This document shows positions 1 through 64,000 of a stretch of DNA of 64,000 nt, in pieces. Position 1 is the first letter of the stretch; every line of letters starts with the position of its first letter. Source of the DNA: Gluconobacter cerevisiae (lineage in GTDB: Bacteria > Pseudomonadota > Alphaproteobacteria > Acetobacterales > Acetobacteraceae). The translations under genes were made by a program, and so were the position numbers. The notes beneath the pieces are model-generated. The model saw only the letters and a program-made list of their open reading frames with translations. It ran no database searches and was not told where the DNA came from. The DNA lies in NCBI RefSeq assembly GCF_015244675.1, contig NZ_JABCQO010000001.1, positions 434,001 to 498,000 on the forward strand, in the 5' to 3' direction.

Positions 1-238
1 AGAACCGTGACAGCCAGCCCGAAATCGTCAGCACGATGCCGTTCGCCACCAGATAGGACGTCAGCGCCCAGGTGGCATCATCATACGAACTGCCGAGCGA
101 TCCCGCGATATGCGGCAGCGCCACGTTGACGATGGTGGTGTCCAGCACCTCCATAAAGGCCGCCAGCGTGACCGTGACGGCCACAAGCCACGGATTGTGA
201 CTGGGTTTCCAGTCCTGATGCCCGGCAGTATCACTCAT
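1..238 (-). CDS. emrB: EmrB/QacA-type MFS drug exporter, N-terminal part (runs off the left edge)
   Basis: About 79 N-terminal residues of an inner-membrane proton-driven exporter are present; the rest lies outside the window. The translation has a hydrophilic start, a first membrane helix, the motif EVLDTTIVNVALP and then ATWALTSYLVA, which are signature stretches of the 14-helix DHA2 (EmrB/QacA) family. Its ATG overlaps the stop codon of the membrane fusion gene upstream (ATGA), so the two are translationally coupled as in emrAB operons. With the fusion protein and an outer-membrane channel encoded elsewhere it would expel toxic compounds across both membranes. The substrate cannot be told from sequence. 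Confidence 0.88.
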   Translation of the reverse strand, partial: MSDTAGHQDWKPSHNPWLVAVTVTLAAFMEVLDTTIVNVALPHIAGSLGSSYDDATWALTSYLVANGIVLTISGWLSRF

Positions 239-1341
239 TTCACATAAACCGTCGGCACGACAGACAGACCAAGGGCCAGCGGAATATTCGGATCAAGCCC
301 GCTATCCACCACGATCTTGACCGGGATACGCTGCACCGTCTTCACGAAGTTTCCGGTCGCGTTCTCAGGAGGGAAGGCGCTGAAGGATTCACCCGAGCCA
401 AGCTGGATGGAATCCACATGACCGTGCAGTTTGAGCTGCGGGTAGGCGTCGACTTCAAGGTCCACCTTCTGGCCGGGGCGCATATGGGTGAGCTGCGTTT
501 CCTTGTAGTTCGCCACGACCCAGATTTCCGGCTCGACGATGGAGAACATCTCCTGCCCGACCTGCATATAGTCGCCGCGCTCAACGTTACGCTGGGAAAT
601 CCAGCCGTCATGCGGGGCACGGACTTCCGTCCATTCGAGGTTCAGGCGCGCCTGTGTCAGGTCTGCGTTCGCTGAAGCGAGCGAGGCCTGTTCCTGAATG
701 ACGCGGGCATCGGCACTGGCCACGTTTTCCTTGACCGGTTCGGCCTGCGTGAGCTGACCCTGAGCCTGAAGGACGCGGGCTTTCGCCTGATCCAGCGCGG
801 CGCGGGCGTAGTCGATATCCTGCTGCGACGTAGCGGCGCGGGCCACTGAACGCTGGCGACGGTAATCGGCTTCAGCCTTGATGAGCTCGGCCTGAACAGC
901 GGCGAGGTTGCCCTGTGCCGTAACGAGCTGTCCGGGGAAGTTCTTGTGCGCCACGGCCAGCATGAGCTGATAGGCGTCAATATTGGCCTTCGCCTGAGAC
1001 ACGGCGGCTTCGGCCTTGTTCAGGGACGCCGCATAATCCCGGCTGTCGATTCTCACGAGCAGGTCACCAGCGTGGACGAACTGGTTGTCATTCACCAGAA
1101 GCTGCGTGACGTAACCGTTGACATGGGGCGCTATGGCAACCTTGCGACCGGCCGTGTAGGCGTCATCCGTCTCGATATTGTTGCGGGTCAGGAAAAGATA
1201 GGCCCCGATACCCACGAGAACCAGAATCACCAGCAGGATCAGCGCGATCCGAACAACGGGATTGCGCTTTTTCTGCGGCTTTCCGTTCTTGTCGGATGTC
1301 GTGTCATCCTGCGCGTGATCGGCCTGATCGCCTTGCGCCAT
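235..1341 (-). CDS. emrA: EmrA-like membrane fusion protein (HlyD family) of a tripartite efflux pump
   Basis: 368 residues. A charged N-terminus of about 28 residues is followed by one membrane helix (about 29-50, rich in Val, Leu and Ile), then a biotinyl-lipoyl half (NNIETDDAYTAGRKVAIAPH), a long Ala/Gln-rich coiled-coil hairpin (about 100-230) and the second lipoyl half (VRAPHDGWISQRNVERGDY). This order is that of HlyD/EmrA periplasmic adaptors, and the length fits. It would bridge the EmrB exporter encoded immediately downstream to an outer-membrane channel. The gene is first in its operon; a 19-bp palindrome lies about 75 bp upstream and may be a repressor site. The regulator itself is not in the window. 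Confidence 0.92.
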   Translation of the reverse strand: MAQGDQADHAQDDTTSDKNGKPQKKRNPVVRIALILLVILVLVGIGAYLFLTRNNIETDDAYTAGRKVAIAPHVNGYVTQLLVNDNQFVHAGDLLVRIDSRDYAASLNKAEAAVSQAKANIDAYQLMLAVAHKNFPGQLVTAQGNLAAVQAELIKAEADYRRQRSVARAATSQQDIDYARAALDQAKARVLQAQGQLTQAEPVKENVASADARVIQEQASLASANADLTQARLNLEWTEVRAPHDGWISQRNVERGDYMQVGQEMFSIVEPEIWVVANYKETQLTHMRPGQKVDLEVDAYPQLKLHGHVDSIQLGSGESFSAFPPENATGNFVKTVQRIPVKIVVDSGLDPNIPLALGLSVVPTVYVK

Positions 1342-1416
1342 AGTGTTTTTCTCGCTTTGAAAACAGGTCTGTCAGATCATGACCGGGCTTGCTGTGCGGG
1401 GCTTGGAACCCTCCGC

Positions 1417-1435
1417 TGACCGATCGGTTCGGTCA
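1417..1435. promoter_or_regulatory. Operator-like palindrome upstream of emrAB
   Basis: TGACCGATCGGTTCGGTCA is an inverted repeat with 7-bp arms (TGACCGA / TCGGTCA) around a 5-bp centre. It also contains the perfect 10-bp palindrome ACCGATCGGT. It lies in the only non-coding stretch between emrA and the UdgX gene, so its likely target is emrAB. TetR-type repressors often bind such sites in front of efflux pumps; which protein binds here is inference. Confidence 0.45.
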
Positions 1436-1501
1436 TCCATGACATATCGCCTCGCGGCCTTCAAGCTGGAAAAAACTGATCCGTTTCCAATTTCATATCC
1501 C

Positions 1502-2986
1502 TTACACTTTCGGACGTCCGCAAAAATCCCGCAGCCGTGCGAGGCCCTCTCCGAAGCGCTGCCGTTCGATCTCTCCCTGCGCGCTCTCCCCCAGCCGCAG
1601 CAGCCAGGACGGGTGGGCCAGCGCCAGACGCCGGACGGTATTTTCACCCTCTCCCGCCGTCCAGAGCGTTCCGCGCCTTTCCGCCATCGCGCGACCCGGA
1701 CCATCCACCGCTTTCAGGGCTGTGGCGCCCAGCGAGACAATGAGCTTTGGTCGGACCAGCGCGATTTCCTGTTCCAGCCAAGGGCGACAGGCCGCAACAT
1801 GCGCCTCATCCGGGCTCTGATGGATGCGACGGCGTCCCTGAAGGCGGAAGCGGAAATGCTTGACCGCATTCGTCAGATACAGCGTGCTGCGATCGACCCC
1901 GGCTTTTTCCAGCGCGTCCTGCAAAACCTGTCCCGCCGGGCCGACGAAGGGACGTCCGGCCAGATCCTCCTGATCGCCCGGCTGCTCGCCAACGACCATA
2001 ATCCGCGCCTCAACCGGCCCCTCCCCAACAACAGCCTGCGTGGCCGCACAATGCAGCGGGCAGGCGGTGCAGGTCCGAATTTTCGCCGCCAGATCTTCAG
2101 GCTTATGCAAGAGCGACTGAACGGGAAGATGGTCACGGGAGCGAAGTTTTTCGTGGAAGGCCGGAGCTGGCAGGGGCGCCTGTTCGGCCATAGCCCGGAC
2201 GCGCGCTTCAGCCCCGGACACAAGCTGCGGGATCAGGCGCGTTTCGGGCAGGTTCTTCCAGTACCGACCCGGCATTTCACGACGCATGGCTTTCGTACGG
2301 ACGCGGGCCGGATTGAACGTGGAGGCATAATAGGTGTTCCACAGATCGCCGAACCCATCGTCCAGCTCCGGCTGTGCACAGGGTTCGGCAGAACAGACCA
2401 GATCCTTTCCGTCCCAGCGGATGGAGCCGCGTGGGGTCAGGATCATCCAGTCCATGTCCGTAAAGCGTTTCGCAAAGAACGGGGCGACCCGTTCGAGAAT
2501 ATGATGCTGCGGTTCGAACCAGGCGAGGAACCGCCGACGTCCCTCCCCCCCGACCTGTGCGGGCAGTTCGCGAAAGCGGACGAAGGCCGTCATCTTGTGG
2601 CAGTCCTGCCGGTTCTGCCGGATCATGATCCGCGCTTTTGCGATATCGGCATCCGTCGCCACATCCAGCAGATGCGGATTGCCCTGAACGCGCCATGCGA
2701 TCCGGTAAGCGAGCGCGAACCGGGCTGGATCAGAATGGCACAGCATGTCCCGCAGCAGGGCGATGCAGGACGCGCGCAATGTCACGCTTTTCAGGATCGG
2801 AGTGTCTGACAGCGCCACCATGCCGTCGCTGTCATTGGTCTGCTGCCCGAACAGATCCGTCTCGCCGCCCCTGATCCGCCAGTCGAGGCTCTCCGGCGGA
2901 ATCGCACGTTGCAACGCCGCACGCGCCATTTCCCGCCACGGTTCAAAGGCTGCACTGTCCTCAAGGGTCAGGACGTAGCGCGTCAT
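1502..2986 (-). CDS. udgX: DUF4130-UdgX fusion: uracil-DNA glycosylase superfamily protein of the UdgX type
   Basis: 494 residues in two parts. Residues 1 to about 270 match the conserved DNA-metabolism domain (DUF4130/TIGR03915) that accompanies a radical SAM partner. The C-terminal part is a family 4/UdgX glycosylase. It has cysteines 306, 309 and 313 as likely iron-sulphur ligands with a further Cys at 400, the GEQPGDQED motif (333-341), and the UdgX-defining loop RRRIHQSP with His389. In studied UdgX proteins this histidine bonds covalently to DNA at the uracil site. The usual KRRIH reads RRRIH here, a conservative change. The start overlaps the radical SAM stop by 4 bp (ATGA), so both are made from one mRNA under the LexA box at 4221. 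Confidence 0.9.
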   Translation of the reverse strand: MTRYVLTLEDSAAFEPWREMARAALQRAIPPESLDWRIRGGETDLFGQQTNDSDGMVALSDTPILKSVTLRASCIALLRDMLCHSDPARFALAYRIAWRVQGNPHLLDVATDADIAKARIMIRQNRQDCHKMTAFVRFRELPAQVGGEGRRRFLAWFEPQHHILERVAPFFAKRFTDMDWMILTPRGSIRWDGKDLVCSAEPCAQPELDDGFGDLWNTYYASTFNPARVRTKAMRREMPGRYWKNLPETRLIPQLVSGAEARVRAMAEQAPLPAPAFHEKLRSRDHLPVQSLLHKPEDLAAKIRTCTACPLHCAATQAVVGEGPVEARIMVVGEQPGDQEDLAGRPFVGPAGQVLQDALEKAGVDRSTLYLTNAVKHFRFRLQGRRRIHQSPDEAHVAACRPWLEQEIALVRPKLIVSLGATALKAVDGPGRAMAERRGTLWTAGEGENTVRRLALAHPSWLLRLGESAQGEIERQRFGEGLARLRDFCGRPKV

Positions 2987-4215
2987 AAAAGATTCATCTG
3001 CTGGGGAGCAGGGCTGAACAGGCTGCGCAGATCGTGCCGGTCTGTCAGGCGGACGGGACTCCAGCCCGGTGTCTGCACAAAGGGCCGGACTTTGCGAATG
3101 GACACATTCAGCCGCGCCAGATCCTCCAGCCGCACAGCCTGATGCCGTCGCGCCCGGAGAATGGCGGCCACGGTTTTCACCCCCAGCCCCGGCACCCTCA
3201 GCAGCATTTCCTTCGACGCCCGGTTCAGATCCACCGGAAACAACGCCCGGTTATCCAGAGCCCAGGCCAACTTGGGGTCCAGCTCCAGATCGAGCATCCC
3301 GTCCGCACGCCCTGCCGTCAGCTCACCGAAAGCAAAGCCGTAGAACCGGAACAGCCAGTCCGCCTGATAGAGCCTGTGCTCGCGCTGGAGCGGTGGACTT
3401 TTCGCAGGCAGCAAAGCGGACGCATCGGGGATGGGGCTGAAGGCGGAGTAATAGACGCGCCTTAACCCGTAAGAGCCGTAAAGATTGGCGCTGCTGGCCA
3501 GAATATCCTGATCGGACGCCGCATCCGCCCCCACGATCATCTGCGTGCTCTGCCCCCCCGGCGAAAACCGTTCGGCTCGGCGCCCGGTATGGCTGCGCTC
3601 CTTGCCGGCGTCGATCTTCAGCCGCATCTCCCCCATCGCCTGCCGGATACCGCCCGCTTTTTTCTGCGGCGCGTACTGCTCCAGCCCGGCCACAGTCGGC
3701 ATTTCCACATTGATCGACAGCCGGTCCGCATAGCGCCCCGCCTCTTCCAGCAGACGCGGCGACGCATCGGGGATGGTCTTGAGGTGAATGTAGCCCCGGA
3801 ACCCATGCTTCAGACGCAGGTCCCGCGCCACCTGCACAAGCTGCTCCATCGTATGATCGGATGAGCGGATAATGCCCGAAGACAGAAAAAGCCCCTCAAT
3901 GCAGTTGCGCCGGTAAAATTCCAGCGTCAGCCACACAACCTCATCGGGCGTAAAGCGCGCACGCTCCACATTCGAAGACGAGCGGTTGATGCAATAGGCA
4001 CAGTCATAGACGCAGAAATTGGTCAGAAGGATTTTGAGCAGCGACACGCATCGCCCGTCCGGCGTATAGGCGTGACAGATTCCATTTCCGGTCGTGGACC
4101 CAAGCCCCCCGCTCTTTGCGGAGTCCCGACGCGTCGAACCGCTAGACGCACAGGAGGCGTCATATTTCGCCGCATCGGAGAGAATCGCCAGTCTCTGGGA
4201 GAGTGTTTTCTTCAT
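2983..4215 (-). CDS. Putative DNA modification/repair radical SAM protein (UdgX partner)
   Basis: 410 residues. The radical SAM iron-sulphur motif is CVYDCAYC (Cys68, 72 and 75), followed by a TIM-barrel-like body and a C-terminal helix-hairpin-helix (LRVPGLGVKTVAAI, about 340-353) that suggests DNA binding. The whole matches the family TIGR03916, which is nearly always linked to a UDG-like gene, as it is here. It would generate a 5'-deoxyadenosyl radical and act on damaged DNA; the actual reaction is unknown. It is the first gene of a two-gene operon and its start codon sits only 5 bp from an SOS box. The start gives a poor Shine-Dalgarno, but the next in-frame Met falls well inside the conserved region. 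Confidence 0.88.
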   Translation of the reverse strand: MKKTLSQRLAILSDAAKYDASCASSGSTRRDSAKSGGLGSTTGNGICHAYTPDGRCVSLLKILLTNFCVYDCAYCINRSSSNVERARFTPDEVVWLTLEFYRRNCIEGLFLSSGIIRSSDHTMEQLVQVARDLRLKHGFRGYIHLKTIPDASPRLLEEAGRYADRLSINVEMPTVAGLEQYAPQKKAGGIRQAMGEMRLKIDAGKERSHTGRRAERFSPGGQSTQMIVGADAASDQDILASSANLYGSYGLRRVYYSAFSPIPDASALLPAKSPPLQREHRLYQADWLFRFYGFAFGELTAGRADGMLDLELDPKLAWALDNRALFPVDLNRASKEMLLRVPGLGVKTVAAILRARRHQAVRLEDLARLNVSIRKVRPFVQTPGWSPVRLTDRHDLRSLFSPAPQQMNLL

Positions 4216-4220
4216 GTCAT

Positions 4221-4235
4221 GTTCTTATTTCGTTC
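4221..4235 (-). promoter_or_regulatory. LexA (SOS) box, alphaproteobacterial type
   Basis: GTTC-N7-GTTC lies 5 bp upstream of the radical SAM start codon and reads GAAC-N7-GAAC towards the gene. This direct repeat is the established LexA consensus in Alphaproteobacteria. It overlaps the 19-bp palindrome CGTTCCAGAGTATGGAACG (4231-4249). LexA bound here would block transcription or initiation of the radical SAM-udgX operon until DNA damage. The match to both half-sites and the 7-bp spacing are exact. Confidence 0.7.
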
Positions 4236-4312
4236 CAGAGTATGGAACGCAAGAGAAACCGTGAAATTAACCCGTTGTTTCCTGGTTTTTCGTTATTTTC
4301 GGAGGGTTTTTT

Positions 4313-4340
4313 TTAACGGAACGGATTCAGCTTCCGTTAA
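4313..4340 (+). promoter_or_regulatory. Hairpin in the flagellin 5' leader
   Basis: TTAACGGAA and TTCCGTTAA form perfect 9-bp arms around a 10-nt loop, ending 53 nt before the flagellin ATG. In Caulobacter, flagellin mRNA is controlled through its 5' leader by FlbT/FlaF. A structure at this place could serve the same purpose, but that is inference. Confidence 0.45.
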
Positions 4341-4393
4341 CCACTCCCCCCTATCCTGAGGACGCAAACCTGCACCGACGGAGAACCGATTCA

Positions 4394-5854
4394 ATGTCAT
4401 TGTCAATCAATACGAACACTGCGGCAATGGCCGCGCTCCAGAGCCTGAACCAGACGACGGCCGACCTGACCAAGACCGAAAACGCGGTCTCTACCGGCAA
4501 GGCCGTCAACACGGCATCCGACAATCCCGCGATGTATTCCATCGCCCAGAACATGACCGCCCAGATCTCGACGCTGTCGGGTGTTTCTACCGGTCTTGCG
4601 TTCTCCGCTCAGGTGCTGAACACCGCAACGACAGGTCTGTCGAGCATCTCGGCTTCCCTGCAGTCGCTCGCAACCACGATTGGCACGAACACGACAGGCG
4701 TCGATAACTCGACCCTGAACGAAGCCATCACCAAGACGCTGGCTTCCATCGATTCCGCCGCTACAGGTGCGAAGTTTCAGGGCGTGAACCTGCTCTCCGG
4801 CCAGACCGGCAACGGCACGACCTATACGAGCCTCTCGACCGCCATGGACGCACAGGGCTCCACATTCACGCAGAACGGCTTCAACGTAACCTCCGCCGGT
4901 CTGGGCCTGTCCAACCTGAGCATGGAAACGAAGGGCATGCAGGTTGCGCTCGGCACAACCACGCTGACCGATACCAGCAAGCTGACCTTCAGCAACACGA
5001 CAGCTGTCGGTGCTGCTGCCACCCCGGCCACGGCGACAGCCAGTGCCACGAACCCGGCCGTAACCTACGAGTTCGATGTGGATGACGCGGGCGCACAGGC
5101 AACTGCTCTGGCCTCTCTGAACACCGCGTCTGGCGAAACGTTCACACTGAACACGGACGGAACGCTGAAGGACGGCACGGCCACAAACATCACGTCCCAG
5201 ACAACTGCTTCGGACGGTTCTGTTACCTACAACCTGAAGAGCGGCAAGAGCGTCGTCCAGTCCAAGGACGGCAACGGCAATACCGTCTACACCGTCAACA
5301 AGGCATTTGACGCGAATGGGAATATCACGTCGAAGGCCGTGATCACCAACGTGAATACAGCCTCTACATCTGCTCTGGACGACAGCACGTCCGGGACAAC
5401 CGCTTCTCAGAAGATGGTCAAGCAGATCGACCTGATGTCGGACGCCATGGAGTACCAGGGCTTCGGTGTTTCCCGCGATTCCAGCAACAACCTGACCGTC
5501 GCAGGCAACTCCATTGATACGTCTGCCACGTCCATCGCCGCAACCGGCACCGGAACCGGAACCGCCGTCACGGGCGCAGCCGTGGTCAGCGCCGTCGTTC
5601 AGGCTGCAATTTCGAGCGTGACGCGCACCGCGTCTTCGATCGGTTATTCCAGCACGACGATCTCCAACCTCCAGACCACGACGTCCAGCCTCTCCAACGC
5701 CCTGACGACGGGTGTTGGCGCGCTGACGGACGCCGACCTGGCAGCCGAGAGCGCCAAGCTGACCTCGCTTCAGACGAAGCAGCAGCTTGCCGTTCAGTCG
5801 CTGTCGATTGCAAACTCGCAGTCGTCCACCCTGCTCAGCCTCTTCCGCGGCTGA
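4394..5854 (+). CDS. Flagellin
   Basis: 486 residues, the filament subunit exported by the flagellar type III apparatus. The N-terminus (SLSINTNTAAMAALQSLN, then a heptad-rich helix with QVLNTATTGLSS) and the C-terminus (LTSLQTKQQLAVQSLSIA...LLSLFRG) are the paired D0/D1 coiled-coil segments. The centre (about 190-400) is Thr/Ser/Ala-rich, variable and surface-exposed. There is no signal peptide and no cysteine, as expected. GGAG precedes the ATG at normal distance. The gene is followed by flaF after two strong hairpins. No hook, motor or other flagellar gene lies nearby, so this pair is detached from the main flagellar cluster. Confidence 0.95.
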   Translation: MSLSINTNTAAMAALQSLNQTTADLTKTENAVSTGKAVNTASDNPAMYSIAQNMTAQISTLSGVSTGLAFSAQVLNTATTGLSSISASLQSLATTIGTNTTGVDNSTLNEAITKTLASIDSAATGAKFQGVNLLSGQTGNGTTYTSLSTAMDAQGSTFTQNGFNVTSAGLGLSNLSMETKGMQVALGTTTLTDTSKLTFSNTTAVGAAATPATATASATNPAVTYEFDVDDAGAQATALASLNTASGETFTLNTDGTLKDGTATNITSQTTASDGSVTYNLKSGKSVVQSKDGNGNTVYTVNKAFDANGNITSKAVITNVNTASTSALDDSTSGTTASQKMVKQIDLMSDAMEYQGFGVSRDSSNNLTVAGNSIDTSATSIAATGTGTGTAVTGAAVVSAVVQAAISSVTRTASSIGYSSTTISNLQTTTSSLSNALTTGVGALTDADLAAESAKLTSLQTKQQLAVQSLSIANSQSSTLLSLFRG

Positions 5855-5861
5855 TCAGGTT

Positions 5862-5896
5862 TCTGAAGGGTGCCGGTTTATCCGGCATCCTTCAGA
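5862..5896 (+). terminator. Strong hairpin just after the flagellin stop
   Basis: Arms of 15 bp (5862-5876 and 5882-5896) pair with a single G-U wobble around the loop TTTAT. There is no T-run after it, so it is more likely an mRNA 3' stabiliser or processing site than an efficient intrinsic terminator. It would protect abundant flagellin mRNA and lower flaF expression. Confidence 0.6.
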
Positions 5897-5918
5897 TCTT
5901 CCTCCTGCCAAAGCGCAG

Positions 5919-5974
5919 GACTGCTTCAGAAGCCCCTTGCCCTCTTCGCCCAGAGGCTTCTGAAACAGTCTTTT
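5919..5974 (+). terminator. Second hairpin with T-run between flagellin gene and flaF
   Basis: Sixteen-base arms at 5919-5934 and 5955-5970 pair with one mismatch across a 20-nt loop and are followed by TTTT. The end of the element lies only a few bases before the flaF Shine-Dalgarno (AAAGGAG, about 5978-5984). It can act as an attenuating terminator or as a structure controlling flaF translation. Confidence 0.55.
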
Positions 5975-5993
5975 CCGAAAGGAGTTTGCCTTC

Positions 5994-6416
5994 GTGACCT
6001 ATGCAGCCTCACAGTACCAGAAACAGTCCGGAAGTTATCTGTCTTCCCGGGAAATGGAGGTCATGGCGTTCCGGCATGTCAATTCACTGCTGACGCAGGC
6101 AAAGGATCATGAAAAGAAGGTCGCAGCACTGGCAGCCAACCTGAAACTGTGGAGCATCCTGTCTCTCAGCGTCGAGCGGGTCGACTGCCCCCTCCCATCT
6201 GTGCTGCGCGATGATATTCTCAAAGTTGGATCGTGGTCGATGCGCTATTCCAACGCGGCTTTCAATGCCCCCAAGGACCTGCAGCCCCTCGTTGACGTCA
6301 ACAATGACATGATCGAGGGCCTCTCTACGAACACCAACCCTTCCGTCGTGACGACGGCCGCCTCTCACGCCTATGCCGGTACAACCGGGACGTCTTCGCT
6401 GGAACTTGTGGGCTAA
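5994..6416 (+). CDS. flaF: FlaF family flagellar biosynthesis regulator
   Basis: 140 residues starting at GTG, chosen because AAAGGAG lies 9 nt upstream. The motifs SSREMEVMAFRHVNSLL, ANLKLWSILSLSVERVDCPLP and VDVNNDMIEGL follow the FlaF pattern (helical, NxxLW centre, NPLP-like turn, closing helix). In Caulobacter FlaF is required for flagellin secretion/synthesis and works against FlbT. The last 25 residues (Thr/Ser/Ala-rich) are an extension relative to the roughly 115-residue family norm. flbT, the usual partner, is not next to it. It probably shares transcription with the flagellin gene through the two hairpins. Confidence 0.8.
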   Translation: MTYAASQYQKQSGSYLSSREMEVMAFRHVNSLLTQAKDHEKKVAALAANLKLWSILSLSVERVDCPLPSVLRDDILKVGSWSMRYSNAAFNAPKDLQPLVDVNNDMIEGLSTNTNPSVVTTAASHAYAGTTGTSSLELVG

Positions 6417-6480
6417 AGCTTTTCACCTGAAAGGCGTACGTTTTTTGCGAGACGCACGAGAACTAAGAGCCAAACTCTAC

Positions 6481-6516
6481 AAAAGGGCGCCGCCTCAGCC
6501 GGACGCCCTTTTTTCA
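6481..6516. terminator. Intrinsic terminator after flaF, probably bidirectional
   Basis: AAAAGGGCG and CGCCCTTTT form a 9-bp stem around a short internal region, with six T on the plus side and a run of A before the stem that serves the minus strand. It sits between the convergent ends of flaF and the M1 peptidase gene. Confidence 0.75.
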
Positions 6517-6529
6517 TGCCCCGGTGGCT

Positions 6530-8530
6530 TCAGGGAGTAATGGCCAGCCGGTTATCCGAACGGTCGATATCCGGAATGACGTGATCCGGGTCGAGAGTCA
6601 CGGCCTTGAGACCGTCATGCACCGGCAGTGCGACCACAATATCGCTGCTCTGGCGCCAGGCCTCGGTCGGAATGCGGAGGTCTTCCGATTTTCCATCCGC
6701 ATAATCGGCGCGCAGGATCACCGGTAGCGGAAGCGTTCCATAATTGCGGACCTGTACGGTTGCGGGCTTTCCGGCATCGTGATGGACGTCTCCGAGCGCA
6801 TAGTCCGGGGCGGCATTGGTGAAGTACCAGCCGCGCCAGAACCATCCCAGATCCTCACCCGCTTCGCTGCTCATCAGGCGGAAAAAATCCGATGGGGATG
6901 GGTGTTTGAAAGCCCATTCCCCAATATAACGCCGAAACGCTGCGTCAAACCGCACCGGTCCGAGGATCTGTTCGCGCAGCAGTTTCAGTCCATAAGCGCC
7001 TTTGAAATACGTCACGCTATGGCGGTATTTTTCAGAAACGCCATCAGCGGCGATCATAAGCACCGGTGCATCCGGGTCAGTCAGAACCGGAACGATGTCC
7101 TGTGCAGGATTGCCGGTTTTGGGAGCGAATTCTGAATCGCGCTTGGGGGCGAACTCGCCGTTATTGAAGTGATCGGACGCATAGACATCGATGAAGGTAT
7201 TGAAGCCCTCATCCATGAAGGCGTTACGGCGTTCATCCGTCCCAACGATCATCGGGAACCAGCCATGACCCAGTTCGTGCGTCGTGATCCAGAAAAGCTG
7301 CGGGTCGCGGTCGCTGATGCCGTCAAAAACGATGCCCGGATATTCCATTCCCGCACCATGGCCGCCCAGATTGATGGCGTTCGGCCAAGGGTATTCGAAC
7401 CACTGTGACGAGAAATATTCGATGGCGTGTTTGACATAATCCGTTGAGCGGTCCCAGCCATGCGGCCCGATCCCCTCCCGCGGATAGACCGACATCGCAA
7501 GCCTCGGCACGGCATGATAGTTCGTCCAGGGCACGACCGGCGGCAGGTTGATGCGCGCGGCATCCCAAACGAAGGCTGGCGAGGCCGCGAAGGCTACATC
7601 GCGCGTGTTCCGCATGCCGTAATGCCAGGTAACCTCGCCGCTCTGCTTCAGATGGCTTTTCGGATCGGTGATGTCATCGAGCGTGCGGATCATGACGCGC
7701 GTATCGCTCTGCGCAGCTTTTGTAAGACGGTTCCGCTCGACGGGAGTCAGGACCTGTTCAGGGTTGAGGAGCGCACCAGACCCTACGAGCGTGTAGTTCC
7801 AAGGCACCGTTACGCTGTAATCAAAGCTGCCATATTCCAGAAAGAACTCCTGCCCCAGATAGGGCAGCGTGTTCCAGCCGCGACGGTCATCATAGACACT
7901 CAAGCGCGGATACCACTGCGCAACTTCATAGATATCGCCTTCGCGGGTCGGCGTAACAGCGGTACGACCACCCCACGGACCGGGAATTGTATAGTGCCAG
8001 TCGATTTTCACGAAAGCCACGCCATGCGGGTCGATCGTACGGGGCAGTGTAAGCTGCATCCGCGTGTCGGAAATCAACGGCGTGACCTCCACTTCGCGGC
8101 CACCCTGCACGACCGAAACGTGTTCGATCGTCATGCCGTCCGTATGGTCGCCGGTCATCATGTGGCTGCCGGGAATAGCACCAACGGCAGCGCGCGTGTC
8201 GGCGCGGTAGATGTTCTGATCAAGCTGAAGCCACAGGACATCCAGCGCCTCGGGGCTGTTATTGCTGTAGGTCACGGTTTCAGAGCCGTGCAGCACATGG
8301 GCCTGTGTGTCGATCCGCGAATGGATGACGTAATCCGTACGGTTCTGCCAGTATTGCGGCCCCGGAAGCCCCGCCCCCGAGCGATAAACGTTCGGAGCGT
8401 CGGGAAGGGTCAGGGGTGCGAAAACGGTGGCCGGGTCAGCGAGAGTTTTCGCAAAGGTAGGCGCAGGCAACAGGGCGGCGGGAGCGAGTACGCCTCCCAG
8501 CAGGGGAAGCAGAAAAAGGCGCACAGACAT
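6530..8530 (-). CDS. Secreted M1 family zinc metallopeptidase
   Basis: 666 residues. The signal peptide is about 27 residues long (LFLLPLLGGVLAPAALL, cleavage near PTFA). The catalytic block is HELGH (418-422) with the third zinc ligand Glu441 in NAFMDEGF, the exact M1 spacing of HExxH-18-E. A GAGMEYPG motif (393-400) corresponds to the GAMEN exopeptidase loop but with Tyr-Pro in place of the usual residues. It should cut N-terminal residues from peptides in the periplasm, or be an aminopeptidase-like protein of altered specificity. It stands alone on the minus strand and ends at a shared terminator. Confidence 0.9.
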   Translation of the reverse strand: MSVRLFLLPLLGGVLAPAALLPAPTFAKTLADPATVFAPLTLPDAPNVYRSGAGLPGPQYWQNRTDYVIHSRIDTQAHVLHGSETVTYSNNSPEALDVLWLQLDQNIYRADTRAAVGAIPGSHMMTGDHTDGMTIEHVSVVQGGREVEVTPLISDTRMQLTLPRTIDPHGVAFVKIDWHYTIPGPWGGRTAVTPTREGDIYEVAQWYPRLSVYDDRRGWNTLPYLGQEFFLEYGSFDYSVTVPWNYTLVGSGALLNPEQVLTPVERNRLTKAAQSDTRVMIRTLDDITDPKSHLKQSGEVTWHYGMRNTRDVAFAASPAFVWDAARINLPPVVPWTNYHAVPRLAMSVYPREGIGPHGWDRSTDYVKHAIEYFSSQWFEYPWPNAINLGGHGAGMEYPGIVFDGISDRDPQLFWITTHELGHGWFPMIVGTDERRNAFMDEGFNTFIDVYASDHFNNGEFAPKRDSEFAPKTGNPAQDIVPVLTDPDAPVLMIAADGVSEKYRHSVTYFKGAYGLKLLREQILGPVRFDAAFRRYIGEWAFKHPSPSDFFRLMSSEAGEDLGWFWRGWYFTNAAPDYALGDVHHDAGKPATVQVRNYGTLPLPVILRADYADGKSEDLRIPTEAWRQSSDIVVALPVHDGLKAVTLDPDHVIPDIDRSDNRLAITP

Positions 8531-8563
8531 CCGGGGCGGGCCCTCCGTTGGGTAAGTTCGATG

Positions 8564-9316
8564 TTATTCCGTTATAATATCTCCAAGCGCTCCCAGATAG
8601 GAGGCAAGATCAACTTTCAGCGGCATCAGATAGGCATTGTCGTTTTTCTGGTTCACGATACCCAGCATGCGCCGTGCAAAAGTGATGTTACCTTCAAGCG
8701 TCCCATCGTAATCACGCGGGAAAATAACGTGGTTCATGCGCTCCCAGTACCGGCGGGATTTGTCGCCCAGAACAGGCGAGATGCCCCAGAACACCGTGTC
8801 GTCCCGCAGCCAGTCCATGCAGTATTCGAGCATCGGAATGTCGAAAAGCGGCTGGGTGAAGAAGCCACAGGCCCCGGCATCGCGCTTGCGGGCGATGTTT
8901 TCGAGTTCCTGATAGGGCGCACGGCGATAGGGATCGAACACCGCATAGACCTTCAGATGCGGGGCTTCGCGGCGATAGCGTTCGATAATCTGGGCGGAGG
9001 TATTGGGATAAACCACTCGATCGCTGCCCGCAGGCGGTGGATCGCCCGCAACAACGAGAATGGAAGTCAGCTCCGACCGATCAGCACCCGGCAGCGGGGC
9101 GCCCGGAGCGATATCAGTCGCACGGACATGCGCGATCACTTCGAACGGCGTCTGTTTCACAATCAGCGATGCAGCGTCGTAACTCCGCAGATCAAAGCGG
9201 ATCAGGTCCGGGACGTTCAGCGTGCTGACCTGCGGCAGAATGTCCCGCACGGTCTGCACATCCGCCATCAGAGCTTCGGGAGTCCGTGGAACCAGTTCGA
9301 CCGAAACGCGCGTCAT
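8564..9316 (-). CDS. metF: Short methylenetetrahydrofolate reductase-like protein
   Basis: 250 residues with the MTHFR barrel pattern: the start SVELVPR, the VVAGDPP loop, [10 protein letters not shown], and [12 protein letters not shown] near 165-177, which in MetF contacts FAD/folate. Family members are usually 280-300 residues, so this is a compact version. MetF reduces 5,10-methylene-THF to 5-methyl-THF for methionine synthesis. Its start overlaps the folD stop (ATGA), and FolD handles the same folate intermediate, which supports the assignment. A different MTHFR-superfamily reductase or folate-binding protein remains possible because of the length. Confidence 0.75.
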
Positions 9317-10236
9317 GCCGAGGTTTCCGCAGAGGTTGCGGAGGATGTGGCGCGGGCAGCCTGAAGCGTGTTGTGCAGCAGACAGGCAATCGTCATTGGC
9401 CCAACGCCGCCCGGAACCGGCGTGATGTGCCCGGCGACCGGAAGCGCTTCGTCGAACGCGACGTCCCCGACCAGACGGGTCTTGCCGTTTTCCGCCGCAA
9501 CGCGGGTGATGCCGACGTCAATCACAGTCGCGCCCGGCTTGATCCAGTCCCCACGGACCAGACCGCTCTTGCCGGTCGCGACGACCAGAATATCGGCCTC
9601 GCGGGCCAGTTCCTTCGTGTTGCGGGTATGGATATGGGCGACCGTAACCGTGCAGTTTTCCTTGAGCAGAAGCTGCGCCATCGGTTTGCCGACGAGGTTG
9701 GACGCGCCGATCACCACGGCGTGCTTACCCGTCATGTCCTTGTGGACGGACTGGAGCAGCATCAGGCAGCCCAGCGGCGTGCAGGGCACGATCCCATCGA
9801 TCCCGAGCGACAGACGGCCCGCATTGACTTCACCCAGACCGTCCACGTCCTTGTGCGGTGCAATCGCGTTCGTCACGACAACCGGATCAATCTGCGCTGG
9901 CAGGGGAAGCTGGACCAGAATACCGTGAATCTTTGGATTGGTGTTGAGCTGCGCGATCAGGTCCAGCAGTTCGTCCTGCGACGTGCTCTGCGGGAGCATG
10001 TGCATGAAAGAGCGCATCCCCACGCGATGGGTCTGGATCGCCTTGTTCTTCACATAGACTTCCGACGCCGGATCGTTACCCACCAGTACGACAGCAAGGC
10101 CGGGGATCGTATTGCCCTGCTCGACGAACTTCGCCACTTCACGACCCACCTGATCGGTCAGGGCGCGGGCGATGGCCTTGCCGTCGATGATCCTTGAGGC
10201 CAGTTCGGACTGCTTCTCGGGGGACAACGTGCTCAT
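9313..10236 (-). CDS. folD: Bifunctional methylenetetrahydrofolate dehydrogenase/cyclohydrolase FolD
   Basis: 307 residues from the ATG chosen here, which has GGAG five bases upstream; an ATG at 10254 would add six residues. The catalytic Tyr-Lys pair is in [19 protein letters not shown], followed by QLPLPAQID, the [15 protein letters not shown] nucleotide-binding stretch and [16 protein letters not shown] near the C-terminus. FolD interconverts methylene-, methenyl- and 10-formyl-THF in the cytoplasm. It is translationally coupled to the MetF-like gene. A short tail rich in Ser, Ala and Thr follows the conserved end. Confidence 0.95.
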
Positions 10237-10319
10237 GGGCTCTCCGGATGACAACAGGCGGTCGTTTCAGTTACGCTGGCGAACGGGCCGTAACGGCTAC
10301 AGGAACTGAGGATGGTCTC

Positions 10320-11384
10320 GTGACCGACGAAATACGCAAGAACTTCGCCAGTGACAATGTTTCTCCCGCATGTCCCGCCGTTATGGACGCCATGATGCGC
10401 GCCAATGCGGGCAATGTGGGTTCGTATGGCGACGATGCGCTGAGCCGGTCCCTGAATGCGCGGTTCGGCGCAGTTTTTGAAACGGACGTCGCGGTCTTCC
10501 CGGTTGTGACAGGAACGGCGGCCAACAGTCTGGCGCTGTCCTCGCTCGTAGCGCCCTATGGCGCGGTACTGTGCGACCAGAGCGCGCATATCAACAACGA
10601 CGAAGGCGGCGCGCCTGAGTTCTTCATGCATGGTGCCAAACTCGTCACACTACCCTCCGCCGACGGTCGCATGAATGCCGAGGCCCTGCGGACGGGACTG
10701 CGGGTCAATGCGCAGGGCGGAATCCTCAAGCCCCCCATCCACGCCCTGTCCCTGACGCAGGCCACCGAATGGGGCACAGTCTATGCGCTGGAGGATCTCG
10801 CGGCGCTTTGTACCATCGCGCATGACCATGACGTTCGCGTTCATCTGGACGGCTCGCGGCTGAGCAACGCCATCGCGCATCTGGGCTGCACACCTGCTGA
10901 AGCGACGTGGAAGGCCGGGGTCGATGTGCTGTCGTTCGGCGGCACCAAATGCGGGGCCATGGCGGCGGAAGCGGTCGTGTTCTTCGTCAATGACCGCACG
11001 CGCCCTGTGCTGAAGGATTTCGAGCGTCGCATCAAGCGCGGCGGACATCTGTGGTCCAAGGCCCGTTTTCTGAGCGCGCAGCTTCTGGCGCTTCTGGAAG
11101 ACGGGCTGTGGCTGAAAAACAGCGCCCATGCCAACGCCATGGCCCAGCGCATCGTCGAAGGTCTGCGCCGTCACGCAGGTGCGCAGCTTCCCTTCGAGAC
11201 GCAGGGCAACGAAGTGTTCGTTATTCTGCCGGACCGGCTTGTCGAAGAACTGGAAGCAGCAGGATTTGGTTTCTATCGCTGGCCGACGCCGGAAGGCGTG
11301 TCGGGTACGCTCATCCGCCTCGTGCCGAGTTTTCATACGCGCATCGAAGACGTCGATGCGCTGCTGGCCGAGCTTGCCGCCTGA
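10320..11384 (+). CDS. ltaE: Low-specificity L-threonine aldolase (PLP enzyme)
   Basis: 354 residues from GTG at 10320, chosen because TGAGGA lies 7 nt upstream and because the conserved start (DEIRKNFASDNVSPACP) follows directly. PLP fold type I: the GNVGSYGDDALS loop, VHLDGSRLSNA with the cofactor aspartate, and DVLSFGGTKCGAM with the Schiff-base lysine. It cleaves threonine or allo-threonine to glycine and acetaldehyde. The serine dehydratase ATG follows its stop with no gap, so the pair forms a hydroxy-amino-acid catabolism operon. It is divergent from folD, and the glycine it makes would feed the same one-carbon pool. Confidence 0.92.
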   Translation: MTDEIRKNFASDNVSPACPAVMDAMMRANAGNVGSYGDDALSRSLNARFGAVFETDVAVFPVVTGTAANSLALSSLVAPYGAVLCDQSAHINNDEGGAPEFFMHGAKLVTLPSADGRMNAEALRTGLRVNAQGGILKPPIHALSLTQATEWGTVYALEDLAALCTIAHDHDVRVHLDGSRLSNAIAHLGCTPAEATWKAGVDVLSFGGTKCGAMAAEAVVFFVNDRTRPVLKDFERRIKRGGHLWSKARFLSAQLLALLEDGLWLKNSAHANAMAQRIVEGLRRHAGAQLPFETQGNEVFVILPDRLVEELEAAGFGFYRWPTPEGVSGTLIRLVPSFHTRIEDVDALLAELAA

Positions 11385-12743
11385 ATGATCAGCCTGTTCG
11401 ACCTGTTCAAGATCGGCATCGGGCCGTCCTCGTCCCATACCGTCGGCCCCATGCGCGCAGCGGCCCGCTTTGCGGAGAGCCTGTGGGATGCGCCGGACGT
11501 GGCTCGGCTGCGGGTAACGCTCTACGGCTCGCTCGCCTGGACGGCCCGGGGCCATGCAACGGACCGCGCAGTCATTCTGGGGTTGGCGGGAGAAAAGCCC
11601 GACACGATGGACCCGACGCTCGCAGACGGCATCGTGCACTCCGTAACACAGGCGCATCTGATCCCGTTCAACGGCCATCCCACGCCGTTCAACCCGGACA
11701 CGGACATCGTGCTCGACACCAAGACCGCCCCGCCGGTCCACCCCAACACGCTCCAGTTCGAGGCGTTTGATTCCACAGATACCCTGCTCGCCTGCGCGCG
11801 CTTCTGTTCGGTGGGCGGCGGCTTCATCGTACCGGAAGAAGTGACCGAAACCGCGACCTACGCCCAGCCCGACATGCCTTATGACTTCACCAGCGGTGCG
11901 GAGCTTCTGGAGCGCACGCAGGAGACAGGGCTCGATATCGCAGGCGTTGTTCTGGCGAATGAGCACGTATTGCGCGCCCGCGCGGAGGTCGAAGCCTATC
12001 TGGACCGGATCGTCTCCGTAATGATGGACTGCGTGGACGCCGGGCTGCACCGCTCCGGCACGCTGCCGGGGCGTCTGAACGTCCGCAGACGGGCCGCCGC
12101 GCTGTACGAACGGCTCAAGGAACAGAGCCGCAGCAACCAGCCTTCCGCGCACGGCATCATGGACTGGATCAGCCTGTTCGCCATTGCGGTGAACGAGGAA
12201 AATGCCGCCGGAGGGCGCGTCGTCACAGCGCCCACCAATGGCGCCTCGGGCGTAATCCCGGCCGTGCTGCGCTATTACCGGGAGTTCTGCCCCGAATATT
12301 CGCTCGACGGACAGCGCCGGTTTCTGCTGACGGCAGCAGCCATCGGCGGGCTGTTCAAGCTCAATGCGTCCATTTCAGGCGCGGAAGTCGGCTGTCAGGG
12401 GGAGGTCGGCGTTGCGTCCTCAATGGCGGCGGCAGGGCTGGCGGCGGCTCTGGGCGCTACGCCGCTTCAGGTGGAGAACGCTGCCGAAATCGGCATGGAA
12501 CATCACCTCGGCATGACCTGCGATCCAGTGGCCGGGCTGGTGCAAATCCCGTGCATTGAGCGCAATGCGTTCGGCGCGATCAAGGCCATCAACGCGGCCT
12601 CTCTCGCCATGCACGGCGACGGCGCGCATCATGTCTCACTCGATCAGGTCATCCGCACGATGGCCGAGACGGGACGCGACATGAACCGCCGCTACAAGGA
12701 AACGTCCCTCGGCGGTCTGGCCGTCAATTTCCCCGAATGTTGA
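11385..12743 (+). CDS. sdaA: L-serine ammonia-lyase (iron-sulphur dependent)
   Basis: 452 residues, single-chain type with fused beta and alpha domains. The start SLFDLFKIGIGPSSSHTVGP is the family signature. The alpha domain has NGASGVIPAVL and the cysteines for the 4Fe-4S cluster in SGAEVGCQGEVG and MTCDPVAGLVQIPCIERN. It deaminates L-serine to pyruvate and ammonia. Length and ending (NFPEC) match SdaA/SdaB. It lies directly after the threonine aldolase and would be made from the same mRNA. No dedicated regulator is adjacent. Confidence 0.95.
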   Translation: MISLFDLFKIGIGPSSSHTVGPMRAAARFAESLWDAPDVARLRVTLYGSLAWTARGHATDRAVILGLAGEKPDTMDPTLADGIVHSVTQAHLIPFNGHPTPFNPDTDIVLDTKTAPPVHPNTLQFEAFDSTDTLLACARFCSVGGGFIVPEEVTETATYAQPDMPYDFTSGAELLERTQETGLDIAGVVLANEHVLRARAEVEAYLDRIVSVMMDCVDAGLHRSGTLPGRLNVRRRAAALYERLKEQSRSNQPSAHGIMDWISLFAIAVNEENAAGGRVVTAPTNGASGVIPAVLRYYREFCPEYSLDGQRRFLLTAAAIGGLFKLNASISGAEVGCQGEVGVASSMAAAGLAAALGATPLQVENAAEIGMEHHLGMTCDPVAGLVQIPCIERNAFGAIKAINAASLAMHGDGAHHVSLDQVIRTMAETGRDMNRRYKETSLGGLAVNFPEC

Positions 12744-12749
12744 AACGCC

Positions 12750-13880
12750 TCATGCTGCGGCCATGAACTCCGCAATGGCGTCTGCGGCGCGTTGGGAGCC
12801 GCCCAGCAAAGGGGTGCCAAAGGTTTCCTGAAACAGACTTTCCTGCGCCGGACGATACGCCGCATGACGTTCCTGCGCACGGGCGATGGCAGGCATGAGA
12901 TCATCCAGATCCTCCACCACTTCGCCCAGCGTCCAATGCAGGAAATACGGATCATCCCGCCAGGGCAGCTTGCGCGGATTGAGGAAAACGCAGGGGCGCG
13001 GAATACCGAGAAACTCGTAAACCTGACTGCTGACATCGCCGATATAAAGCGCGGCCTGAGACGTATAAGTCATGTCCAGCATGGCGGATGACCCGGTATC
13101 GACCAGAACCTCTGGGCTGCGCTGCCGCTTGAGCTGACGTTCGCGGATACCGAACCCCTTATGGAAGGTCTTGATATGCGGCGCTACGACCAGATTGTAA
13201 TCGCTCTGGCTGGACTCACTCTGGGCCTTGAAGCCCTGAATCAGCGGCATCATCCAGCCTGATGCCGAAGTCAGCTTGCGCTGGTAGTGCGGATTATACA
13301 GCGCGAATGGACGACCGTTGCCGAACGAGATCGTTTTTTCGCGCTGTACGGCCTCGAAAACGTCGAATTTCGGATACCCTACAACCCGCGTTGTTTCCTG
13401 TTTCAGCAGACCCTTGTCCTGAAAATAGGTCTCGACCTTGGGACCGGGAACGAGCGTCAGGTCAAAGTCCCGCACCAGATGCTCGTCATTAACATAGCGG
13501 TCTCCGGCGCCATGCATGAGCAGAATGAGTTTGGGTCTCCGAAGCCCCATTTCCTTGAGCACACCGGCCGTATATTCCGTCGCCACCACCGCATCGTACT
13601 GGTTCAGTTCGGCGATGTTCTCGCGCAGCACGACCAGACGCTCCTGATCGAGGCGTCTTGCGCGCTTCAGTAGCCGGGCTTTCAGGGATTTCGGAAACGC
13701 CTTCAGTGGCAGGTCGGGAACGTCCAGCGCGCGACGGATGCGCGCAAGATGCTTCACCGTTTCGGGAAAACTGTAATACTCCACCACGTCATGACCGGGG
13801 ATTGCAGCCAGCGCGCTGGCGACGGACGCCGTATGGTAGCACTGATAGGGTTCAGCAATATAAATGAAGGCAATTTTCAT
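12750..13880 (-). CDS. CDP-glycerol glycerophosphotransferase-like glycosyltransferase
   Basis: 376 residues, GT-B fold in appearance, with no signal peptide. KLILLMHGAGDR corresponds to the HG motif and LYIGDVSSQVYEF to the [ST]DxSS motif of the CDP-glycerol glycerophosphotransferase (TagF/TagB) superfamily, with an N-terminal Rossmann-like start (KIAFIYIAEPYQCYHTASV). Such enzymes transfer polyol phosphates or sugars to wall or capsule polymers. A flippase gene is divergent 235 bp away, suggesting a small surface-polysaccharide locus. Donor and acceptor are unknown. It is convergent with sdaA, ending 6 bp from it. Confidence 0.65.
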   Translation of the reverse strand: MKIAFIYIAEPYQCYHTASVASALAAIPGHDVVEYYSFPETVKHLARIRRALDVPDLPLKAFPKSLKARLLKRARRLDQERLVVLRENIAELNQYDAVVATEYTAGVLKEMGLRRPKLILLMHGAGDRYVNDEHLVRDFDLTLVPGPKVETYFQDKGLLKQETTRVVGYPKFDVFEAVQREKTISFGNGRPFALYNPHYQRKLTSASGWMMPLIQGFKAQSESSQSDYNLVVAPHIKTFHKGFGIRERQLKRQRSPEVLVDTGSSAMLDMTYTSQAALYIGDVSSQVYEFLGIPRPCVFLNPRKLPWRDDPYFLHWTLGEVVEDLDDLMPAIARAQERHAAYRPAQESLFQETFGTPLLGGSQRAADAIAEFMAAA

Positions 13881-14115
13881 AACTGATCAAATGCGTCCTG
13901 CCTGAAAAACAGGCTGGAAACCTGTGCTTCTCGGGATTGGGGCCTTCGGAAGAAGACGGGTCGTCGCAAGATCCCGTCCGCAGAAATCCTGACACCGAAA
14001 TATGTAATATTTTCTTCATAATCCCTGACCTTTTCATGTCAAGAAACCTTCCGGGAGTGCTACAATTCGTTACTGGCATGGACAGTCTGACGGGTTTGTG
14101 GTCAGTAAGGCCCGC

Positions 14116-15426
14116 ATGTCCGGTGAACGCTCCGTTTTCAGATCCATTTTCAAAAATGTCAGCGTTCTCACCCTCGGTCGTATTGCCAATGCACTGTGCA
14201 GTTTCATCTATATTGCCGTGGCCGTCCGGGCATTGGGACTTTCCGATTTCGGACTGCTGATCCTGATCCATTCCCTGGCCTCGACCGGTTCCGTCCTGTC
14301 GCGGATGCAGTCCTGGCAAACGCTGATCCGTTTTGGCAGCGACAGCTTCAGCAGCGATGACACGGACCTCCTGCACCGGGTCGTCCATTTCTGCATCCGT
14401 CTCGACACGCTTTCGGCGGCCTTCGCCATCGTGTTCGGCCTCGTTGGCGTGCAGATCTACGGACACACCGCGGACTGGTCCGCGCATGTGCGGTTTCTGG
14501 CGGATCTGTATGTGTGCGTCAGTCCGCTGATGTATTCAGGCTGGGCAAACGGTATCCTGCGGATGGCGGGGAAATTTCACCTCGTCCCGATCATCGACAG
14601 TTGCGCCGCCATCGCCAAGACATTCGGCGTATTGCTGGGCTATGTGCTGCATTTAAAGCTCGGATATTTCCTGTTCGTCTGGGCCATGACGATCGTTATC
14701 GATTACAGCTTCTACGTTTATTATGCGCTGGACATTCTGCACCGGAAATTCAAATTCCGGTATTTCCGGGCGTTCCGGCACTGGCGCTGGCAGCTTCCGG
14801 GCATGTGGCAGTTTACGCGCGCGGCCAGCATCAACCAGACTTTGGGCAACATCTCGGGCCATGTGGCGACGCTGGTGGTCGGAACGGGTCTGGGACCGGC
14901 GGAAGCCGCCGTTTTCCGCGTCTGCCGTCAGATCGCGGACGGGATCGTCACCCCGGCGCAGCTCATCTCGCCCGTGCTCTATCCCGAACTGGTCCGGATG
15001 CGGGACCGGCAGGACTGGCGCGGTCTCAAGCGCGTAACTTGGAAAATGTTCGGCGTTCTGGGCGCATTATCCTGCGTGCTTCTGCTGCTGTCCGCTTTCT
15101 TTGGATCAACGATTTTCCGCTTCCTGCTGCATGTCCATGTGCATCACACCTCGCTCTATATTTCCATCATGCTGCTGGCGGCCGTGTTCAGCCTGTTGGT
15201 CATTCCACTGGAACCGCTGCTGATCGTCGTGGGGCATGTGAAGTTCCTCATGACCAACCGCACCGCCGTTATGGCGGTCTATTTCCCGGCGCTCTATGTC
15301 CTGACGCGGCATTTCGGCCTCGCGGGCGCCTGCCTGTCGACGGCGGCGTGTAATGCGACGATCCTGCTGTCGCAGATGCTGGGCGTCTGGTTCTTCTACG
15401 ACCGGATCGGCAAGGCGGAGCGCTGA
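14116..15426 (+). CDS. Polysaccharide/lipid-linked sugar flippase (Wzx-like, MATE/MOP superfamily)
   Basis: 436 residues from ATG at 14116, preferred because AAGG lies 5 nt upstream; a GTG at 14098 would add six residues with no visible ribosome site. About 12 hydrophobic helices are visible, beginning with LGRIANALCSFIYIAVAVRALG, the typical first helix with the ALG.SDFG-like turn of O-antigen flippases. It would move an undecaprenyl-linked glycan across the inner membrane. It is divergent from the CDP-glycerol-transferase-like gene. No polymerase (Wzy) gene is nearby. Confidence 0.8.
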   Translation: MSGERSVFRSIFKNVSVLTLGRIANALCSFIYIAVAVRALGLSDFGLLILIHSLASTGSVLSRMQSWQTLIRFGSDSFSSDDTDLLHRVVHFCIRLDTLSAAFAIVFGLVGVQIYGHTADWSAHVRFLADLYVCVSPLMYSGWANGILRMAGKFHLVPIIDSCAAIAKTFGVLLGYVLHLKLGYFLFVWAMTIVIDYSFYVYYALDILHRKFKFRYFRAFRHWRWQLPGMWQFTRAASINQTLGNISGHVATLVVGTGLGPAEAAVFRVCRQIADGIVTPAQLISPVLYPELVRMRDRQDWRGLKRVTWKMFGVLGALSCVLLLLSAFFGSTIFRFLLHVHVHHTSLYISIMLLAAVFSLLVIPLEPLLIVVGHVKFLMTNRTAVMAVYFPALYVLTRHFGLAGACLSTAACNATILLSQMLGVWFFYDRIGKAER

Positions 15427-15433
15427 TCCCGGA

Positions 15434-15766
15434 TCAGTGCAGAAGATGCGTGGCGTGGGAAGAATGATGGAAAAGAGCGTATCCCGTCACGGCTGCTTCC
15501 ACAAAAACCAGTTCCAGAACGATCAGCACCTTCTTGCGGGTTGAAAGCGCCCTGAAGCGGGTCTTGATCTTCGCCTCGTCTCCCGTCGCAGCCCATACGA
15601 TAGCACCAACCCAGCCAGCGACCGTCCAGCCGGCACTCAGATTGATCACGAACGCCTCACGCCAATGAACCTTGCGCGTGCAAAGCGCAATGATCGTCGG
15701 CAGGAAGACAATCGCCATTCCCACGAGAACAACACTGGAAACAACCGCCACAGTGATTAGGTGCAT
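15434..15766 (-). CDS. Superinfection immunity family small membrane protein
   Basis: 110 residues with two or three membrane helices (about 3-28, 42-60 and 83-100). The stretches FLPTIIALCTRK and INLSAGWTVAGWVGAIVWA follow the pattern of the Imm_superinfect family (PF14373), named after phage T4 Imm, which blocks DNA entry of related phages. Many bacterial members are chromosomal with no proven function. It stands between the flippase (convergent, 7 bp) and an HtrA gene, with no phage genes around. Whether it confers immunity is unknown; the family match rests on two motifs. Confidence 0.6.
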   Translation of the reverse strand: MHLITVAVVSSVVLVGMAIVFLPTIIALCTRKVHWREAFVINLSAGWTVAGWVGAIVWAATGDEAKIKTRFRALSTRKKVLIVLELVFVEAAVTGYALFHHSSHATHLLH

Positions 15767-15831
15767 GGCATGACAGTCCCGGCTTGGGTGAAAGCCCGAC
15801 AGTATTTCGGATTCGATACGAAAACAAACAT

Positions 15832-15863
15832 AAAAAAGGCGGGAAGGTTTGACCCTTCCCGCC
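15832..15863 (-). terminator. Intrinsic terminator of the htrA-type gene
   Basis: On the minus strand a perfect 10-bp stem (GGCGGGAAGG / CCTTCCCGCC) with a 6-nt loop is followed by six T. It begins 23 bp after the protease stop codon. Confidence 0.88.
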
Positions 15864-15885
15864 TCTTCTGGTTCTGACGTAACCC

Positions 15886-17433
15886 TTACTGGGCGTCGTC
15901 GGAACTGTCGTCGTCCGAACCGGTCGGGGAGACGGCCACGAAAAGCTGCTGCCCGTCGCGCAGGATGCGCAGGAGCGGCGGCTGCTTGCGACCCAGCGCG
16001 TCATGCACCTGCGCCACGACGGCCTTGGGCGACGGCGTGACGTGATTGCCAACTGCCACGACAATGTCGCCCGGACGGATTCCGGCCTGATCGGCAGGTG
16101 AGCCCTGCACGACATCAGCCACGACCGCGCCCTGCACGCTGTCGTCCAGACCCAGTTCCTGACGCGCCCGCGGCGTCAGAGAGGCCAGCGACACGCCCAG
16201 CTTACCCGCACCAGACTGCGCACTGTCGGTCGCATCGCCAGAAACATGATCCTGAGCGGACAGGTTGCCGACCGTGAAGTTCACCGTCATCGGCTTGCCG
16301 TCACGCAGCAGCCCCAGCGTCGCCTGCGTGCCCGGCGCGATGGAGACGACCTTCACCGCCAGATCATGACCTGTCTTGATCGGCTTGCCGTTCAGCGTGA
16401 TCACGACGTCGCCACTCTTGATGCCAGCCTTCTCGGCCGGGCTGCCCTTGGAGACGGACGCCACCAGCGTTCCATGCGGCGGCGCGCCCGGCTCGGGGGA
16501 CTGGAGGTTGAGGGCCTGCGCCATCGTGGGCGAGATGTCCTGCCCCTCGATGCCGAGATAGCCGCGCGTGACATGGCCGGTTTTTTCAAGCTGGCTCACA
16601 ACGGATTTCACGGTATCGGACGGGATTGCAAAACCAATGCCGATCGACCCACCGCCATTGGGCGAGATGATCATGGAATTGATACCCACGACCTTGCCGT
16701 CCTGCGTAAACAGCGGACCGCCGGAGTTGCCGTGATTGATCGGGGCATCGACCTGAATGAAGTCGTTATAGGCGCCCGAATGCAGGTCACGCCCCAGTGC
16801 CGAAACGATACCCGCCGTCACCGTACCACCCAGACCATACGGGTTGCCCACGGCAATAACCCATTCGCCCGGCTGCACCTCGTCGGAATCGCCCAGTTCA
16901 ATGAACGGCAGCTTGCCGGTCGGCTTGACGCGCAGCAGCGCTACGTCCGTCTTCGGGTCGCGTCCGATGATCTTGGCGGGAAGCGTCGTGCCGTCATCGA
17001 GCGTGACCGTTACCTTGGTCGCACCATTCACGACATGATTGTTCGTCACGACATAGCCGTCAGACGAAATGATGAACCCCGAACCGCGGGCTTCGACCGT
17101 CCGGTTGGGCTGCTGCTGTTGCGGCATCATCTGGAACGGGAAGGGAAACGGGAACGGCGAGCCCTGCCCCATACCACCGCCGCCACCGCCCGGGCCGTTT
17201 TCCTCTTCTTCGGCCACATCCGCCTTGATGTGGGACGTGATGGACACGACAGCCGGTTTCACCTGCTTGACGAGCGTGACGAAATTGGGGAGCGCCTGAA
17301 CGCCCGTCTGGGGCTTGATGGCGCCGCTGGGTGCTGTGGCTGCGGGCGTTGTGTCCGCGAAAGCGAAGGGGGCCGCAACCAGCATGGTGGTGGCAGCGAG
17401 AGCGGACAGGGACGTGCGAAAGCGTGTGGTCAT
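15886..17433 (-). CDS. degP: Periplasmic HtrA/DegP-type serine protease with two PDZ domains
   Basis: 515 residues. Signal peptide 1-26 (cleavage after AFA). The trypsin-like domain carries His133 (NNHVV), Asp163 (KTDVAL) and Ser237 (GNSGGP), followed by two PDZ domains (about 285-380 and 410-500). A Gly- and Pro/Phe-rich insert with a Gln run (about 80-108) precedes the protease domain, where DegP has its LA loop region. The usual INPGNSGG reads INHGNSGG here. It degrades or refolds misfolded envelope proteins. It is monocistronic with its own terminator. A second, DegS-like HtrA protein is encoded at 52.6-53.9 kb. Confidence 0.93.
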   Translation of the reverse strand: MTTRFRTSLSALAATTMLVAAPFAFADTTPAATAPSGAIKPQTGVQALPNFVTLVKQVKPAVVSITSHIKADVAEEEENGPGGGGGGMGQGSPFPFPFPFQMMPQQQQPNRTVEARGSGFIISSDGYVVTNNHVVNGATKVTVTLDDGTTLPAKIIGRDPKTDVALLRVKPTGKLPFIELGDSDEVQPGEWVIAVGNPYGLGGTVTAGIVSALGRDLHSGAYNDFIQVDAPINHGNSGGPLFTQDGKVVGINSMIISPNGGGSIGIGFAIPSDTVKSVVSQLEKTGHVTRGYLGIEGQDISPTMAQALNLQSPEPGAPPHGTLVASVSKGSPAEKAGIKSGDVVITLNGKPIKTGHDLAVKVVSIAPGTQATLGLLRDGKPMTVNFTVGNLSAQDHVSGDATDSAQSGAGKLGVSLASLTPRARQELGLDDSVQGAVVADVVQGSPADQAGIRPGDIVVAVGNHVTPSPKAVVAQVHDALGRKQPPLLRILRDGQQLFVAVSPTGSDDDSSDDAQ

Positions 17434-17567
17434 ATCAATCCCGACTTGTTGCGAAACATCGTGGCTTATAGCGCTGAACTATGAACCCCGTTCCCGTTCC
17501 ACAAGCTGACCGCTGGGTGAAACATCCGTAAGTTCGTGACGGACTGTGAATTTCGCCCTCTGCAATC

Positions 17568-18059
17568 TCATTCTGCGATGGGTTTGCGGAGTTTGCGGAA
17601 GAAGTCTTTCAGCAGCCCGGATGCCTCGCGTTCACACACCCCACCAATCACTTCGGGGCGATGCAAACAGGTCGGACGCTCGAAAATCCGTGGCCCGTGC
17701 TCCACGCCCCCGCCCTTGGGATCGTAAGCGCCGAACACGACCCGCCCGATGCGGAAATGCACGATCGCCGCCGCACACATCGGGCACGGTTCCAGCGTCA
17801 CGACCAGCGTGCAATCCGTCAGACGCGGATTTTTCAGGCGCGCAGTCGCCTCCCGCATCGCCAGAAGCTCGGCATGGGCAGAGGCGTCGTGCGTCCCCTC
17901 AACCTGATTGCGCGCCACCGCCAGAACGCGTCCGTCCGGCGCCAGCACGACCGCACCGACCGGCACTTCGCCACAGGATGCAGCCTCCCGCGCGGCCTGT
18001 AGCGCCGTCTGCATCGCCGGACCAATATCCGTGTAAATCCTTGTCTGTCCCTGACTCAT
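17568..18059 (-). CDS. tadA: tRNA-specific adenosine deaminase TadA
   Basis: 163 residues from the ATG at 18059; a longer reading is possible but would overlap the divergent neighbour. Zinc and catalytic residues are in AHAELLAM (His62, Glu64) and PCPMCAAA (Cys92, Cys95), with the LTDCTLVVTLEPC approach and the C-terminal FF.KLR motif (DFFRKLRK) of TadA. It converts A34 to inosine in tRNA-Arg(ACG), so it is essential in most bacteria. The gene is divergent from the amidotransferase-rluB-rsmD group with only 6 bp between starts. Confidence 0.92.
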   Translation of the reverse strand: MSQGQTRIYTDIGPAMQTALQAAREAASCGEVPVGAVVLAPDGRVLAVARNQVEGTHDASAHAELLAMREATARLKNPRLTDCTLVVTLEPCPMCAAAIVHFRIGRVVFGAYDPKGGGVEHGPRIFERPTCLHRPEVIGGVCEREASGLLKDFFRKLRKPIAE

Positions 18060-18065
18060 GATGCG

Positions 18066-18800
18066 ATGATGCGGCGCATGACCCCTCCCCGTCCATCCCC
18101 TTCGCAGCGCGCGCCGCTGATCGGCCTGACGCTGGATCATGAACCCGGTGGCCCGGGGCAGTTCTCGCGCTATCCGTTTCACGCGCTGCGGGAAAACTAC
18201 CTAACAGCCGTGAGCGACGCGGGCGGTATGCCGGTTTGTCTGGGTTATGATTGCGATGCCGAGGCCCTTATGGCGCGGTTGGACGGGCTGATCGTCACGG
18301 GCGGCGCATTCGACGTCGATCCGGCGCTGTATGGCGAGGACCCGCATCCACTGACCAGCCCGCGCCCGGCCCGCACCGCCGCCGAGCTGGCCCTGTTGCG
18401 AGCCGCACTGGCGCAGGGCAAGCCGGTTCTGGGCATCTGCGGCGGAATGCAGCTTCTGGCCGTACAGGCCGGAGGCACGCTGGTCCAGCATCTTCCCGAA
18501 GAATTGCAACACGAACAGCCCAACCCGCGCCACGAACCCGGACATGACATCGACATCGTTCCCGGCACGAAACTCGCGCAGATCGTGGGGGCGGAGCGCA
18601 TGAGCGTGAACTCCTCACATCATCAGGCCGTGCGCGACCCCGGACGGGCCAAAATCTGCGCTTATGCGCCGGATGGAACGATCGAAGCGATCGAGCTTGA
18701 TGGCCCCGGTTTCGCCATTGGCGTACAGTGGCACCCCGAATTCTCCCTCGACCCCGGCGACCGTCGCCTGTATGCGGCGCTTGTGGAGACTGCACGATGA
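18066..18800 (+). CDS. puuD: Class I glutamine amidotransferase-like hydrolase (PuuD type)
   Basis: 244 residues if it starts at 18066; ATGs at 18069 and 18078 are alternatives. Nucleophile Cys125 lies in GICGGMQLL, and the rest of the triad is His223 and Glu225 in QWHPE. The early motif LIVTGGAFDVDP matches the gamma-glutamyl-GABA hydrolase (peptidase C26) family. In E. coli PuuD frees GABA from gamma-glutamyl-GABA in putrescine breakdown, but no other puu genes lie here, so the substrate is uncertain. Its stop overlaps the rluB start (ATGA), so it shares an operon with RNA-modifying genes. Confidence 0.8.
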   Translation: MMRRMTPPRPSPSQRAPLIGLTLDHEPGGPGQFSRYPFHALRENYLTAVSDAGGMPVCLGYDCDAEALMARLDGLIVTGGAFDVDPALYGEDPHPLTSPRPARTAAELALLRAALAQGKPVLGICGGMQLLAVQAGGTLVQHLPEELQHEQPNPRHEPGHDIDIVPGTKLAQIVGAERMSVNSSHHQAVRDPGRAKICAYAPDGTIEAIELDGPGFAIGVQWHPEFSLDPGDRRLYAALVETAR

Positions 18801-19633
18801 CCGACGACAACACCGAAAACACCGCCCTCGAAATGCCCGAAATCTCTGACCTGCACGAGGACACTGCGCCCGAAACGGACGCAGCAGCCCCGAGAGGCGA
18901 GCGCATCGCCAAGGCGCTGGCGCGCGCCGGCGTGGCCAGCCGCCGCGATATCGAACGCATGATCGAGGACGGACGCATCAAGCTGGGCGGACAGATCGTC
19001 ACGCATCCGGCGACGTTCGTGCAGCCGGGCGACATCATGCTGGTGGACGGCAAACCCGTGGACTCCCCCGAGCGCACGCGCCTGTGGCGCTACCACAAGC
19101 CCGACGGCCTGATGACGACCCACAAGGACCCGGAAGGCCGTAAAACAGTATTCGACACGCTGCCCGAAGGTTTGCCGCGCGTCATCAGCGTGGGGCGTCT
19201 GGATATCAATTCCGAAGGTCTGCTGCTGCTGACCAATGACGGCGAACTGGCCCGCCGCCTCGAACTGCCCGGCAATTCCTGGGTTCGTCGTTACCGCGTG
19301 CGCGTTTTCGGTGTTGTGGACGAAAAGCGTCTGGCTTCACTGATCAACGGTTTCGACTATGACGGCGTGCGCTACGGTTCCATCGAAGCCGCACTGGACT
19401 CGAAAAAAGGCGACAATGCCTGGCTGACGGTCAGTCTGCGCGAAGGCAAGAACCGCGAAATCCGGCGCGTCATGGAAGGTCTGAACCTGCATGTCAGCCG
19501 CCTGATCCGTCTGTCCTACGGCCCGTTCCAGCTCGGCTCGCTGAAGGCCCGCGAGCTTGAGGAAGTCCCCGGCAAGACCCTGCGCGAACAGATGCCGGAC
19601 CTTCCCGCCCCGAAGCGTCAGCGGACACGCTGA
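18797..19633 (+). CDS. rluB: 23S rRNA pseudouridine synthase, RluB/RsuA family
   Basis: 278 residues. An acidic N-terminal stretch of about 35 residues is followed by an S4 RNA-binding domain (RIAKALARAGVASRRDIERM, about 38-57) and the synthase core, with the catalytic Asp136 in GRLDINSEGLLLLTNDG and the later block GKNREIRRVME. This is the RsuA/RluB/E/F subfamily; RluB (position 2605 of 23S rRNA) is the usual member in this tadA-rluB-rsmD neighbourhood. It is translationally coupled to the upstream amidotransferase and followed by rsmD after 3 bp. Confidence 0.9.
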   Translation: MTDDNTENTALEMPEISDLHEDTAPETDAAAPRGERIAKALARAGVASRRDIERMIEDGRIKLGGQIVTHPATFVQPGDIMLVDGKPVDSPERTRLWRYHKPDGLMTTHKDPEGRKTVFDTLPEGLPRVISVGRLDINSEGLLLLTNDGELARRLELPGNSWVRRYRVRVFGVVDEKRLASLINGFDYDGVRYGSIEAALDSKKGDNAWLTVSLREGKNREIRRVMEGLNLHVSRLIRLSYGPFQLGSLKARELEEVPGKTLREQMPDLPAPKRQRTR

Positions 19634-19636
19634 TCG

Positions 19637-20236
19637 ATGCGGATTGTTGGAGGAGACAACAAGGGCCGCGCCCTGACCGCGCCGTCCGGAACCAGCACGC
19701 GCCCCACGTCGGACCGCACGCGACAGGCGATTTTCGACATGCTCGCCCATGCGCCCTGGTACGGACAGGAGGAGCTGGAAAAAGCCCTCGTTCTGGACTG
19801 CTATGCCGGAACCGGCGCAATGGGGCTTGAAGCCCTGTCACGCGGTGCGGAAAAAGCCGCGTTCATCGAACGCGACCGCAGCGCACTGGCGGCATTGCGG
19901 ATCAATCTGGACATCTGCAAGGCCCGGGACCGCTCCCGCGTGCTGAGTTGCAGCGTCACGCATCCGCCCAAGGCCACGGAACCCTACACGCTGATTTTTC
20001 TGGACCCGCCCTATGGCAAGGGGCTGGTCGAATCGGGTCTGCGGGCACTGGCACGGAACGGCTGGCTGGCACAGGGCGCGCTGATCGTGACCGAAACGGG
20101 GGCCACGGAAGAATTTACGCCCATCATGCCACCTTCCGAACACTTTATGCCCACACTCACGCCAGAAATCCTCTGCGAGCGTCGTTTTGGCGCCGCGAAG
20201 GTGACGATCTGGAAGCATTCCTCCACTTTTCCTTAA
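19637..20236 (+). CDS. rsmD: 16S rRNA (guanine(966)-N(2))-methyltransferase RsmD
   Basis: 199 residues. The start MRIVGGDNKGRALTAPSG and RPTSDRTRQAIFDML are the RsmD signature, followed by the SAM-binding LDCYAGTGAMGLEALSRGA and the catalytic FLDPPYGKG (about 120-128). It methylates G966 of 16S rRNA in the 30S subunit. It is the third gene of the amidotransferase-rluB-rsmD group, and all of them except the first act on rRNA. Confidence 0.95.
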   Translation: MRIVGGDNKGRALTAPSGTSTRPTSDRTRQAIFDMLAHAPWYGQEELEKALVLDCYAGTGAMGLEALSRGAEKAAFIERDRSALAALRINLDICKARDRSRVLSCSVTHPPKATEPYTLIFLDPPYGKGLVESGLRALARNGWLAQGALIVTETGATEEFTPIMPPSEHFMPTLTPEILCERRFGAAKVTIWKHSSTFP

Positions 20237-20324
20237 TTTTCCCTCTGTATTCAGTACCCTGTCGGCTATAGTTCAGAGTGAATTTTACAAGCCGCAATCC
20301 AGAAAACCGACGGGGTGACGAGAC

Positions 20325-23075
20325 TTGGCCGCGTTCAGCCGATCGACCAGTACAGTGCGCAACATCGTCCGCGATGCCCATGACCGGCACATGACACCAA
20401 AATTGCGCAGTGCCCTGCGCGCCCGCTGCATGGAGCTTCTCGGGCTGGTCCTGCTGATCTTCGCCGTGGCGGTCGGGATCGCACTGTGGAGCTTCAATCC
20501 GCACGATCCGTCCTTCAATACCTCGACGGGAACGCAGCCGACGAACCTTCTGGGCCGTACGGGCGCGACCATTTCGGATGGGCTGATCCAGTGGCTCGGC
20601 CTCGGCAGCGGTATGCCGATCGTCATTCTGCTGGCCTGGGCGTGGCGCATGGTCCGCCATCACGGCATGAGCCTGCCGATCCTGCGGATCGTGGCCGCCC
20701 TTGCCCTGCTGCCCGCCGCCGCCACCTTCATCGGCACGCTCCAGCTTCTCATCCCCGGCCTTCAAGTCGACTGGCCGACCGCCAGCGGTCTTGGTGGCGA
20801 AATGGGCGTCTCCTGTGCCCATCGCCTGCTGGACGCCGCCCATGCCGAAGCTGGTGCCGCCGGAAACGCGATTGCCGTTCTTCTCGTCCTGCTGCTGATG
20901 GGTCTACTTCTGCCATTGGCGATGGGTCTTGAAGCTCGCGAATGGCGCGCTTTGGGCAAGACGGCCGTGGTGCTGGGTCGCCAGCCCTTCTCGCTCGCCA
21001 AGCGCATGAACGGCCCGCAGACATCCGACCATCGGCCCGCGCCCGATCCGCGTCTGTATGAATTCCAGCCCAGCCCGGCCGGTGGCGCGCCGGCGGCGGA
21101 TGCAGCCCCTCTGTCCTTCCTGCGTCGCAGTTTTGGCAAAAGCGATCCGCGTTCCCGGCCTGAGCCGTTCGTGCCGCAGAATACCGGCTGGATGCAGCCG
21201 CCCATGGACACGCAGGACGATCCCTACAGCCAGCCAGCCGCCGAAACACGCCCGGTCAGCCGGACGGAAGCCGCAGCCGCCCGCGCCCGCCAGACCACCG
21301 TCCCGGAAGAGGAAGAGGCACCGTCCAACCCCTATGCCGAGCGTCTGGCCCAGATCGCCCGCCAGCGTGACACGCCGCTGCCCCCTGTGCGCCGTCAGAT
21401 CGACGACGAAATGGACGAAGAGCTGCCCCAGAGCAGCATCGACACGCCGCCCGAGCCCGAACCGCAGAAGCGCGGCCTGTTTGGAATGCGCCGTCCGGAA
21501 CGCCCTTCCGAAGCTGTTGCGCCCCGTCCTGCCGCCCCGCGCAATGCCGTAACGACCGGCTGGGAACTGCCTCCGCTGGGCCTGCTGAACCCGCCGCCCC
21601 CGCATGCCGTAACGGGGCCTTCGCAGGAGACGTTGCAGTCCAATGCCCGCCTGCTGGAGAGCGTTCTGGCTGATTACGGCGTGCAGGGCACGATCGGCGA
21701 TATCCATGCCGGTCCGGTCGTCACGCTGTACGAACTCGAACCCGCACCGGGCATCCGTTCATCGCGCGTAATCGGGCTCGCCGATGACGTAGCGCGCTCG
21801 CTGTCTGTTCTGAGCGTGCGTATCGCAACCGTGCCGGGACGCAACGTGATCGGCATCGAGGTGCCCAACGCCAAGCGCGAGACGGTCTATTTCTCCGAAC
21901 TGCTCCGCACGCCGGAATGGCTGAACGGAAACGGGCGCCTTCAGATCGCGCTCGGCAAGGATATCGCAGGCGTTCCGGTCTATACCGACCTTGCGAAAAT
22001 GCCGCATCTGCTCGTCGCGGGTACGACGGGTTCGGGTAAGTCGGTCGGCGTGAATGCCATGATCCTGTCGCTGCTCTACCGGCTCAGCCCGGAAGAATGC
22101 CGCCTGATCATGATCGACCCCAAGATCCTCGAACTGTCGATTTATGACGGGATTCCGCATCTCCTGACGCCGGTTGTGACGGAGCCTGCAAAGGCCGTCA
22201 GCGCCCTCAAATGGACCGTGCAGGAAATGGACCGCCGCTATCGTCTGATGGCGCAGCTTCAGGTCCGCAACATCAACGGCTACAACGAACGCGTAAACCA
22301 GCTCCGCTCTTCGGGCGAAATGGTGACCAAGCGCGTCCAGACCGGCTTCGATCCTGAAACGGGCCGCCCGGTGTTCGATGAGCAGCAGGTCGCAACAGAA
22401 AACCTGCCTTATATCGTCGTCGTCATTGACGAGATGGCCGACCTGATGATGGTCGCGGGCAAGGAAATCGAGACAGCCGTTCAACGTCTGGCCCAGAAGG
22501 CCCGTGCGGCCGGCATCCACGTCATCATGGCGACGCAGCGGCCCTCCGTGGACGTCATTACGGGCACCATCAAAGCCAACTTCCCGACCCGAATTTCCTT
22601 TCAGGTCATCAGCAAGTTCGACAGCCGCACGATCCTTCAGGAACAGGGCGCCGAACAGCTTCTGGGTCAGGGCGACATGCTGTTCATGCAGGGTGGTGGC
22701 CGCATCACGCGTGTCCACGGCCCATTCGTGGCGGATGAGGAAGTCGAGGCCGTGGTGGCAGATCTGCGCTCCAAGGGCGATCCGATCTACAATGACGACG
22801 TGGTCTCCGGTCAGGACGACGACAGCGCGGGCGGCCTGACAGCAGGAACGGGCTCGGGCGGTGACGGAGAAGGCACCCTGTTCGATCAGGCCGTGGATAT
22901 CGTAATGCGTGAAGGCCGGGCCTCCACGAGCTTCATCCAGCGCCATCTCTCCATTGGATATAACCGCGCGGCCAAGCTGATCGACCAGATGGAAAAGGAA
23001 GGCATTATCGGTGCCGCCAACCATGTGGGCAAACGCGAGATCCTTGTCCGCCGCAAGGAAGAACATGAAGACTGA
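20325..23075 (+). CDS. ftsK: DNA translocase FtsK
   Basis: 916 residues from a TTG start with GGGGTG upstream; an ATG at 20391 would shorten it by 22. About four membrane helices lie within residues 38-205, followed by a Pro/Arg-rich linker (about 230-420), the RecA-like motor with Walker A GTTGSGKS (about 564-571) and Walker B VVVIDEMADL (about 697-706), and the gamma winged-helix domain that reads KOPS sequences (from about 845: RASTSFIQRHLSIGYNRAA). It anchors at the septum and pumps chromosome ends to XerCD/dif. A stretch of about 90 bp upstream holds no gene. It overlaps the following synthase by 11 bp. Confidence 0.95.
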   Translation: MAAFSRSTSTVRNIVRDAHDRHMTPKLRSALRARCMELLGLVLLIFAVAVGIALWSFNPHDPSFNTSTGTQPTNLLGRTGATISDGLIQWLGLGSGMPIVILLAWAWRMVRHHGMSLPILRIVAALALLPAAATFIGTLQLLIPGLQVDWPTASGLGGEMGVSCAHRLLDAAHAEAGAAGNAIAVLLVLLLMGLLLPLAMGLEAREWRALGKTAVVLGRQPFSLAKRMNGPQTSDHRPAPDPRLYEFQPSPAGGAPAADAAPLSFLRRSFGKSDPRSRPEPFVPQNTGWMQPPMDTQDDPYSQPAAETRPVSRTEAAAARARQTTVPEEEEAPSNPYAERLAQIARQRDTPLPPVRRQIDDEMDEELPQSSIDTPPEPEPQKRGLFGMRRPERPSEAVAPRPAAPRNAVTTGWELPPLGLLNPPPPHAVTGPSQETLQSNARLLESVLADYGVQGTIGDIHAGPVVTLYELEPAPGIRSSRVIGLADDVARSLSVLSVRIATVPGRNVIGIEVPNAKRETVYFSELLRTPEWLNGNGRLQIALGKDIAGVPVYTDLAKMPHLLVAGTTGSGKSVGVNAMILSLLYRLSPEECRLIMIDPKILELSIYDGIPHLLTPVVTEPAKAVSALKWTVQEMDRRYRLMAQLQVRNINGYNERVNQLRSSGEMVTKRVQTGFDPETGRPVFDEQQVATENLPYIVVVIDEMADLMMVAGKEIETAVQRLAQKARAAGIHVIMATQRPSVDVITGTIKANFPTRISFQVISKFDSRTILQEQGAEQLLGQGDMLFMQGGGRITRVHGPFVADEEVEAVVADLRSKGDPIYNDDVVSGQDDDSAGGLTAGTGSGGDGEGTLFDQAVDIVMREGRASTSFIQRHLSIGYNRAAKLIDQMEKEGIIGAANHVGKREILVRRKEEHED

Positions 23076-23850
23076 CCGGAAAGACCGGATCCGACGCGCA
23101 AAAGCCTCGCGCAACGCCCACAAGCCGCGCCGCCTGCCAGAACAGACGGACCTCCCCGCGGCTGAAGGCCCGCGCACACCGTTTTATCCGGGAATGGACA
23201 TTCCCATCCTGCTGGAAACACCGCGCTTCCTGATTCTGGACAAACCAGCAGGACTGGCGGTGCATCCCGGCCCTTCCACGCAGGATTCCGTCGAAACCCG
23301 CCTGCTTCCGCATCCGCGCGGAGGGCCGTGGCTGGCGCATCGGCTGGATACGGATACGTCCGGCTGCCTGCTGGTTGCGCGGCGCAAGACGGCGCTATTA
23401 GAGGCGCAGGCAGCGTTTCAGGAACGGCAGGTCCGCAAGCTCTACTGGGCGGTTGTGGTGGGGGATCTGCCGCAGGATAGCGGCGAGATTAACGCGCCGC
23501 TTCTGCGGAAATCTGGCCCCTCCGGCTGGCGCATGGTTGTGGATGCGAAAGGCGATGAGGCCCGGACGCGCTGGCGTGTGCTGGGACGCGGGAGGGGTCT
23601 GTGCTGGGTAGAGCTGGAACTGCTCACAGGACGGACCCATCAGGCCCGCATCCATTGCGCGGAACTGGGAACGCCGATCCTTGGCGATAGGGTTTACGGG
23701 GCTGCGGGAGGATCGTCTTTGCCGGGGCTGCATCTGCTCGCCCGCAGTCTGGAACTGAACCTGCCATCCGATATGCTCGCCGCGGAAGCGCCCCCGCCAG
23801 ATTTTATGGCGGGAACGCTGCGGCGGATGGGCTGTAAGAGTGTGGGTTAG
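23065..23850 (+). CDS. RluA-family pseudouridine synthase without S4 domain
   Basis: 261 residues; the ATG lies inside the ftsK tail and has AAGGAAG just upstream. A basic N-terminus of about 35 residues precedes the catalytic core: LILDKPAGLAVHPGP, then Asp95 in LAHRLDTDTSGCLLVAR and the GRTHQARIH block. This marks it as RluA/RluC/RluD/TruC type. It isomerises uridine in an rRNA or tRNA; the site is not predictable. It ends by overlapping the convergent DUF4097-like gene by 4 bp. Confidence 0.85.
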   Translation: MKTDRKDRIRRAKASRNAHKPRRLPEQTDLPAAEGPRTPFYPGMDIPILLETPRFLILDKPAGLAVHPGPSTQDSVETRLLPHPRGGPWLAHRLDTDTSGCLLVARRKTALLEAQAAFQERQVRKLYWAVVVGDLPQDSGEINAPLLRKSGPSGWRMVVDAKGDEARTRWRVLGRGRGLCWVELELLTGRTHQARIHCAELGTPILGDRVYGAAGGSSLPGLHLLARSLELNLPSDMLAAEAPPPDFMAGTLRRMGCKSVG

Positions 23851-24584
23851 TCCTGAACGAGTTTCAGGGTTCCCGTCACGCTATGGATGACGACATGATC
23901 GCGGCCATCGCCGACCTTGCCGGTGGCCGTGATTGTCCGGGCCTCTTCTGACCCGCCGGATTCTTTTTCCCAGTTCCCTGTCTGCACAGTCAAACCGAGC
24001 GACTGCTCAAGCGGCAGTGTCTTGTCCGAGCGGCGCTGCTTCAGGTGAATGTCGAAGGTTCCGCCAAAGCCGTGCGGCAGATGGATCATCATGTCACCGC
24101 TGACCGTGCCGATATCAATCGTGCGCATCTGCGGCGCGGCATCGAGAGTAAGGTTTATATCTCCGTTAACACTGCGGATCATGACATCCCGGGCCGCATG
24201 GTTGATCGTGTCGTCACCACTCACGCTACGGATCGAAGCCGCGCCGTCGGAATGATCGAGCGTGACATCGCCGCTGGCGCTGCGGATTTCGACGGCGGCT
24301 ATCGCATGATCCACATCCAGCGTACCGTTGACCGTATGAACGTCGAGCGGCCCTCTGGACTGCTTGATATGAATATCGCCGCTGACGGTCCGGACGGACA
24401 AGGGGCCGTCTGACGTCCCGATGCTGACATCGCCGTTAATGCTGGAAATTTTTCCGCCCTCGGGCAGGGCAGGCAGAGAGATATCGTCCGAAGTCGAGGA
24501 CTGGATCAGCGGTGCCGCGCAGACCGGAAAGGCCAGTGCGGTACCGAAGACAAGGACAGGAAGGGAAAGCGCGAAACGGTTCAT
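23847..24584 (-). CDS. Secreted beta-repeat protein (DUF4097-like)
   Basis: 245 residues from the ATG (24584) that places a signal peptide first (NRFALSLPVLVFGTALAFPV, cut near CAA). The mature part consists of about eight degenerate repeats of 17-20 residues built around S(V/I)(S/N)GD(V/I).I, for example SINGDVSIG, TVSGDIHIK, SASGDVTLD and SVNGDINL. This suggests a parallel beta-solenoid like DUF4097/DUF4098 adhesin-like proteins. No catalytic motif is visible. It probably acts in the periplasm or on the surface. It precedes no obvious operon partner; two small membrane protein genes lie upstream on the same strand and may be cotranscribed. Confidence 0.65.
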   Translation of the reverse strand: MNRFALSLPVLVFGTALAFPVCAAPLIQSSTSDDISLPALPEGGKISSINGDVSIGTSDGPLSVRTVSGDIHIKQSRGPLDVHTVNGTLDVDHAIAAVEIRSASGDVTLDHSDGAASIRSVSGDDTINHAARDVMIRSVNGDINLTLDAAPQMRTIDIGTVSGDMMIHLPHGFGGTFDIHLKQRRSDKTLPLEQSLGLTVQTGNWEKESGGSEEARTITATGKVGDGRDHVVIHSVTGTLKLVQD

Positions 24585-24603
24585 GGTATGGGTCTTTCGG
24601 GCT

Positions 24604-25023
24604 TTAGCGGCTTGCGACAGGACGGTTGAGCAGGGCGGCATGGACGCCACGGGCAATGGCCCAGGCCGTGAGAATACCCCAGGCCAAAGTCAGCCCCCAC
24701 GGCACCACCATGAACACCAGTCCAAGCCCGCCCGTGATGGCGCCCAGACCCGCCACCATGACATGGATCGTCCCGATCACGGTCAGGGCGAGCGCGCCGT
24801 ACCAGAACATCCGCACCTGCCAATCGAGCTGCGTGCGCGTCAGCCCCGTAGCGGAGCGTCGGCTTTTATGCGCAATCATCACGCCGATCAGGGCTGTCAC
24901 GCCCGTGAAAAATCCGGCGACATACAGAGCATAGATCAGCAGGACCAGATCGCGGCCGCTCCGGGCATCATCTCCGCGACCATAACGGCCTGCGGGTTCG
25001 TAAGGGACGTAGGATGCGTACAT
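24604..25023 (-). CDS. Small membrane protein (DUF4870/Tic20-like), copy 1
   Basis: 139 residues from the ATG with GAGGA upstream. It has a Tyr/Arg-rich hydrophilic start, then about three to four helices (about 27-50, 72-92 and 97-126). The core LVLLIYALYVAGFFTGVTAL followed by a basic loop and WQVRMFWYGAL resembles the DUF4870/Tic20 group of unknown function. The neighbouring gene at 25164-25586 is a clear paralogue. It is probably cotranscribed with the beta-repeat protein that follows. I cannot give a function. Confidence 0.6.
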   Translation of the reverse strand: MYASYVPYEPAGRYGRGDDARSGRDLVLLIYALYVAGFFTGVTALIGVMIAHKSRRSATGLTRTQLDWQVRMFWYGALALTVIGTIHVMVAGLGAITGGLGLVFMVVPWGLTLAWGILTAWAIARGVHAALLNRPVASR

Positions 25024-25163
25024 GAGGGAGACATTCCTCTGAGAAAAACTCGACAGCAGCCTTGATGCATGAACCGTGCCAGATCTGGATTTCCTAAGAC
25101 TCCAGCGAATGAAATCCGTCTGGAACTTCAGGAAATGGCGTATTGCACCAGTTCGTAACGAGC

Positions 25164-25586
25164 TTATTCCGCCAATGCCCGGAAACGTCCGGGAAGCGGG
25201 CCTTCTCCTGCCAGAATTCCACGCACGCCCACGACCAGCGATACAAGCAGGACGATGTTCCAGATCGCAAAAATGCCGATCGGCAGCAGGAAGATAAGCT
25301 GGCCGGGACCAGAACTTCCGGGCGGTTCTGTCAGGAAGCATGCCAGAAACAGAGCAGCGCAACCGATGATGAAGGCAACATCATACCAGAACAGGCGCAC
25401 CAGCCAGTTCAGATGCATCCGCTCCACCCCAACGCTCGATCTGCGCAGGAGATAGGCGACGATGACACCCGCCAGAAGGCTGATTCCCGTGAAGAAACGG
25501 GCGATATACAGCGCGTAAACGAGCAGGACGCCGCTTCTGCCGATGACAGGGGTGGATTCTTGGGAGGATCGGGAAAATTCGCTCAA
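25164..25586 (-). CDS. Small membrane protein (DUF4870/Tic20-like), copy 2
   Basis: 140 residues. The stretch VLLVYALYIARFFTGISLLA aligns with LVLLIYALYVAGFFTGVTAL of the next gene, and LNWLVRLFWYDVAF with LDWQVRMFWYGALA, so the two arose by tandem duplication. Three to four membrane helices are predicted. The C-termini differ (GEGPLPGRFRALAE here). About 140 bp without a gene separate the copies. Function unknown. Confidence 0.6.
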   Translation of the reverse strand: MSEFSRSSQESTPVIGRSGVLLVYALYIARFFTGISLLAGVIVAYLLRRSSVGVERMHLNWLVRLFWYDVAFIIGCAALFLACFLTEPPGSSGPGQLIFLLPIGIFAIWNIVLLVSLVVGVRGILAGEGPLPGRFRALAE

Positions 25587-25611
25587 GCGCGTCTCCTAAT
25601 GGAAGGTTTAA

Positions 25612-25641
25612 ATAAAAACGCCCGACCAAAGGGGCCGGGCG
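25612..25641 (-). terminator. Intrinsic terminator of the sugar porter gene
   Basis: On the minus strand a GC-rich stem (CGCCCG / CGGGCG, extended by a G-U pair) is followed by TTTTTATTT. It lies 34 bp after the transporter stop codon. Confidence 0.8.
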
Positions 25642-25674
25642 CAAAATCACGCGATGGTGATGTCCCGGAGGATG

Positions 25675-27102
25675 TCAGCGGCCCAGTTTGCGGAGCTTCA
25701 CACCCGCCATGAGCCGTTTTTCGATGACGGCAAGAGACATTCCCCGCGTCTCAGGCACGAACAGGAACGTGAGCAGCAGGAACAGTGCGTTCAGACCGGC
25801 GAAGAGCCAGAACGTGCCTGCTGTGCCGAGGGTCTGCATAAGGGTCAGGAAGCTTACACCAACCAGAAGATTGGTCATCCAGTTGGTGAAAGTTGAAATG
25901 GCGATTCCGAAATCACGACCGCCCAGCGGCTGGATTTCGGAACATAGCACCCACATGAGCGGCCCAGCCGACATGGCGAACCCGGCACAGAAAATCATCA
26001 GCAGAAAGACGGCCGCGATCTGGGAGGACTGCGTGGTCATGCCGGTCTGGAGCAGCATGGCCAGAACGCCCATACCGAGCGCCATGACCGTAAAGCCCGC
26101 ATACAGGATTGGCTTGCGACCCCAGCGATCAACCAGCCCCACGGCCACGAAGGTCGCCAGCATGTTCACCAGACCGATAATGGCCGTGCACCACATCTGC
26201 GACTGTGCGTCGAAATGCGCTGCCGCGAGAATGTTGGGCGCATAATACATGACGATGTTGATGCCCGCGAGCTGCTGCATCATCTGGAGCATCACGCCCA
26301 GCGCCACGGAGCGGCGGAAGTTGGGATTCGTGCGAAAGAGCTTGAAACCTTCCTGTTTCGTCTCAAGCTGCTCCCGGATGGCGCGGATTTCCTTGGCGGC
26401 CGTCAGAGGGTCATCCCGCAGGTCCAGCAGGATCTGCCGCGCTTCCTTATGACGCCCCTGCGCCATCAGCCAGCGCGGGCTGTAGGGCAAGAACAGCACG
26501 CCGATCAGGAATAGAATGGCCGGAATACCCGCTACGCCGAACATCCAGCGCCAGTTGCCGCTATAGGAAAAATACGTGTCGGACAGGAACGCAATGAAAA
26601 TGCCGACCGTCACCATGAGCTGATAGGTCGAGACCATCGCCCCACGGGACTCTTCGCTGGCGATTTCTGACAGGTAGAGTGGGGCGGTGAAGGCGGAAAT
26701 CCCCACCGCAACGCCCATGACGACCCGAAAGGAAATCATGGACGCGACCGACCAGCTCATGGCGCAGCCAATCGTACCGACCACGAAGATCGCCCCCCCT
26801 ACGATCAGGGAATGTTTGCGGCCAAGAGTTTTGGACATCCAGCCCGCACTCAAGGCACCCGCCGCCGCACCCGCCATCATGGAGCTGACGACCCATTCCA
26901 GCGCGATGGTAGAAGCGTGATATTCCTTGCCGAACAGGTCCAGCGCCCCTGCCACCACACCGATATCAAGCCCGGACATGAGACCCGCCAGCGCCGCGAT
27001 CACGCCAATGGCGATGATCTTGAAGCGCGTTGCGTCGAAAATGGATGTGCTGCTGTCATCCTGCGGCGAAATGGTCCCTGTTGTTCCAGGCTGATCGTTC
27101 AT
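25675..27102 (-). CDS. Sugar:proton symporter (MFS sugar porter family)
   Basis: 475 residues from ATG at 27102; AAGGAA lies 11 nt upstream. Twelve helices with the sugar porter signatures: LSGLD-like start (AGLMSGLDIGVVAGALD), GRKHSLIVGG, SPRWLMAQGRHKEA after helix 6, QLAGINIVMYYAPNI in helix 7, and VPETRGMSL at the end. Closest in pattern to GalP/XylE-type symporters that import hexoses or pentoses with protons. PESPRWL reads LPYSPRWL here. In an organism that mostly oxidises sugars in the periplasm and has no complete sugar PTS in view, such symporters would be the main uptake route (inference). Confidence 0.9.
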   Translation of the reverse strand: MNDQPGTTGTISPQDDSSTSIFDATRFKIIAIGVIAALAGLMSGLDIGVVAGALDLFGKEYHASTIALEWVVSSMMAGAAAGALSAGWMSKTLGRKHSLIVGGAIFVVGTIGCAMSWSVASMISFRVVMGVAVGISAFTAPLYLSEIASEESRGAMVSTYQLMVTVGIFIAFLSDTYFSYSGNWRWMFGVAGIPAILFLIGVLFLPYSPRWLMAQGRHKEARQILLDLRDDPLTAAKEIRAIREQLETKQEGFKLFRTNPNFRRSVALGVMLQMMQQLAGINIVMYYAPNILAAAHFDAQSQMWCTAIIGLVNMLATFVAVGLVDRWGRKPILYAGFTVMALGMGVLAMLLQTGMTTQSSQIAAVFLLMIFCAGFAMSAGPLMWVLCSEIQPLGGRDFGIAISTFTNWMTNLLVGVSFLTLMQTLGTAGTFWLFAGLNALFLLLTFLFVPETRGMSLAVIEKRLMAGVKLRKLGR

Positions 27103-27189
27103 AGGCCAGTGCGTTCCTTTTGTTCTGTCATAGAATGACATCAATCTTTCATGCGGATGTCATATCCGTAACCTATAACACAAAACCGT

Positions 27190-28209
27190 TTACAGCGTGA
27201 GCGCGCTGCGGATCTCACCGACTGTGAGCCCGTTCCAGTTCCGCATGGTCTGCGTGGCGGTTGCGTCCAGAATGTCGCGGTCTGCGGCGTCCCGGCACAG
27301 TGTTTCGCCACCGAAGCGACGCAGCAGGGCGGACATCGCGACTTCCGCAGCGCGGTTGGCGCCGTCATCGGTCTTGATGGCCAGACCGAGGCCCAGTTCC
27401 GGCAAAGACGCGATCATCACGCCTTCCGCACCCATCTTCACAAAGGCCCGCGCGCCGAACTGATCCATGATTTTCGTGTCATAGCGGCCTGTCCCGGCGA
27501 CCATGAACGGATTTGCCGCCACGGCCTCACGAAGGCGTGTGGCCGCACGGGAACGCCCTTCGGACAGCCCGGTTCCCGCACCAAATCTTGCAAAACCTTT
27601 CGCAAGCGCCTTCAGAGGGACGGCATAGGTCGGCATGGAACAGCCATCCATGCCGCGGTTAGCATCGTCATGTGGCGCGTCCATCATGACGGCCAGCACA
27701 TCCGTCACGCGGCGCTGGATTTCGTGGGACGGGTCGATATAGCCGGTCGGATCGATTCCCTGATCGCAGGACAGGCACACCATGCCCGCGTGTTTGCCCG
27801 AACAGTTGTTGTGCAGCGGGCAGGCGTCCTGATGTGCGGCCGCCAGCGCGCGGCCAGCCGGTTCGTAGGTCGGCCAGTGCGTTCCGCATTCCAGAGACCC
27901 GACATCCCGGCCGACCGACGCCAGCATCGTGGCCGCCATTTCGGCATGGGCTTTCTCGCCACCATGCGAGGCACAGGCAAGCGCCAACGCATCGCTGCTC
28001 AGACCGAGACGGTCCGCAGCGCCACTTTCCACCAGTTCGATCGCGAGCAGGGACTTGACGGTCGAACGCGGAAATACCGCTGCCTCTACATCCCCACACG
28101 ACCAGACCACGCTGCCATCGGCATCCACGACAACCGCGCGGCCCAGATGATGGGATTCGACACGTCCGCCGCGCGTGACCTCGGCCAGAAGGCCCGACTG
28201 TGCTGCCAT
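27190..28209 (-). CDS. L-asparaginase II family protein
   Basis: 339 residues from ATG at 28209 with GGGAGAG upstream. It matches the Rhizobium etli-type asparaginase (PF06089), unrelated to E. coli AnsA/AnsB: RSTVKSLLAIELVESG with the catalytic serine-lysine region, CASHGGEKAH, NNCSGKHAGMV and the Cys/Lys-rich centre. It hydrolyses asparagine to aspartate and ammonia in the cytoplasm. No signal peptide. It precedes the sugar porter on the same strand with about 90 bp between, enough for a separate promoter. Confidence 0.88.
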   Translation of the reverse strand: MAAQSGLLAEVTRGGRVESHHLGRAVVVDADGSVVWSCGDVEAAVFPRSTVKSLLAIELVESGAADRLGLSSDALALACASHGGEKAHAEMAATMLASVGRDVGSLECGTHWPTYEPAGRALAAAHQDACPLHNNCSGKHAGMVCLSCDQGIDPTGYIDPSHEIQRRVTDVLAVMMDAPHDDANRGMDGCSMPTYAVPLKALAKGFARFGAGTGLSEGRSRAATRLREAVAANPFMVAGTGRYDTKIMDQFGARAFVKMGAEGVMIASLPELGLGLAIKTDDGANRAAEVAMSALLRRFGGETLCRDAADRDILDATATQTMRNWNGLTVGEIRSALTL

Positions 28210-28228
28210 ATGATACTCTCCCTGCCTC

Positions 28229-28684
28229 TCATGATTTTTCTGGACCGAGCACATAGCACGGACGGCCGTCCTGACGATCTGCCGTCAGCCAAGGCTGGAT
28301 CAGACGCCGCCGGACACGCACGATCCCCAGATCTTCCGTCACCGGAGCATCCGCGAGATCCTGCGCCAGATGCGCGGCCGTGCGGAATATGAGGCTGTCC
28401 GTCAGAGAGAGGCCATTTTCCGCAATCATCCGGGCGCTGACGAAATCCGTCAGATGATACACAAACGCTTCCCCAGACGGAGGGCGGAACCTGACAGGAT
28501 TCAGGAGGCAGGCTTCGACCTCCTCCGCATCCAGATGCGTCCGCGGTGGCGTCCAGCCCAGAAGATCCGGCTGATCAGCCGGAGCCACAGAGGCGCGGGG
28601 CAGCGGAGTTTCCGGGCGCGGACGACGGGACTGGGGTAGCGTTTCAAACAGCGGCGCCGACGACGGGGAACGACGGCGGCCCAT
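28229..28684 (-). CDS. Hypothetical protein between asparaginase and Zur-like regulator
   Basis: 151 residues from the ATG at 28684. I do not recognise it. An Arg/Pro-rich N-terminus of about 45 residues is followed by a compact domain (HLDAEEVEACLLNPVRFRPP through VRRRLIQPWL) with no membrane helix, signal peptide or metal motif. It starts 6 bp after the zur stop and ends 20 bp before the asparaginase start, so it is probably in one transcript with zur. A role linked to zinc is only a guess from position. Confidence 0.5.
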   Translation of the reverse strand: MGRRRSPSSAPLFETLPQSRRPRPETPLPRASVAPADQPDLLGWTPPRTHLDAEEVEACLLNPVRFRPPSGEAFVYHLTDFVSARMIAENGLSLTDSLIFRTAAHLAQDLADAPVTEDLGIVRVRRRLIQPWLTADRQDGRPCYVLGPEKS

Positions 28685-28689
28685 GCGTT

Positions 28690-29244
28690 TCAGCCTGCCG
28701 TGGTTTTCGGACGGCGTACCGGCAGAACACCGGCTTTCTGACAGGCCACGCACAGGCCTTCAATTTCGACGGTCGCGGACTCGGCTTTAAAGCCCATGCT
28801 CTGTGCCGCACGGGTCAGGACCGGCGCAATGGCTTCCTGCTCCAATTCCCATGCCCGGTCACAGCCCCGGCAGATCAGGAACTGCGCCCGGTGCATTCCG
28901 CCTTCGTCATGATGGCTGCAGCCATGCGGACATTCCACGGCATGCGAACAGCCCACGAAGGCGCTCAACCGCTCCAGACGGTGGATCAGGCTGTTTTCCA
29001 GCAGAAAATCCAACGCCCGGTACACGGTGGGCGGGGCGGCTTTCGGATGGGCAGGGCGCAGTCTGGCCAGAAGATCGTAAGCCCCGGACGGCTTCTCGCT
29101 GGACAGGATCAACCCCAGCACTTGCCGACGTGTTTCAGTCAAACGCTGCCCGTTGCGCTGGCACCACTCGGCCGTGAGGTCGAGGCGCTGTGTGACCTCA
29201 GGCGAAAAAGCGAGCGTATCAGCAGTGGCAGAAGAATCCGGCAT
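28690..29244 (-). CDS. zur: Fur-family transcriptional regulator, Zur type
   Basis: 184 residues from ATG at 29244. Winged-helix N-terminal half (RLTETRRQVLGLILSSEKPSGAYDLLARL, then PPTVYRALDFLLE as recognition region) and a dimerisation half with metal ligands: HAVECPHGCSHHDEG, then the structural zinc pairs LICRGC and GLCVAC. The extra His/Cys cluster and the CxxC pair near the end favour zinc sensing (Zur) over Fur. It would repress zinc uptake genes when zinc is plentiful. No zinc transporter lies in the window. Confidence 0.8.
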   Translation of the reverse strand: MPDSSATADTLAFSPEVTQRLDLTAEWCQRNGQRLTETRRQVLGLILSSEKPSGAYDLLARLRPAHPKAAPPTVYRALDFLLENSLIHRLERLSAFVGCSHAVECPHGCSHHDEGGMHRAQFLICRGCDRAWELEQEAIAPVLTRAAQSMGFKAESATVEIEGLCVACQKAGVLPVRRPKTTAG

Positions 29245-29301
29245 GGGCGTTAATATGGCATCCCCGCCCCGCTTTGCCGAGAGACCCACGTGCAAACAGT
29301 A

Positions 29302-31173
29302 TCAGGTTGCGAACTGCCGCACCAGATCCTGGATCAGGTCCGGATCGCTTTCCAGCATAACCTGTCGGCGGAGTTGGTCGCAGTCTTCGAGCGTCAGGGT
29401 CCGGATCAGGCGCTTCACACGCGGTAGGGAAGCGGAATTCATGGAAAAGGACCGCAGACCCAGACCGATCAGCAACGCCACCACGCGCGGATCAGACGCC
29501 ATTTCTCCACAGACCGAAATCGGACGGCGCGCCTTCAGGGCCGAATCCGCCGCCGCCTCGATCAGCCGCAGCACACCCGGATGAAGCGGGCTGTAGCGGT
29601 CCGCCACCATGGAATCCGAACGGTCCACGGCAAGCGTGTACATCGTCAGGTCATTGGTGCCGAGCGCCATGAAATCAGCGTGCCGGGCCAGCGTATCCAC
29701 CGTCAGAGCGGCGGCAGGGGTTTCGATCATGATCCCCAGCGGCGGCAGCGGATCGGGCAACGTATGGCCCTTGCGCTTGAGGCGTCGGGCCACCCGGTCA
29801 TAAATCTCCCGCGCTGCCACGATTTCGTCTGCGGACGTCACCATCGGCAGCAAAATCCGCACCGGTCCGATGACTGCGCCCTCTTCAGGCTCGGCGGCCC
29901 GCAGAATCGCGGCGAACTGCGTCTCCAGCACGTCCGGCACCCGCAGGAGCAAACGCACGCCTCTCAGGCCCAGCGCGGGGTTGCCACCATCCGCCACCTG
30001 CTCCGCCAGACCCAGCCGACGCATACAGGCCCGACCTTTTTCGCCACCCCAGTCCAACACGCGGATCGTGACCGGGCGGCCATCCATAGCCTGTACGATG
30101 GCGCGATAGGCATCTGTCTGGCCGTCTTCGTCCGGCAGGTCCTCACGTTCGCCAAACAGAAATTCGCTACGCAAAAGGCCAATGCCCTTGGCGCCATTGC
30201 GCAGCAGCATCGGCATTTCCGCCGGCAGTTCCAGATTGGCCGAAAGCTCGATGTCCTCGCCGCTCTGCAACTGAGCTGGCAGGCGTTTGAGCCGCCCGAA
30301 CGCCCGCTTTTCCCTAACCTCACGCTGCGCGAATTCCCCCGCCAGACGCAGTTCGGTTTCGTTGGGTGACAGCGTGACGGTCCCGAGATGCCCGTCCACG
30401 ACCAGCATCTCGCCTTCCTGAACCTGCGCCATGAGGTTCGGAACGGCGAGGATGGCGGGAATATCGAGCGCGCGCAGCAGGATCGCCGTGTGGTCCGCGC
30501 CACCCCCGCCCTGCGTGACGACCGCCGCGATGCGCGCAGGATCGATCATGGCGACATCGGCCGGACGAAGCTGCTCCGCCACCAGAACGGAGCCGGGAGG
30601 CAGGCTGGAAAACGCGCGATAAGAAATGCCGGTCAGGTTCCGCATCAGGCGACGCCCGACTTCTTCGAACTCACCCGCGAGACGCAGATTCGCGTCGGCG
30701 TCCTGCGCACTGTTCTCCCGCGCCACAGCTTCCGCCATGCGCGAGACCTGCGCCGCCAGTTCCTGCGTGACGTCCGAAACGGCTGCCTCCGCACAGAGCC
30801 CCTCGCCCGCGATCCGCTCCCGAACCTGACGCACCAGCCGCGACGGGCCGAGCATGCGTTCATAGACCGTCAGGAGGGAGGCGATCTCCGCCCGGCCCTC
30901 TTCCGGCAGACCGACCAGACGGTCGCGCATTTTCTCGATCTGGTGGAACGCCCGGGCGATGGCTTCGTCCAGACGGACGTTCTCTGCCTCAGGCCCGATG
31001 GCGCTGTAGCGTTCGGTGATGTCGGGCAGCGGGAGAGCTTCAACCCTTCCAGCAGGCCCCAGCGCCATGCCCGGCGTGATGGCCTTACCGTGAAGGAGCG
31101 AACAGGACGGTGCGCTGCGGCGGGGCTGTCGGGACGAGCGGCGACGGGGCGGCGTTTCAGTCACGCTCGCCAA
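29302..31173 (-). CDS. ptsI: Phosphoenolpyruvate-protein phosphotransferase (PTS enzyme I)
   Basis: 623 residues. The domains follow EI: an HPr-binding helical domain (about 55-160), the phosphohistidine domain with His228 in GGGGADHTAIL, and a PEP-binding barrel ending with ISVCGEMASDP. There is no N-terminal GAF domain, so it is EI-like rather than full PtsP. The phosphorylation motif, usually TSH before the AI, reads ADH here, while the histidine is kept. An Arg/Ser-rich 30-residue N-terminus is extra. It takes phosphate from PEP and passes it to the HPr encoded just upstream (17-bp overlap). No sugar-specific EIIB/EIIC is present, so the chain is probably regulatory. Confidence 0.9.
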   Translation of the reverse strand: MASVTETPPRRRSSRQPRRSAPSCSLLHGKAITPGMALGPAGRVEALPLPDITERYSAIGPEAENVRLDEAIARAFHQIEKMRDRLVGLPEEGRAEIASLLTVYERMLGPSRLVRQVRERIAGEGLCAEAAVSDVTQELAAQVSRMAEAVARENSAQDADANLRLAGEFEEVGRRLMRNLTGISYRAFSSLPPGSVLVAEQLRPADVAMIDPARIAAVVTQGGGGADHTAILLRALDIPAILAVPNLMAQVQEGEMLVVDGHLGTVTLSPNETELRLAGEFAQREVREKRAFGRLKRLPAQLQSGEDIELSANLELPAEMPMLLRNGAKGIGLLRSEFLFGEREDLPDEDGQTDAYRAIVQAMDGRPVTIRVLDWGGEKGRACMRRLGLAEQVADGGNPALGLRGVRLLLRVPDVLETQFAAILRAAEPEEGAVIGPVRILLPMVTSADEIVAAREIYDRVARRLKRKGHTLPDPLPPLGIMIETPAAALTVDTLARHADFMALGTNDLTMYTLAVDRSDSMVADRYSPLHPGVLRLIEAAADSALKARRPISVCGEMASDPRVVALLIGLGLRSFSMNSASLPRVKRLIRTLTLEDCDQLRRQVMLESDPDLIQDLVRQFAT

Positions 31174-31447
31174 ATCCGTCCGCGATCAGGGCTTCCAGAG
31201 CATCAAGCGCTTCGGCTGCCTGAGGCCCGTGGGCACGGAGCGTCACGTCTTGCCCCTCCCCGGCCCCCAGCATCATCAGCCCCATGATCGACAAGGCGGA
31301 GACGACATTGGAGCCATGGGCAATCGTGGCTTCGGCGTCAAAACGCTCGGCAGTGGTCACGATCTTGGCGGCGGGGCGGGCATGAAGCCCCAAATGGTTG
31401 ACGATGCTGACAGTGCGCGGCGGAACGGACAGGGTCGTATCACTCAT
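31157..31447 (-). CDS. ptsH: Phosphocarrier protein HPr
   Basis: 96 residues. His22 in HLGLHARPAAK is the EI phosphorylation site; Ser53 in ALSIMGLMMLGA is the regulatory serine targeted by HprK. Full family length with a short N-terminal extension. It relays phosphate from EI to the EIIA encoded immediately upstream on the same strand. Having both phosphorylation sites and an hprK gene in the cluster means the protein can be controlled by ATP as well as by PEP. Confidence 0.95.
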   Translation of the reverse strand: MSDTTLSVPPRTVSIVNHLGLHARPAAKIVTTAERFDAEATIAHGSNVVSALSIMGLMMLGAGEGQDVTLRAHGPQAAEALDALEALIADGFGERD

Positions 31448-31461
31448 TCAGCGAACTCGAT

Positions 31462-31902
31462 TCAATGAACCGGCAGCGTACAGGCACGCGGCCCGCCATG
31501 GAGACAGGGGGCGGGAAGCTGTGACGCCACGGCGATATACTTCCGCCCCGCCATTGTGGCCTTTTCCACGCAGCCTGCAAGATCCAGATCGCGACGTGTT
31601 TTCGCCAGCTTGACCAGCATCGGCACGTTCACGCCTGACACGACCTCGACATGCCCCGGCTCTCGCAATGACAGGGCCAGATTGGAGGGCGAACTTCCGA
31701 AAATATCCGTCAGCACCAAAACGCCATCGCCGGTATCGAGGCGCTGGAGCAGGCGTTCGGCCGCAGGACGCAGGACGGCAGGATCGTCGTCATCCGCAAC
31801 GCCGACAACCCCAACCTGAGTCTGCGGACCCACGACATGAACCAGCGTTTCCAGCAGGACATCGCCAAGACGTCCGTGCGTAATCAGCATGAGTCCGATC
31901 AT
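31462..31902 (-). CDS. manX: PTS EIIA component, mannose family
   Basis: 146 residues from the ATG at 31902, which overlaps the rapZ stop (ATGA). The fold pattern is that of EIIA-Man: MLITHGRLGD with His9 as phosphorylation site, then VLVLTDIFGSSPSNLAL and VSGVNVPML. It is a lone EIIA without IIB/IIC domains, as found in many Alphaproteobacteria, where its phosphorylation state serves regulation. The C-terminal tail (CLHGGPRACTLPVH) is slightly longer than usual and has two cysteines. Confidence 0.9.
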   Translation of the reverse strand: MIGLMLITHGRLGDVLLETLVHVVGPQTQVGVVGVADDDDPAVLRPAAERLLQRLDTGDGVLVLTDIFGSSPSNLALSLREPGHVEVVSGVNVPMLVKLAKTRRDLDLAGCVEKATMAGRKYIAVASQLPAPCLHGGPRACTLPVH

Positions 31903-32867
31903 ACCGTTCTGTCCTGTAAAGAAATGTCCTGCGGGGGCACGGCCCAGCGTCGTGGCGCCACACCCTTGCGGGCGAGTTCGCGATGCAGAACCATCATCGG
32001 CCCAACCGGCATGGCTGTGGGGAGAATGCGGGCCAGTTCCTCCACGATCGTCACTGAACGATGGCGTCCGCCGCTGCATCCGATGGCAATGGTGGCGTAT
32101 TTCTTGCCTTCCGCAACAAAGCGCGGAAGCACCAGTTCCAGAAGGCTCTGGATATGGCCGAAAAAGGCGGGATAAGCCGGGTCCGACTTCACGTACTGCA
32201 CAACTGCCTCATCCAGCCCGGTCATGGGCTGGAGCAGCGGATCATAATGCGGATTACGCAGGAAACGTGCATCGAAAACCATGTCGGCTTCGCGCGGCAG
32301 ACCTGACGGATAGGCAAAGGACATCAGCGCAACCGTCAGCCCGTCTTCGCTCGCGCTGCCAAAGCGCGTCTCGATCAGCTGGCGCAGCTCCGGCGAGGGC
32401 AGGTCGGACGTGTCGATGACCAGATCCGCATTGGTACGCAGCGGGGCCAGAAGGGCGGTTTCCTGCTCGATTCCGGGGAGGATGGTGCCGCTTGTCACCA
32501 GCGGATGGCGGCGGCGCGTGGCGGTAAAGCGACGCAGAAGGATTTCAGGCTCGGCCGTGGCGTAAAGGAGTTGCACCACGCAGTCCGGCAGGAGGCGAAG
32601 GCGCTCCAGTTCTTCAAGAACGCGGGAGGCTTCGAACCCGCGACTGCGGACGTCGATCCCGATGGCCAGATTCTGTCCGGCTCGTGAGGCGAGCGCCTGG
32701 ATCAGGTTCAGAGGTGGATTGTCCACAACCTCATGACCCAGATCTTCCAGAACCCGCAATATGGATGATTTTCCCGCCCCGGACAGACCCGTTACGATCA
32801 GGATCCGACGGGACCCGTGACCATAGCCGGATAAGGAGCCAGACTCGGGATGGTTCGCCGATGCCAT
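31899..32867 (-). CDS. rapZ: RapZ-family nucleotide-binding protein (RNase adapter family)
   Basis: 322 residues. Walker A is GLSGAGKSS (27-35), and the C-terminal domain carries GCSGGRHRSV, the signature of the YvcJ/RapZ family. In E. coli RapZ guides RNase E to the sRNA GlmZ and senses glucosamine-6-phosphate; in other groups only GTP/ATP binding is established. Placement between hprK and the EIIA gene is the usual alphaproteobacterial order. Coupled to EIIA by a 4-bp overlap. The adapter role here is by family only. Confidence 0.9.
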   Translation of the reverse strand: MASANHPESGSLSGYGHGSRRILIVTGLSGAGKSSILRVLEDLGHEVVDNPPLNLIQALASRAGQNLAIGIDVRSRGFEASRVLEELERLRLLPDCVVQLLYATAEPEILLRRFTATRRRHPLVTSGTILPGIEQETALLAPLRTNADLVIDTSDLPSPELRQLIETRFGSASEDGLTVALMSFAYPSGLPREADMVFDARFLRNPHYDPLLQPMTGLDEAVVQYVKSDPAYPAFFGHIQSLLELVLPRFVAEGKKYATIAIGCSGGRHRSVTIVEELARILPTAMPVGPMMVLHRELARKGVAPRRWAVPPQDISLQDRTV

Positions 32868-32901
32868 GCCACACTCTAGCCTTTTTTCTTTTGGTACGGA
32901 A

Positions 32902-33375
32902 CTATTTCACATCTTCACGTTTTTTTAGCGTCTCCCCGGCTCCTGCGACCCATTCATAAGGACCGCAACAGGCCTTGAGAGCCGCCCTGATCCGGGCCAC
33001 CGTTCCCGGAAAACCGGGCTCCAGACACAACATTACCGCACCCGTCCAGGGGTCCCGGCGCGATTCGGGCAGGCGTGGCTGTCCCAGCCCCAGACAGACC
33101 CGCAGGCGGACCGTCGCTTTCACAACAAAAGGTGTCCGCAGAATTCCCACACCCCGGACTTCGATCAATCCTGCCAGCCGCGCGGGGGCCGAAGCGACCG
33201 CCCCCTCCAGCAGCACACGGTCATCCGCCACGAGATCAAAACCCGCATCCATCAGCCGCAGAGCCAGTTCCGATTTCCCCGCGCCCGGGGGGCCGGAAAT
33301 CAGGACAGCTTCCCCGTTCCACGCCACGCAGCTTGCATGGACCGAATCTTCAGAGGGGCATGGCGAGACAGACAT
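32902..33375 (-). CDS. hprK: HPr kinase/phosphorylase, short alphaproteobacterial form
   Basis: 157 residues from ATG at 33375. Only the C-terminal catalytic domain of HprK is present: Walker A GPPGAGKS (28-35), ADDRV (about 50-54) and the HprK signature IEVRGVGILR (71-80). The Firmicutes enzyme has about 310 residues with an extra N-terminal domain; the short form is standard in Alphaproteobacteria. It phosphorylates the HPr serine with ATP. It lies upstream of rapZ-manX-ptsH-ptsI in one probable operon, and downstream of chvG apart from the inserted opposite-strand genes. Confidence 0.9.
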   Translation of the reverse strand: MSVSPCPSEDSVHASCVAWNGEAVLISGPPGAGKSELALRLMDAGFDLVADDRVLLEGAVASAPARLAGLIEVRGVGILRTPFVVKATVRLRVCLGLGQPRLPESRRDPWTGAVMLCLEPGFPGTVARIRAALKACCGPYEWVAGAGETLKKREDVK

Positions 33376-33467
33376 GACGGATTGCGACCTCTTCAGGAGC
33401 GGACTAAGACCTTGGACCGGACAGGGGCATGACGGCCCCCTGACATGGATCAGGACTTCGAACCACC

Positions 33468-33818
33468 ATGGGCGTATCCTTCCCTTCATCGACCGTCACC
33501 GTACATGGAGACGAGGTCACCTGCACGGATTTCAGTGGTTTCAGCCCGGAAGGGGATCGCCCCGGACGGCTGTCGGATGAGTGTCAGGCAGCACTTTTAG
33601 CCATTTCTCTGGCACTGGCCGATCATGGCCTCACGCTGGACCACACCCGGCATGTCGCGGCCATGATCCGCGAGGGCCAGACCTTCAGCCAGTGTCAGGC
33701 AGCCCTGAACGAGGCTTTGGGGGCTGCAAAACCCGCACTGACCCTGCGGATCGTGCAGCGTTTTCCTTTCCCCGAACAGCGCATCGCCCTCAGCCTAACG
33801 GCTACACCTCACGGATAA
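33468..33818 (+). CDS. Small RidA-like (Rid/YjgF superfamily) protein
   Basis: 116 residues, cytoplasmic. The stretch ALADHGLTLDHTRHVAAMI, then the NEALG helix and the closing strand LTLRIVQRFPFPEQRIALSLTA, resemble the fold order of Rid proteins. The arginine and glutamate used by RidA for imine hydrolysis are not obvious, so activity is doubtful. It is divergent from hprK (about 90 bp apart). Weak Shine-Dalgarno. The family call is tentative. Confidence 0.45.
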   Translation: MGVSFPSSTVTVHGDEVTCTDFSGFSPEGDRPGRLSDECQAALLAISLALADHGLTLDHTRHVAAMIREGQTFSQCQAALNEALGAAKPALTLRIVQRFPFPEQRIALSLTATPHG

Positions 33819-33828
33819 TAGAAAAATA

Positions 33829-33848
33829 CGCCACTTTATGGCGGATTT
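33829..33848 (+). terminator. Weak terminator-like hairpin after the Rid-like gene
   Basis: CGCCA and TGGCG form a 5-bp stem (extended with one mismatch by AAT/ATT) around CTTTA and are followed by GATTTTA. It is short but well placed, 11 bp after the stop codon. Confidence 0.4.
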
Positions 33849-33917
33849 TATGATTTTACCGAGATGATTTATCTTCAACCTGCTGAAGATCGAATTTTTC
33901 TGACTGGAAATAAAAAC

Positions 33918-33933
33918 TGGCACGCTTCCTGCA
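33918..33933 (+). promoter_or_regulatory. Sigma-54 (-24/-12) promoter
   Basis: TGGCACGCTTCCTGCA matches the consensus TGGCACG-N4-TTGCA at every defined position but one (C for the first T of TTGC). GG and GC are separated by the canonical 10 bp. It lies 54 bp upstream of the UrcA-family gene, in non-coding DNA, in the right direction. RpoN-dependent transcription would also need an enhancer-binding activator, which I do not see here. Confidence 0.65.
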
Positions 33934-33987
33934 TTGAAGATTTTCAGACGCAATCAGCGTCGGATCTGACTTCAGGAACGTCGTGCC

Positions 33988-34347
33988 ATGACCCGTTTTT
34001 CCTCCTTGCTGCTCTGCGCCCTCTCCATCACCAGCCTTGCCCTGCCGCTTCAGGCCACACACGCCGCTCCCAGCGGGATCGGGACGACCAGCACGGAAAT
34101 TGACCTCTCGTCGCTGGATCTCAGGGCCACGCGGGACTGGACCATCGCCAACCAGAAAATTGCCCAAGCGTCTCACGTCGTCTGCCAGAAGCTCATTCAG
34201 GACAACTGGCTGGTGGACAGCGATGGCGCCGATTGCGAGCAGGACGCCTTTTCCCGCGCCCATGATGACCTTTACGTCCTGCGGGATCAGCAGCGCGCGC
34301 GGCATCAGGCTGGTCATGTGATCCTTGCCCTCTCCGCCAGGAAGTGA
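33988..34347 (+). CDS. UrcA-family-like small secreted protein
   Basis: 119 residues. A signal peptide of about 26 residues ends at THA|AP. The mature part has the UrcA pattern: STEIDLSSLDLRATRDW, a helix with QKIAQASHVVC (first Cys), DSDGADC (second Cys), then DAFSRAHDDL. UrcA proteins are small periplasmic proteins of unknown role with a likely disulphide. It follows the sigma-54 promoter directly. The 140 bp after it hold a possible gene fragment antisense to the chvG end. Confidence 0.55.
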   Translation: MTRFSSLLLCALSITSLALPLQATHAAPSGIGTTSTEIDLSSLDLRATRDWTIANQKIAQASHVVCQKLIQDNWLVDSDGADCEQDAFSRAHDDLYVLRDQQRARHQAGHVILALSARK

Positions 34348-34352
34348 CCGCC

Positions 34353-34652
34353 ATGTCCCGGCCCGCTTTTGCGGCCCTGATGCTGGCGCTGCCAGTGGCC
34401 GCGGCCCTTGTTCCGGGCGCGATTGCGGGCCTGTACCCGGAACCAGCCATCACCGTGCAGGGCACGGGCCGGATGGTAGCATCAGGACGCGCGAGGGAGC
34501 CGCACCACGAAACACGCCCCCCGGATCGCCCCGGACGCATCCATCCGGTTCTCGGCGAACAGGTTGCCGCGCAGGGCGTGAATGATCTGCCGACTGATCG
34601 CGAGCCCGAGCCCGGAATGCTGGCCGAAGTTCTCGGTCTGGGGCCGCTCTGA
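34353..34652 (+). pseudogene. Possible truncated secreted-protein gene running into chvG antisense
   Basis: The ATG lies 5 bp after the UrcA-like stop. Residues 1-44 look real: a signal peptide (SRPAFAALMLALPVAAALVP), then PEPAITVQGTGRMVAS, which resembles the beginning of SIMPL/DUF541 proteins. From 34482 the frame runs antisense to the 3' end of chvG and becomes Pro/Arg-rich without family resemblance. I read this as a possible remnant of a secreted protein gene cut off at the chvG junction, or as chance. A complete SIMPL-domain gene is at 44769-45506. Confidence 0.22.
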
Positions 34653-36332
34653 ATAGAAACGGTCGAAAATGCTGTCGAGCTTTCCGGGCGGAATGCCAGG
34701 ACCCTGATCGGTAATGGTGATTTCCACCACGCTCCCCGTCCCGGGCCCGCTCCCGGCAATATCGCGCGCACTGGCATGCAAGGCGATGATGCCCTTCGGC
34801 GGTGAGAACGAGACCGCATTGCCAATCAGGTTGCGCAACACCTGAACCAGACGGTCCTCCACGGCCAGCGCCTTGAGCGGCGGGTCCTGATCGCGGACGT
34901 CCAGCCGAAGCACGGGGTCGTTTTCCCGGCGGGTGGTCTGGTGCATTTCCGCGAGGATGGACAGGAGCGCCACGACCGAAACGGGCTCGGGGCGCACGCG
35001 GGACAGCTCTGCATCAATCCGACTGGCGTCGGAAATGTCGGTAATCAGACGGTCCAGCCGTTTGACGTCACTGTTGATGATCCCCATCAGCCGTTCGCGA
35101 CGCTCGGCGATCTGGATACGCGGCAACGTCTCGATAGCGGAGCGGATAGAGGACAGCGGGTTCTTGATTTCGTGACTCACATCAGCGGCGAAGCGTTCGA
35201 TGTCGTCCATCCGCGCCCAGAGCGCCAGTGCACTACCCCGAAGCGAGCGGGCCAGAACGCCGATCTCGTCCCTACGGACCAGAAGCCGTTCGGGCACCAG
35301 ATCCTTTCGGCCATCCGCCTCGCGCATGTCGTTGGACGCACGCGCCAGCGTCAGGAGCGGGCGGGCAATCGTGAGCGACAGATACCAGGACAGCAGCACC
35401 GTCACGACAAGCGCCGCCAGAACCAGCGACAGGATTGAGGAGCGAACGGCGAACAGCGTGCGATCCACTTCCGGCGCGTGACGCGTCAGCTGGATTTCGC
35501 CAACCGTCACACCATCGCGCACGACCGGCTCCACCACCGTCACGACAAGCTGATGGTCCTTGGTGCGCCGGATGAAGGGCGGCAGTTCGGCCTGCGACTG
35601 GAGCGGCCGGGCATCATGCGGGCCGTCCATGGCGGTGTCATTGGTGTCGAGCGTGACTTCCTCGCTGGAGGTCAGCGGCAGGAGCGACAGCAGCCAGTCG
35701 TAGAAACTTTCAAGGATATTGTTCCGCGGCGGCTGCCACGGCGTGCCATCGACGGGGTCGGGGAGCGCATGGTCCTGCTTGCGGCGCGAGGCCGTGCGGC
35801 TGTCCACGACCAGCTTGCCATCCGGATCGAACAGCAAAGCGTGAGCATTCGGACTCGGCTCGGTCAGGCTGGCCAGAAGCGGACGGGCCTGCGCGACGTC
35901 CAGTTCCAGATTGCCACCGGGCGCGGGATGGCCCGGCCCATGCGCGCTCACCCGGACAGCAGACTGCCCGAGCGCGCCTGCATAAATATGCGCCTGTTCG
36001 CGCAGGGCGTTGACGTCGGTTTCCAGCAGGCCGTTCTGGAACTGGTCCAGAAACAGCAGCGTGACGGCCAAGAGAGCGAGCGGCAGAGCATTCAGCAGCA
36101 AAATCCGCACCAGAAGCGGAGATGCCAGACGCCGTCGCGTCAGGGAAATCTCCGAAGCCCGGCGCGGGCGCAGGCGCTTCAGGATCTTTGCGCCGATCCT
36201 CCGCAAAGACTCGCCCAGCCCTGCCCGCAGACCAGCCCGGGCCGATTCGGCACGCCGCCGGTCCCGGCCCTGTTCCAGCCGTTCAGCATCAAGAATATGG
36301 CCTGTCGGAAAAGCCTCCGAATCATCATCCAC
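34482..36332 (-). CDS. chvG: ChvG/ExoS-type sensor histidine kinase
   Basis: 616 residues. A cytoplasmic Arg-rich N-terminus (about 75 residues) precedes a first helix (LLLNALPLALLAVTLLFL). A periplasmic sensing domain follows, with a long Pro-rich insert, then a second helix (about 295-315), HAMP, the dimerisation domain with His387 in ADVSHEIKNPLSSIRSA, and the ATPase with NLIGNAVSF (N box), DQGPGIPPG and GLGLAIS. The domain layout fits ChvG, which senses acid and envelope stress in rhizobia and related bacteria. The start follows chvI by 6 bp; they form one operon. Confidence 0.9.
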   Translation of the reverse strand: MDDDSEAFPTGHILDAERLEQGRDRRRAESARAGLRAGLGESLRRIGAKILKRLRPRRASEISLTRRRLASPLLVRILLLNALPLALLAVTLLFLDQFQNGLLETDVNALREQAHIYAGALGQSAVRVSAHGPGHPAPGGNLELDVAQARPLLASLTEPSPNAHALLFDPDGKLVVDSRTASRRKQDHALPDPVDGTPWQPPRNNILESFYDWLLSLLPLTSSEEVTLDTNDTAMDGPHDARPLQSQAELPPFIRRTKDHQLVVTVVEPVVRDGVTVGEIQLTRHAPEVDRTLFAVRSSILSLVLAALVVTVLLSWYLSLTIARPLLTLARASNDMREADGRKDLVPERLLVRRDEIGVLARSLRGSALALWARMDDIERFAADVSHEIKNPLSSIRSAIETLPRIQIAERRERLMGIINSDVKRLDRLITDISDASRIDAELSRVRPEPVSVVALLSILAEMHQTTRRENDPVLRLDVRDQDPPLKALAVEDRLVQVLRNLIGNAVSFSPPKGIIALHASARDIAGSGPGTGSVVEITITDQGPGIPPGKLDSIFDRFYSERPQTENFGQHSGLGLAISRQIIHALRGNLFAENRMDASGAIRGACFVVRLPRAS

Positions 36333-36338
36333 GCGCGC

Positions 36339-37109
36339 TTACTCGTCCCGGTAGCGGTAGCCGATGCCATACAGCGTCTCGATCTGGTTGAACTCGTCGT
36401 CCACCTGACGAAACTTCTTGCGCACGCGTTTGATATGGCTGTCGATCGTGCGGTCATCGACATAGATGTTGTCGCCATAGGCGGCATCAATGAGCTGGTC
36501 GCGCGATTTCACCATCCCCGGACGCAGGGCCAGAGCCTTGACCAGCAGGAACTCCGTGACCGTGAGCGCAATGTCCTGCCCGTCCCACAGGCACTGATGG
36601 CGCGTCTCGTCCAGCGAGAGCTTGCCGCGAACGATGGCGGAGCCGACGGCTGCCACACCCGTGGCCTCGGCCCGGCTGGCATCCTGACGGCGCAGCAAAG
36701 CGCGGATGCGCTCGATCAGCAGGCGCTGGGAGAACGGTTTGGTAATGTAGTCGTCAGCCCCCAGACGCAGGCCCATGAGCTGGTCCAGCTCCTCGTCCTT
36801 GGACGTCAGGAAAATGACCGGCAGGTTCGAGCGTGAGCGCAGGCGCTGGAGCAGTTCCATGCCATCCATGCGCGGCATCTTCACGTCCAGCACCGCGAGG
36901 CTGACAGGACGCGATGTGATGCCCTGCAACGCGCTTTCGCCGTCGGTATAGGTGTGGACGGTAAATCCTTCGGCTTCGAGCGTCATCTGGACGGACGCGA
37001 GAATGTTCCGGTCATCGTCCACCAGCGCAATAATCGGCGCGGCGGAAGCTCCGGGCGGCGTCTGCGAGGCAGGCGCGGGCGGCGCGTAGGGGGTTCGGGG
37101 CGTCTCCAT
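36339..37109 (-). CDS. chvI: ChvI-type OmpR-family response regulator
   Basis: 256 residues from ATG at 37109. A Pro/Ala-rich N-terminal extension of 24 residues precedes the receiver: [12 protein letters not shown], phospho-acceptor Asp75 in [13 protein letters not shown], Lys in YITKPFS. The DNA-binding winged helix ends with [20 protein letters not shown] and [10 protein letters not shown], a close match to ChvI. With ChvG it would respond to acid or envelope stress. It is divergent from grpE; the shared 195-bp region should hold both promoters. Confidence 0.92.
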
Positions 37110-37222
37110 AAGGGGTCCGTCTGCTGAGAACTGTTGCGGCTTTTTACCTATAACCCATGATCCATGATGGCGGAAAATAGGCTTTTCAATGACATGATGC
37201 GTCGTTATGCGACGGCGCAACC

Positions 37223-37250
37223 CTTGTCTTTAGGACAATCAGCGTTATCT
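37223..37250 (+). promoter_or_regulatory. Possible promoter of grpE
   Basis: CTTGTC (37223-37228) and TTATCT (37245-37250) are 16 bp apart, 55 bp upstream of the grpE ATG. The CTTG core of the -35 element is compatible with the alphaproteobacterial heat-shock sigma factor RpoH. The match is moderate. Confidence 0.35.
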
Positions 37251-37304
37251 CCTGAAGAAGAACGGGGCCGCATGATGGCCCGTCCCACCAAAGAAGGTCG
37301 TAAC

Positions 37305-37937
37305 ATGACAGACCACAACGCCTCGCCGGAAACGGCCCATGACGTGCCTGAACAGGGCGTCGAGACCTCCGGCCACGAGACACCGGGCATGAACGAAACC
37401 GGCGGTGAAACGCTGGAAGAGACGACTCCCGAAGCCCGGATCGAGGCTCTTGAAGCCGAGGTTGCAGAACTCAAGGACCGCTGGGTCCGCTCCGAAGCCG
37501 AAAGCCAGAACATCCGCGCCCGCGCCAAGCGCGACATTGAGGATGCGCGCCAGTACGCCATCCAGAAATTCGCCCGCGATGTGGTGGAAGCCGCTGACAA
37601 TCTTGAGCGCGGCCTGGCCTCCCTGCCCGCCAAGACGGAAGGCGAAGACGTCCTCATCACGAAACTGCGTGAGGGAATCGAAGGGACGCAGCGTTCGTTC
37701 CTCGGCATTCTCGAACGCAACGGCATCACCTGCGAAGACCCGACCGGCAAGCCGTTCGATGCCAACCTGCATCAGGCGATGGCGGAACAGCCTTCCGACC
37801 AGCATCCGTCGGGCCATGTCATGCAGGCCTGGACACCGGCATGGCTGCTCAAGGGCCGTCTGCTGAAGCCCGCCATGGTCGTGGTCGCCAAGGGCGAGCC
37901 GGCTACGGCACCGCAGGGCGTCGACACTACGGCCTAA
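37305..37937 (+). CDS. grpE: GrpE nucleotide exchange factor
   Basis: 210 residues from ATG at 37305 with AAGAAGG 8 nt upstream; in-frame ATGs at 37272/37275 lack one. The acidic Thr/Glu-rich N-terminus (about 55 residues) leads into a long coiled coil (EARIEALEAEVAELKDRWVRSEAE) and then the GrpE block NIRARAKRDIEDARQYA, GIEGTQRSFLGILERNGI and the beta wing FDANLHQAMAEQPSD. It releases ADP from DnaK. dnaK/dnaJ are not in the window; in this bacterium grpE stands beside chvI. Confidence 0.95.
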   Translation: MTDHNASPETAHDVPEQGVETSGHETPGMNETGGETLEETTPEARIEALEAEVAELKDRWVRSEAESQNIRARAKRDIEDARQYAIQKFARDVVEAADNLERGLASLPAKTEGEDVLITKLREGIEGTQRSFLGILERNGITCEDPTGKPFDANLHQAMAEQPSDQHPSGHVMQAWTPAWLLKGRLLKPAMVVVAKGEPATAPQGVDTTA

Positions 37938-38017
37938 TTGGCCACAGGGGCGATTTTCTTTGCGGAACGGCAGCCGGGAACGGTTGGCGTTCCGCAACAC
38001 CCTGCTAAAGTCGGCTC

Positions 38018-38938
38018 ATGAGTCGCATACTTGTCATAAAGCTCGGCGCGCTGGGCGATTTCGTTCAGGCTTTCAGCGCTTTCGCGTCCATTCGGGCCGC
38101 CTTCCCCCACGCCACGCTGACCCTTCTGACGACCGCGCCTTTCGTGGATCTGGCCCGCGCCGCGCCGTGGTTTGACGACATCCTGACGGACGAACGCCCG
38201 TCGATGCGGAACCTACCGGGGCTGTGGCGCCTGTCGCGAAAACTGCGCGGTTATGACCGGGTGTTCGATCTTCAGACCTCAGGTCGCTCCAAAACCTATT
38301 TCCGCCTCGCCGGACAGCCTGCAAACTGGTCGGGCATTTCCGATGGCTGCTGCCATCCGCACGGCAATCCATCGCGCAACGCCATGCATACGCTGGCCCG
38401 CCTCGACGATCAGCTCCATGACGCCGGGGTCACGCCCCTGCCGCGCAGTGTTCCACGCTGGCTTCAGGGCCATGGGCCGGACATTGCAGCCCCCTATGCC
38501 GTTCTGGTGCCGGGTGCAGCACCTCACCGCCCCCAGAAACGTTGGCCCAGCGCCCGCTTTGCCGAAATTGCAAAATCCCTCGCCGCGAAGGGCATCCGTC
38601 CGGTCCTCGTGGGAACCCGGACCGAAGCGCCTCTGGCTCAGGACATCCTGCGCGTCTGCCCAACGGCTCTCGACCTGACGGGCCAGACCACAATGGTTGA
38701 ACTCGCAGGCGTGCTCGACCGCGCCTCCCTCGTGATAGGCAACGACACCGGGCCGATGCATCTGGCCGCCGCAATGGACACACCCTGCCTCACGCTGTTC
38801 GGCCCGGACAGCGACCCGCGCCTGACGGCCCCCCTCACCCCGACGGCAGGCCGGACAGAGCTGATCGTGGTGCCCGATCTGGCGATGCTACCCGTGGAGC
38901 GGGTCGAGACCTGCATGAACGCCCTGCTGTCCCGATGA
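38018..38938 (+). CDS. Glycosyltransferase family 9 (heptosyltransferase-like)
   Basis: 306 residues. GT9 motifs: ILVIKLGALGDFVQAFSAF at the start, VPGAAPHRPQKRWPSARFAEIA in the middle and VIGNDTGPMHLAAAMDTPC near the nucleotide-sugar site. These enzymes add ADP-heptose or related sugars to the lipopolysaccharide core on the inner face of the inner membrane. It overlaps the following glycosyltransferase by 4 bp (ATGA), so the two act in one pathway, probably core or surface glycan assembly. Confidence 0.88.
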   Translation: MSRILVIKLGALGDFVQAFSAFASIRAAFPHATLTLLTTAPFVDLARAAPWFDDILTDERPSMRNLPGLWRLSRKLRGYDRVFDLQTSGRSKTYFRLAGQPANWSGISDGCCHPHGNPSRNAMHTLARLDDQLHDAGVTPLPRSVPRWLQGHGPDIAAPYAVLVPGAAPHRPQKRWPSARFAEIAKSLAAKGIRPVLVGTRTEAPLAQDILRVCPTALDLTGQTTMVELAGVLDRASLVIGNDTGPMHLAAAMDTPCLTLFGPDSDPRLTAPLTPTAGRTELIVVPDLAMLPVERVETCMNALLSR

Positions 38939-39990
38939 CCCGAATCCGCTGCGTCATGATGCAGAAGAACGAGGCGACCCTGCTGGAGCCCTGGATTCTG
39001 TGGCACGCAGCGATTTTCGGTTTCGCCAGCCTGACCGTGATCGACAACGGCTCGACTGATCCCGCCGTTCTGGAGATTCAGACCCGATATGAGGAAAAGG
39101 GCGTGCGGATTGTCCGGGATCATGCGTCGCCCAGTGATTTCCTGCATAAGGGCGAGGTCATCGCGAACATTATCCGACAATGGGACGCTGAAGAATCCTA
39201 CGATTTTGCTGTCCCATTGGACTGTGATGAGTTTCTGACAGTCTTTCTGGACCAGCTTTCGCTCGACCCTGACGTTATCCGGCGGCAGTTCGACTGTCTG
39301 AAGCAGGAAAACGCGACCTTCATTACCGAACGCCTGCTGCTGAACGTCCCAGAAGCACCGGATTACTACCTGCCCCAGATCGTCCGACGCAGTCTGTTCA
39401 AAGCACGAACGATCGTCAGTTTGGACCGTGGCTTCCACAATCCCCAAAGCCTTTATCCCGAGCGCTATGTCCGCACACCTTTCGTGCATCTCCATCTGCA
39501 CAACCGCCCCGATTATGAAGATATCCGCCGTTTTGCGCGCCAGAAACTGGCTGCCGCGGACACCGGCGAGACACTGGAGCACCCCGCGGACGGCACACAT
39601 CTTCACTTCTATTTCCGCACGGACGCCGAGGCTTTTTCTGCCGGTTACCGGCCCGTTCCAAACATTTATGCGCCCATAATCGCGCAGCGCTTCCGCGATC
39701 TTGGCGTCGATCCGGACATCCTGTTGGGCACGGGAGAGAGCGTTCCACACCCTCCACTCAGCATCCCGTCCGGCTTTGTGGCCCATCGGGCGCGGAACGA
39801 CGGGCAGCAGCACGAATATCGGGTGTTCGATCCGCTGTATTATGCCCAGAGCAATCCGGACGTGACGCAGGACCCCTATTACGGGATCTGGCCCCTCATC
39901 CATTATGTCACGCTCGGATGGGACGAAGGACGGCAGTCCGATCCCCATGATGGGCCTGCGCTCGTGATCCAGACGGACAAAGCGACCTGA
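38935..39990 (+). CDS. Glycosyltransferase family 2-like protein (GT2/GT92 type)
   Basis: 351 residues. The N-terminal domain is GT-A-like: VMMQKNEATLLEPWILWHAAIFG, LTVIDNGSTDPAV and the DXD-type metal site FAVPLDCDEFLTVF. This 'KNE...W..H...G...IDNGSTD' pattern is that of the Glyco_tranf_2_4/GT92 group. The C-terminal part ends in a FDPLYYAQSNPDV...HYVTLGWDEGR segment, a small repeat often attached to bacterial glycosyltransferases. Acceptor and sugar are unknown. Coupled to the GT9 gene. Confidence 0.78.
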   Translation: MTRIRCVMMQKNEATLLEPWILWHAAIFGFASLTVIDNGSTDPAVLEIQTRYEEKGVRIVRDHASPSDFLHKGEVIANIIRQWDAEESYDFAVPLDCDEFLTVFLDQLSLDPDVIRRQFDCLKQENATFITERLLLNVPEAPDYYLPQIVRRSLFKARTIVSLDRGFHNPQSLYPERYVRTPFVHLHLHNRPDYEDIRRFARQKLAAADTGETLEHPADGTHLHFYFRTDAEAFSAGYRPVPNIYAPIIAQRFRDLGVDPDILLGTGESVPHPPLSIPSGFVAHRARNDGQQHEYRVFDPLYYAQSNPDVTQDPYYGIWPLIHYVTLGWDEGRQSDPHDGPALVIQTDKAT

Positions 39991-40059
39991 AAACGGTTCG
40001 ACTGTTCGTCTGGGGGTTGCGGCGGGACGGGGATTGAGGCCATTTACCCGTTCATTTTT

Positions 40060-40077
40060 CGGCAGAGCAATCTGCCG
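40060..40077 (+). promoter_or_regulatory. GNRA-type hairpin upstream of thrS
   Basis: CGGCAGA and TCTGCCG form a perfect 7-bp stem with the tetraloop GCAA, 26 bp before the thrS ATG. It could be part of the thrS leader, or a terminator for the glycosyltransferase pair although there is no T-run. Confidence 0.4.
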
Positions 40078-40103
40078 GTCCCACTCGCACAGGAGCGATC
40101 TCC

Positions 40104-42041
40104 ATGCCCGCCATCACACTCCCCGACGGAAGCGTCCGCACATTCGACGGGACGGTGACGGGCACGACGATCGCCGCCTCCATCGGACCGGGCCTCGCCA
40201 AGGCCGCCATGGCGATGGAAGTGGACGGCAAGCCCGTCGATATCAGCACCGAAATCAGCAGCGACGCGTCCGTGAAGTTCGTCACCCGCAAGGATGAGGA
40301 CGCGCTGGAAATGATCCGCCATGACGCGGCGCATGTTCTGGCCGAAGCCGTGCAATCCCTGTGGCCTGAAACGCAGGTCACGATCGGGCCGAGCATCAAG
40401 GACGGGTTCTATTACGATTTCTCCCGCGAGAAGCCGTTCACCCCGGAAGACTTCCCGGCCATCGAAGAAAAAATGCGCGAGATCGTGGCGGCCAACACAC
40501 CGTTCGTCCGCGAGGTCTGGGACCGTGACGAGGCCATCCGCTTCTTTGAAGAGAAGGGCGAGGACTTCAAGGCCCAACTGATTCAGGACCTGCCGGAAGA
40601 CGAGCAGATCTCGATCTACCGTCAGGGCGAATGGCTCGACCTGTGCCGCGGCCCGCATCTGCGCACCACTGGCGATGTCGGCACGGCGTTCAAGCTGATG
40701 CGCGTGGCCGGGGCCTACTGGCGCGGCGACCATCGCAACCCCATGCTGACCCGCATCTACGGCACCGCATGGCGCGACAAGAAGGAGCTGGACGCCCATC
40801 TCCTGCGCCTTGAGGAAGCCGAAAAGCGCGACCATCGCCGCATCGGCCGCGAGATGGACCTCTTCCATATTCAGGAAGAAGCCGTCGGGCAGATCTTCTG
40901 GCACCGCAAGGGCTGGCGCCTCTATACGGTCCTTCAGGATTACATGCGTCGCGCACAGGAGCGGAACAACTACGAGGAAGTCCGCACCCCGCAGCTCGTG
41001 GATCGTGCGCTCTGGGAGGCTTCGGGCCACTGGGACAAATATCGCGAGAACATGTTCATCGCGAGCGTCGAGGACGAGGACAAGACCCTCGCACTCAAGC
41101 CGATGAACTGCCCGTGCCATGTGCAGATCTTCCGTCACGGCCTGCGCTCCTATCGTGAGCTGCCGCTGCGGATGGCGGAATTCGGCGCGTGTCACCGTTA
41201 CGAACCGTCGGGCGCGCTGCATGGCATCATGCGCGTGCGTGGCTTCACGCAGGATGATGCGCATATTTTCTGCACGGACGAGCAGATTGCGGACGAGACC
41301 GCGAAATTCGTGAAGATGCTGGCCGAAGTTTACACCGACCTCGGATTCGAGAGCTTCCGTGTGAAATTCTCGGACCGCCCGGAAACGCGCGCGGGTTCGG
41401 ACGAAGTCTGGGACCGGGCGGAAGGCTCGCTCAAGAAAGCCTGTGAGATCGCAGGCGTCGAATACGAGTACAATCCGGGCGAAGGCGCGTTCTACGGTCC
41501 GAAGCTCGAATTCGTGCTGACGGATGCCATCGGTCGTGACTGGCAGTGTGGCACGCTTCAGGTGGACTACGTTCTGCCCGAGCGTTTGGATGCGTCCTAT
41601 ATCGGCGAAGACAGCAACCGTCATCGCCCGGTCATGCTGCACCGCGCGATCCTCGGCAGTTTCGAGCGCTTTATCGGCATTCTGATCGAGCAGTATGCTG
41701 GCAAGTTCCCGCTCTGGCTGGCGCCCACGCAGGTTGTCGTGGCGTCCATCGTCTCCGATGCTGGCGATTACGCCAACGAAGTGGCTGCGACCCTCAAGGC
41801 TGCGGGACTCCAGGTCGAGACCGACATCCGCAGCGACAAGATCAACGCCAAGATCCGCGAACACAGCCTCGCGCGCGTTCCGGTCATTCTGGTCGTCGGT
41901 CGTCGCGAAGCCGAGGAACGCAAAGTCGCCATGCGGCGTCTGGGCGGCGCGACGCAGGAAATCCTGTCGCTTGACGAAGCCGTTACGGCTCTCGCGAAAG
42001 AGGCTCAGGCCCCTGACATCGCACGTACGACAAAGGATTGA
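40104..42041 (+). CDS. thrS: Threonine-tRNA ligase
   Basis: 645 residues, normal length. TGS domain (1 to about 62), editing domain with the [12 protein letters not shown] zinc-like histidines, catalytic core with class II motif 2 ([24 protein letters not shown]), the zinc cysteine in [10 protein letters not shown], and motif 3 ([16 protein letters not shown]), then the anticodon-binding domain ([12 protein letters not shown]...). AGGAG lies 8 nt upstream of the ATG. It charges tRNA-Thr and edits mischarged serine. infC follows after 138 bp with its own promoter. Confidence 0.97.
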
Positions 42042-42052
42042 ACGTAATCCCC

Positions 42053-42081
42053 TTGCACCGCGCGTAAGGCAGGACTATGTG
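42053..42081 (+). promoter_or_regulatory. Sigma-70 type promoter of infC
   Basis: TTGCAC (42053-42058) and TATGTG (42076-42081) are exactly 17 bp apart in the thrS-infC gap. Transcription would begin near 42088 and give a leader of about 90 nt for infC. Confidence 0.6.
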
Positions 42082-42112
42082 CAGAAGGAACGGGATCGGA
42101 AATGGCCGTATC

Positions 42113-42134
42113 CCGCCTTTCTTCATAAAGGCGG
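42113..42134 (+). promoter_or_regulatory. Hairpin in the infC leader
   Basis: CCGCCTTT and AAAGGCGG form a perfect 8-bp stem around CTTCAT, 35 nt before the infC Shine-Dalgarno. It may take part in control of IF-3 synthesis. There is no T-run, so termination is unlikely. Confidence 0.45.
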
Positions 42135-42179
42135 ATGCAGGTTGCCGGGCCCGAACGAAACTGATGACAGGAGCTGACC

Positions 42180-42716
42180 ATAGCTAGACCGCCGATGCAG
42201 GCCGCGCCCACCCGTGAAGGACCGCGCGTCAACGAGGAAATCCGTGTTCCGCAGGTTCGTCTGATTGACGAAGAAGGCGAAATGCAGGGCATCATGACGA
42301 CCCGGGATGCCATGATGCGCGCTTTTTCGGTGGGTCTCGATCTTCTGGAAATCAGCCCGACTGCTGTTCCTCCTGTCGTGAAAATTCTCGACTACGGCAA
42401 GTTCAAGTATGAGCAGCAGAAGAAGAAGAACGAAGCCCGCAAGAAGCAGAAGGTCGTTGAGATCAAGGAAGTGAAAGTTCGTCCGGGTACGGGCGAGCAT
42501 GACTTCCAGACGAAGCTCAAGGCCATCCACAGCTTTCTTGACGAAGGCGACAAGGTCAAGATTTCCCTGCGCTTCAAGGGCCGCGAAATGGCCCATCAGG
42601 AACTCGGCATCAAGATGCTTGAGCGTATCCGGCAGGAAGTCGAAGAAAAGGCGAAGGTGGAGCAGATGCCCCGCCTTGAAAACCGCCAGATGCTGATGGT
42701 GATTGCTCCCCGCTAA
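42180..42716 (+). CDS. infC: Translation initiation factor IF-3, probably starting at AUA
   Basis: 178 residues counted from ATA at 42180. AGGAG (42169-42173) stands 6 nt before this ATA but 21 nt before the first ATG (42195), and a stop codon at 42165-42167 closes the frame upstream. CTG at 42174 would touch the Shine-Dalgarno. A rare start codon is an established trait of infC because IF-3 rejects such codons and so limits its own synthesis. The protein is typical: [21 protein letters not shown], the linker helix [15 protein letters not shown], and [17 protein letters not shown] in the C-domain. A terminator follows; rpmI and rplT, the usual next genes, are not here. Confidence 0.93.
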
Positions 42717-42737
42717 GGGGTGCTTTCATCCTGCGAA

Positions 42738-42781
42738 TAAAAAGCCGGCCACTTCCGCTTCGGGAATGGTCGGCTTTTTTT
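42738..42781. terminator. Intrinsic terminator after infC, bidirectional
   Basis: A 17-bp imperfect stem (AAAAGCCGGCCA paired with TGGTCGGCTTTT and an inner TTCC/GGAA) is followed by seven T. The A-run on the left lets it serve the convergent TPR-glycosyltransferase gene as well. Confidence 0.88.
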
Positions 42782-42793
42782 ATGGATTGCGCC

Positions 42794-44308
42794 TCAGGCG
42801 GCTTCAGCCGCGAGGTGCGTCTGGTAAAGCGCAACAAACTGCCGCAGCATATCCGTAATTTCGGCCACCGGCGTCTCCCAGTCTCCTGAGCAGGGCTGAC
42901 GGAAGATTTGCATACTGGGATACCACGGCGTCGTGGAACCGGTTTCCCCCCAGCGCCAGCAGGCATCGCTCCGCGAGAGCATCCAGACAGGCCGGCCAAG
43001 CCCGCCAGCCAGATGCACCATGGACGTATCAACACTGATCAGCAGATCCACGCCATAGAGCCCGGCCGCTGTATCCGCGAAATCCACAATACCGTTCGTC
43101 GCATCGATCACAGGCAAGCCGGTCTCGGCAATCTGGTTTTTCGCGGCCCCAAGCTGGAAACTGACGAACCGGACCCCCTGCATGTCCATCATGGGCGCGA
43201 GTTTCTCCAGAGGGACACTCCGACGCCGGTCCACCTGTGTGGCGACGGGATCATGAGACCGGGGGTCGCCGTTCCAGACCAGGCCGACAATCAGTTCAGG
43301 CTGCTCAGGGGTCCGCACCACACCCTGTCGCAACGCACCACCAACGCGCTCCTGTTCTTCAACAGGTACGGACAGATACGGACATTCAGGAGCCGTGTCC
43401 GGTGTCAGACCCAGACGCATCGGCAGGCCGACAAGCGGGCAATGCAGATCCAGAGGCAATGATGGATCAAGTGCCGAAACGACGCGGTCAATGCCTTCCA
43501 TCCGTTCCAGAAGTCTGACGAGCGTGGGCGGAACCTGCACCACGGTCGTCGCCCCAAGCGCCTTGAGCAGTGGCACAAAACGGATGAACTGAAGCGTATC
43601 GCCATAGCCCTGTTCATGGTGGATCAGGATGGTTTTGCCCGTCAGGTCCTCCCCCTCCCATTGCGGGATGGAAAGATCCGTGCGCGGCGTCTGGCAGCAC
43701 CGCCAGCGCCATTCATATTCCCGCCATCCAGCCTCGAAATTTCCGATTTTCAGAAGACTGACGGCCCGTCCGAAGCGACAGACGCCGTTTTCCGGCGCCA
43801 GAGCAATGGCGCGGTCATAGTAGGGAAGCGACTCTTCGCTTCGGCCAAGGCACTGGAGCGCATGAGCAATATTATTGATGGCCGGAACATGATCCGGGCA
43901 AAGGGAATCGCCGGTTATGGCGTTCTCCAGAGCCTCATCGAACGCGCCTTTGCGGGCCTGAACCAGACTCAGATCGACGTAATAAGGCGCTTCGGATGGT
44001 TTTTGCTGAATGGCGACCTTCAGCGCCCGCTCTGCCCCGTCCAGATCCCCTCCTTCCAGACAGACAATCCCTAGCCGATGCCAGATCCTCGGGGCATTGA
44101 TATCCAGATTCAGGCTCTGAAGATAAAAATGGCGCGCCTGTTGCCAGTCTTTGAGGCGTTCGTACAGACATCCGGCCAGAAATGCAGAATGAGGGTCCTG
44201 AGGGAGGGTCTGGACACCATCATTCAGCTTTTCAAAGGCAGCGGGAGCATCGCCTGCATCTGCCAGAGCGAGAATATCCTGTGCCAGCAAACGGAAAGAA
44301 TTGGGCAT
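42794..44308 (-). CDS. TPR protein with GT9-like C-terminal domain
   Basis: 504 residues. Five or six tetratricopeptide repeats fill residues about 10-200 (for example APRIWHRLGIVCLEGGDLDGAERAL and AINNIAHALQCLGRSEESLPYYDRAIAL). After WEGEDLTGKTILIHHEQGYGDTLQFIRFVPLL begins a heptosyltransferase/ADP-binding-like domain ending with LLISVDTSMVHLAGGLGRPVWMLS. Such TPR-GT9 proteins are common in Alphaproteobacteria and are linked to protein or surface glycosylation. No partner gene is adjacent. The acceptor is unknown. Confidence 0.8.
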   Translation of the reverse strand: MPNSFRLLAQDILALADAGDAPAAFEKLNDGVQTLPQDPHSAFLAGCLYERLKDWQQARHFYLQSLNLDINAPRIWHRLGIVCLEGGDLDGAERALKVAIQQKPSEAPYYVDLSLVQARKGAFDEALENAITGDSLCPDHVPAINNIAHALQCLGRSEESLPYYDRAIALAPENGVCRFGRAVSLLKIGNFEAGWREYEWRWRCCQTPRTDLSIPQWEGEDLTGKTILIHHEQGYGDTLQFIRFVPLLKALGATTVVQVPPTLVRLLERMEGIDRVVSALDPSLPLDLHCPLVGLPMRLGLTPDTAPECPYLSVPVEEQERVGGALRQGVVRTPEQPELIVGLVWNGDPRSHDPVATQVDRRRSVPLEKLAPMMDMQGVRFVSFQLGAAKNQIAETGLPVIDATNGIVDFADTAAGLYGVDLLISVDTSMVHLAGGLGRPVWMLSRSDACWRWGETGSTTPWYPSMQIFRQPCSGDWETPVAEITDMLRQFVALYQTHLAAEAA

Positions 44309-44391
44309 GGGGGCTCCTTTTTTTCCGTCGTATCGAAAGCCCCCTAAGAAACCCTTAAAATCTCTCGTTTTCCTGCCCGGACCTGACTGCT

Positions 44392-44769
44392 TCAGCTCTC
44401 CAGCCTACGGGTCAGGCGCTGGAGAAACGGACGGAAACGCAGAAACTGCCCGTATCCCCATTGCAGAACAGTAAGAATGACCGGGTTCCGGGCCGCCAGC
44501 CCCATCGGTCGCAGCAGGGGAATGGCGCGCCACATGGCTGCGAAGGCCGCCGCCCCCTCATACAGATGCCCGTCTTCTTCCGCATGGAAACGGGCCAGCA
44601 GGGTTTCCCGGTCCAGTGGACAGGCCTGCGCCGACTCAAGATTGATGAAGCGGATGGCCTTGCGCCGGTCCAGACGTTTCATCAGAGCGATTTCACGCCG
44701 ACACAAAGAACATCCGCCATCGAACCAGACCGTCACCATGGCATGTGACGTCCCGGCAGACGGAACCAT
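44392..44769 (-). CDS. DCC family thiol-disulfide oxidoreductase-like protein (DUF393)
   Basis: 125 residues. VWFDGGCSLCRREIALMKRLD is the family signature with a CxxC (Cys-Ser-Leu-Cys) at the start of a thioredoxin-like fold. The end is basic and Phe/Leu-rich. Its ATG uses the last base of the upstream SIMPL-domain stop (TAATG), so it is translationally coupled; MVTVW ten residues further is an alternative start. Family function is not established beyond the redox motif. Confidence 0.8.
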   Translation of the reverse strand: MVPSAGTSHAMVTVWFDGGCSLCRREIALMKRLDRRKAIRFINLESAQACPLDRETLLARFHAEEDGHLYEGAAAFAAMWRAIPLLRPMGLAARNPVILTVLQWGYGQFLRFRPFLQRLTRRLES

Positions 44770-45506
44770 TACTGCGACAGTTCCGCCTGCACGAAGACGT
44801 TCACGCGGAGGGTCTGCTCATCCGGGCTACGCTGCGGAGGTGCGGAGTCCGCCATGCGGGCCGCCATGAGCATAACAGGGCGCGGGCCCGGCTCTTGAGA
44901 GGAAATACGGACTTCCTTCAGACGCACAAGGCGCAGACCCAGCGTCTGCGCGCTCTGCTCCGCCTGCTGACGGACCTGTTTGAGGGCCGCCGTCCGGGCG
45001 TCTTTCAGGAGCTGCTCACGAGTGGCATCATCCAGCGACCAGTCCATCCCTTCGAGCATCAGGGACTGCGACTGGAGTTGTCCGGCCAGCGCGAGAAGCT
45101 GCACGGAATCCTTGCCGGTGAGTTCAAGCTCCTGTCGGGCTGTCCAGCTTTTCGGCGCGTGTTCGGGCGTATTCTCATAAATGGAGTATCCCCCGGCCCT
45201 CGCTTCAATTCCCGCCTGACCGCCCGCCAGTTTCAGGGCTGCGGCCATGCGGGTGTTCACGTCCTTCTGGGCCGTTGCGGCAGACGGGCTATCAGCACGG
45301 ACAGACAGGCGGATCGTCAGTTCCGTTGGCGCGGCGTGTGCGTTGCCTGTCACGTTGAAATCAAGCTTGGTCGTGGACGGTGTTGTGGTCTGGGGCATGT
45401 CAGCGGCCTGTGCTGTGGAGAACGCCCCGGAGAGGGCAAGCGGAGACACGAACAGGGCGGCCACCAGAAGGGGGGCTGGCCGGATCAGAGAAGAAAGACG
45501 GGTCAT
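44769..45506 (-). CDS. SIMPL domain (DUF541) periplasmic protein
   Basis: 245 residues. Signal peptide of about 34 residues (LLVAALFVSPLALSG, cut near AQA). The mature part begins KLDFNVTGNAHAAPTELTIRLSVRAD, the first SIMPL strand pair, continues with AQKDVNTRMAAALKL and ends with EQTLRVNVFVQAEL. Such proteins are periplasmic or outer-membrane associated and have been linked to oxidative stress, without a defined activity. It is coupled to the DCC protein, which hints at an envelope redox role (inference). Confidence 0.82.
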   Translation of the reverse strand: MTRLSSLIRPAPLLVAALFVSPLALSGAFSTAQAADMPQTTTPSTTKLDFNVTGNAHAAPTELTIRLSVRADSPSAATAQKDVNTRMAAALKLAGGQAGIEARAGGYSIYENTPEHAPKSWTARQELELTGKDSVQLLALAGQLQSQSLMLEGMDWSLDDATREQLLKDARTAALKQVRQQAEQSAQTLGLRLVRLKEVRISSQEPGPRPVMLMAARMADSAPPQRSPDEQTLRVNVFVQAELSQ

Positions 45507-45568
45507 CGGATCTCCTGAAGGCAGGTATCGTGTGGAACGCCCCGAAAGCTGGCAGCAGAAAACGTCAG

Positions 45569-45913
45569 TCAGCGCGGCTCAGGAGCGTGTTTCAGCAGGA
45601 CCAACGCCCGACGCAGGCGTTCGATCCCCGCCCGGACATGCCCCTGTGTGCACAGCAGGTTTCCCTGCGCGCGAAGGTGACGCGCATCTTCCATCATCCC
45701 CAGCGCAATCGCCCCGGAAGGAGCGGCCAGTTCAGCGTCCACGCTTTTGCGCAGTCGTGCGCAGTATTCCGCCGTCTCGGACGTAACAGAAATCGCATCG
45801 TCCGAGCGCCCTGACGGCTGGTGTTGCGCCGGGTGCAGGACTGGCGACGCGGCCAGACAGCCGAGCAGACAGAAAGCCGGGAGAAGCACCGGCGAAGGAA
45901 GGGAAAGGCGCAT
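45569..45913 (-). CDS. Hypothetical lipoprotein or exported protein
   Basis: 114 residues, not recognised. The N-terminus RLSLPSPVLLPAFCLLGCLA contains a lipobox-like LLGC (Cys19), suggesting lipid attachment. The rest is helical (EYCARLRKSVDAELAA, then RAGIERLRRALVLLKH) with two more cysteines. It lies between the SIMPL gene and the two-component system on the same strand, about 60 bp from each, and could be cotranscribed with either. Confidence 0.5.
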   Translation of the reverse strand: MRLSLPSPVLLPAFCLLGCLAASPVLHPAQHQPSGRSDDAISVTSETAEYCARLRKSVDAELAAPSGAIALGMMEDARHLRAQGNLLCTQGHVRAGIERLRRALVLLKHAPEPR

Positions 45914-45971
45914 TACGGACTCTCTAGCCCATTCCAGCTAAGCGCAGGGTGGGGCGGGCATGAAACTTCCG

Positions 45972-47396
45972 TCATGCAGCCTTGGCGGCGGGAGTCACGA
46001 CCGGCAGGAGCAGAGTCGCGGACAGACCCTGATCTCCATTTTTCAGCTCAAGCGCGCCTCCATGCAGGCTCATGACAGCCTGTACGAGAGACAGGCCAAG
46101 CCCGGCCCCCGGCGTATTGCGGGCTGTTTCGGCACGGAAAAACCGTTCTGAAGCGCGGCAAAGATCGTCTTCGCTCATGCCGGGCCCCTGATCCGCAACG
46201 GTGATGGCCAGACGTTCGCCCCGCATCTCCACCGAGAGGGTGATGGCCGTGTCCGGCGGAGCAAACTTGATGGCATTGTCCAGCAAATTGGCGACGGCCT
46301 GTTGCAGAAGATGCGGGTCGCCATTCACGGGCCGCACGCTCCCGGCCCTGAAGACCAGCCGGAGCCCGGCATCCTCGACGGACGCATCATAAAGCTCGGT
46401 CAATCCTTCCAACAGGGAGCGCACATCCAGAATCGTGAAGGCCGCCCGTCTGGCGCCCGCCTCAAGCTGTGCAATACGCAGCAGAGCCTCGAAAATTGAC
46501 GTGACCCGATCGAGATCCATAACCGCACGATCAATCGCCGCATGAAGTTCTTCGGCGGAAGTGGCGGTACGATTGGCGTCTTCCAGTCGGGCACGAGCGC
46601 GGGCGATGGGGGTTCGCAAATCGTGGGCGATGGCATTGGAGACCTGCTTGACGCCCTCCATCAGACGGTTGATCCGCTCCAGCATGGTGTTGACAGTCTG
46701 CGCTACCAGATCAGTTTCGTTGCCGGTCAGGGGGATGCGCTGGCTCAGATCGCCCTGCGCCACCGCTGCCGTCGTGCGGGCGATGGAGCGGACGACCTGC
46801 CGGAAAATCCTGCGGATAACCAATGCGCCGCCCGCTGCCAGTAGCGAGATCATCACCCACGCCCAGATCAGCGTATCGGTCAGAACGTGTCGGACAAGCT
46901 GCCGCCCGCGAACATCGCGCCCTACGATCATCCGGAAGCCCTGCGTCAGGACATAAGCGTGCATTTTGGCGTTGGTGCGGAAACCGTCGCGCTTGATGGC
47001 CAGTTCATAAAACTGGTCCATCTGGGTAATGACGACGGGCCATCCGGGCAGATTTCCGGCGAATTTGCGACCATCGGGGCCGACCAGAAGGTAGAGTTCG
47101 TCATCATCGACGTTCTGGTCCAGCCTGTCCTGAATGGCGAGACTGAGCGCGGGTGGCCCACCCTGCGTCCAGCGATGAGACAAATCAGCCGCATCGACCT
47201 GCACCGCCAGTTCCACCTGGCGGTCAAGCTGGCCCGTCGTGTTCCACCAAATGAAGGACAGGAACGCGCCGGCCGAAATCACGAACACCAGCCCGTAGGC
47301 CAGCGCGAAATTCAGCCCGGCCGAGCGGACCGGCCAGCGCAGACGCCGTTTCAGAAACAGCCCGAGACGGCGGCCTTTACGCAGGAGCATTCCCAA
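45972..47396 (-). CDS. Two-component sensor histidine kinase
   Basis: 474 residues if read from TTG directly after the regulator stop; ATG at 47390 is two codons in. Two membrane helices (about 28-51 and 174-194) flank a 120-residue periplasmic domain. HAMP follows, then His258 in SNAIAHDLRTPIARARARLE, and an ATPase with NLLDNAIKFAPP, DQGPGMSEDD and GAGLGLSLVQAV. The HDLRTP form of the H box is common in the QseC/TctE/EnvZ-like group. It pairs with the regulator upstream. The signal is unknown. Confidence 0.9.
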   Translation of the reverse strand: MGMLLRKGRRLGLFLKRRLRWPVRSAGLNFALAYGLVFVISAGAFLSFIWWNTTGQLDRQVELAVQVDAADLSHRWTQGGPPALSLAIQDRLDQNVDDDELYLLVGPDGRKFAGNLPGWPVVITQMDQFYELAIKRDGFRTNAKMHAYVLTQGFRMIVGRDVRGRQLVRHVLTDTLIWAWVMISLLAAGGALVIRRIFRQVVRSIARTTAAVAQGDLSQRIPLTGNETDLVAQTVNTMLERINRLMEGVKQVSNAIAHDLRTPIARARARLEDANRTATSAEELHAAIDRAVMDLDRVTSIFEALLRIAQLEAGARRAAFTILDVRSLLEGLTELYDASVEDAGLRLVFRAGSVRPVNGDPHLLQQAVANLLDNAIKFAPPDTAITLSVEMRGERLAITVADQGPGMSEDDLCRASERFFRAETARNTPGAGLGLSLVQAVMSLHGGALELKNGDQGLSATLLLPVVTPAAKAA

Positions 47397-48077
47397 TCAG
47401 TCCGCCCGCAGAATATAGCCCGCATTGCGGATCGTGTGGATCATGGGCTTGTCGAACGGCTTGTCCACCTTCTGGCGCAGGCGCGAAACATGCACGTCGA
47501 TCACGTTGGTCTGCGGGTCGAAGTGATAGTCCCAGACGCGCTCAAGCAGCATAGTGCGGGTCACGACCTGTCCGGCATGGCGGATCAGAAATTCCAGAAG
47601 ACGGAACTCGCGTGGCTGAAGGTCGATCTTCTCGCCGCCGCGTTTGACGGTGCGCGAGAGCAGATCCATTTCCAGATCACCCACGACCAGTCGCGTCTGC
47701 GGCGCACTTTCCGGGCGGCCGCGACGGCCCAGCGCCTCAACACGCGCCAGAAGTTCTGAAAACGCGAAAGGCTTGGTCATGTAGTCGTCGCCACCGGCCT
47801 TGAGGCCCGCGACGCGCTCATCCACATCCGCCAGCGCTGACAGCAGCAGGACCGGCGTTGCATTCTTCTGACCGCGCAGAGTCTCAAGAATCCGCAGACC
47901 ATCGATGCCGCCCGGCAGCATCCGGTCCAGAATCACGACATCATAGTTTTCGCTAACGGCCAGAAACAGGCCGTCCTTGCCGTTATCCGCCTCATCAACG
48001 ACATGCCCGGCTTCCCGCAACCCCTTGAGCACGAAAGCACGGACAGTAGGATCGTCTTCGACCAGCAGGATACGCAT
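47397..48077 (-). CDS. OmpR/PhoB-family response regulator
   Basis: 226 residues. Receiver domain with LLVEDDPTVR, phospho-acceptor Asp51 in DVVILDRMLPGGIDGL and Lys in MTKPFAFSEL. The winged helix closes with FDPQTNVIDVHVSRLRQKVD and IRNAGYILRAD. It partners the kinase whose gene begins at its stop codon. The 550 bp upstream have no gene and probably hold its promoter. Targets unknown. Confidence 0.92.
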   Translation of the reverse strand: MRILLVEDDPTVRAFVLKGLREAGHVVDEADNGKDGLFLAVSENYDVVILDRMLPGGIDGLRILETLRGQKNATPVLLLSALADVDERVAGLKAGGDDYMTKPFAFSELLARVEALGRRGRPESAPQTRLVVGDLEMDLLSRTVKRGGEKIDLQPREFRLLEFLIRHAGQVVTRTMLLERVWDYHFDPQTNVIDVHVSRLRQKVDKPFDKPMIHTIRNAGYILRAD

Positions 48078-48627
48078 TGTTGTCTCTCTTCCTTGCGAAC
48101 GCAGTCTTGCCGTTCCTTGCGGGAAAGAATACCGGCTTGAAGAGCGCCGTCAAAGGCAGTTGTTAAAGATCAGATCTGCAACACCAATGAAATTGCATCT
48201 GAAAAGATCTAATAACTGCTGATTTCAGACCGGTCGGGCAAGCAGGACCTTCTTCGCTATCAAAAAATCAGACAACTTCATTCTATCCCCGTCGTCCAGA
48301 CGCAGAAACGTGAAAACACGAACAATTCCCCAGAGACGCAAAGGATTTTAAGGGGCCTCTATTACCGTCTGATAAAATCAAATTTCAAGACTCAGAAATT
48401 GACTAAGGCAGTTGGCCCACAGCACTGTATTCATACCCTCTTTGATACAGCGGCTCAGACCCCAAGCCTTACAGTAAACCGGGACAATGAATGATGGGTT
48501 GGAAGTTTGATTTTCAGCACCCTGACCGCGCGGCTCAACAAAACTACCACTCCGCACACGGCGCCCTTGAACGGCACTCAAAGAGTGTTGTAGCGTGCCA
48601 CATAAAATGCAATACAGGTAAAAAATA
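48078..48627. other. AT-rich intergenic region, no gene recognised
   Basis: About 550 bp between the response regulator start and the next gene. Base composition shifts from GC-rich to AT-rich near 48150. Both strands are broken by stops; the longest frame (48378-48581, minus) has no resemblance I can name. Several GATC/AGATCT stretches lie at 48168-48210. I see no tRNA, inverted terminal repeat or complete element. The shift suggests the edge of acquired DNA. Confidence 0.5.
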
Positions 48628-50325
48628 ATGTCTGAATTAGATTATAGAATAGACAGTTTCAACTTTTCCAATCATGATTTTTCCAAAATTAAAATCGATG
48701 GATGGTTCTTAAATCATCAAAAAGAAATAAAAAGCATTTTTCTCCATATTGGCGACATAGACTATCCCCTTGATTCTTACGGACTTTACAGTCCAGATGT
48801 CCTTGGAATTCTTGGTGACAGAGCTCGCAACTGTCGTTTCATGCAGTTCATAACTCTTCCCGAAAATACTTTTTTTGAAGACATCGCTGCATCATTTTTT
48901 ATCGTAAATTACATCGATAATACTTTTGAAATTGTCCGTTTTAATGATCTAGACCATCAGAAGTGGGTGATCCCGAAATGCAAAAATTTTTCTGACCTTA
49001 GGATTCACATGGCTGTTCGGGCGTGGGACCGAGCAACTCTGCGTAAGCATCTACAGGAACTGGAAAAATTTACCGGCATCGCCAAACCAGGCGTTGTCAT
49101 TGGATATTCTGATGACCCAAGACTATATCGGGTAGCTCATGAACATGGGTGGGATTATGTTTCTGCACATAACAAAACAGATCTTCCATTCGAGACACTT
49201 GCTTCCTTCTACCTGAGGACAGTCTTAGGGAGTGATGTTCTGCTCCTGATTTCCGATATCCGCCCATCGCATCAGGACTGGGATAATCGCTGGGTATTTG
49301 GGGTCCTCAATTTTGGTGCTGTTGCTTATTTTCCACCCGAGCAAATCCAGAAACCTCTTCGAGGTGAGGGTAGCTGGAACAATCCTTTCCAGACCTCCGA
49401 TCTAAACAAAACCAATCTGGCAGCGTTTACAGCATCTGATATCGAATTATTTGGTCTCCCTGGTCTGCGCTCACTTTCATCCGCAACAGAGACAGAGACT
49501 TCACAAACCGTGTACGCTCTGGATACTGAGGTTATTCCCGTTACACACACGGATGAAAAACAGATCAGCTTCATGACACCGTTCGCAAATAGTGTCTCTT
49601 TATCATCAAAACAAACTGAATGCCTGAAGAGTATCTTATTAGATGCGCACCCTCTTTCTTCACGACACGACCCCAAAAATAGACTGATAAATGATCAGAA
49701 ATTATTCTCACGATTTACAAGTCTTGGTGACAATTGCGAGTTTGGATTAATTCAACGCGAAGTTGGCTTAGAGCCTCTTGATCTGTTTCGATTTGGGGGA
49801 ATACGGGATATTCAAAACCTCATACAAGCATTTGACGAAGATCTGAGTGCTTTCGGAACAGCAAGCGATACTGAAATTTACGAAGCCTACGGCGAGTGGA
49901 TTTCTACAAGCAATCGTTACGGCGTAACATTCCACACTCATCGTTACGCTCATGATTCATCTCGCGAAGATATGCGTACAAGTGAGCAAAAAAAACTGCG
50001 GTATCTTGCCAGAAAAACTTTAGAGGATCTGGAAGAAGGAACCAAAATCCTCGTTCGAAAATCTAACGACGTTATTACGGATGATGAAGCCCGTGCTCTC
50101 TATCGAGCCGTCAGACGACATGGAAACTGCCCGATCCTCATAGTGACGCAAGCATCTGGCAAAGCGGATCTTAATACAGTGGAAGATTGGGGAGATGGAT
50201 TACTAAGGGGTTATATTTCACATTTCGCGCCTTATTCCGAAGCATATTCAGGATCAGTAGAAGAATGGAGGGACCTCTGCGGAGCCGCCCTTGATCTTTT
50301 AACTCCGCAAACGGGAATGAATTGA
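48628..50325 (+). CDS. Unrecognised 565-residue protein in AT-rich DNA
   Basis: No signal peptide or membrane helix. Residues 1 to about 110 form a beta-rich segment (KIDGWFLNHQKEIKSIFLHI), about 115-260 an alpha/beta segment, and a Ser/Thr-rich linker runs from about 290 to 330. The C-terminal part (from about 355) begins FTSLGDNCEFGLIQREVG...LDLFRFGG. This 'SLG.NCEFG..QR' motif recalls DUF1796-type putative cysteine-peptidase-like domains found beside glycosyltransferases in Alphaproteobacteria; Cys and a later His (FHTHRYAH) could be catalytic. Codons are far richer in A/T than in the neighbours, a sign of transfer. The stop lies 1 bp before the FkbH-like ATG, so the two are coupled. Confidence 0.7.
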   Translation: MSELDYRIDSFNFSNHDFSKIKIDGWFLNHQKEIKSIFLHIGDIDYPLDSYGLYSPDVLGILGDRARNCRFMQFITLPENTFFEDIAASFFIVNYIDNTFEIVRFNDLDHQKWVIPKCKNFSDLRIHMAVRAWDRATLRKHLQELEKFTGIAKPGVVIGYSDDPRLYRVAHEHGWDYVSAHNKTDLPFETLASFYLRTVLGSDVLLLISDIRPSHQDWDNRWVFGVLNFGAVAYFPPEQIQKPLRGEGSWNNPFQTSDLNKTNLAAFTASDIELFGLPGLRSLSSATETETSQTVYALDTEVIPVTHTDEKQISFMTPFANSVSLSSKQTECLKSILLDAHPLSSRHDPKNRLINDQKLFSRFTSLGDNCEFGLIQREVGLEPLDLFRFGGIRDIQNLIQAFDEDLSAFGTASDTEIYEAYGEWISTSNRYGVTFHTHRYAHDSSREDMRTSEQKKLRYLARKTLEDLEEGTKILVRKSNDVITDDEARALYRAVRRHGNCPILIVTQASGKADLNTVEDWGDGLLRGYISHFAPYSEAYSGSVEEWRDLCGAALDLLTPQTGMN

Positions 50326-50326
50326 C

Positions 50327-52240
50327 ATGTCCACACCTCAGCTCGCCTGGCTTCCAGACCCGACTGTCGCAACGAAGGGTCATCTTTGGGATCAGCGCCT
50401 CTCGCAGGCAAAAGACGCCGCCCCTGACTGGGATACGCTGCTGGATCTTGCGCGTTATAATCTGAACTTCATGCGGACGATGAAGCTGGACCGCGTTTTA
50501 ACGCGCCAGTTCCCGGAACCTCCTGCCCATCTCTCCGTCAAACCCGTTCGTCTTGCGCTTCTCGGCTCTTCCACAATAAATCATTTGATCCCGTCACTTC
50601 GGGTTGCGGCTCTGAGGCATGGTATCTGGCTCACTGTGCATACAGGGGAGTATGGGAGCTATCGGCAGGAGCTCGGGCAGGATGATGACGCTCTTAAGGC
50701 GTTCGCACCCACACTCATTCTTCTGCTTCTGGATGCGCGACACATAGCGGGTTTTCTGCCACGCAATGCCGACCAGGCCGCAGCCGATACAGCATGTCAG
50801 GAAGTTGTTGAGAGGCTGCTTCCAGAATGTTGGCGTGAAGCAAAAAGCCGTTATGGCTGCCCTGTTCTTCAGACGTCTTTTCTCCCTGTCTTCCCGCGCC
50901 TTATGGGAAGCGCAGAAGCTCTTCTTCCGTCCTCATCAGCCAATTTCATAACGCGGATCAATGCACTTCTGGCCGCAAGCTGTCACAAGCACGGCGCAAT
51001 CTTTGTCGATCTGGCCGCTGAGGCAACACGATACGGCCTTGAGGCATGGTATGATCCATCACTCTGGTGGCGTGCCAAACAGGAAATTGCCCCGAGTGCA
51101 GCTCCTGCTTTTGGCGAACTCGTGGGCCGCAGTCTGGCCGCACTGGCTGGCCGTTCATCGAAATGTCTTGTGCTTGATCTCGATAATACTCTTTGGGGAG
51201 GTGTTATCGGGGATGATGGTCTGGATGGTATCGAGCTTGGGCAGGGAAGCCCTTTAGGCGAAGCTTTTGTTGCTTTGCAGGAATTCGCGCTGCGCCTGAG
51301 CCGCAGGGGCGTCGTTCTGGCCGTCTGTTCTAAAAACGATGAGGCGAATGCTCGTTTGCCTTTTCAAAAACATCCAGAAATGATCCTGCGCGAAAAAGAT
51401 ATTGGATGTTTCGTCGCCAACTGGAACGACAAGGCAGAAAATATTCGCGAAATTGCTTCCCGCCTCAGTATCGGCCTCGATTCCATAGTGTTTGTGGATG
51501 ACAATCCATTTGAACGCTCCCGGGTGCGGGAAGCCTTGCCGATGGTCAATGTTCCAGAAATACCAGAAGATCCCACTCTTGTTCCCGATGCGGTCGCAGC
51601 AGCCGGATATTTTGACCTCATTGAATTAAGCGCTGAAGATCTCAATCGAAGCGATCAGTATCAGGCCAATCTGCAACGACAGTCCCTACAAGAAAGCGCT
51701 ACGGATCTTGGCAGCTATTTGAACGGGTTAGACATGACCCTGATTTATGGCGCGTTCAACTCGACCAATCTTTCGAGAATTACACAGCTTATCAACAAGA
51801 GTAATCAGTTTAACCTGACAACACGCCGTTACAGTCAGGACGATCTGACAGCGCTGATGGCTGATGACACGGCTTTTGGTCTGTGGTTCCGTTTGACCGA
51901 CCGCTTCGGAGATAATGGTCTGATTGCGGTTGTCATAGGACGGGACGCTGCCGAAGGAATTGTGGATATTGATACATGGCTTATGAGCTGCAGGGTTCTG
52001 GGCCGTGGTGTAGAAGAAGCAACGCTCAGTGTTATTGCGGCTCAGGCTCGTGCAAGAGGAGCAATAGCGCTTCGAGGAACGTACCTGCCCACGCTCAAGA
52101 ATAGCATGGTAGCAGACATGTATTCCCGGCTTGGCTTTACATTACTGGAAGACAGGGGAATAGAAGGAAAGTCATACATCCTTCCTTTAACGGAATGGAT
52201 GCCCGCAACAACCTCTATTACCTTAAGTTCGGAGTTTTAA
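50327..52240 (+). CDS. FkbH-like HAD-IIIC phosphatase/acyltransferase
   Basis: 637 residues in three parts: an SGNH-like N-terminal domain (ALLGSSTINHLIPSLRVAA; about 65-270), a HAD-IIIC domain with CLVLDLDNTLWGGVIGDDG (about 280-298) and FVDDNPFERSRVREALP, and a GNAT-like C-terminal domain (about 450-620). In polyketide pathways FkbH takes 1,3-bisphosphoglycerate, dephosphorylates it and loads a glyceryl group onto an acyl carrier protein. A carrier protein gene overlaps only 2 bp downstream, matching that chemistry. No polyketide synthase is present, so the glyceryl or acyl group probably goes to another acceptor such as a surface glycan. Confidence 0.82.
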   Translation: MSTPQLAWLPDPTVATKGHLWDQRLSQAKDAAPDWDTLLDLARYNLNFMRTMKLDRVLTRQFPEPPAHLSVKPVRLALLGSSTINHLIPSLRVAALRHGIWLTVHTGEYGSYRQELGQDDDALKAFAPTLILLLLDARHIAGFLPRNADQAAADTACQEVVERLLPECWREAKSRYGCPVLQTSFLPVFPRLMGSAEALLPSSSANFITRINALLAASCHKHGAIFVDLAAEATRYGLEAWYDPSLWWRAKQEIAPSAAPAFGELVGRSLAALAGRSSKCLVLDLDNTLWGGVIGDDGLDGIELGQGSPLGEAFVALQEFALRLSRRGVVLAVCSKNDEANARLPFQKHPEMILREKDIGCFVANWNDKAENIREIASRLSIGLDSIVFVDDNPFERSRVREALPMVNVPEIPEDPTLVPDAVAAAGYFDLIELSAEDLNRSDQYQANLQRQSLQESATDLGSYLNGLDMTLIYGAFNSTNLSRITQLINKSNQFNLTTRRYSQDDLTALMADDTAFGLWFRLTDRFGDNGLIAVVIGRDAAEGIVDIDTWLMSCRVLGRGVEEATLSVIAAQARARGAIALRGTYLPTLKNSMVADMYSRLGFTLLEDRGIEGKSYILPLTEWMPATTSITLSSEF

Positions 52241-52242
52241 AA

Positions 52243-52485
52243 ATGAACCGTAACGACGTTGTTGAACAGATTACGAAGATCTTTCAAGATGTTTTCGACG
52301 ACCCCAATCTTACTCTGAAGGATGACACAACTGCTCAGGATGTTCCGGGGTGGGACTCTGTTGCCATGATCAATATCATTGTAGCTATCGAAGAGCACTT
52401 CAACATCCGTTTGAAAACGCGGGAAATTGACGGTCTGAAATCAGTTGGCGATCTCTACGAAACCGTTCTCGCCAAAGTATCCTGA
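52243..52485 (+). CDS. Stand-alone acyl carrier protein
   Basis: 80 residues from ATG at 52243, two bases after the FkbH-like stop. Ser39 in PGWDSVAMINIIVAIEEHF is the 4'-phosphopantetheine site, with the typical acidic helix II. The end KTREIDGLKSVGDLYETV follows the ACP pattern. It is a specialised carrier, not the fatty-acid AcpP, as helix II lacks the usual DSLDTVEL form. It is expected to receive the glyceryl (or other) unit from the FkbH-like protein. A strong hairpin ends the operon. Confidence 0.88.
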   Translation: MNRNDVVEQITKIFQDVFDDPNLTLKDDTTAQDVPGWDSVAMINIIVAIEEHFNIRLKTREIDGLKSVGDLYETVLAKVS

Positions 52486-52532
52486 GAAGCGGATTCCAGC
52501 CTGTCTGGATTTCGTAAGTAACGACGAGACAG

Positions 52533-52565
52533 CAGAAGAACCATTCATGGTTAATGGTTCTTCTG
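52533..52565 (+). terminator. Perfect hairpin after the carrier protein gene
   Basis: Thirteen-bp arms (CAGAAGAACCATT and its complement) surround a 7-nt loop, 48 bp after the stop. The T-run is missing, so it may act with Rho or as an mRNA end stabiliser. A smaller hairpin (TCCAG/CTGGA) lies at about 52496-52510. Confidence 0.6.
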
Positions 52566-52633
52566 GATGAATCTCCGATAAGACTAATTTGCAGACAAAC
52601 CGGCTTCTGCCCTGCTTCCTGAAGGTTTACAGC

Positions 52634-53890
52634 TTAGTCATCCGCATCCTGCGGACGCGGACCAATATGGATGGGCAGCGTCAGAGAGTGTTTGCCGCGC
52701 TGGATCTGAAAGCTCAGGACCACGCCGGGACGCGCCGCCGCAATACTGCGCAGAAGCATCCGGGCGCTGGTGACGGGCACATTGTCCACCTGCGTCACGA
52801 TATCGCCACGCCGTAGACCGCCCTTCTGGGCCGGGCCACCGTTATCCACACCGGCAATGCCAATCGCTGCATCCCCGTCATCGAGCGTGATGCCGAGCCA
52901 GCCATGTTCGGCATGACCCGTCGCCTCGATTTCCGCGACGATCGGGGCCACGATTTCGGACGGAATGCCGAACCCAATCCCGACCGAGCCTCCTGCAGGC
53001 GTCACGATGGCGGCATTCACGGCCACGACCTGCCCGCGCATATTGAAAGCCGGGCCGCCCGAATTGCCGGGGTTGATTGGGGCATCAAGCTGGATGAAAT
53101 CGTCGAGCGACCCGATGCCCAGATCGCGCCCGACCGCCGAGACAATTCCCGCCGTGACGGACGATCCGAAGCCGAACGGATTGCCCGCGACGAGAATCCA
53201 GTCCCCGATATCGGTCTGCTGGCTGTCACCCCAGGTGACATGCGGAAGCGGCTCGGGGCTGTCGACCTTGATGACGGCGATATCCGTCAGCGGATCGGCC
53301 CCCAGCAGACGCGCTGGCATTTCATGGCCGTTGGACAACGATACCACGACCTTGTCCGCCCCGCCCACGACATGGCGATTGGTCACGATGATCCCGGACG
53401 GATCGACGATGAAGCCCGAACCCGCGCCGACCATTTCTTCCTGCTGGCGCTTCATCCGATCCCGGTAGCGCTTTTCAAGCGGGGTGCCGCGGATCTGAGG
53501 CGGAATATGGTCGTGACCATCGGGGCTGTTCTGGGTAATGGCGATGTTGACCACGGCCGGGATCACCTGCCGCACCAGCGGGGCAAAACTCAGCGGACCA
53601 TATTTAACCAGAAGTGGCGGCAGAGCGGGCGCCGGAGCCGGGACCACGGCGGGCTGTGTGGGGATGCCATGTGCGTCCGTGTTCTCGCCCGCAACGGTGC
53701 GATCGGGAATGATCGTCGGGAGCATTTTCGGCGCGGGAGCCTGCACGACTGCGGGCTTCTGCGGCTGTTCCACGGAATGCGTAACGCTCTGCGGGCTGTT
53801 GCCATGACCGCGCAGGGCCAGCATCAGCCCCACCGTCACCACAGTGGCCGTTCCGGCACCGATCGCAGCAGCCTGCAGGGTGCGGTTCAT
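52634..53890 (-). CDS. Membrane-anchored HtrA/DegS-like serine protease with one PDZ domain
   Basis: 418 residues. A single N-terminal helix (about 8-27) anchors it, followed by a Pro/Val/Ala-rich linker (about 30-95). The protease domain has His173 (NRHVV), Asp203 (LTDIAV) and Ser277 (INPGNSGGP), and one PDZ domain covers about 320-410. One PDZ plus an anchor is the DegS plan; DegS starts sigma-E release by cutting an anti-sigma factor. Similar anchored HtrA proteins also do general quality control, so the regulatory role is not certain. No sigma-E gene is nearby. Confidence 0.88.
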   Translation of the reverse strand: MNRTLQAAAIGAGTATVVTVGLMLALRGHGNSPQSVTHSVEQPQKPAVVQAPAPKMLPTIIPDRTVAGENTDAHGIPTQPAVVPAPAPALPPLLVKYGPLSFAPLVRQVIPAVVNIAITQNSPDGHDHIPPQIRGTPLEKRYRDRMKRQQEEMVGAGSGFIVDPSGIIVTNRHVVGGADKVVVSLSNGHEMPARLLGADPLTDIAVIKVDSPEPLPHVTWGDSQQTDIGDWILVAGNPFGFGSSVTAGIVSAVGRDLGIGSLDDFIQLDAPINPGNSGGPAFNMRGQVVAVNAAIVTPAGGSVGIGFGIPSEIVAPIVAEIEATGHAEHGWLGITLDDGDAAIGIAGVDNGGPAQKGGLRRGDIVTQVDNVPVTSARMLLRSIAAARPGVVLSFQIQRGKHSLTLPIHIGPRPQDADD

Positions 53891-53965
53891 GGGAAACAGG
53901 ACAGGAACATCGTCATACCAAATCTGCTAACACAGAATTGTTCCACATCCCAAGATCCTGACGAT

Positions 53966-56464
53966 TCAGCGGCCCTGCTGAGATTTCGAACGCGGTTTCG
54001 GCGGCTCTGCTGTCGCGGGGTCTTCGGGCCAGTCATGACGGGGGTAGCGGCCCCGCATGTCCCGGCGCATATCGGCCCAGCTTCCTTTCCAGAAGCCTTC
54101 CAGATCCGCCGTGATCGCCTGCGGACGACCGGCGGGCGACAGCAGCGCGCATTGCAGGGCCAACTGTCCATCCGCGAGTTCCGGCGTCCGAGCCGTACCG
54201 TAAAAGGCCTGCGCGCGGGCGGAAACCGTAGGAACAGCGCCGGTATAATCGATGTCGTGTGTGCTGGCCTTCAGCGTCAGGCGCGGCGGGAGCTTGCGGT
54301 CCAGCGCAGACAGATCCGCATAGTCCAGCCGCGCACGCAGGATGGACAACAGGTCCAGCGCCCGGACCTGCGCGAGCCGGTCACATCCCGCAAGATACGG
54401 CTCCAGCCACTCCAGAGACGCCGCCAGCCCGTCATCGGACAGGTCCGGCAGATGCGGCGCATAGGTCGCGCGGGCGTGGGCCACGCGGGCCTGAAACTGA
54501 CGTCCGGCCTCCGTCCAGGTCAGGGCCTGCGCCGGAGTCGCGGCGATCTGCTGCAAGAGAAGGCTCTGCGCTTCCTCGGGGCTGATCTCGCCGTTGCGGT
54601 CGCGCAGAACCAGTGCGCCCAGGCGGAGCCTGCGACGGGCGATAATGCGGCCGGATGTCCCGTCCAGCGTCGTCTCGACCTGCTCGCGCGTCCGGTCCAG
54701 AAGGGTCTGGGGCAGGTTTTCAGCATCCAGCGGGGCTGCGAGCGTGATCTCCGTAGAGGTCCGCGTGTGGAACGCCGCCCCGGCCAGCAGTTTCTCGCGG
54801 GCCAGCGGGTCATTGGCCGAAACGCGGGCACTTCCCCCACCTGCCAGACGGAAACGCCCAAGCTCGCCCGCCGCCTGCGCAACACGATCCGGAAACCCTG
54901 CGGCCAGCAGCGCACCCGCATGGTCCGGCAGCGGGATGAGCGGCACGTCCCGCTCCCCCATCCGGCGCAGGAAGCGCTTTGCGGACTGACGCATATGGAA
55001 CAGGCTGGCCCGATCCGCGCGCGGGTCGTCGCGCTCGAACAGGGCGAAGCGGAGACGGATATCAGCGCCCGGCGTGGGGCCAGAAGGGCGGTTCAGACGT
55101 GGACGGAGCGGATCGCGCTCTTCCAGCAGGGCCGCCAGACAGGCCGCCGTCACGCGCTCCGGCAGGGTCCAGGCCGCGCACAGCATCGCGGCCAGACGCG
55201 GATGCGTGCCAAGGGACGCCATGCGTTTGCCAAGTGCCGTAATGAGGTTGGAATCATCCAGCGCGCCGAGTTCCCGCAACAATTCGCGTCCGCCCGCCAG
55301 AACGCCGGAAGGCGGCGTGTCCAGCAACGGCAGACTGTCCGGAACCGTGCCCATGACCTCCTGCCAGGCGGCGGTGACGAGCGCGAAATCCGTCAGATCG
55401 GCCACGAGAATTTCCGGCGCGTCCTGCGGGCGCAGGCTGCGCTGCGTCATCTCCGACCACAGGCGAATGGCAATGCCCGGAGACTGCCGCCCTGCACGGC
55501 CTGCACGCTGGGTGGCGGTGGCGCGGGATATTTTCAGCGTTTCCAGCCGTGACAGGCCCGTATTCGGATCAAGCCGCGGGGCGCGACGCAGACCGCCATC
55601 CACAACAATCCGCACACCGGAAACCGTGACGGACGTCTCGGCAATGGACGTCGCCAGCACAACGCGGCGCGTGTCGGACGGCGCGATGGCGCGGTCCTGA
55701 TCTTCGGTCGTCTGCTCGCCGTGCAGCGGGAAGATCGGAACCGTGCCGTCCAGCAGCGCCTGAGTGCGGCGGATTTCGCCAACCCCGGGCAGGAACGCGA
55801 GAATATCGCCGTCTTCCTCCGCCAGTGCCTGACGGATCGCGCGGGCGCAGGCTTCCGGCAGGTCCCGCATGTGGGGAATGTCGCGGGTATGGCGGATGTC
55901 GATGGGGAACTGGCGGCCTTCGCTCTCGATCAGCGGGGCGTTCATCAATGTTGTGAACGCGCGACCATCCGGTGTGGCGGACATGGCCAGAATCCGCAGA
56001 TCGGGCCGCATTTCGCGCTGCGTGTCCAGACAGAACGCCAGTGCCGCATCCAGATCGAGCGAGCGTTCATGCACTTCATCGAACAGCACCGCGCCCACAC
56101 CCTCCAGCAGCGGATCGGTCAGCAGGCGACGCAGAAGCAGACCCTCGGTCACGACTTCGATGCGCGTTCTGGCGGACATTGCGGAATCGGTGCGCGTGCG
56201 GAACCCCACAATGCCGCCCGGCTTCTCACCCAGCGACGACGCCATGCGCGAGGCCGCCCCACGCACCGCCACACGGCGCGGCTCCACGAGGATCAGACGC
56301 TGCGTGCCGAGCCACGGTGCGTCCAGAAGGGCGAGCGGCGTCAGAGTCGTCTTGCCCGCACCCGGAGGCGCGACGAGAACGGCGTTGGGCTGCGTCTGTA
56401 ACGTCGCCAGAAGCTCCGGCAGAATCGCCGTGACGGGAAGTTCGGGAGGAAGAATGAAGGTCAG
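53966..56464 (-). CDS. hrpB: ATP-dependent helicase HrpB (no ATG/GTG/TTG start visible)
   Basis: DEAH-type helicase. The frame is open back to the TAA at 56501-56503 and encodes the expected Walker A (APPGAGKTT, within 56350-56383), which lies before the first usual start (GTG at 56287, LVEPRRVA). Later motifs are FDEVHERSLDLD (motif II), SATPDGRAF (III), LATSIAETSVTV and QRAGRAGR (VI), then the HrpB C-terminal domain. If CTG at 56464 is the start, behind GGGGGC, the length is 832 residues, which fits the family; ATT at 56455 is another option. The role of HrpB in Gram-negative bacteria is poorly defined. Confidence 0.88.
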   Translation of the reverse strand: MTFILPPELPVTAILPELLATLQTQPNAVLVAPPGAGKTTLTPLALLDAPWLGTQRLILVEPRRVAVRGAASRMASSLGEKPGGIVGFRTRTDSAMSARTRIEVVTEGLLLRRLLTDPLLEGVGAVLFDEVHERSLDLDAALAFCLDTQREMRPDLRILAMSATPDGRAFTTLMNAPLIESEGRQFPIDIRHTRDIPHMRDLPEACARAIRQALAEEDGDILAFLPGVGEIRRTQALLDGTVPIFPLHGEQTTEDQDRAIAPSDTRRVVLATSIAETSVTVSGVRIVVDGGLRRAPRLDPNTGLSRLETLKISRATATQRAGRAGRQSPGIAIRLWSEMTQRSLRPQDAPEILVADLTDFALVTAAWQEVMGTVPDSLPLLDTPPSGVLAGGRELLRELGALDDSNLITALGKRMASLGTHPRLAAMLCAAWTLPERVTAACLAALLEERDPLRPRLNRPSGPTPGADIRLRFALFERDDPRADRASLFHMRQSAKRFLRRMGERDVPLIPLPDHAGALLAAGFPDRVAQAAGELGRFRLAGGGSARVSANDPLAREKLLAGAAFHTRTSTEITLAAPLDAENLPQTLLDRTREQVETTLDGTSGRIIARRRLRLGALVLRDRNGEISPEEAQSLLLQQIAATPAQALTWTEAGRQFQARVAHARATYAPHLPDLSDDGLAASLEWLEPYLAGCDRLAQVRALDLLSILRARLDYADLSALDRKLPPRLTLKASTHDIDYTGAVPTVSARAQAFYGTARTPELADGQLALQCALLSPAGRPQAITADLEGFWKGSWADMRRDMRGRYPRHDWPEDPATAEPPKPRSKSQQGR

Positions 56465-56502
56465 AACGCAGCCCCCGCACCGGCAACAACAGCCAGCAGT
56501 TT

Positions 56503-56560
56503 AAAAGTTTTTGGTGCAGCTCTCCGCCTTTTTGGAAAAAGGCGGAACCCAAAAACTTTT
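56503..56560. repeat. Nested inverted repeat between nitroreductase gene and hrpB
   Basis: Outer arms AAAAGTTTTTGG (56503-56514) and CCAAAAACTTTT (56549-56560) enclose an inner perfect hairpin CCGCCTTTTT / AAAAAGGCGG (56524-56545). The structure can end transcription of the nitroreductase gene and resembles short intergenic repeats dispersed in acetic acid bacteria. I see only this copy in the window, so dispersal is unproven. Confidence 0.6.
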
Positions 56561-56571
56561 CTCTGTATTTT

Positions 56572-57402
56572 TTACCGCAATGGGAAGCCGAGTTTATGCA
56601 GCACCGTGCGCATAACGTGACGGCCGCTCAGGCCCTTAAAGCTGTCCACACGCTTAGCCACTGTTTCCGACCATGCGCGCGACGACAGACCCTGTTTCTT
56701 CTGGTAGTCGTCCGCGATCCGGTCATAGGCCGCGATACCTTCAGCCTCGGTCTCTGTGCTGTATCGCTCGCGATGCAGCACCACGTCCTGACCCAGACGC
56801 GGTTTGTGGCCGTTCTGGGCTGCGGGATCGGGCTGGCCAACGCACAGACCCACAACCGCCACCGAACGCGGCGGCAGGGACAGGAGTCGTGCCACTTCTT
56901 CGGGATAATTCCGCAAGCCGCCGATATAGACCGTGCCCAACCCAAGGGACTCGAAGGCAGTGACGGCGTTCTGGGCCGCAATACCGGTATCGAGCGTCGC
57001 CATGAGGAAGATTTCTTCATAGTCGAGCGCTTCGTGCCCCGTCCCTGCCCGCTCCGCGATCCGCTCCAGCCGAGACAGATCCACGATCCATGCGAGGAAC
57101 AGAGGCGCGACTTCGATATGCTTCTGGCCGCCGCACAGTTCGGCAAGTCTGGCCCGCGTTTCCGGGTTCTCGACGGCCACGACGGACCAGACCTGAAGAT
57201 TGCTGGACGTCGCAGCCGAGGACGCCGCCGCAATACCGGCCTCCAGCGTGCCTTCGGGCAGGGCATCCGGCAGATAGGCCCGGACCGAATGGTGCGACAG
57301 CAGCAGGTCAAGCACCGCATTGTCCGGCAGGGTTTCCGGCGCCGTCGTGCGGTACCGTGTCTGCCACAGTGCGGAAATCCTTTCGGAAGAGGTGCCCGAC
57401 AT
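56572..57402 (-). CDS. NADPH-dependent nitroreductase/flavin reductase (NfsA-like)
   Basis: 276 residues. Nitroreductase fold with SVRAYLPDALPEGTLE (FMN site), SSNLQVWSVVAVENPETR, the GTVYIGGLRNYPEEVARLL block and CVGQPDP; the C-terminal arm is Lys/Arg-rich. The SSNLQ and GG.RN patterns fit the NfsA/FRP group, which takes NADPH and reduces nitro compounds or free flavin with two electrons. It lies 10 bp after apt on the same strand, with the nested repeat as terminator. Confidence 0.88.
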   Translation of the reverse strand: MSGTSSERISALWQTRYRTTAPETLPDNAVLDLLLSHHSVRAYLPDALPEGTLEAGIAAASSAATSSNLQVWSVVAVENPETRARLAELCGGQKHIEVAPLFLAWIVDLSRLERIAERAGTGHEALDYEEIFLMATLDTGIAAQNAVTAFESLGLGTVYIGGLRNYPEEVARLLSLPPRSVAVVGLCVGQPDPAAQNGHKPRLGQDVVLHRERYSTETEAEGIAAYDRIADDYQKKQGLSSRAWSETVAKRVDSFKGLSGRHVMRTVLHKLGFPLR

Positions 57403-57412
57403 ATCGTGTCCC

Positions 57413-57952
57413 TTATTCGTCGTACGTCATCAGAGCGTTCAGCGGAACGTCCAGTTTGTCACGGCCTTTCAGATCCGCAAGCTCGATCAGCACGGATGCG
57501 CCCACAACTTCGGCGCCGACCTTGCGCAGCAGATCGATGGACGCAGCGAGCGTGCCACCCGTCGCCAGCAGATCGTCCAGCACCACGACGCGCTGGCCCG
57601 GCTTGATGGCATCGGCCTGAATGTGGAGTTCGTCTTCGCCGTATTCGAGGCCGTATTTCAGGGAAATGGTCTTGCCCGGCAGCTTGCCCGGCTTGCGCAG
57701 CATCGTGAAACCACAGCCCAGACGCAGCGCGAGCGGAGCAGCGGTCAGGAAGCCGCGGCTCTCGATTCCGGCCAGCATGTCCGGCTGCCATGCGGCGATC
57801 GCACGGGCCAGACGCGCGGTGGCGACCTGCCAGGCGTCGGGCGAGCGGATCAGCGTCGAGATGTCATAGAACAGGATGCCCGGCTTCGGAAAATCCGGAA
57901 TTTCGCGGATGTAACTCTTGAGATCGAGCGGCTGGGGGTCCTGAAACGACAT
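57413..57952 (-). CDS. apt: Adenine phosphoribosyltransferase
   Basis: 179 residues. The PRPP-binding signature is [16 protein letters not shown], the hood has [13 protein letters not shown], and [18 protein letters not shown] completes the Apt pattern. It makes AMP from adenine and PRPP in purine salvage. Length is normal. It precedes the nitroreductase by 10 bp, probably in one transcript. Confidence 0.96.
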
Positions 57953-58028
57953 GGTGGCACGGCTTTCATCTGGTCATGGCAAACAGCGCGGCATGTAGGG
58001 GAGTCTCCCCCCCAACTCAACCCCGGCC

Positions 58029-58379
58029 TCAGGTCCGGATTGCGTCTCTCGCCTGTTCGATGGCTGAGAGAAGCCCGGCCCTGCGGAACGGTTTGGGCAG
58101 AACAGCCATACCATGCGGGGCCGTGTCGCGGTCTTCATAATCGCCGGACATGAGCACGACGGCCATCTGCGGACGACGCTCCCGCAACAGATGCGCGATC
58201 TCCAGCCCGTTATGCGACCCCGGCAGGTTGAGATCCGTCACCAGAAGATCCGGTGCGTCCTCCCCCTCCAACGCGCCATCACCGTCCAGAACATGTCGGA
58301 CGGTCCAGCCTTCCCGCTGGAGAACCGTCTCGACCACCAGCGCAATGGCGGCATCATCTTCGACAAGAAGTGCTTTCAT
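58029..58379 (-). CDS. Single-domain response regulator
   Basis: 116 residues from ATG at 58379: only a receiver domain, with no output domain. KALLVEDDAAIAL begins it, the phospho-acceptor is Asp49 in LLVTDLNLPGS, the switch residue region is VVLMSGDYE, and the conserved Lys is in VLPKPFRR. It resembles the small CheY-like receivers that follow hybrid kinases in Alphaproteobacteria. No kinase gene is adjacent. It starts 13 bp after the exporter stop and may be cotranscribed with it. Confidence 0.85.
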   Translation of the reverse strand: MKALLVEDDAAIALVVETVLQREGWTVRHVLDGDGALEGEDAPDLLVTDLNLPGSHNGLEIAHLLRERRPQMAVVLMSGDYEDRDTAPHGMAVLPKPFRRAGLLSAIEQARDAIRT

Positions 58380-58392
58380 GACGGATGTTTCC

Positions 58393-59661
58393 TTAAGAAG
58401 GGCGCGGTGGTTCCGCCACCGCAGGCAGGCTGGGTCGCAGCAGGGCGAAGCCCATGGCGGCCAGGAACGCAAAAGCCATGAAAATCGCCATCGGAACTGC
58501 TGTCCCGGACGGCATCAGCCCGAACAGCGCACTTGCCACAGCGCCGAAAAGATACTGCATCGTCCCCGCCAATGCCGAGGCCGAACCGGCACGATCGGAC
58601 TGTTCTGACAACGCGCCAACCATAGAATTCGGCCCTATAACGCCCGTGGGCGCCATGGTGATGACAAGTGCGATAATGAGCGGCCACAGGAACATCGCCT
58701 TGATATGGCCTTGCGGGTCGAGATCGTAATTCGACACCAGCGCCAGAAGAAGCAGGACGGCACACCCGGCCAGACTGACACCCAACGCGGAAAACAGCAT
58801 CTTCCCCGTACTGACACGGCCCACGAGCTGACCGTTAATGGCAGACGCCCCGATCATGCAGACTGCAAACAAGCCGAACAGCATACCGTAATGGAACGGT
58901 GACATCCCGAACACATCCTCGAACAGCATGGGGGCTGCGGTCAGATAGGTGAAGGTCACGAAGCCCAGAAAACTCCAGACCAGACCGTTCGTGATGAAGC
59001 TGCGGGTCCGCAGGATATAGGTGTAGCGTTCGATGATGGAGATGGGGCGCAGGTCCCGGCGGTCCTGCGGAGCGAGCGTTTCTGGAAAGACCGTCATCAG
59101 CAGAAGGGTACAGAGCCCGCCATAAACGGCCGTGGCCCAGAAGATCATGCGCCAGTCCACGAATTTCAGCGCAAAACCGCCCAGCATGGGCGCGAGAATC
59201 GGCACGGTGCCCTGAATGACGATCAGGCGGGACATCATTTTCGACGATGCATCCCCTTCCGTCAGGTCCCGGATGCACGCATTCGGCACCACAAGCCCGG
59301 CGGACGCCATGATGGCGGAAAAGACGCGGCAGATGCACAAAAACGTCATGCTGGGCGCCATTGCGCAGCCGATTTCGCCCAGCGTATAGCCCAGCATTCC
59401 GATCAGCAGCGGCCAGCGACGGCCGAAGCGGTCCGAGATCGGGCCGATGCTGATCTGCCCAATGGCCAGCCCGATCACCCAGGCCGCCATGGTCGCACTA
59501 CCCGCACCGGGTGAGGTGTGAAGCTGGCGCTCCATTTCGGGGAGAGCCGGAAGATAGACATCCGTCGAGACCGGCCCGACAGCCGTAAAAATTCCCAGCA
59601 GAACCGGAAGCCATGCGGGCAGGGAATCTCCCCGTCTGAATCTCATGGTCTGGTCTGTCAT
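58393..59661 (-). CDS. Bcr/CflA family multidrug exporter (MFS, 12 helices)
   Basis: 422 residues from ATG at 59661. The start GIFTAVGPVSTDVYLPALPEMERQL is the family signature, followed by GQISIGPISDRFGRRWPLL (motif A), LVVPNACIRDL in helix 5 and NSMVGALSEQSDRAGSASALAGTMQY near helix 10-11. It pumps drugs or metabolites out with proton exchange. Substrates in E. coli relatives include bicyclomycin, chloramphenicol and cysteine. No regulator is adjacent. Confidence 0.92.
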   Translation of the reverse strand: MTDQTMRFRRGDSLPAWLPVLLGIFTAVGPVSTDVYLPALPEMERQLHTSPGAGSATMAAWVIGLAIGQISIGPISDRFGRRWPLLIGMLGYTLGEIGCAMAPSMTFLCICRVFSAIMASAGLVVPNACIRDLTEGDASSKMMSRLIVIQGTVPILAPMLGGFALKFVDWRMIFWATAVYGGLCTLLLMTVFPETLAPQDRRDLRPISIIERYTYILRTRSFITNGLVWSFLGFVTFTYLTAAPMLFEDVFGMSPFHYGMLFGLFAVCMIGASAINGQLVGRVSTGKMLFSALGVSLAGCAVLLLLALVSNYDLDPQGHIKAMFLWPLIIALVITMAPTGVIGPNSMVGALSEQSDRAGSASALAGTMQYLFGAVASALFGLMPSGTAVPMAIFMAFAFLAAMGFALLRPSLPAVAEPPRPS

Positions 59662-59712
59662 GCGCGTTTGCCTGTTCACTTCAGGTTGCGGATTGATGGT
59701 CTGATAGCGTGG

Positions 59713-60420
59713 TCAGGGGGCGTCCCGTTCCCGGCCATGCTGACGCAGCAGGACAGCGCCCAGCACACCCGACACGACGAACAGGATTCCCGCAAGCCCC
59801 AACTGAAGGACATGCCCGATCCGCGTCCCGGACCCGACCAGAACGAAAATCAGGGTCTGCGGCAATCCGCCCAGAAAGGTCGCGACCGAGAACGGCAGCA
59901 GCGGCAGCTCGAACAGCCCCGCCGCCGTCGAAACCAGCAGGGCGGACCCCACAGGCATCAACCGCAGTGTCAGCACCGCCCGGAAGGGCTTTGCATGGAG
60001 CGTGCGGGCCAGAGCGGCATAATCCGCTTCCAGCCTGTCATGCAGCCGCGCCCGGAACGCTGCCGGGGCCAGAACCCGCGCCCAGCCATACGCCAGAACC
60101 GCCCCCAGCATATAGGCCACAGAACACAGGACAAGCCCGCCCCATAATCCAAAGGCGAGACCCGCCGCCACGCACAGCGCCTGACGCGGCAGACCGCACG
60201 CGCTGTAGGGCACGGCCAGCAGCAGGAACCACAGTGGCGCGCCCGGCGTCTCGTGCCAGTGCGGAGCGTTTTCCAGAAGATGGTGGATGAATGGCAGCCG
60301 CTGGAGTGCTGCCACCAGCACCAGCATCGCGCCGATCGTCAGCGCGGCACGCCACGGCACGATCTGCCGCAAGGTGCGGCGCAGGTCCGGATCGGGGGGA
60401 AGAGACATCGGGCTACCCAT
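59713..60420 (-). CDS. VTT-domain (TVP38/TMEM64/DedA-like) membrane protein
   Basis: 235 residues from ATG at 60420 (MGSPMSLPP); ATG at 60408 is possible. Five or six helices. The SNARE-associated/VTT motif appears as SACGLPRQALCVAAGLAFGLWGG, then RLMPVGSALLVSTAAGLFELPLLPF and the last helix LAGILFVVSGVLGAVLL. Family members take part in undecaprenyl-phosphate or phospholipid flipping and membrane stress. Specific role unknown. It precedes the Bcr/CflA exporter on the same strand. Confidence 0.8.
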   Translation of the reverse strand: MGSPMSLPPDPDLRRTLRQIVPWRAALTIGAMLVLVAALQRLPFIHHLLENAPHWHETPGAPLWFLLLAVPYSACGLPRQALCVAAGLAFGLWGGLVLCSVAYMLGAVLAYGWARVLAPAAFRARLHDRLEADYAALARTLHAKPFRAVLTLRLMPVGSALLVSTAAGLFELPLLPFSVATFLGGLPQTLIFVLVGSGTRIGHVLQLGLAGILFVVSGVLGAVLLRQHGRERDAP

Positions 60421-60543
60421 TCCTGCCCGATACCAGCCGCGGGCCGCCGCGGCTATGGGTGGGCGCGTAAACACGTGTTCATGCTGGCGCGCTTACCGTT
60501 GAAGAATGGGCATCCGGAGAAATCATCCGACTGCATTTTTCTC

Positions 60544-60571
60544 TTGAAGATATATCGTAAGATACTATATC
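60544..60571 (+). promoter_or_regulatory. Promoter of the padR-type gene
   Basis: TTGAAG (60544-60549) and TATATC (60566-60571) are 16 bp apart, 28 bp upstream of the ATG. The palindromic sites listed next overlap both elements, so a bound regulator would block it. Confidence 0.5.
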
Positions 60572-60586
60572 GTTCGATATATCGAA
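60549..60586. promoter_or_regulatory. Palindromic operator sites in front of the PadR gene
   Basis: TTCGATATATCGAA (60573-60586) is a perfect 14-bp palindrome. Its core GATATATC recurs exactly at 60549-60556, 27 bp upstream, and ATATCG appears once between them. PadR regulators typically repress their own gene through AT-rich dyads, so autoregulation is likely. Confidence 0.6.
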
Positions 60587-60598
60587 TAGGATAACATC

Positions 60599-61402
60599 AT
60601 GTTTAGACGTAAAATGGATTTTTTCAGCACGGCCCGTCATGGCCATCATCATCGTGGCGGCTTCTTCGGCAGAGGCCGTCCCGTCTCGGAAGGCGACGAC
60701 CAGAAAGAGGGTGGCAATAGTGAAGGCCGGAGCGAGCGGCCTAATGAGAAACGGGGCGGTCGTCACTGGGGCATGGATGGCTTTGGACACCGGCATGGCG
60801 GACGTGGTGGCGGCATGGGCGGTGGACGCTTTGGCGGGCGCTTCGGAAGAGGCTTTGGCGGCGATCTCGGCGGCGAAGACTTTACACGCGGTCGCAAGCT
60901 GACAGCTGATGAGCTTCAGCTCGTTATCCTCGCTTTGCTCGCGCAAGCCCCAGCCCACGGCTATGAGCTGATCCGGCGCCTCGAAGAGCGGTCGGGCGGA
61001 TTCTACAAGCCCAGCCCCGGCGTAATCTACCCTTCCCTCACCTATCTTGAGGAAACCGGCCTTGCCGCCGTCACACAGGAAGGCAACCGCAAGCTCTACA
61101 GTCTGACGGACGAGGGAAAAGCCAGCCACGAAACCCGCAGTGAGGAAGCAGCCCGCATCCTCGACGTCCTGAGCCGTATCGGCGCCCGCATGGCGGATGT
61201 CCGCGAGGCGTTCACCGGCGTCAACGACCTCGACCCCACGTTGGGGCAGGCCTTTCACGATGCGCGTTTTGCCCTGAAATCCGCTCTGAAATCCCGCCGC
61301 GGCGCGGGTGCGGACGAACTGCGGCGGATCGTGGCGATCCTCAACCGCGCGGCAGTGGAGATCGCAAAACCTGCTTCCGATCAAAAGACATCGGACGAAT
61401 AA
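60599..61402 (+). CDS. PadR family transcriptional regulator with long Gly/His-rich N-terminus
   Basis: 267 residues; AGGA lies 7 nt before the ATG. Residues 1-95 are Gly-, Arg- and His-rich (HGHHHRGG, then HRHGGRGGGMGGGRFGGRFG) and look disordered. The PadR winged helix follows: DELQLVILALLAQAPAHGYELIRRLEERS, GGFYKPSPGVIYPSLTYLEETGL, RKLYSLTDEGK. The C-terminal helix is VirR-like. The His-rich tail could bind metal or nucleic acid; this is inference. Likely represses itself at the GATATATC sites. The next genes on the same strand (61454, 61913) may be its targets. Confidence 0.88.
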   Translation: MFRRKMDFFSTARHGHHHRGGFFGRGRPVSEGDDQKEGGNSEGRSERPNEKRGGRHWGMDGFGHRHGGRGGGMGGGRFGGRFGRGFGGDLGGEDFTRGRKLTADELQLVILALLAQAPAHGYELIRRLEERSGGFYKPSPGVIYPSLTYLEETGLAAVTQEGNRKLYSLTDEGKASHETRSEEAARILDVLSRIGARMADVREAFTGVNDLDPTLGQAFHDARFALKSALKSRRGAGADELRRIVAILNRAAVEIAKPASDQKTSDE

Positions 61403-61453
61403 GGCAGGGCGCGCCTCTCCCAACGCCTGCACCGATGACGTAAAGGATGGTCC

Positions 61454-61831
61454 ATGATCGTTCAGGACCATCCCAATTTCTGCAACATGCCCGAGGACAT
61501 GCGTTATTACCGGCCGGAGCATTTCGGGGCGGGATTCATCGAAAAATCGATGGTCTTCCTGCTGCCGGAACGGCTGAGGAAGTTCCGGCGCAACCTGTGG
61601 CATGTGCGGCGCAATCCCGGCGACGATGCGGTCTATATGCCGCTGTTCCGCGTCAATTGCGTCCTGCCGTCGGAACCTGCTCCCGTTGGGCTTCAGGGGC
61701 CGTTCGACGTGTACCCCTTCTATACCCGCACCACGAAAACCCGCAGCCGCGAGCTGGATTATTACGTCCTGTTCGTCTTCCGGGACCGCATGTCGTGGAT
61801 GCGCTGCAAGACGCTGCTCGAAAAGCCCTGA
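61454..61831 (+). CDS. Hypothetical protein downstream of padR
   Basis: 125 residues, not recognised. No signal peptide or membrane helix. It is rich in Arg, Phe and Tyr, with NMPEDMRYYRPEHFGAGFIEKS at the start and YYVLFVFRDRMSWMRCKTLLEK at the end; two or three cysteines do not form a known motif. Codon use matches the host. It starts 51 bp after padR and may be in its transcript. Confidence 0.6.
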   Translation: MIVQDHPNFCNMPEDMRYYRPEHFGAGFIEKSMVFLLPERLRKFRRNLWHVRRNPGDDAVYMPLFRVNCVLPSEPAPVGLQGPFDVYPFYTRTTKTRSRELDYYVLFVFRDRMSWMRCKTLLEKP

Positions 61832-61912
61832 CTCTCACGCAGCTTTGCCTTTGCGGACGGGCTCCAGCGGGTCAATGATGCAACATCATCAACCACCACA
61901 AGGCTCTCCGCC

Positions 61913-62206
61913 ATGCCCAAGACCCTTTACGCCACGCTCAAGGCCCTTCCCGGACAGCGCGAAACCCTGCGCGGCCTGCTGACGGCGCTGGCAAAAGATG
62001 TCCGCGCCGAACCCGGCTGCGAGCGTTTCAAGGTCTATACGCTCGCCTCCGACCCCGACCTGTTCCATGTGGAAGAAACCTATCGGGACGACGCAGCCTT
62101 CGCCGCCCATATGGCCACCGAACACGGCAAGGTGTTCAACCAGAAGATCACGCCACTGGTCGAAGGCGGCGGATCGGAAGTTGTTTTTCTGGATGCGGTG
62201 ATCTGA
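61913..62206 (+). CDS. Antibiotic biosynthesis monooxygenase (ABM) domain protein, YgiN-like
   Basis: 97 residues. A ferredoxin-like fold with LYATLKALPGQRETLRGLLTAL, then EPGCERFKVYTLASDPDLFHVEETYRD and FAAHMATEHGKVF, which follows the ABM pattern (PGC..(Y/F).......P..F...E.Y.D...) of quinol monooxygenase YgiN and LsrG. Cofactor-free oxidation of quinols or isomerisation of small metabolites is the family activity. The true substrate is unknown. It follows the hypothetical gene by 81 bp. Confidence 0.82.
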   Translation: MPKTLYATLKALPGQRETLRGLLTALAKDVRAEPGCERFKVYTLASDPDLFHVEETYRDDAAFAAHMATEHGKVFNQKITPLVEGGGSEVVFLDAVI

Positions 62207-62209
62207 TCG

Positions 62210-62722
62210 CTATTTCAGATACAAATAGAACGGGATGATCCCGAAGATCGCCCAGGCCACGATGAAAATGAACGGGGCCTGATGGGCGAACAGGGCGCCA
62301 CGCTGGGCGCGGCGCATCATGTCACGGGTTTCGTCTTCGTTCGGTGCCAGAGTGAAATCGGTTAGATCCGGACTTCGGGTGTGCAGATGGCGCTGCTTGC
62401 CCTCCCATTTGCCGATTGCAGCATAAGCCGCACGGATGCCCGGCAGCGCCATCAGCGCCAGTACAAACCCCAGTAGCGAAAACAGGGGCGGCAGCAGAAG
62501 CACCATGCTGTCGCCCCACCGTTTCGTGGAGCCGGTCATGGCCGTTGCATAGGCAATGACCAAAAACGCCTGTGATCCCAGAAGAGCCTGAAGACGACCA
62601 TTCACGATTTCGGTCTCGAACCGGATCTCCGAGCGGTAGAAAGCAAGAAGCTCGTTATCGGTCGGATGACCCTGTGCGACGATCTGAGTGGTATCTGGAG
62701 ACGGCGATGCGGTGTCGTCCAT
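62210..62722 (-). CDS. Hypothetical membrane protein, three helices
   Basis: 170 residues, not recognised. A soluble N-terminus of about 40 residues (NELLAFYRSEIRFETEIVNGRLQ) precedes two close helices (about 47-63 and 73-93), a charged loop (RHLHTRSPDLTDFTLAPNEDE) and a last helix (about 150-168). The layout recalls small effector or sensing membrane proteins, but no family motif is certain. It is convergent with the ABM gene with 3 bp between stops. Confidence 0.6.
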   Translation of the reverse strand: MDDTASPSPDTTQIVAQGHPTDNELLAFYRSEIRFETEIVNGRLQALLGSQAFLVIAYATAMTGSTKRWGDSMVLLLPPLFSLLGFVLALMALPGIRAAYAAIGKWEGKQRHLHTRSPDLTDFTLAPNEDETRDMMRRAQRGALFAHQAPFIFIVAWAIFGIIPFYLYLK

Positions 62723-62800
62723 CGGGACCTTCGTGATATGCTCGGTCTTCGATAGCGCCCCAGATATGTCTCAGGTTCCGCAATTTTCGGGAAAGTCCTG

Positions 62801-63379
62801 TCAGATCAGGCCTTTCGCACGGATCAGAGCGAAAGCGGCGAGCGAGACCATGCATTTCATTTCGCCTTCGCGGATCATGGTCTCGAACGCCTCCAGCGTC
62901 ATGTCGTGACAGGTGATGTCCTCTTCCGTGGCTTCCAGATCCGTCTCGCCACGGGTCAGGTTGCGGGCAAGGAAGACATGCCCCTTCTGGTTCGAATACC
63001 CGGCGCCCTGATACATCGTGCCGACATGGATCATCTCGCCGGCACATAACCCGGTTTCCTCGCGCAGTTCGCCCAGCGCCAGCTCGACGGGATCGACGTT
63101 CTCTTTCGTCTCCCACATGCCCATCGGCAGTTCCCACAGCCGCTCGCCTACCGGATAGCGAAACTGCTGGATCAGCGTGACCTTCCCGTCGGCATGCAGC
63201 GGCAGGATCACAACGAACTCACCCCGCTCCACAATCCCGTACAGGCCCTGCTTTCCGTTGGGATGGACGATGATGTCCTCACGCAGGGCGGTCCAGGGAT
63301 TGCTGTAGGCCAGTCGGGTCGAAAGCGTCTGGAAACCGGCGTCCCTGCGTGCGTCTTCAAGGGTCTTATCGGTGCTCAT
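62801..63379 (-). CDS. Nudix hydrolase, probably ADP-sugar pyrophosphatase type
   Basis: 192 residues. The Nudix box lies near residues 95-117 as LALGELREETGLCAGEM: the EExG metal-binding core is intact, but the first Arg of REUxEExGU is Gly. IQQFRYPVGERLWELPMGMWE before the box is typical of ADP-ribose/ADP-sugar pyrophosphatases. It would remove nucleotide-sugar or oxidised nucleotides. It is divergent from dinB, whose ATG is 51 bp away. Confidence 0.85.
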   Translation of the reverse strand: MSTDKTLEDARRDAGFQTLSTRLAYSNPWTALREDIIVHPNGKQGLYGIVERGEFVVILPLHADGKVTLIQQFRYPVGERLWELPMGMWETKENVDPVELALGELREETGLCAGEMIHVGTMYQGAGYSNQKGHVFLARNLTRGETDLEATEEDITCHDMTLEAFETMIREGEMKCMVSLAAFALIRAKGLI

Positions 63380-63429
63380 GGACGGCTCCTGATCTTGTTT
63401 CGTTCTTTCGAATCGGCGACACTCGCGTC

Positions 63430-64000
63430 ATGGAGCAACGCCGGATCGTGCATATCGACATGGACGCATTTTACGCGTCTGTCGAACAGCGGGACGACCC
63501 GTCCCTGCGCGGCCGTCCGCTCGCGGTCGGGCGGGGCGAAGCGCGGGGCGTGGTCGCAGCCGCAAGCTATGAAGCCCGGCGCTTCGGCGTCCGCTCGGCC
63601 ATGCCGTCGGTTACGGCCAAACGCCTGTGCCCGGAACTGGTGTTCGTCCCCGGACGCTTTGACGTCTATCGGTCAGTGTCCGCCCAGATCCATGACATTT
63701 TCTCCCGCTACACGCCCCTGATCCAGCCGCTGTCGCTGGATGAGGCCTATCTGGACCTGACGGACCATTTGGGCGCTTACGGCTCGGCCACACTAGTCGC
63801 GGACCGCATCCGCGCGGACATCCACGCCGAAACCGGCCTGACCGCCTCGGCTGGCGTGTCCTACAACCGGTTTCTGGCCAAGCTGGCCTCGGATTACCGC
63901 AAACCCGACGGGCTGTTCGTGATTACGCCCGCCATGGGCCCGGATTTCGTTTCCGCGCTGCCCGTGGATGCGTTTCACGGCATCGGTCCGGCCACAGCCC
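63430..64000 (+). CDS. dinB: DNA polymerase IV, N-terminal part (runs off the right edge)
   Basis: 190 residues of about 360 are in the window. Y-family palm motifs: HIDMDAFYASVEQ with Asp10 and Asp12, SYEARRFGVRSAMPS in the finger, and SLDEAYLDLT with Asp104 and Glu105 completing the metal site. The thumb begins at GVSYNRFLAKLASDYRKP. It copies past damaged bases at the cost of errors. Unlike the udgX operon, no exact GTTC-N7-GTTC box is visible in the 51 bp before the start. Confidence 0.95.
   Translation, partial: MEQRRIVHIDMDAFYASVEQRDDPSLRGRPLAVGRGEARGVVAAASYEARRFGVRSAMPSVTAKRLCPELVFVPGRFDVYRSVSAQIHDIFSRYTPLIQPLSLDEAYLDLTDHLGAYGSATLVADRIRADIHAETGLTASAGVSYNRFLAKLASDYRKPDGLFVITPAMGPDFVSALPVDAFHGIGPATA

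Follow-up and report, generated by a model that had tools for sequence, protein, structure and literature searches.

The FkbH/glyceryl-acyl carrier protein (ACP) module is known from polyketide gene clusters, with OzmB and BryA as examples. A likeness of another kind is offered by Campylobacter: the flagellin glycan carries a glyceric-acid derivative (PMC3068675), and cj1302, a gene with an fkbH domain, is reported from what is apparently the same flagellar gene region, the gene numbers being close (PMC7099621). In the window, i. e. the stretch of 64,000 nucleotides of the Gluconobacter cerevisiae chromosome analysed here, an AT-rich insert holds three co-directional genes for A565 (565 amino acids), an FkbH-type protein (637 amino acids) and a carrier protein (80 amino acids). 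The trio resembles the polyketide module in combining a TIGR01686 protein with a stand-alone ACP and in keeping the presumed catalytic residues, but it differs from this module in two respects: its genome lacks the marker of a polyketide synthase, and the third partner is a fusion of a pseudo-glycosyltransferase with a Cys/His domain. We tentatively favour the idea that the trio is a mobile unit for the tailoring of surface glycans.

All three genes lie on the plus strand. The gene for A565 (48628..50325) is followed after 1 bp by that for the FkbH-type HAD/acyltransferase protein (50327..52240), and this after 2 bp by the ACP gene (52243..52485). The program-made list of open reading frames has the latter begin at 52195; the ATG at 52243, which gives the 80-residue protein and the 2-bp gap, is the start that matches the orthologs, and the ortholog in G004 uses a TTG start codon. 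The tight packing that had been noticed from the sequence is real, and so is the AT-rich composition, which is strongest in the first gene: overall GC content and GC at third codon positions are 0.43 and 0.37 for the A565 gene, 0.53 and 0.50 for fkbH, and 0.45 and 0.53 for the ACP gene, as compared to 0.59-0.68 and 0.64-0.79 in seven other genes of the window.

The identity of the FkbH-type protein and of the carrier protein is clear. The FkbH-type protein matches NCBIfam TIGR01686 with 292.5 bits at a cut-off of 146.65 (E = 3.8e-87), and D284, D286, S335, K336, K369, D391, D392 and C555, which we take to include the catalytic residues with Cys555 as the acyl carrier, are identical in 41 of 41 aligned proteins. 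The ACP matches PF00550 with 33.5 bits at a cut-off of 20.8 (E = 4.9e-8); its phosphopantetheine site is S39 in the motif GWDS, and W37, D38 and S39 are present in all 35 aligned sequences. Across 200 genomes of the Acetobacteraceae, FkbH is found at E <= 1e-50 in 54, and a carrier-protein match is also present in 37 of the 39 loci that were read around FkbH genes; we found no product that has been assigned to these pairs in the family. By two markers, the G. cerevisiae genome fits the lack of a polyketide synthase, as the earlier note had proposed: it has no PS-DH domain (PF14765), which among 14 control genomes was matched by Bacillus subtilis, and three PP-binding domains in total. These findings, as well as the glycosyltransferase-derived module in A565, make it very unlikely that the trio produces a small diffusible metabolite with glyceryl-ACP as extender or starter of a compact pathway, even though the literature on FkbH and glyceryl-ACP, in the parts available to us, is mostly concerned with polyketide clusters.

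The trio looks like a mobile block that was brought into the acetic-acid bacterium from elsewhere. Compared with other Gluconobacter in which the site is empty, the insert extends approximately from 48170 to 52631, as judged from the spacing of the flanks across the genus and checked on five empty-site loci. In 24 of 26 genomes of the genus the two flanks, which border the insert near 48169 and near 52632, are only 66-298 bp apart, and it is only G000 and G017 that have the site filled; two of the 24 genomes with an empty site have the trio at another place. The trio has stayed together in four Gluconobacter genomes and occupies three different neighbourhoods, with whole-length homologs of A565 and the same gene order in the three genomes other than that of G. 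cerevisiae. No glycan gene cluster adjoining the trio was seen within the 64-kb window. Downstream, a perfect hairpin of 13 bp with a loop of 7 nucleotides (52533..52565; arms 52533-52545 and 52553-52565) exists as described in the earlier note, which had let the trio end there; it lies beyond the last codon of the ACP gene, and we rejected it as the terminator of the cassette. The stretch 52486-52634 folds more stably than shuffled sequences (z -2.48), but no T run follows the hairpin, and the terminator scan does not include it in its terminator-like matches. Moreover, the hairpin is imperfect in the copy of G. kondonii, so a terminator role for the cassette is unsupported.

A565, which has no match above the cut-off in Pfam and NCBIfam and had been regarded as a novel protein, is a fusion: its N-terminal half consists of a beta-sandwich and a GT-A glycosyltransferase domain, and its C-terminal half of an uncharacterised domain. 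The beta-sandwich (residues 1-116; 48628..48975) is of the type that precedes some GT2-type proteins: strands are predicted for residues 1-100 with pLDDT values of 78-95 by block, and a matching N-terminal stretch occurs in six (L006, L007, L009, L010, L014 and L015) of the eight aligned GT2-type relatives, which are homologous to the N-terminal half of A565. The adjoining residues 117-285 (48976..49482) form a degenerate and truncated GT-A domain. GT-A enzymes are among the matches to its predicted fold, together with other members of their fold class; since the lists of fold matches also contain nucleotidyltransferases of the same class, with KdsB at a tied rank 1 in VIA, the assignment is decided by sequence homology, and all three of the eight relatives that were scanned match PF00535. 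The DDG, EDD and HEH motifs that are kept in eight of eight aligned relatives are lost in all four trio proteins, and A565 has lost the C-terminal third as well. Thus, A565 has the fold and the homology of a GT-A protein but neither the nucleotide-sugar DDG motif nor the metal-binding DXD-type motif, and, as judged from these motifs, its N-terminal half is glycosyltransferase-derived and not an active GT2 enzyme.

The loss of the motifs together with the AT-rich, patchy and mobile character of the trio might mark a decaying island, in which the gene of the pseudo-glycosyltransferase is being lost and the trio no longer serves any function. This explanation is hardly credible: in comparisons with G017 and G022, which are rough as dS is high in places, dN/dS is 0.07-0.08 for the glycosyltransferase remnant, 0.10-0.12 for the whole of A565 and 0.04-0.08 for FkbH, and none of the four copies of the trio contains an internal stop. 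The remnant is under purifying selection despite the loss of its motifs.

The C-terminal domain of A565 (residues 341-565; 49648..50322) is an undescribed Cys/His domain with the signature SLGxNCEFGxxQR...E.L.L.RF...H, and its structure model has a pLDDT of 93.6. Cys370 and Arg388 are invariant in 41 of 41 aligned domains, and His436 is present in at least 90% of them; in a first alignment, for which 31 of 36 matched rows were used and five incomplete ones left out, the histidine is replaced in two of the 31 domains. Two full-length alignments (A5 and A6) placed relatives of the N-terminal half wrongly against this domain and were excluded from all claims. Sequence searches with A565 or the domain in Pfam, NCBIfam and the PDB gave only matches that are below the cut-off or meaningless (E values of 0.18 for Myb, 0.21 for an amidase model and 0.79 in the PDB at best). 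The fold searches in the PDB likewise gave no significant match (best E of 0.16 with Foldseek, best Z of 5.8 with VIA), and the low-scoring matches to response regulators and XOAT1 resemble a common alpha/beta arrangement. None of the 50 PDB matches listed is a papain-type chain, although an absence of this kind proves nothing. Since these PDB matches are weak, it is from conservation that we propose Cys370 and His436 as a candidate active site.

In the BFVD, eight fold matches have E <= 0.001, and seven of them are named papain-like cysteine peptidases of giant viruses. Taken with the invariant cysteine and the near-invariant histidine, this could mean that the domain is a cysteine hydrolase, either a peptidase or a thioesterase that strips the ACP of its acyl group. 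We consider this clearly improbable. As far as is known, the annotations of the viral proteins are themselves predictions, and both the fusion to a GT-A remnant and the polysaccharide-type loci in which the domain occurs do not suggest proteolysis. The viral proteins, which we take to be of the DUF1796 type, may share their fold with the domain. In sequence, the DUF1796 model PF08795 does not list A565 at E values up to 10, with the HMMER filters dropping most matches above about 0.1, and the comparison of the domain with three PF08795 members in hhalign is not significant (probability 4.9). PF08795 has no match in the G. cerevisiae genome; it occurs at three places in two of 58 genomes of the class and in none of 150 genomes of the phylum, the 14 controls being negative in both searches, and one PF08795 protein gave no match in the phage collection.

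The Cys/His domain is far more widespread than A565 itself, with 142 places in 63 of 200 Acetobacteraceae genomes, and several observations link it to FkbH. First, 19 of 58 FkbH genes (58 of 83 rows were used; 25 were left out as weaker and mostly limited to the HAD part, or as second fragments of one gene) have it at a distance of 2 kb or less, while random placement in genomes of 4 Mb would give about 0.4 FkbH places with the domain within 5 kb. Second, in the nine closest pairs the domain is encoded upstream in the same orientation, with 14-130 bp between it and the FkbH match; opposite strands are seen in eight of the 19 pairs. Third, of the 54 genomes in which FkbH reaches E <= 1e-50, 41 have the domain, versus 22 of the 146 others, a comparison that ignores the kinship of the genomes. 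Finally, in a phylogeny of 45 FkbH proteins (those of the 58 places whose loci were read out; L019 and L071, with the domain more than 2 kb away, were labelled as lacking it) the presence of the domain requires 12 changes, at least eight of them forced by supported branches, which indicates repeated gain or loss of the coupling; the label is only weakly clustered, with 47 of 500 shuffles as low. The earlier note had made its proposal depend on the first gene accompanying homologous FkbH-ACP loci, and the outcome speaks in part against it: full-length A565 occurs in four of 26 Gluconobacter genomes and is absent from the 35 other genomes searched, and its Cys/His domain is this close to no more than 19 of the 58 FkbH genes.

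Neither partner needs the other: the domain is missing within 2 kb at 39 of the 58 FkbH places, and for 120 of its 142 places all 58 FkbH places are more than 5 kb away. The domain may therefore have a more general role, for instance in glycosyl transfer or acceptor binding as another glycan-associated transferase or binding module, with the acyl group of the ACP being transferred in the same pathway by an enzyme encoded elsewhere. In line with this, the remaining significant BFVD match is a glycosyltransferase of a giant virus, the N-terminal half of A565 has a GT-A fold, and in other proteins the domain is joined to TPR arrays and to a sulfotransferase-like domain, which points to a general role in glycan biology. 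We nevertheless regard this explanation as rather unlikely in view of the operon-like adjacency in nine loci, the repeated coupling on the FkbH tree and the conservation of Cys370 and His436. The fusions speak for the tailoring of glycans with FkbH and the ACP as well, and so do plasmid records in which the domain is encoded near glycosyltransferases, sulfotransferases or a pyruvyltransferase; a phage copy, by contrast, sits among mostly hypothetical genes, with no glycan gene named in the stretch shown.

We thus return to the tailoring of surface glycans, and it seems quite plausible, if far from certain, that FkbH and the ACP make a glyceryl-type thioester which A565 would deliver to such a glycan. 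As is usual for the family, FkbH would take a three-carbon acyl phosphate of glycolysis, 1,3-bisphosphoglycerate, hold the acyl group on its invariant Cys555 while the HAD domain removes the phosphate, and load the glyceryl or a closely related group onto Ser39 of the ACP. The Cys/His domain of A565 might then, probably by means of Cys370 and His436, accept the ACP-bound group and transfer it to a sugar, either at a hydroxyl or at an amine, with the beta-sandwich and the dead GT-A domain as a putative scaffold for acceptor binding. The decorated glycan, which could be a lipid-linked polysaccharide, LPS or a flagellin glycan, would finally be exported. The suggestion that the first protein is a transferase acting on a glycan fits the GT-A remnant and the recurrence of the Cys/His domain next to FkbH-ACP pairs and in the vicinity of glycan genes; the transfer as such is putative.

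With its invariant cysteine and its recurrence by FkbH-carrier pairs, the Cys/His domain, for which neither Pfam nor NCBIfam has a model, is a concrete candidate for the transfer step that is missing. It is conceivable, although doubtful, that it represents a new class of transferases that use a cysteine to shift acyl groups from carrier proteins to surface sugars, and that the glycosyltransferase of A565 was emptied and kept as a module for acceptor recognition. If so, a new class of acyltransferases would decorate bacterial surface glycans, and many unannotated genes would gain a testable function. The locus had been put forward as an undescribed modification system; this fits in part: we found no description of the trio or of the domain in the open-access literature searched, but a glyceric-acid derivative on a glycan is already known from Campylobacter flagellin, with an fkbH-domain gene reported from apparently the same flagellar gene region.

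Six other FkbH-ACP loci of the Acetobacteraceae (L085 and L100-L104) also have FkbH and the ACP beside a putative acyltransferase, but here the partner is a membrane-bound O-acyltransferase (MBOAT; PF03062 confirmed in two loci, the other four assigned by BLAST cluster), and the Cys/His domain was not found in the six stretches. A partner acyltransferase thus appears to be a recurring theme of these loci.

The three genes lie on the + strand with gaps of only 1 and 2 bp: the gene for A565, a 565-residue protein (48628-50325), is followed by genes for an FkbH-type protein (50327-52240, TIGR01686) and a carrier protein (ACP; 52243-52485, PF00550). The arrangement and the identities claimed in the earlier note were thus borne out, as was the AT-rich composition: the GC contents are 0.43, 0.53 and 0.45 in gene order as compared to 0.59-0.68 for seven other genes of the window, and the GC3 of the first gene is down to 0.37. 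The 13-bp hairpin is also present, but it lacks a T run, and its counterpart in the G. kondonii copy is imperfect. In the FkbH-type protein, D284, D286, S335, K336, K369, D391, D392 and C555, the latter in a WLMSCRVLGR motif, are identical in all 41 aligned sequences, and S39 of the ACP is kept in 35 of 35. Both proteins probably make a thioester, presumably of the glyceryl type, as we assume from what is known of the family. In agreement with the statement that no polyketide synthase is present, the marker domain PS-DH does not occur in the whole G. cerevisiae genome, which encodes three PP-binding domains in total. A565 would then probably hand the glyceryl-type group to an acceptor that may be a surface sugar, using its C-terminal Cys-His domain, with its dead glycosyltransferase probably acting as a scaffold in acyl transfer.

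The trio moves as a unit, because sites are found empty or filled and the trio is present in four of 26 genus genomes in three neighbourhoods. The distance between the response-regulator and HtrA flanks, taken from the match rows of these 26 genomes (G. cerevisiae included), is 66-298 bp in 24 of them; in G. cerevisiae, 4.46 kb including the trio separate the flanks, and G. kondonii carries the trio at the same site. In G. albidus, the site is empty and the trio, matching window positions 48602-52467 at 82%, is located elsewhere. The site is also empty in a further Gluconobacter genome (G004). Its trio is more divergent, with 39% identity in the 565-aa protein, and lies upstream of nitrate-reductase-associated, molybdopterin and FdhD genes. 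The end of the G. albidus trio adjoins a fragment of a DDE transposase on the opposite strand (contig C16, locus L030, 427-951; PF13586, 7.4e-10); this element might be the vehicle of the cassette. About 11 kb from this trio, there are two ORFs (L030, 16079-17644) that presumably resemble flagellar rod proteins; their closeness is probably a coincidence. Compared to G. kondonii, the 200-bp bins over the FkbH and ACP genes show the same level of similarity as those of the flanks (87.5-96.5%), whereas the bins of 48501-50100, comprising 127 bp of upstream sequence and the greater part of the first gene, reach only 61-86%; the dS values of the first gene and of fkbH are 0.90 and 0.33, respectively. 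The much stronger divergence of most of the first gene suggests allelic exchange of this gene or a different history. Exchange would be in keeping with a part that determines the acceptor specificity.

What is the origin of the N-terminal half of A565? In the predicted structure (mean pLDDT 72.6), a beta-sandwich precedes an alpha/beta domain. Structure searches return GT-A enzymes (GlfT2 by Foldseek, 2.3e-5), and the top rows of the VIA comparison have Z of about 10 and rmsd of 3.1-4.1 A over 130-165 residues; however, nucleotidyltransferases, which belong to the same fold class, rank equally with them, KdsB being VIA rank 1. As the fold alone leaves this tie, sequence homology decides for a glycosyltransferase origin: residues 1-285 align with eight GT2-type proteins from Gluconobacter and other Acetobacteraceae, two of which lack the first domain, and all three relatives scanned match PF00535. 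The DDG-type, EDD and Y-G-[HF]-E-H-V-E-H-T motifs are kept in all eight relatives and lost in all four trio proteins. Despite this loss, the codon comparison indicates that the remnant is under purifying selection, with rough dN/dS values (dS 0.8-1.1; saturated against G004) of 0.083 against G. kondonii and 0.069 against G. albidus; those of the beta-sandwich are higher (0.165 and 0.139).

For the C domain (residues 341-565), neither Pfam nor NCBIfam has a model that matches above cut-off. Among 41 aligned sequences, G367, C370, E371, R377, R388 and L468 do not vary, and H436 is present in at least 90%; in a 31-sequence alignment, C370 is found in 31 and H436 in 29. The AlphaFold2 model (pLDDT 93.6) gave no significant match in the PDB; in BFVD, eight matches reach E <= 0.001, all of them giant-virus proteins, of which seven bear the name papain-like cysteine peptidase and the eighth is a glycosyltransferase. 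Ten C-domain proteins scanned carry TPR arrays (six), a sulfotransferase-like domain (one) or no further Pfam domain (three), and the N-termini of several others look like another beta-sandwich. A second TPR-plus-transferase architecture may be seen about 4 kb from the trio, in a TPR protein (42794-44308, - strand) whose C-terminus weakly matches Glyco_transf_9 (14.5 bits, under cut-off). On plasmids, the C domain has glycosyltransferases, sulfotransferases and a polysaccharide pyruvyl transferase among its neighbours; of two more plasmid loci, one has an acyltransferase and a GDSL-type gene, the other glycosyltransferases some kb away. In the stretch shown around the phage copy, no glycan gene is named: this stand-alone gene of Erwinia phage phiEt88 (L146, 4944-5624) adjoins the integrase and is possibly a lysogenic-conversion gene.

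The kind of modification proposed here is already known: similar to what we suggest for the trio, the Campylobacter flagellin glycan carries a glyceric-acid derivative (PMC3068675), and the fkbH-domain gene cj1302 is reported from apparently the same gene region (PMC7099621). Neither the fusion with a pseudo-glycosyltransferase nor the C domain in the role of a partner of FkbH-ACP was found described in the open-access literature searched.

The co-occurrence with FkbH-ACP loci holds in part. Among 200 Acetobacteraceae genomes, 69 have FkbH relatives (E <= 1e-20) and 63 the C domain (E <= 1e-6); the latter occurs in 43 of the 69 versus 20 of 131 others (p 2e-11), and with FkbH at E <= 1e-50 in 41 of 54 versus 22 of 146 (Fisher p 1e-15), both uncorrected for kinship. 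The C domain lies within 2 kb of 19 of the 58 FkbH places used (out of 83 listed), and random placement in 4-Mb genomes would give about 0.4 within 5 kb. It is upstream on the same strand in the nine closest pairs (14-130 bp between matched stretches); over all 19, the strand is the same in 11 and not in 8. On the other hand, a C domain is missing within 2 kb of 39 of the 58 FkbH places, and for 120 of 142 C-domain places, none of the 58 lies within 5 kb. Mapped on a tree that comprises 45 FkbH proteins, the C-domain-neighbour label needs 12 changes, and supported branches force at least eight of these; the label shows only weak clustering (47 of 500 shuffles gave a count as low), gain and loss being indistinguishable. 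An MBOAT acyltransferase is encoded beside six FkbH-ACP loci, in the read stretches of which the C domain was not found.

FkbH-ACP pairs are widespread in the Acetobacteraceae: a carrier-protein match was also found in 37 of the 39 additional FkbH loci L066-L104. Nine of these loci encode a large protein group, the one scanned member being a GT2+GT9 fusion, and six the MBOAT group. A larger Gluconobacter cluster (genome G018, L019, 2-14161) combines FkbH and ACP with a WsaF_C protein, a WbsX-type glycosyltransferase, two AMP-binding enzymes, a TPR plus C-domain protein and a MaoC/SDR fusion.
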